Positions 1 to 11,180 of a DNA stretch of 11,180 bases are shown piece after piece (the stretch's first letter is position 1; the number at the start of each line of letters is the position of its first letter). The notes beneath the pieces were generated by a model that did no database searches, was not told the origin of the DNA, and worked only from the letters and a program-made list of their open reading frames with translations. The translations under genes were made by a program, and so were the position numbers. This DNA comes from Bryobacterales bacterium (GTDB lineage Bacteria; Acidobacteriota; Terriglobia; Bryobacterales; Bryobacteraceae): the NCBI GenBank assembly GCA_003132905.1, contig PKZC01000267.1:4284-15463 (forward strand), given 5' to 3'.

Positions 1-439
1 ATTGGAGCTCGGTGGTCGCGTCCAATTTCGTTTTACCGCTGTTGTTGAGGAGAACTTCCCCGACATTCGTCGCGCGCCCTTCCGGAGTGATAGCCCACAT
101 GACATAGGTCAGATACTCGGGCCCGAACTGTGTGGCGGGGCCAAGCTTTTCCATGTCCGCGTCGATCTTAATGACGCCTTGTTTGCTCTCCACCTTCGCC
201 TCGCCGCGAGCTTCCGGCATCAACGCAGTCCCCCGGAACCCAATTCGGGTGGATCCGCTGCGATGGTTGTAGTTGATGGCTTTTGTAGTCCTGGCTACAA
301 CGGTAATGCGATAGATCGGCGTCGTCGCGCCGTTTTCAATGGGTTGTTGAGTTGGATTGGGAGCCTGTGGCGCTTGGGCCAAAGCCAGCTGGGCCAGTGC
401 GAGTCCGCACACCGCCAGGAATAAACTTGTAAACTTCAT
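1..439 (-). CDS. Secreted N-terminus of an OmpA-family-like envelope protein (partial)
   Basis: The ORF begins at ATG 439-437 and runs off the left edge, so only 146 residues are visible. Residues 1-21 form a signal peptide: Lys at position 2, a hydrophobic core, and an Ala-Leu-Ala-Gln end. A low-complexity Pro/Gln stretch follows, then a soluble beta-rich domain containing YRITVVARTTKAINY and, further on, YLTYVMWAITPEGRATNVGE. These phrases match, from memory, the N-terminal domain of acidobacterial proteins annotated as OmpA family, in which a long Ala/Glu-rich coiled region and an OmpA domain come later. Those parts lie outside the window, so the assignment is by resemblance only. A GAGGG Shine-Dalgarno sequence precedes the start. 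A sigma-54-like promoter (481-496) and one copy of the 28-bp element (571-598) lie upstream in the same orientation, suggesting stress-responsive control of an exported or periplasmic protein. Confidence 0.65.
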   Translation of the reverse strand, partial: MKFTSLFLAVCGLALAQLALAQAPQAPNPTQQPIENGATTPIYRITVVARTTKAINYNHRSGSTRIGFRGTALMPEARGEAKVESKQGVIKIDADMEKLGPATQFGPEYLTYVMWAITPEGRATNVGEVLLNNSGKTKLDATTELQ

Positions 440-480
440 CTTTCTGAACCCTCGATCCTTTTAGCGACGCGCTTCAGATG

Positions 481-496
481 TGCACGAGCGCGGCCA
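481..496 (-). promoter_or_regulatory. Candidate sigma-54 (-24/-12) promoter for the gene starting at 439
   Basis: Read on the minus strand the site is TGGCCGCGCTCGTGCA. GG (495-494) and GC (483-482) are separated by exactly 10 bp, as in the TGGCAC-N5-TTGCA consensus. TGGC of the -24 box and TGCA of the -12 box match. Transcription would start near 470, about 30 nt before the ATG. The 28-bp element at 571-598 would be centred near -115. On its own the match is moderate; the upstream element makes it more credible. Confidence 0.42.
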
Positions 497-570
497 AACC
501 CACATTGCCGGCCATCCGTTGCAGTTGTTCGCCAGGCGCCCGGAAGGCCTCCAATGATGCTTGTCGAGGA

Positions 571-598
571 TAACCATATACGGTCAGGTGACCAAGTG
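571..598 (-). repeat. 28-bp intergenic element, copy A (candidate activator-binding site)
   Basis: On the minus strand the site starts CACTTGGTCA, has GAC at positions 14-16, T at 19 and GGTTA at 24-28. It matches copy C (7944-7971) at 21 of 28 positions and copy B (3964-3991) at 18 of 28. The half-sites form a perfect inverted repeat here (GGTCA-CC-TGACC in this orientation), typical of a dimeric regulator's operator. It lies about 130 bp before the start codon at 439, in the same orientation as that gene, and just beyond the terminator of the opposite neighbour. Confidence 0.7.
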
Positions 599-606
599 TG
601 GTCAGC

Positions 607-642
607 AAAAAATAAGAGCCGTGGTGTGTATCACCGCGGCTC
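607..642 (-). terminator. Rho-independent terminator of the SYLF/csbD cluster
   Basis: Two 11-base arms (616-626 and 632-642) pair around a 5-nt loop. On the minus transcript there is one C/A mismatch. The hairpin is followed on the minus strand by a T-rich tract, TTATTTTTT (615-607). It sits 20 bp after the SYLF stop codon at 663. The T tract is on the minus side only, so it terminates leftward transcription. Confidence 0.85.
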
Positions 643-662
643 AATATGTCTTCGAAAGACTT

Positions 663-1271
663 CTAACGAGTGGAGGTTGTTTCCACGTGCTCGTGTCTCG
701 AGTATTTGTTCAGCAAAGCCAGTAATTTGGCCGCCGACCGGGGCGCGCGCGTATGTTGCGTCACGATCTCGCGATTCTCCAGTTTTTGGCCGCCATAAAG
801 CTTGGCGTTATCGTCCAAGTCCTGCCGCAGCGTGGCGCCTTCCAGTGCCACTCCGGCAAACAAGCCTTGCGACCTGGACCAGGACAGAATTTCTGCGTGC
901 AGCTGGGCATCGGTCTGCGCCGTCGCGGTGCGTGTGAACTTACTCAGATCCGCCGATTTGGAAACCGAAGCTGCCGCCTTCGATGCGGACCGTACCAGGC
1001 GCCGACCATCCGGTGCCGTTCTTACTCCGGCAAGAAAGGTACCCTTTGCCGTACTTGGCGCCAACCACAAAAGCAGCCGTCTTGAGCGCCGGAACAATTA
1101 CGATGCAGTGAGCGTTCTCAAGCAATTCTGCTGGGATGCCTTTATCCGGCGCCGACATCACCTCGGTAAACACGTCAGCGGCCTCATTTAGCCGCTTAGC
1201 CGACTCGGAAGCTGCGACAGCAACGGCGCAAGGGCCAAAGTCTGCTCTCGATCTCGGTTCCAACGGTGCAT
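663..1271 (-). pseudogene. Decayed SYLF-domain (YSC84/DUF500) lipid-binding protein gene
   Basis: Two pieces of one SYLF protein are in different frames. The N-terminal piece (about 1240 down to the TAA at 942-940) carries SAKRLNEAADVF, DKGIPAELLENAHCIVIVP, KYGKGYLSCR and IEGGSFGFQIGGSE. The C-terminal piece (about 955 to the TAG at 665-663) carries SKFT, RTATAQTDAQLHAEILSWS, GLFAGVALEGATLRQDLDDN and LLALLNKYS. In intact relatives about 35 residues link GGSE to RTATAQ, including a TDVVLLVMN-like segment and SKFTLG. Here only SKFT survives, with a frame change at a TGAGTAAG junction. The signal peptide also appears out of frame: ATG 1271-1269 opens MHRWNRDREQTLALAPLLSQ, while the mature start ASESAKRL is in another frame. 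SYLF proteins bind phosphoinositides or lipids and are usually secreted in bacteria. With two or three lesions this copy should not make a functional protein. Loss of about 30 internal codons is hard to explain as a sequencing error. Confidence 0.8.
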
Positions 1272-1294
1272 GTTGCCAGCCAACTACTCGCGCT

Positions 1295-1450
1295 TTAGCG
1301 GAACCCTCCCAGCAGGTATGCAATCAGGAGAATTATGACGATGGTTCCCAATCCTATTCCAGCTCCACCTCCCACTCCCCAACGGCTGTGGCCGTAGTAT
1401 CCTCCGCCGCCGCCAAATAGCAGCAACAAAACAATGATCAGTATCAACAT
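1295..1450 (-). CDS. 51-residue Gly-rich two-helix membrane protein (DUF3309-like)
   Basis: The frame starts at ATG 1450-1448 and ends at TAA 1297-1295. The protein has a hydrophobic N-terminal helix (residues 2-12, Ile/Leu/Val), a run of five glycines (13-17), a short polar turn with YYGHSRWG, a Gly-rich segment and a second helix (about 36-47, TIVIILLIAYLL), ending GGFR. Architecture and length resemble DUF3309 and similar tiny inner-membrane proteins common beside csbD and SYLF genes. The family assignment is by architecture only, and no function is known to me. A GAAGG ribosome-binding site lies about 7 nt before the ATG. It is 63 bp downstream of csbD on the same strand and likely shares its transcript, with the SYLF remnant following. 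Confidence 0.75.
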   Translation of the reverse strand: MLILIIVLLLLFGGGGGYYGHSRWGVGGGAGIGLGTIVIILLIAYLLGGFR

Positions 1451-1513
1451 GGTGGTGCCTTCTTTCTTGTGAAATATCGCGCCTATGGAACTCGCGGGGG
1501 CTGCACCGGACGG

Positions 1514-1750
1514 CTATAGCCGGACAGCCGGGTTCTCATCGGCCTTGGATTGTTCCAAGGCGCGCGACCACTCGTCCGCCTGTTTCTCGGCTTCCGCCTT
1601 GGCGATTCCGTATCGCTCCTGAATTCGCCCGACTAACTGGTCCTTTTTGCCGGCTATGGTTTGCCAGTCGTCATCGGTGAGCTTTCCCCAGCGCTCTCGC
1701 GCCGACCCGGTAACTTGCTTCCACTTGCCTTCGATTTGATCCCAGTTCAT
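1514..1750 (-). CDS. csbD: CsbD family stress-response protein
   Basis: The 78-residue hydrophilic protein opens MNWDQIEGKWKQVTGSARERWGKLTDDD, the hallmark of the CsbD/YjbJ family (W..IEGKWKQ..G..KE.WGKLTDDD). It ends in a charged helical tail with many Glu, Lys and Ala. CsbD proteins are small, abundant, mostly alpha-helical cytosolic proteins induced by general stress (sigma-B in Bacillus; YjbJ in E. coli); their biochemical role is unknown. The start is fixed by GAGGAG 7 nt upstream. A strong sigma-54-type promoter (1778-1793) is so close that the transcript would start just before this ribosome-binding site. The gene directly upstream is the sigma-54 activator, and the gene downstream is a small membrane protein. 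Confidence 0.93.
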   Translation of the reverse strand: MNWDQIEGKWKQVTGSARERWGKLTDDDWQTIAGKKDQLVGRIQERYGIAKAEAEKQADEWSRALEQSKADENPAVRL

Positions 1751-1777
1751 GCTCGTAACTCCTCTGCGGGTGCTAAG

Positions 1778-1793
1778 AGCATGTGACGCGCCA
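1778..1793 (-). promoter_or_regulatory. Sigma-54 (-24/-12) promoter of csbD
   Basis: On the minus strand the site reads TGGCGCGTCACATGCT. It agrees with TGGCACG-N4-TTGCW at every position except two (G for A in the -24 box, A for the first T of the -12 box), with the obligatory 10 bp between GG and GC. The predicted start, near 1767, leaves a leader of about 17 nt that contains only the GAGGAG Shine-Dalgarno sequence. It lies 51 bp after the stop codon of the EBP gene. No copy of the 28-bp element was found upstream. Confidence 0.6.
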
Positions 1794-1831
1794 TTTGGAC
1801 TCCAAGGGATCTGAGGAGCCCGCCATGCTCA

Positions 1832-1843
1832 CCCCACATGGGG
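1832..1843. repeat. CCCCACATGGGG inverted repeat between the EBP gene and csbD
   Basis: The arms CCCCA and TGGGG flank CA. The site lies just past the EBP stop (TAG 1847-1845) and about 40 bp before the csbD -24 box. It could be a short hairpin (CCCC-4 nt-GGGG, no T tract) or a protein-binding site; the sequence does not decide. Confidence 0.35.
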
Positions 1844-1844
1844 A

Positions 1845-3818
1845 CTAAAGATCCTTGCGCGAGATCTCCAGCTTGCGCATCATGGCGTTCAACGTGGTGC
1901 GTGGCAATCCCAGACGCGTGGCCGCGGCGCTGACCACTCCATTGGATTCCCGCAGAACCCGAATGATGTGATCCCGCTCCACTTCGGCGAGCGACGCGCC
2001 CGTAGGCACTTCGACCGCATCGGCGCGTATCTCCGCCAAAGGCGCGCGCAGGGTGGACCCGGGCGACAGAATGACCGACCGTTCGATGAAATTCTCCAGC
2101 TCCCGCACATTCCCCGGCCAGGGCCACGCAACCAGCGCCTGCATGGTCTCTGCGGGAATTTTATCGATCTGCTTATTCATCTTGCCGGCGTAGGTTTGGG
2201 TGAAGTGCCGGACCAGCACGGGAATGTCTTCGCGATGTTCGCGCAAGGGGGGTATGGTGATGGGAAAAACCTTCAACCGGTAATAAAGATCGCTGCGGAA
2301 AAGCTTGTCTCCCATCATCTGGGTGAGGTTGCGATTGGTGGCAGCCAACAGCCGGACATCGATAGGAATGGTGCGCGTGCCGCCCAATCTTTCGAATTCC
2401 TTCTCCTGTAAAGCTCGCAGCAATTTCGGCTGAAGCTCCAAGGGGATGTCTCCCACTTCATCCAAGAACAAAGTTCCCTGATGCGCTCGCTCGAAGCGCC
2501 CGATCTTTTGCGTCAAGGCGCCGGTGAACGCCCCTCTTTCATAACCGAACAGCTCGCTTTCCAAAAGCCCGGTGGGGATGGCAGCGCAGTTCAGCGTGAT
2601 AAAAGGACGGTTCCGGCGGCCACTCATCTTGTGGATGGCGCGTGCCACCAGTTCCTTGCCGGTGCCGGTTTCGCCCAACACCAACACTGTGGCGTCGGTA
2701 GGCGCTACGATTTCCACCTGCCCCATCACGCGCTTTAACGCCGCACTGGTGCCGACAATCTCCTCGTATTCCTGCGAAGCGCCGGGTTCGTTGGTAATCT
2801 TTTCGGCTCGCTCGCGCTCGGTCAGGTTCTGCACGAACGTAATCCATCGAAAGGGAAACGGGGGTAACGCGGCGCTTGCCACCAGAACTCGCACGCGCGT
2901 CTCATCCTTGCGAACGTATTCCATTTCAAATGGCGTGCACGCTCCATGCAGCAGGCTCTCTTCGTGAGCGTGTTCCTGCAACGGAAGGTACTCCGGCGCA
3001 ACGATATCGGCCCAGTGCAGACCGGCGATTACGTCCTCCCGGCTGTATCCCAGCATGTTGAGAAATACATCGTTCGCCTCGAGAATGCGGTCAAATTCGC
3101 CGGATACGATGCCTGCGACGGTCGATTCAGCCGGAATCAAGGGCGAGCCGGCCCGCTTGCTGAGGATTGATTCTTCTCTGCGATGGCGCGTAGTAAAATC
3201 CCGCACCACGCTCGCAAAGCCCTGCAGCTCCAAATTCTGGTCTCTCAGAGCCGATGTCAGCGTATTCGCCCAGAAGCGTGCCCCGTCCTTTCTCTTATGC
3301 CATCCCTCAATTCCAAGATGACCCTCGGCAGCGGTCCTTTTCAATTCGCCCTGAAAATCCACGCGCGGCTCCTCGTTATCCAGATGGAGGCAGCTTGCCG
3401 GTTGACCGATGATTTCTTCACTTGTGTAGCCGTACGTGCGCTGTGCGCCCGCGTTCCAGGCGATTATTTTGCCGTCCGGATCGAGACACAAAAATGCATA
3501 ATCGGCGGCCTCTGCGTCGCTGGCTTTCTCGCTCAGGCCCCAAACGTGACGCCCAGGTAGCACTTCGTTCAGTGCGGGGACGGAAAGCTTGCCCACCAAG
3601 GCGAGATCGTCGATCGAACGACCGATCATCTTGTCGCTCGAAATCCCGAGCAGCTTGCAGGCGCCCGAACTTGCGTCCACACAGCAACGGTCGTCGTCTG
3701 CGATCACAATGGGTTCGGATTGATGAGAGAGGACGGCCCGGAGCAACAGCTCCAGTTCTTTCAGGCCATCGTTCACCAGCCAGCTACTGGTTTCTTGCTC
3801 CGAGGCTGCGGAGTGCAT
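1845..3818 (-). CDS. PAS-domain sigma-54-dependent transcriptional activator (EBP)
   Basis: The 657-residue protein has an N-terminal signal-input half with a weak PAS-like segment (about 25-95), a clear PAS/PAC unit (about 105-212, including DGKIIAWNAGAQRTYGY and an RDFT end) and a second (about 228-340). The AAA+ core (about 352-580) has Walker A GETGTGKE (382-389), the sigma-54 contact loop GAFTGA (429-434), Walker B TLFLDE (449-454) and WPGNVRELENFIERSV. A Fis-type helix-turn-helix ends the protein (about 612-652). It lacks a receiver domain, so control is probably by a ligand or redox cofactor on PAS, or by a partner. ATP hydrolysis would remodel sigma-54 holoenzyme at -24/-12 promoters. 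An AAGGAG sequence 5 nt before the ATG fixes the start. Flanking sigma-54-like promoters (1778-1793, 4056-4071) and the 28-bp elements are plausible targets. Confidence 0.95.
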   Translation of the reverse strand: MHSAASEQETSSWLVNDGLKELELLLRAVLSHQSEPIVIADDDRCCVDASSGACKLLGISSDKMIGRSIDDLALVGKLSVPALNEVLPGRHVWGLSEKASDAEAADYAFLCLDPDGKIIAWNAGAQRTYGYTSEEIIGQPASCLHLDNEEPRVDFQGELKRTAAEGHLGIEGWHKRKDGARFWANTLTSALRDQNLELQGFASVVRDFTTRHRREESILSKRAGSPLIPAESTVAGIVSGEFDRILEANDVFLNMLGYSREDVIAGLHWADIVAPEYLPLQEHAHEESLLHGACTPFEMEYVRKDETRVRVLVASAALPPFPFRWITFVQNLTERERAEKITNEPGASQEYEEIVGTSAALKRVMGQVEIVAPTDATVLVLGETGTGKELVARAIHKMSGRRNRPFITLNCAAIPTGLLESELFGYERGAFTGALTQKIGRFERAHQGTLFLDEVGDIPLELQPKLLRALQEKEFERLGGTRTIPIDVRLLAATNRNLTQMMGDKLFRSDLYYRLKVFPITIPPLREHREDIPVLVRHFTQTYAGKMNKQIDKIPAETMQALVAWPWPGNVRELENFIERSVILSPGSTLRAPLAEIRADAVEVPTGASLAEVERDHIIRVLRESNGVVSAAATRLGLPRTTLNAMMRKLEISRKDL

Positions 3819-3854
3819 CGAGTCTCCTTCGCCCCCGTCGATCCAGGAAACCGG

Positions 3855-3889
3855 GTCTCTAAAAGACTAGTGTTTGAAAGTCTCTTAAA
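3855..3889. repeat. Repeat cluster in the leader of the EBP gene
   Basis: GTCTCTAAAA (3855-3864) recurs as GTCTCTTAAA (3880-3889), 9 of 10 identical, 25 bp apart. Overlapping them, AAAAGACT (3861-3868) and AGTCTCTT (3879-3886) form an inverted repeat with 7 of 8 pairs around a 10-bp spacer. It sits 37-71 bp before the EBP start codon, a position suited to an operator or leader hairpin. No sigma-70 promoter could be assigned with confidence. Confidence 0.4.
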
Positions 3890-3963
3890 CAGCGGAGAGC
3901 CGAGATAGGCGGTAGGCTTCATTCTACCATCGATCCACGCAATGACAGCAAAATGATTGATCG

Positions 3964-3991
3964 CATTTGGTCATGCGACGCTCCGTGGTCA
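3964..3991 (+). repeat. 28-bp intergenic element, copy B (candidate activator-binding site)
   Basis: The site starts CATTTGGTCA, has GAC at positions 14-16, T at 19 and GGTCA at 24-28. It matches copy C at 22 of 28 positions. It lies between the divergent EBP gene and the small membrane protein gene, centred about 104 bp before the predicted start of the sigma-54-like promoter at 4056-4071. It is also 146 bp from the EBP start codon, so autoregulation is possible. Confidence 0.75.
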
Positions 3992-4055
3992 AGGGCATTG
4001 TTCACCCGTCTCAGCAAGTTGCGTGGTCCTTAGCGGAAAACATCCTAGGGCACGT

Positions 4056-4071
4056 TGGGCAGTGAATTGCC
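4056..4071 (+). promoter_or_regulatory. Candidate sigma-54 (-24/-12) promoter of the gene at 4098
   Basis: The site reads TGGGCAGTGAATTGCC, with GG (4057-4058) and GC (4069-4070) 10 bp apart and a full TTGC in the -12 box. The rest of the -24 box is poor. The distance from GC to the start codon (28 nt) is almost the same as at the csbD promoter (29 nt), and both leaders hold little beyond GAGGAG. Element B lies 65 bp upstream. Confidence 0.52.
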
Positions 4072-4097
4072 TGTTCTTTACCTTGAGGAGCATCCGA

Positions 4098-4289
4098 ATG
4101 CCGTTGATAAACTTAGTTTTTGCGTTGATTTTGGTGGGTGTAGCGCTGTGGCTGGTGAATCGCTTTATCCCGATGGCGTCCAGCATCAAGACCATTCTCA
4201 ATGTCGTGGTGGTGGTTGCGGTTGGAGTTTTCGTATTGAAGTCCGCGGGACTTTGGGGAGACGTGAGCAGTTTTCGAATCGGGCGCTAA
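4098..4289 (+). CDS. Small two-helix inner-membrane protein of 63 residues
   Basis: The protein has two hydrophobic helices, residues 3-20 (LINLVFALILVGVALWLV) and about 33-49, joined by NRFIPMASSIKT, and a short polar tail ending SSFRIGR. This pattern, with LVNRFIPM after the first helix, resembles the small Thivi_2564-type membrane proteins of unknown function; I recall the resemblance and cannot confirm it. GAGGAG at 4085-4090 selects ATG 4098 over an in-frame ATG at 3957, which would add 47 residues that do not look like protein. It has its own candidate sigma-54 promoter plus element B. The Crp/Fnr gene follows after 21 bp and may be co-transcribed. Confidence 0.78.
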   Translation: MPLINLVFALILVGVALWLVNRFIPMASSIKTILNVVVVVAVGVFVLKSAGLWGDVSSFRIGR

Positions 4290-4310
4290 CGGTTTCCGTC
4301 CGGTTTCCAT

Positions 4311-4973
4311 ATGAAGGCGAACGACAAAAAGTTTGATCTTGAAGTTTTTCTAGCCGAGTCCGGCAAAGGCAGGACGCTGGCCGATTACGCCAAGAATCAG
4401 CAGGTCTTCCTGCAAGGGGCTCCGGCCGATGCCATCTTCTACATCCAGAAGGGCAAGATCAAGCTCACGGTCGTCTCCCAACAAGGCAAAGAAGCCGTGG
4501 TTGCCATTTTGGGTGCCGGTGACTTCTTTGGCGAGGGATGCCTGGCCGGCCAGTCTTTGCGTATGGCCAGCGCCACCACCATGCTGGAGTGTTCGATCCT
4601 GCGGATAGAAAAGGCGGGCGCCATCCGCCTGCTTCACGAGCAACCGGCCTTTTCCGAACTCCTGCTCCACCACATGCTGTCCCGCAACATTCGGATTGAG
4701 GAGGATCTGGTGGATCAGCTCTTTAATTCCAGTGAAAAGCGCCTGGCTCGAGTGCTCCTGCTGTTGGCCAACTTCGGGAAGGAAGGCAAGCCGTCGCTGG
4801 TGATACCCAAAATCAGCCAGGAGACGCTAGCCGAGATTGTCGGCACCACTCGCTCGCGAGTCAGCTTTTTCATGAACCGGTTCCGAAAGCTAGGATTCAT
4901 CCAGTACAGCGGCCTATACGATAGCGGTCTGGAAGTGCATAGCTCGCTGCTCAACATCATCCTGCACGACTAA
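4311..4973 (+). CDS. Crp/Fnr family transcriptional regulator
   Basis: The 220-residue protein has a cupin-like cyclic-nucleotide-binding domain (about 22-125), including FLQGAPADAIFYIQKGKIKL and GDFFGEGCLAGQ. A long dimerisation helix follows (about 115-140), then a winged helix-turn-helix (about 165-200) with ISQETLAEIVGTTRSRVSFFMNRFRKLGFI, the Crp-type recognition helix. The usual cAMP-phosphate Arg-Ser pair after the GEL-like turn is Arg-Met (84-85) here, and only two cysteines (77, 94) are present, so neither cAMP sensing nor an Fnr iron-sulfur cluster is evident; the effector is unknown. No Shine-Dalgarno sequence is visible before the ATG, which suggests coupling to, or readthrough from, the membrane-protein gene 21 bp upstream. 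Its last 17 bp overlap the 3' end of the opposite kinase gene. Confidence 0.92.
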   Translation: MKANDKKFDLEVFLAESGKGRTLADYAKNQQVFLQGAPADAIFYIQKGKIKLTVVSQQGKEAVVAILGAGDFFGEGCLAGQSLRMASATTMLECSILRIEKAGAIRLLHEQPAFSELLLHHMLSRNIRIEEDLVDQLFNSSEKRLARVLLLLANFGKEGKPSLVIPKISQETLAEIVGTTRSRVSFFMNRFRKLGFIQYSGLYDSGLEVHSSLLNIILHD

Positions 4974-6609
4974 CGGCCGATGCCGGAACGGAGCTATTGG
5001 CGGGCAGAGTGAAATAAAACGTCGCACCCTCTCCCTGTGCCGCTTCTGCCCAGATACGGCCGCCCAGCCGCTCGACAATACGCTTGCACGTGGCTAGGCC
5101 GATGCCGCTGCCCGGCGTATCGGGGCCATGCAATCGTTTGAACGGCAGGAAAATCTGTTCCGCATATTGGGGGTCGAAGCCTTGACCGTTATCGCCGATG
5201 AACACAGTCCATTCCCCCTTCTCCTTCTTGGCGCCAATCTGCAGACAGGGCGGCTGGTCGGAACGGAATTTGATGGCGTTACTGATCAGATTCTGAAACA
5301 CCAGCGTCAGTTGGTAGCGATCCGTCCTTAGGGTGGGCAAAAGCCCGAAGTTTACCTGGGCGCCGGTCTCCTCAATGTCTTTTTGAAGGTTGCTTAACGC
5401 CATTTGCAGCGGCTCTCGCAACGATACTGCGGTTCTCTTTCCCGCTCCCCCTACTTGCGCGTACGCCAGCATGTCGCTCATCAAGGCTTGCAGCCGTTGA
5501 AGATTGGCTGTAGCCAGCGCCAATATTTGACTTTCGTCGTCGCGCAGCTTTGCTTCCGTTTTCTGCTGCAGCAATTGTAGAAGCATCATGGCCGAATTCA
5601 GAGGGGCGCGAAGATCATGCGCGGCTACGTACGCAAAACGCTGCGCATCTTCGTTGGAACGTAACAGCTCTTCCTCGATTTGCTTTCTCGCCGTGACGTC
5701 TTCCAGGGCCAGCAGGATAAGGGCCGTCGGATTTCCTTCGCGCCGCAGTCTGCGAGCGCTCAACGACATCGTCAGCCGCCCCAGCGCCGGAAAATCGTGT
5801 CTTACCTCAAAATTCTCGACTGCCTTGTCTTTGGACAACACGTCATCGAGCAGTACACGCAACTCCGGAATATCCCATTGCCCGTCTCCAATCTCGTAGA
5901 GCAGGCGTCCTTCCGTAAGAGCGGGTGTAACTCGAAAGGTCTCATAGAACGATCGGCTTGCCATTTTGATTCGGAACGTCTCGTCCAGCACCAGCAAAGG
6001 TTCTCGAATGGTAGCGACAATCCCCTTCAAAGCAATCAATCGGGACAGAGTCTGATATGCGGCTGCCGCGAATTCCCCCAAGGTGGTCAACACCCTGGCA
6101 TCTTCACGATCGAACTGCCGGCTCTCGTCATGGGAGATAACCCAGAGGGTGCCCACTGCTTCCCCGCCGACGTGAAAAGGGACGAGCAAGGCCTCCGCGA
6201 TGCTTGGCTTGACGTCGGCAAAATATCTGAAGTGACGGTCCAGATGCGACATCAGTTGTATCTGGTTCGTATCCAGTACGGTGCCGCACGGGCTGAAATC
6301 GCGTGGGGTTGTGCCCCATAGATGCGGCGCATACTCGCCCGCAACTCCGTGCCAGCGAAAGATCTTGCGGCCGTTTTCGTCCTCCAGCAAACTAATCCCA
6401 GCTGAATGCGCATGGCACAGGGTGAGCGCTGCTTCTACCAGTTGCTGGAGAGTACGCTCCGGCGAATCTGCCATAGTCCGAGCCAAGCTCACCAGAGCGC
6501 TAATGACCGCCGCAAAATCTGGCTGCCGTGGCTGTCGGCGATTCAATTCATGGGTGTGGATCACTGATTCCAAAGGGACAGAAACGTCAGACACCGCTGG
6601 AGAACCCAT
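4957..6609 (-). CDS. Soluble hybrid-sensor histidine kinase (GAF-PAS-HisKA-HATPase)
   Basis: Starting at ATG 6609-6607, behind a strong AAGGAGG, the protein has 550 residues. A longer reading from 6702 has no such site. Domains in order: GAF (about 48-190, with SAGISLLEDENG and LLVPFHVGGEAVGTLWVISHD), PAS (about 195-310), HisKA (about 315-385) with phospho-acceptor His331 in AAHDLRAPL, and HATPase (about 428-537) with N box QNLISNAIKF (439-448), G1 DNGQGFD (473-479) and G2 GSGIGL (500-505). No transmembrane helix is evident, so it should be cytosolic and sense an internal cue through GAF or PAS. No receiver domain is fused. The divergent single-domain response regulator at 6843 is the natural partner. 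The 3' end overlaps the crp-like gene, with no terminator visible between them. Confidence 0.94.
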   Translation of the reverse strand: MGSPAVSDVSVPLESVIHTHELNRRQPRQPDFAAVISALVSLARTMADSPERTLQQLVEAALTLCHAHSAGISLLEDENGRKIFRWHGVAGEYAPHLWGTTPRDFSPCGTVLDTNQIQLMSHLDRHFRYFADVKPSIAEALLVPFHVGGEAVGTLWVISHDESRQFDREDARVLTTLGEFAAAAYQTLSRLIALKGIVATIREPLLVLDETFRIKMASRSFYETFRVTPALTEGRLLYEIGDGQWDIPELRVLLDDVLSKDKAVENFEVRHDFPALGRLTMSLSARRLRREGNPTALILLALEDVTARKQIEEELLRSNEDAQRFAYVAAHDLRAPLNSAMMLLQLLQQKTEAKLRDDESQILALATANLQRLQALMSDMLAYAQVGGAGKRTAVSLREPLQMALSNLQKDIEETGAQVNFGLLPTLRTDRYQLTLVFQNLISNAIKFRSDQPPCLQIGAKKEKGEWTVFIGDNGQGFDPQYAEQIFLPFKRLHGPDTPGSGIGLATCKRIVERLGGRIWAEAAQGEGATFYFTLPANSSVPASAVSRAG

Positions 6610-6692
6610 GAAATGACCTCCTTGAAGAGAATGTTCGCCGGCCGATAAACAAAGAACCTCGACGCTCAACGTAACACGTATGCCCAGCGACA

Positions 6693-6765
6693 GTCTGTTC
6701 AAAAGCGCTCACCTCGGCAATCCGGTCTGCCATCGATTTCTTCAGTTGAGCAATTGTGAACAGAC
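6693..6765. promoter_or_regulatory. Perfect 9-bp inverted repeat in the kinase/response-regulator intergenic region
   Basis: GTCTGTTCA (6693-6701) and its exact reverse complement TGAACAGAC (6757-6765) are 55 bp apart, with 64 bp between equivalent arm positions, about six helical turns. The arms lie 83 bp and 77 bp from the kinase and response-regulator start codons. The near-symmetric placement suggests two half-sites for one regulator controlling both genes. No good promoter boxes could be assigned in the 233-bp region (6610-6842). Confidence 0.5.
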
Positions 6766-6842
6766 GGAACTAGGGTAAATCCCCGATACTTCATTAACTC
6801 CCCGTTTGAAGTTACTCAAGCGTCACCCCAGGAGTCGCAGCC

Positions 6843-7226
6843 ATGACTGACGAGAGGCAGCGCCGAACCATTTTGGTAGTGGATGACAACCTCGACATTC
6901 GTGGGTTTGCGAAGAAGTTCTTGGAGATCGCCGGATACGCCGTTATCACCGCCGCCGACGGCGAAGAGGGAATCCGTTTCTACCAGGAGCATCAATCGAG
7001 CATTGTGTTGCTGCTTACCGACGTGAGGATGCCCAATATCAATGGTCTGGAGCTGGCCCATCGCGTCCTCAGCATGGATTCCAATCTGCCGGTTCTGCTT
7101 ATGTCCGGAGACGCCGGGTGCGATTGGCCGGGCCTGGAATGCGTGCCGAAGCCTTTTCGGCCCGCCGATTTGATCGCAACGGTGAGCCGCGCGCTGCATG
7201 CGAAGGCGCAGCCGGTCTCGGCTTAG
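6843..7226 (+). CDS. Single-domain (CheY-like) response regulator
   Basis: The 127-residue protein is one receiver domain with no output domain. Acidic pair Asp14-Asp15 is in ILVVDDN, phospho-acceptor Asp60 in LLLTDVRMPNINGLEL, switch Ser88 in LLMSGD and conserved Lys103 in PKPFRPADL. AGGAG, 8 nt before the ATG, sets the start. It probably takes phosphate from the divergent kinase (4957-6609) and acts by protein contact. The PilZ protein encoded 16 bp downstream on the same strand suggests an output linked to c-di-GMP or motility. The pairing is inferred from position. Confidence 0.93.
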   Translation: MTDERQRRTILVVDDNLDIRGFAKKFLEIAGYAVITAADGEEGIRFYQEHQSSIVLLLTDVRMPNINGLELAHRVLSMDSNLPVLLMSGDAGCDWPGLECVPKPFRPADLIATVSRALHAKAQPVSA

Positions 7227-7242
7227 CTGGTTGCCAATTTCG

Positions 7243-7680
7243 ATGGATTCATTCGCCAAAGTTCTCTCCTTCCCGGAAGTACATTTCAGCAAGACAGTTT
7301 CGAGCGGCCCCATTCTGGACGAGCGCCGGTTAAGGTTCCGTTATCCACTCGATCTGAGAGTTCGCTTCCAATCCTCTGTGGCCGGGGCCCCGTTTTCAGG
7401 CGCCGGGTTGGCTGTCAATGTGAGTAGTGGAGGAGTTTTCGTGGCCTCCCATCACCCCGTCGTAATAGGAGCGCTGGTGGAGATGAGTATTGAATGGCCT
7501 TCCAAGCTGGATGGAACGATTCCTCTTCAACTGGTTGCGGTTGGTCGAGTGCTGCGTCACGGGGTAGCGCACTTTGCAGCCTCGTTTGACCGCCACGAAT
7601 TCCGCACTCTCAGAAGTCCAAGCCGCACGCCAGATGGGGTGACCACCTTGTTGAACGGCCGCCCACGCTATCTGAAGTGA
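7243..7680 (+). CDS. PilZ-domain protein, probable c-di-GMP receptor
   Basis: Read from ATG 7243 the protein has 145 residues. The two c-di-GMP-binding signatures of PilZ are present: RxxxR (Arg29-Arg33 in RRLRFRY) and NxSxxG (Asn59-Gly64, NVSSGG), followed by beta strands GVFVASH, LVEMSIEWP, LVAVGRVLR and HFAASFD. The first 25 residues and the last 25 lie outside the domain and have no recognisable motif. No clear Shine-Dalgarno sequence precedes 7243. An in-frame ATG at 7198 would overlap the response-regulator gene and add 15 Arg-rich residues, so the start is uncertain. It likely forms an operon with that gene. PilZ proteins change partner binding on sensing c-di-GMP; the partner is unknown. 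Confidence 0.86.
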   Translation: MDSFAKVLSFPEVHFSKTVSSGPILDERRLRFRYPLDLRVRFQSSVAGAPFSGAGLAVNVSSGGVFVASHHPVVIGALVEMSIEWPSKLDGTIPLQLVAVGRVLRHGVAHFAASFDRHEFRTLRSPSRTPDGVTTLLNGRPRYLK

Positions 7681-7719
7681 TTGGCGGATCGCCTAACGAA
7701 CTTCAATGATGTACCGGCT

Positions 7720-7848
7720 TCACTGTATGGAACTCACGATATTCCTGGTGCTGCTCCGTCTGTCGTGATCCTGGGCAGATACTGTTACGGGAACAAGCAG
7801 GGCCGCACCCAATAATAGCCCGCTCAGTATTCGGAACTGCCTCATCAT
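7720..7848 (-). CDS. Tiny secreted ORF, likely remnant of a longer His/Asp-rich protein
   Basis: The frame encodes 42 residues from ATG 7848-7846 (or the adjacent ATG 7845-7843). A convincing signal peptide (MRQFRILSGLLLGAALLV, then PVTVSA) is followed by only 17 residues starting QDHDRRSS. A GGGGTGAG purine run abuts the start. After DHD another frame continues RQTEQHQEYREF, which resembles, from memory, the conserved end of small acidobacterial secreted proteins with DHD...YRRY..QH..YREF. This suggests an internal deletion and frameshift in a formerly longer gene. It converges with the PilZ gene (39 bp between stops). It may still be expressed as a small secreted peptide, so the pseudogene reading is tentative. 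Confidence 0.45.
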   Translation of the reverse strand: MMRQFRILSGLLLGAALLVPVTVSAQDHDRRSSTRNIVSSIQ

Positions 7849-7943
7849 CTCACCCCAGCTTGCGCTAGGCACGTTAACCCCGTCGGGCTCTGGCGATGGA
7901 AGTATTATGTCCGAGGGCCCGCTCGGCCGCAAACCTTCGACCT

Positions 7944-7971
7944 CATTTGGTCATCTGACACTATGCGGTCA
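7944..7971 (+). repeat. 28-bp intergenic element, copy C (candidate activator-binding site)
   Basis: The site starts CATTTGGTCA, has GAC at 14-16, T at 19 and GGTCA at 24-28. It shares an 11-bp run (CATTTGGTCAT) with copy B and TGGTCA-N-CTGAC plus TAT with copy A. It lies about 146 bp before the LPxTA protein start, in the same orientation, centred about 91 bp before the start predicted from the sigma-54-like site at 8023-8038. Confidence 0.72.
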
Positions 7972-8022
7972 TTCCCTTGGAAGGAAACGCTCTTCTGCCT
8001 GCGCCTCCCCTACTGTTATTGC

Positions 8023-8038
8023 TGGCCGAAATGCAGCT
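8023..8038 (+). promoter_or_regulatory. Candidate sigma-54 (-24/-12) promoter of the gene at 8118
   Basis: The site reads TGGCCGAAATGCAGCT, with GG (8024-8025) and GC (8036-8037) 10 bp apart. TGGC and GCT match, but the -12 box lacks TT. The start would be near 8049, giving a leader of about 70 nt. This is the weakest of the four candidates and rests mainly on element C lying 52 bp upstream. Confidence 0.3.
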
Positions 8039-8117
8039 ATGCCCGACGGAGGTACGAGTGCTTTTGTTCAGCACGTGGGAACCGCTCACAAATTTTGAAT
8101 CGGAAGAAGAAATAGGA

Positions 8118-8858
8118 ATGAATCTGTTAAAAGCAGTACCGACCGTGCTTTGTGCGGCGGTCATCGCTATAGCGTTCTCTCCCAGCGTGAAAGCCGACGA
8201 CTGGAACCGCAAGACGGTGGTCACATTTAGCCAGCCCGTGGAGACCCCCGGTATCCATATGCAGGGATGGGCCGTGCTGCCTCCCGGCACCTATGTTTTC
8301 AAAGTGCTGGACTCGAAGTCGGACCGCCATATCGTCCAAATCTTCAACCAGGACGAAACGATGATCTACGCCACCATCCTGGCCGTCCCGAACTATCGGT
8401 TGAAGGCAACCAGCAAAACCGTGCTGACGTTTCGAGAGACGCCGCCCGGCCAGCCGGATGTGCTGCGGGCATGGTTCTATCCCGGTAAGAACTTTGGAGA
8501 CGAGTTCGTGTATCCAAAGGCCAAGGCGCTGGAGCTAGCCAAGGTGACCCACTTTCCGGTTCTTTACACCCCGGTTGAGATTACGCCCGAGGTCACGGCT
8601 CCCATCACATCCCCGGACGAACCGCTGGTTGTGGCACTGAAGCAGGCTCCGGTTCTGGCAGTGAGGCCTACGGGAGAAGATCTGCAGATTACCGAAGTGG
8701 TGACCGCGCCGCCCGCCGAAGTGCTGGTAGCGCAGAATGAGGCGCCAGTAACCGCTGAGTTGCCGAAAACGGCCAGCCCGATGCCGCTAATCGGGTTGTT
8801 TGGACTGCTCGCGTTAGGCGCAGCCTTCAGTCTCAGATTGGTCCGCACGCGCGCATAG
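8118..8858 (+). CDS. Secreted envelope protein with C-terminal LPxTA sorting-like signal
   Basis: The 246-residue protein has a signal peptide (about 1-26, core PTVLCAAVIAIAF, end SVKA-DD). A beta-rich domain follows (about 27-150) with TVVTFSQPVE, MQGWAVLPPGTYVFKVLD and FRETPPGQPDVLRAWFYPG, then a Pro/Val/Glu-rich linker (about 150-212). The tail has LPKTAS (215-220), a hydrophobic helix (about 222-238) and a basic end RLVRTRA. This tripartite tail is the layout of sortase substrates (LPxTG-like), with Ala in place of Gly, and similar tails recur on acidobacterial proteins. No sortase gene is in the window. ATG 8118 is preferred over the in-frame ATG 7977 because the signal peptide begins there; the ribosome-binding site is weak. 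The function of the N-terminal domain is unknown to me. Confidence 0.8.
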   Translation: MNLLKAVPTVLCAAVIAIAFSPSVKADDWNRKTVVTFSQPVETPGIHMQGWAVLPPGTYVFKVLDSKSDRHIVQIFNQDETMIYATILAVPNYRLKATSKTVLTFRETPPGQPDVLRAWFYPGKNFGDEFVYPKAKALELAKVTHFPVLYTPVEITPEVTAPITSPDEPLVVALKQAPVLAVRPTGEDLQITEVVTAPPAEVLVAQNEAPVTAELPKTASPMPLIGLFGLLALGAAFSLRLVRTRA

Positions 8859-8879
8859 TAGTTTGACTTTTGGATGCGC

Positions 8880-8912
8880 CACCCCGGTGTGCCGGTAACG
8901 GGCCGGGGCGTG
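8880..8912 (+). terminator. GC-rich hairpin after the LPxTA protein gene
   Basis: CACCCCGG (8880-8887) pairs with CCGGGGCGTG (8903-8912) with one bulged C. Inside it CCG and CGG close a GTAA tetraloop. It begins 21 bp after the stop codon. No T tract follows, so it may be a weak or Rho-assisted terminator, or an mRNA-stabilising structure, in the 92-bp gap before the malic enzyme gene. Confidence 0.45.
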
Positions 8913-8950
8913 CTAGAGAAAACGAGATCCGCGGAAGCAGGAATATTAAG

Positions 8951-10687
8951 ATGCGACAGAGAGTCATCCCCATATTGGCAGCACGGGCGCAGGGTGCGGA
9001 GTTAGAAGGGGAAGACTGTTATAAAACCAAGGCGCGGGGCATGGCGGTACTCACCACGCCATTGCTGAATAAAGGCACGGCCTTCACCGCGGAGGAGCGC
9101 AAAGAACTGGGTCTCACCGGCCTGCTGCCTCCGGTAATCAGCACGCTGGAGGCGCAAGTGAAGGCGGCCTACGCTCAATACCAACGCCTTCCCGATCCTC
9201 TCAATAAGAACATCTATTTAACCGCGCTGCACGACCGCAATGAGGTTTTGTTCTACCGATTGCTGGCAGGGCATTTGCGCGAGATGATACCGATCGTCAA
9301 CGACCTGACGGTGGGAATGGCGATGCAGCAATATCACCATGAGTGCCGGCGTCCGAGAGGCGTCTATCTCTCGATCGACCATCCGGAAGCGATCGAAGAG
9401 GCGTTCGAGAACCGGGAAGCCGGGCCCGAAGACATTGATTTGATCCTGGCCACCGATGCCGAGCAAATCCTGGGGCTTGGCGATTGGGGCGTGGGCGGCA
9501 TCGAAATCTCAATCGGCAAGCTGGCGATCTATACGGCGGCAGGCGGCATCGATCCCACGCGTGTAATTCCGGTGATGCTGGATGTCGGCACCAACCGCGA
9601 AAGCCTGCTCAAGGATCCCATGTACGTCGGGAACCGGCATGCCCGTGTCCGGGGCGAGCGCTACGACGCTTTCATCGATGCCTATGTCGAGACCGCGAGC
9701 AAGCTTTTCCCCAACGCGCTGCTGCAATGGGAGGACTTCTCGCCAGGCAACGGACGCCGCATCCTCGAGAAATACCGCGGCCGGATGTGCACCTTTAACG
9801 ACGACATGCAGGGCACTGGAGCCATCACCCTGGCGGCCGTGGTTTCCGCTGTGCGCGTGTGTGGGTCTCCCATGCGGAACCAACGCGTCGTGATTCTTGG
9901 CGCCGGAACCGCAGGTTTGGGAATTGCCGATCAGATCCGCGACGCGATGATGCGGGAAGGCCTTTCCAGGGAAGATGCAACCGCGCGCTTCTGGTTGGTG
10001 GACGAAGCCGGCCTGCTGATCGACGACATGGGTGAGCGGGTGCGTGATTATCAAGCGCCCTATGCGCGCCCGGCGGCCGAGGTGAAGCGCTGGAAGCGCA
10101 ACCCGGATGGAACCTGTGCCTTGGCCGAAGTAATAAGCCAAGCGCGGCCCACCATGCTGATCGGTGTTTCGACGGCCGGCGGCGCTTTCACCGAAGCCAT
10201 TGTCCGGAACATGGCGAAGCATTGCGACCGTCCCATCATTTTTCCCCTTTCCAATCCGGCGCCCATGGCGGAAGCCACGCCGGCCGACCTCATCGCTTGG
10301 ACCGAAGGCCGCGCTTTGATCGCCACGGGCAGTCCATTCCAGCCCGTAACCTACCGCGGAGTCACCTATGTCATCGGCCAGGTGAACAACGCGATGTTAT
10401 ATCCCGGCCTCTGTTTGGGCGCTATTGTCTCAAGATCAAGCCGCATCAGCGATAACATGTTCGCCGCGGCGGCGAATGCGGTCTCAAGCCTGGTTGCGGT
10501 ACGACTGTCGGGCGCGTCGCTGCTGCCCCATGTCGACGACTTGCGGATCGTTTCCCTGACCGTGGCGGTGGCGGTGGCCGAAGCCGCGGTCCAGGATGGT
10601 CTGGCGCGCGTGAAGTTTAAGGACATCGTGCAACAGGTGGGGGACGCGATGTGGGAACCGGAATATCGAGAGATTCGAGCCATTTGA
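8951..10687 (+). CDS. NAD-dependent malic enzyme, malolactic-type subfamily
   Basis: The 578-residue protein follows the two-domain malic enzyme plan: PLLNKGTAF (37-45) and GLTGLLPP (54-61), substrate domain with Lys190 in ISIGKLAIYTAAGGI, metal ligands Glu261-Asp262 (QWEDF) and Asp285 (CTFNDDMQGTG), then the NAD(P) Rossmann domain with GAGTAGLGIA (317-326) and PLSNP (432-436). TDAEQILGLGDWGV (169-181) and SIDHPE match malolactic enzymes (TDxExILGxGDWGV) better than E. coli MaeA or human ME2 (TDGERILGLGD). Family reactions are malate to pyruvate plus NADH and CO2, or malate to lactate plus CO2; the sequence does not choose. The usual IVYTPT or IVYDPT reads IVNDLT (115-120), so the catalytic Tyr position is Asn117. 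Start 8951 has AGGA upstream; an in-frame ATG at 8870 overlaps the hairpin and adds unlikely sequence. Confidence 0.93.
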   Translation: MRQRVIPILAARAQGAELEGEDCYKTKARGMAVLTTPLLNKGTAFTAEERKELGLTGLLPPVISTLEAQVKAAYAQYQRLPDPLNKNIYLTALHDRNEVLFYRLLAGHLREMIPIVNDLTVGMAMQQYHHECRRPRGVYLSIDHPEAIEEAFENREAGPEDIDLILATDAEQILGLGDWGVGGIEISIGKLAIYTAAGGIDPTRVIPVMLDVGTNRESLLKDPMYVGNRHARVRGERYDAFIDAYVETASKLFPNALLQWEDFSPGNGRRILEKYRGRMCTFNDDMQGTGAITLAAVVSAVRVCGSPMRNQRVVILGAGTAGLGIADQIRDAMMREGLSREDATARFWLVDEAGLLIDDMGERVRDYQAPYARPAAEVKRWKRNPDGTCALAEVISQARPTMLIGVSTAGGAFTEAIVRNMAKHCDRPIIFPLSNPAPMAEATPADLIAWTEGRALIATGSPFQPVTYRGVTYVIGQVNNAMLYPGLCLGAIVSRSSRISDNMFAAAANAVSSLVAVRLSGASLLPHVDDLRIVSLTVAVAVAEAAVQDGLARVKFKDIVQQVGDAMWEPEYREIRAI

Positions 10688-10722
10688 AAGCGACTCTCTT
10701 AAGCAGCCTCACTCTAACAAAT

Positions 10723-10739
10723 CAGGGCCGGGAGGCCTG
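10723..10739 (+). promoter_or_regulatory. Hairpin overlapping the groES Shine-Dalgarno sequence
   Basis: CAGGGCC pairs with GGCCTG (six pairs, one bulged G) around loop GGGA. The Shine-Dalgarno sequence GGGAGG (10730-10735) lies half in the loop and half in the stem, ending 9 nt before the groES ATG. This could limit translation until melted, as in RNA thermometers, but that is inference. No CIRCE element (TTAGCACTC-N9-GAGTGCTAA) is present in 10688-10744. Confidence 0.45.
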
Positions 10740-10744
10740 AACCT

Positions 10745-11180
<436 letters not shown>

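Follow-up and report, generated by a model that had tools for sequence, protein, structure and literature searches.

Several known systems resemble the locus described here. In the NtrC-type upstream activating sequence of glnA, the half-site is TGCACC and two dimer sites lie about three turns apart, and two other activators, FhlA and NorR, carry GAF domains. In the general stress response, in turn, the regulons of RpoS and SigB include the CsbD-like, YflT-like and BON families. Two further facts concern the shape of a site: the 5-N6-5 arrangement is the geometry of the CRP site, and the REP-type elements are an example of short palindromes that occur as repeats. In this work we analysed a stretch of 11,180 nucleotides from a Bryobacterales bacterium (the window; Table 1) that harbors three copies of an intergenic palindromic element. 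We consider it very likely that this element represents a tandem upstream activating sequence of sigma-54 promoters, which would be bound by the enhancer-binding protein (EBP) encoded nearby and would drive a regulon of stress and cell-surface genes.

Table 1. Position of the features discussed in the text (coordinates of the window)
Feature	Position	Strand	Description
Target A	2..439	-	gene running off the window; in a longer relative (L109:6950-8677), an OmpA domain forms the C-terminal part
Predicted sigma-54-type -24/-12 promoter	481..496	-	TGGCCGCGCTCGTGCA; 74 bp past copy A
Copy A	571..604	no strand	TAACC-N6-GGTCA-N2-TGACC-N6-GGTCA on the + strand; 19/20 half-site bases; matrix score 40.2
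EBP	1845..3818	-	three PAS-box stretches, AAA+ with GAFTGA, Fis-type HTH; proposed activator
Copy B	3958..3991	no strand	lies between the genes for the EBP and for the 63-aa membrane protein; 17/20 half-site bases; matrix score 29.3
Predicted sigma-54-type -24/-12 promoter	4056..4071	+	TGGGCAGTGAATTGCC; 64 bp past copy B
Target B	4098..4289	+	63-aa Thivi_2564-family membrane protein
Crp/Fnr-family regulator	4311..4973	+	starts 22 bp past target B
Copy C	7938..7971	no strand	18/20 half-site bases; matrix score 33.2
Weak -24/-12-like site	8023..8038	+	TGGCCGAAATGCAGCT; 51 bp past copy C; -24 half good, -12 half poor
Target C	8118..8858	+	LPxTA-tailed protein without a match in Pfam or NCBIfam

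Architecture of the element

The original prediction described a 28-bp element with three half-sites, repeated three times in the window. The three copies are indeed present at those places (vs none in 200 dinucleotide shuffles), and a direct reading returns the same 17 of 28 positions identical in all of them. Nevertheless, the reading of the flanks revealed four half-sites and a full length of 34 bp, that is, TGACC-N6-GGTCA-N2-TGACC-N6-GGTCA, two 16-bp palindromes that together are their own reverse complement; the shorter version misses the fourth half-site, which, read towards the gene, is TGACC in copy A, TGATC in copy B and CGACC in copy C. Since the element is a near-perfect palindrome, the constant orientation to the next gene that had been attributed to it is meaningless; what is constant is the position, 106-146 bp before the start codon. 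On a matrix trained on 162 sites, all outside the window, the three copies obtained the scores reported in Table 1. Elsewhere in the window no score exceeded -2.5, and the maximum over 20 Markov-shuffled windows was 7.1.

Conservation is concentrated in the 20 half-site bases, the spacers being variable: those of six bases lean to RYATRY and the N2 is unconserved. As all 73 exact cases of the inner pair GGTCA-N2-TGACC in the fetched loci also fall inside elements, the inner pair was rejected as the dimer site and the 16-bp TGACC-N6-GGTCA is, on these sequence grounds, the preferred candidate for the dimer unit. The gap between units is 2 in 154 of 170 pairs; this count and that of the inner pairs are partly circular, because gap-2 patterns had served to select these loci. 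Outside the elements, the fetched loci contain 34 lone 16-mers with at most one mismatch (19 intergenic) vs 22 (6 intergenic) for the reversed control, so that some lone units may be real.

Distribution, promoters and target genes

In 120 Bryobacterales genomes, the pattern was matched 209 times and its reversed control 15 times. According to our own gene caller, 75% of the fetched DNA is coding, and yet 165 of the 174 sites scoring at least 17, and 107 of the 108 scoring at least 18, are intergenic (for 46 of the 165, no gene start facing the site was called at a distance of 50-300 bp), with the same gene families recurring behind the element across loci. This is in agreement with the original idea of a shared regulatory element lying outside genes and kept before orthologous genes in relatives: sites are not as common within genes as between them, and the upstream conservation holds. 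In a sample of the phylum, six genomes besides G004 and G011 had one match each; these single matches are regarded as background, because the reversed control gave three. The same may apply to two genomes harboring the EBP, G096 and G101, which have one match each, the latter inside a gene.

Matches to the -24/-12 promoter with a score of at least 17 occur in 57 of 154 site-to-gene stretches, compared with 8 on the reverse strand and 9.0 in shuffles, and the element mostly precedes the -24 box by 40-90 bp. The regulatory role first proposed for the element stands, and can be refined to that of a probable enhancer of sigma-54 promoters. The weakness of the site past copy C speaks against this reading; in 3 of the 15 other promoters of the target C gene family, the best match lies at 51-52 bp. 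The -24 positions fall in a register of about 11.5 bp, with p values for the helical period that go up with the score threshold, from 0.0005 (45 families) through 0.003 (35) to 0.073 (26), which is suggestive of a helical phasing of the promoters relative to the element. The gene rpoN was found in all 15 site-rich genomes searched (14 over cut-off). Of the features expected of a sigma-54 enhancer, a -24/-12 promoter downstream and a palindrome at a distance upstream of it are thus seen here, and sigma-54 itself is encoded in the relatives.

Concerning the genes presumably controlled, the target families include CsbD-like, YflT-like and BON proteins. The envelope-type targets predicted at the outset are found, though not exclusively, stress genes being equally represented.

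The putative activator and the alternatives

Among the candidate regulators suggested by the original prediction, the EBP turned out to be the best supported, by linkage, by co-occurrence and by the single family found near the sites. It matches PF00158 (Sigma54_activat, 237.2 bits) and HTH_8 (40.4 bits), with no receiver-domain match, and both GETGTGKE (Walker A) and GAFTGA are invariant in 13 aligned orthologues; a Sigma54_activat AAA+ domain with these two motifs, plus a Fis-type HTH, assigns it to the EBP class. When at most the best nine of the 6-60 first-look candidates per genome were scored, an orthologue was assigned in 38 of the 120 genomes, and 190 of the 209 sites belong to these 38; a site match is present in 37 of these 38 and in 12 of the 82 others (Fisher p 2.4e-19). 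In 24 genomes, the EBP and a site could be placed on one contig, with 1 kb or less between them in 17; in seven EBP genomes the listed sites are on contigs other than that of the EBP. Linkage and co-occurrence stop short of proving binding, and the recognition of the element by the EBP is a prediction. The recognition helix is RTTLNA in most orthologues. Two genomes, G039 and G404, have the EBP and no site (at up to three and two mismatches, respectively); in the former the helix reads RTTLRA or RPTLDT, a change in keeping with the site loss, whereas the latter, with RTTLNA, is contrary to this idea.

It is also conceivable, although improbable, that the element is recognised by a different EBP or by several paralogues, in which case the linked one would be only a target or a neighbour. 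The genomes contain many EBP candidates, and in several of them this family is present twice, one such second copy (G068:C80) directly adjoining a site. Moreover, G067 has six good sites and no orthologue, and no similar HTH was seen in 17 of its 18 EBP matches, the number retrieved; its assembly may be incomplete. However, the motif search of 143 loci yielded 23 EBP genes or fragments, apparently all of this one family, and no EBP gene of any other; the strong association of this family with the sites points in the same direction, as do the EBP-facing stretches, where no good -24/-12 match was found.

The Crp/Fnr-family protein was the other candidate named at the outset, and at first it was favoured, since the 16-bp unit shares the 5-N6-5 geometry of the CRP site. 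Its gene stands just behind target B, and a site match occurs in 14 of 17 genomes with Crp vs 35 of 103 without it (Fisher p 2.8e-4). Yet an orthologue (E 1e-40) is present in only 12 of the 38 EBP genomes and missing from 26, for which reason the proposal is not supported and was dropped; furthermore, the site-rich G004, G108, G068, G047 and G116 lack it at the same threshold, and the sites are followed by sigma-54 promoters. It is thus very unlikely that the element is the operator of this protein, whose gene is more simply seen as a target, in the window and in G094; here it is probably in one operon with target B, and the protein is probably a target of the regulator acting on the element. 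Finally, a mobile or structural repeat, or a chance similarity, with no regulatory role is the least credible reading of all, since, in spite of the REP-type precedent, conservation resides in the half-sites and not in the spacers, promoters and recurrent gene families follow, shuffles contain no copies and the equal frequency inside genes that it predicts fails.

According to the favoured reading, that of a tandem activating sequence recognised by the linked EBP, two EBP dimers would sit on the two adjacent palindromes. A signal sensed via the PAS domains might then lead the protein to form an AAA+ ring which, through DNA looping, would open the sigma-54 RNA polymerase waiting at the promoter, so that the dispersed stress and cell-surface genes would be activated, rather than repressed, in Bryobacterales.

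Comparison with known systems

Systems of this kind are known; the operator, activator family and regulon of the present one seem to be undescribed, and nothing on the element or the regulon was found among the open-access literature matches listed. In our judgement, transcription control is little mapped in Acidobacteriota, which are among the commonest soil bacteria. Here, the sequences of dozens of genomes reveal one regulator, its putative operator, the promoters and a target list, and the motif is sharp; the regulon is therefore predictable in the genomes of this group, and a single purified protein would suffice to test it.

The GTCA/TGAC half-sites recall those of another sigma-54 activator, the FleQ/FlrA-type site predicted for DVU2894, which is yGTCA-N6-TGACr (PMC4641369), that is, with the reverse half-site order and in one repeat, whereas here TGACC-N6-GGTCA occurs twice with N2 between.

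As in NtrC-type tandem enhancers, two dimer sites with half-sites about 11 bp apart are placed upstream of a -24/-12 promoter. Unlike those, the element has the half-site TGACC and dimer sites that abut, 18 bp centre to centre, and the EBP has PAS boxes and no receiver match. The best curated model over its AAA+/HTH part is FhlA (426.6 bits), with NorR fifth (335.1 bits). Both values are far under the respective cut-offs of 830 and 476 bits, so the EBP is an equivalog of neither; it also differs from them in having PAS boxes where they have GAF, and in its targets.

Lastly, CsbD-like, YflT-like and BON targets are shared with the RpoS and SigB regulons, but in this group the genes carry predicted sigma-54 promoters. 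The RpoS and SigBFG models were over cut-off in none of the 15 relatives, all of which gave weaker sigma-70-family matches. As a more tentative and rather doubtful extension, one PAS-type EBP together with sigma-54 might replace RpoS/SigB in the general stress response of Bryobacterales, with an obligatory double-dimer enhancer, whose two sites abut at 18 bp, and with promoters in helical register. If the favoured reading is right, gene families belonging in model bacteria to the sigma-S/sigma-B stress regulons would here be under sigma-54, which requires ATP-driven activation.

A tandem palindrome outside genes

The original prediction described a 28-bp element present three times in the window; its three copies are borne out at the places indicated (0 in 200 shuffles), but its extent is not, since extending each copy by six bases on the side away from the promoter reveals a fourth half-site in all of them. 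The element reads TGACC-N6-GGTCA-N2-TGACC-N6-GGTCA (34 bp) and is identical to its own reverse complement. A scoring matrix built from 162 sites, all outside the window, gave the values reported in the table; elsewhere in the window no score exceeded -2.5, and the maximum over 20 Markov-shuffled windows was 7.1. Because conservation differs little among the four half-sites (mean 4.4-4.6 of 5 over 64 oriented sites), both N6 spacers lean to RYATRY and the central N2 is free, we favour reading the element, from its sequence, as two predicted 16-bp dimer sites.

Features of the window
Feature	Position	Strand	Remarks
Element, copy A	571-604		19/20 half-site bases; matrix score 40.2
Element, copy B	3958-3991		17/20 half-site bases; matrix score 29.3
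Element, copy C	7938-7971		18/20 half-site bases; matrix score 33.2
Predicted -24/-12 promoter	481-496	-	scan
Predicted -24/-12 promoter	4056-4071	+	scan
Weak predicted -24/-12 match	8023-8038	+	scan
SYLF/Ysc84-like gene	663-1323	-	two reading frames
CsbD gene	1514-1750		matches PF05532
LPxTA protein gene (target C)	8118-8858	+	no match in Pfam or NCBIfam

The location outside genes, also part of that prediction, was confirmed in 143 non-redundant loci (773.5 kb, 75% coding by our own gene caller), selected by motif without regard to position: 165 of 174 sites are intergenic at a score of at least 17, and 107 of 108 at 18 or more. The six in-gene matches of the first batch, all scoring 17, belong to genomes in which the pattern matches only once or twice.

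Distribution and candidate regulators

A first scan of species-genome contigs with the exact 28-bp pattern retrieved eight loci (five Bryobacterales MAGs, two Sporomusa and one Pseudomonadales MAG) and one further match in a viral contig. The Sporomusa matches (L005, L006) fall inside a conserved ORF for a 162-aa P-loop-like protein and were taken as chance. The gene order LPxTA protein then malic enzyme is common to the window and two of the five Bryobacterales loci (L002, L004), which suggests that the window itself derives from this order of bacteria. Locus L004 lies in genome G004; across 120 genomes of its order, allowing at most three mismatches to the 34-bp pattern gave 209 matches in 49 genomes (summed from the per-genome table), and the reversed-pattern control 15 in 13.

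The candidate activator is the EBP, a predicted sigma-54 enhancer-binding protein. A motif search of the loci revealed 23 sigma-54 activator genes or fragments, all placed by their ends in the family of the window EBP; 13 long aligned members share GAFTGA, an HTH and a PAS part, and the EBP holds three PAS-box stretches (TIGR00229). A profile of this family was searched in the 120 genomes, scoring the best nine or fewer candidates in each. Matches of at least 575 bits, with at least one per genome reaching the PAS part, were called orthologues, together with a G112 fragment beside its own site; those of at most 530 bits, covering AAA+ and HTH only, were called paralogues, the dividing line being set after seeing the gap. 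With these best candidates, 38 genomes have an orthologue; a site match is present in 37 of them, which together account for 190 of the 209; the 82 others include 12 with a match (19 in total; Fisher p 2.4e-19). The EBP lies within 1 kb of a site in 17 of the 24 genomes with both on one contig (farthest 8.1 kb). The listed sites are on contigs other than that of the EBP in seven genomes (G116, G089, G029, G091, G069, G076, G101), and seven lacking a site position or a site (G031, G039, G052, G064, G077, G096, G113) were left out of the linkage count. As an exception, G067 has six sites and no EBP orthologue, its best HTH being identical at 21/43 positions (17 of 18 EBP matches examined); G039 and G404 have the EBP and no site. 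A second, diverged family copy with a changed HTH occurs in G068, G027, G108, G085, G094 and G089 (L235-L240), and that of G068 adjoins a site.

In an evenly drawn phylum sample of 297 genomes, at up to two mismatches, eight had a match (reversed control, 3), with more than one only in G004 and G011; the EBP orthologue is present in 3 of the 297, these two and G404. The element/EBP system looks concentrated in one order.

The Crp/Fnr protein of the window, also proposed as regulator, fares poorly in this role, being present (E 1e-40 or better) in only 12 of the 38 EBP genomes. It occurs in 17 of the 120, of which 14 have a site match. Both in the window, where it starts 22 bp past the end of target B (the two genes spanning 4098-4973), and in G094 (site C86:38341, crp C86:38741, within 400 bp), crp comes after a site and is better read as a target; it may thus act as a second-tier regulator within the regulon.

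Predicted sigma-54 promoters

We examined 154 stretches from the element to a facing start codon at 50-300 bp, such a gene being absent for 46 of the 165 intergenic sites. A -24/-12 match scoring at least 17 was found in 57 of them (reverse strand, 8; shuffles, 9.0), and at least 15.5 in 114 (38 and 33.7, respectively). The 93 matches scoring at least 16 are rich in TGGC at -24 and in TGCA at -12, letters that are shaped by the scoring itself. The -24 box mostly lies 39-45, 50-58, 61-68 or 74-78 bp downstream of the element, with a best period of 11.4-11.7 bp (with each gene family counted once, p = 0.0005, 0.003 and 0.073 at increasingly strict thresholds) and no periodicity in the reverse-strand control (p 0.77, 20 positions); we regard this spacing as a lead. 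None of the six recognised EBP-facing stretches (window, L067, L078, L087, L130, L140) has a match above 15.5, and therefore we do not claim EBP autoactivation.

The sigma-factor search covered 15 of the 18 EBP genomes that hold at least five site matches. All 15 have rpoN, over the cut-off in 14 and in two pieces in G019. The RpoS and SigBFG models reached the cut-off in none of the 15, with weaker matches in all, and each did so in one of 14 control genomes. The tuning of both models to other phyla makes this lack of matches over the cut-off weak support for a sigma-54 stress response.

Genes facing the element

The 154 facing genes form 71 families, 52 of them singletons, some of which are doubtful gene calls; domain scans covered at most one member per family. 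The most frequent family is that of the LPxTA protein (16), followed by SYLF/Ysc84 (11), a mixed group of PAS boxes, kinases and EBP (11), the Thivi_2564 membrane protein of target B (9), YflT-like (7; 25.8 bits, just below the 26.2 cut-off), BON (7), the target-A family (6; OmpA domain in L109) and CsbD-like proteins (5, assigned by eye). A further family of five (L088, L167, L044, L066, L114), whose sole scanned member, L114, is ice-binding-like (PF11999), hints at cold or freeze stress. CsbD, YflT and BON proteins are members of stress regulons elsewhere.

At its C-terminal end, target C carries ELPKTAS, then a hydrophobic segment and basic residues, which we read as a putative sortase- or exosortase-like (LPxTA) tail. 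The window CsbD gene has no element upstream. Neither does the SYLF/Ysc84-like gene, which is preceded by one in 11 relatives in the loci; unlike L078:8611-9330 and other relatives, it is split in the window, which may mean a broken gene or a sequencing error.

No published description of the element was found in the open-access literature. According to its title, one paper places the bacterial exterior under sigma-54 control (PMC3162934), and its main text holds no word starting with or containing "acidobacter" or "solibacter". Such control of the bacterial exterior fits part of the element regulon.
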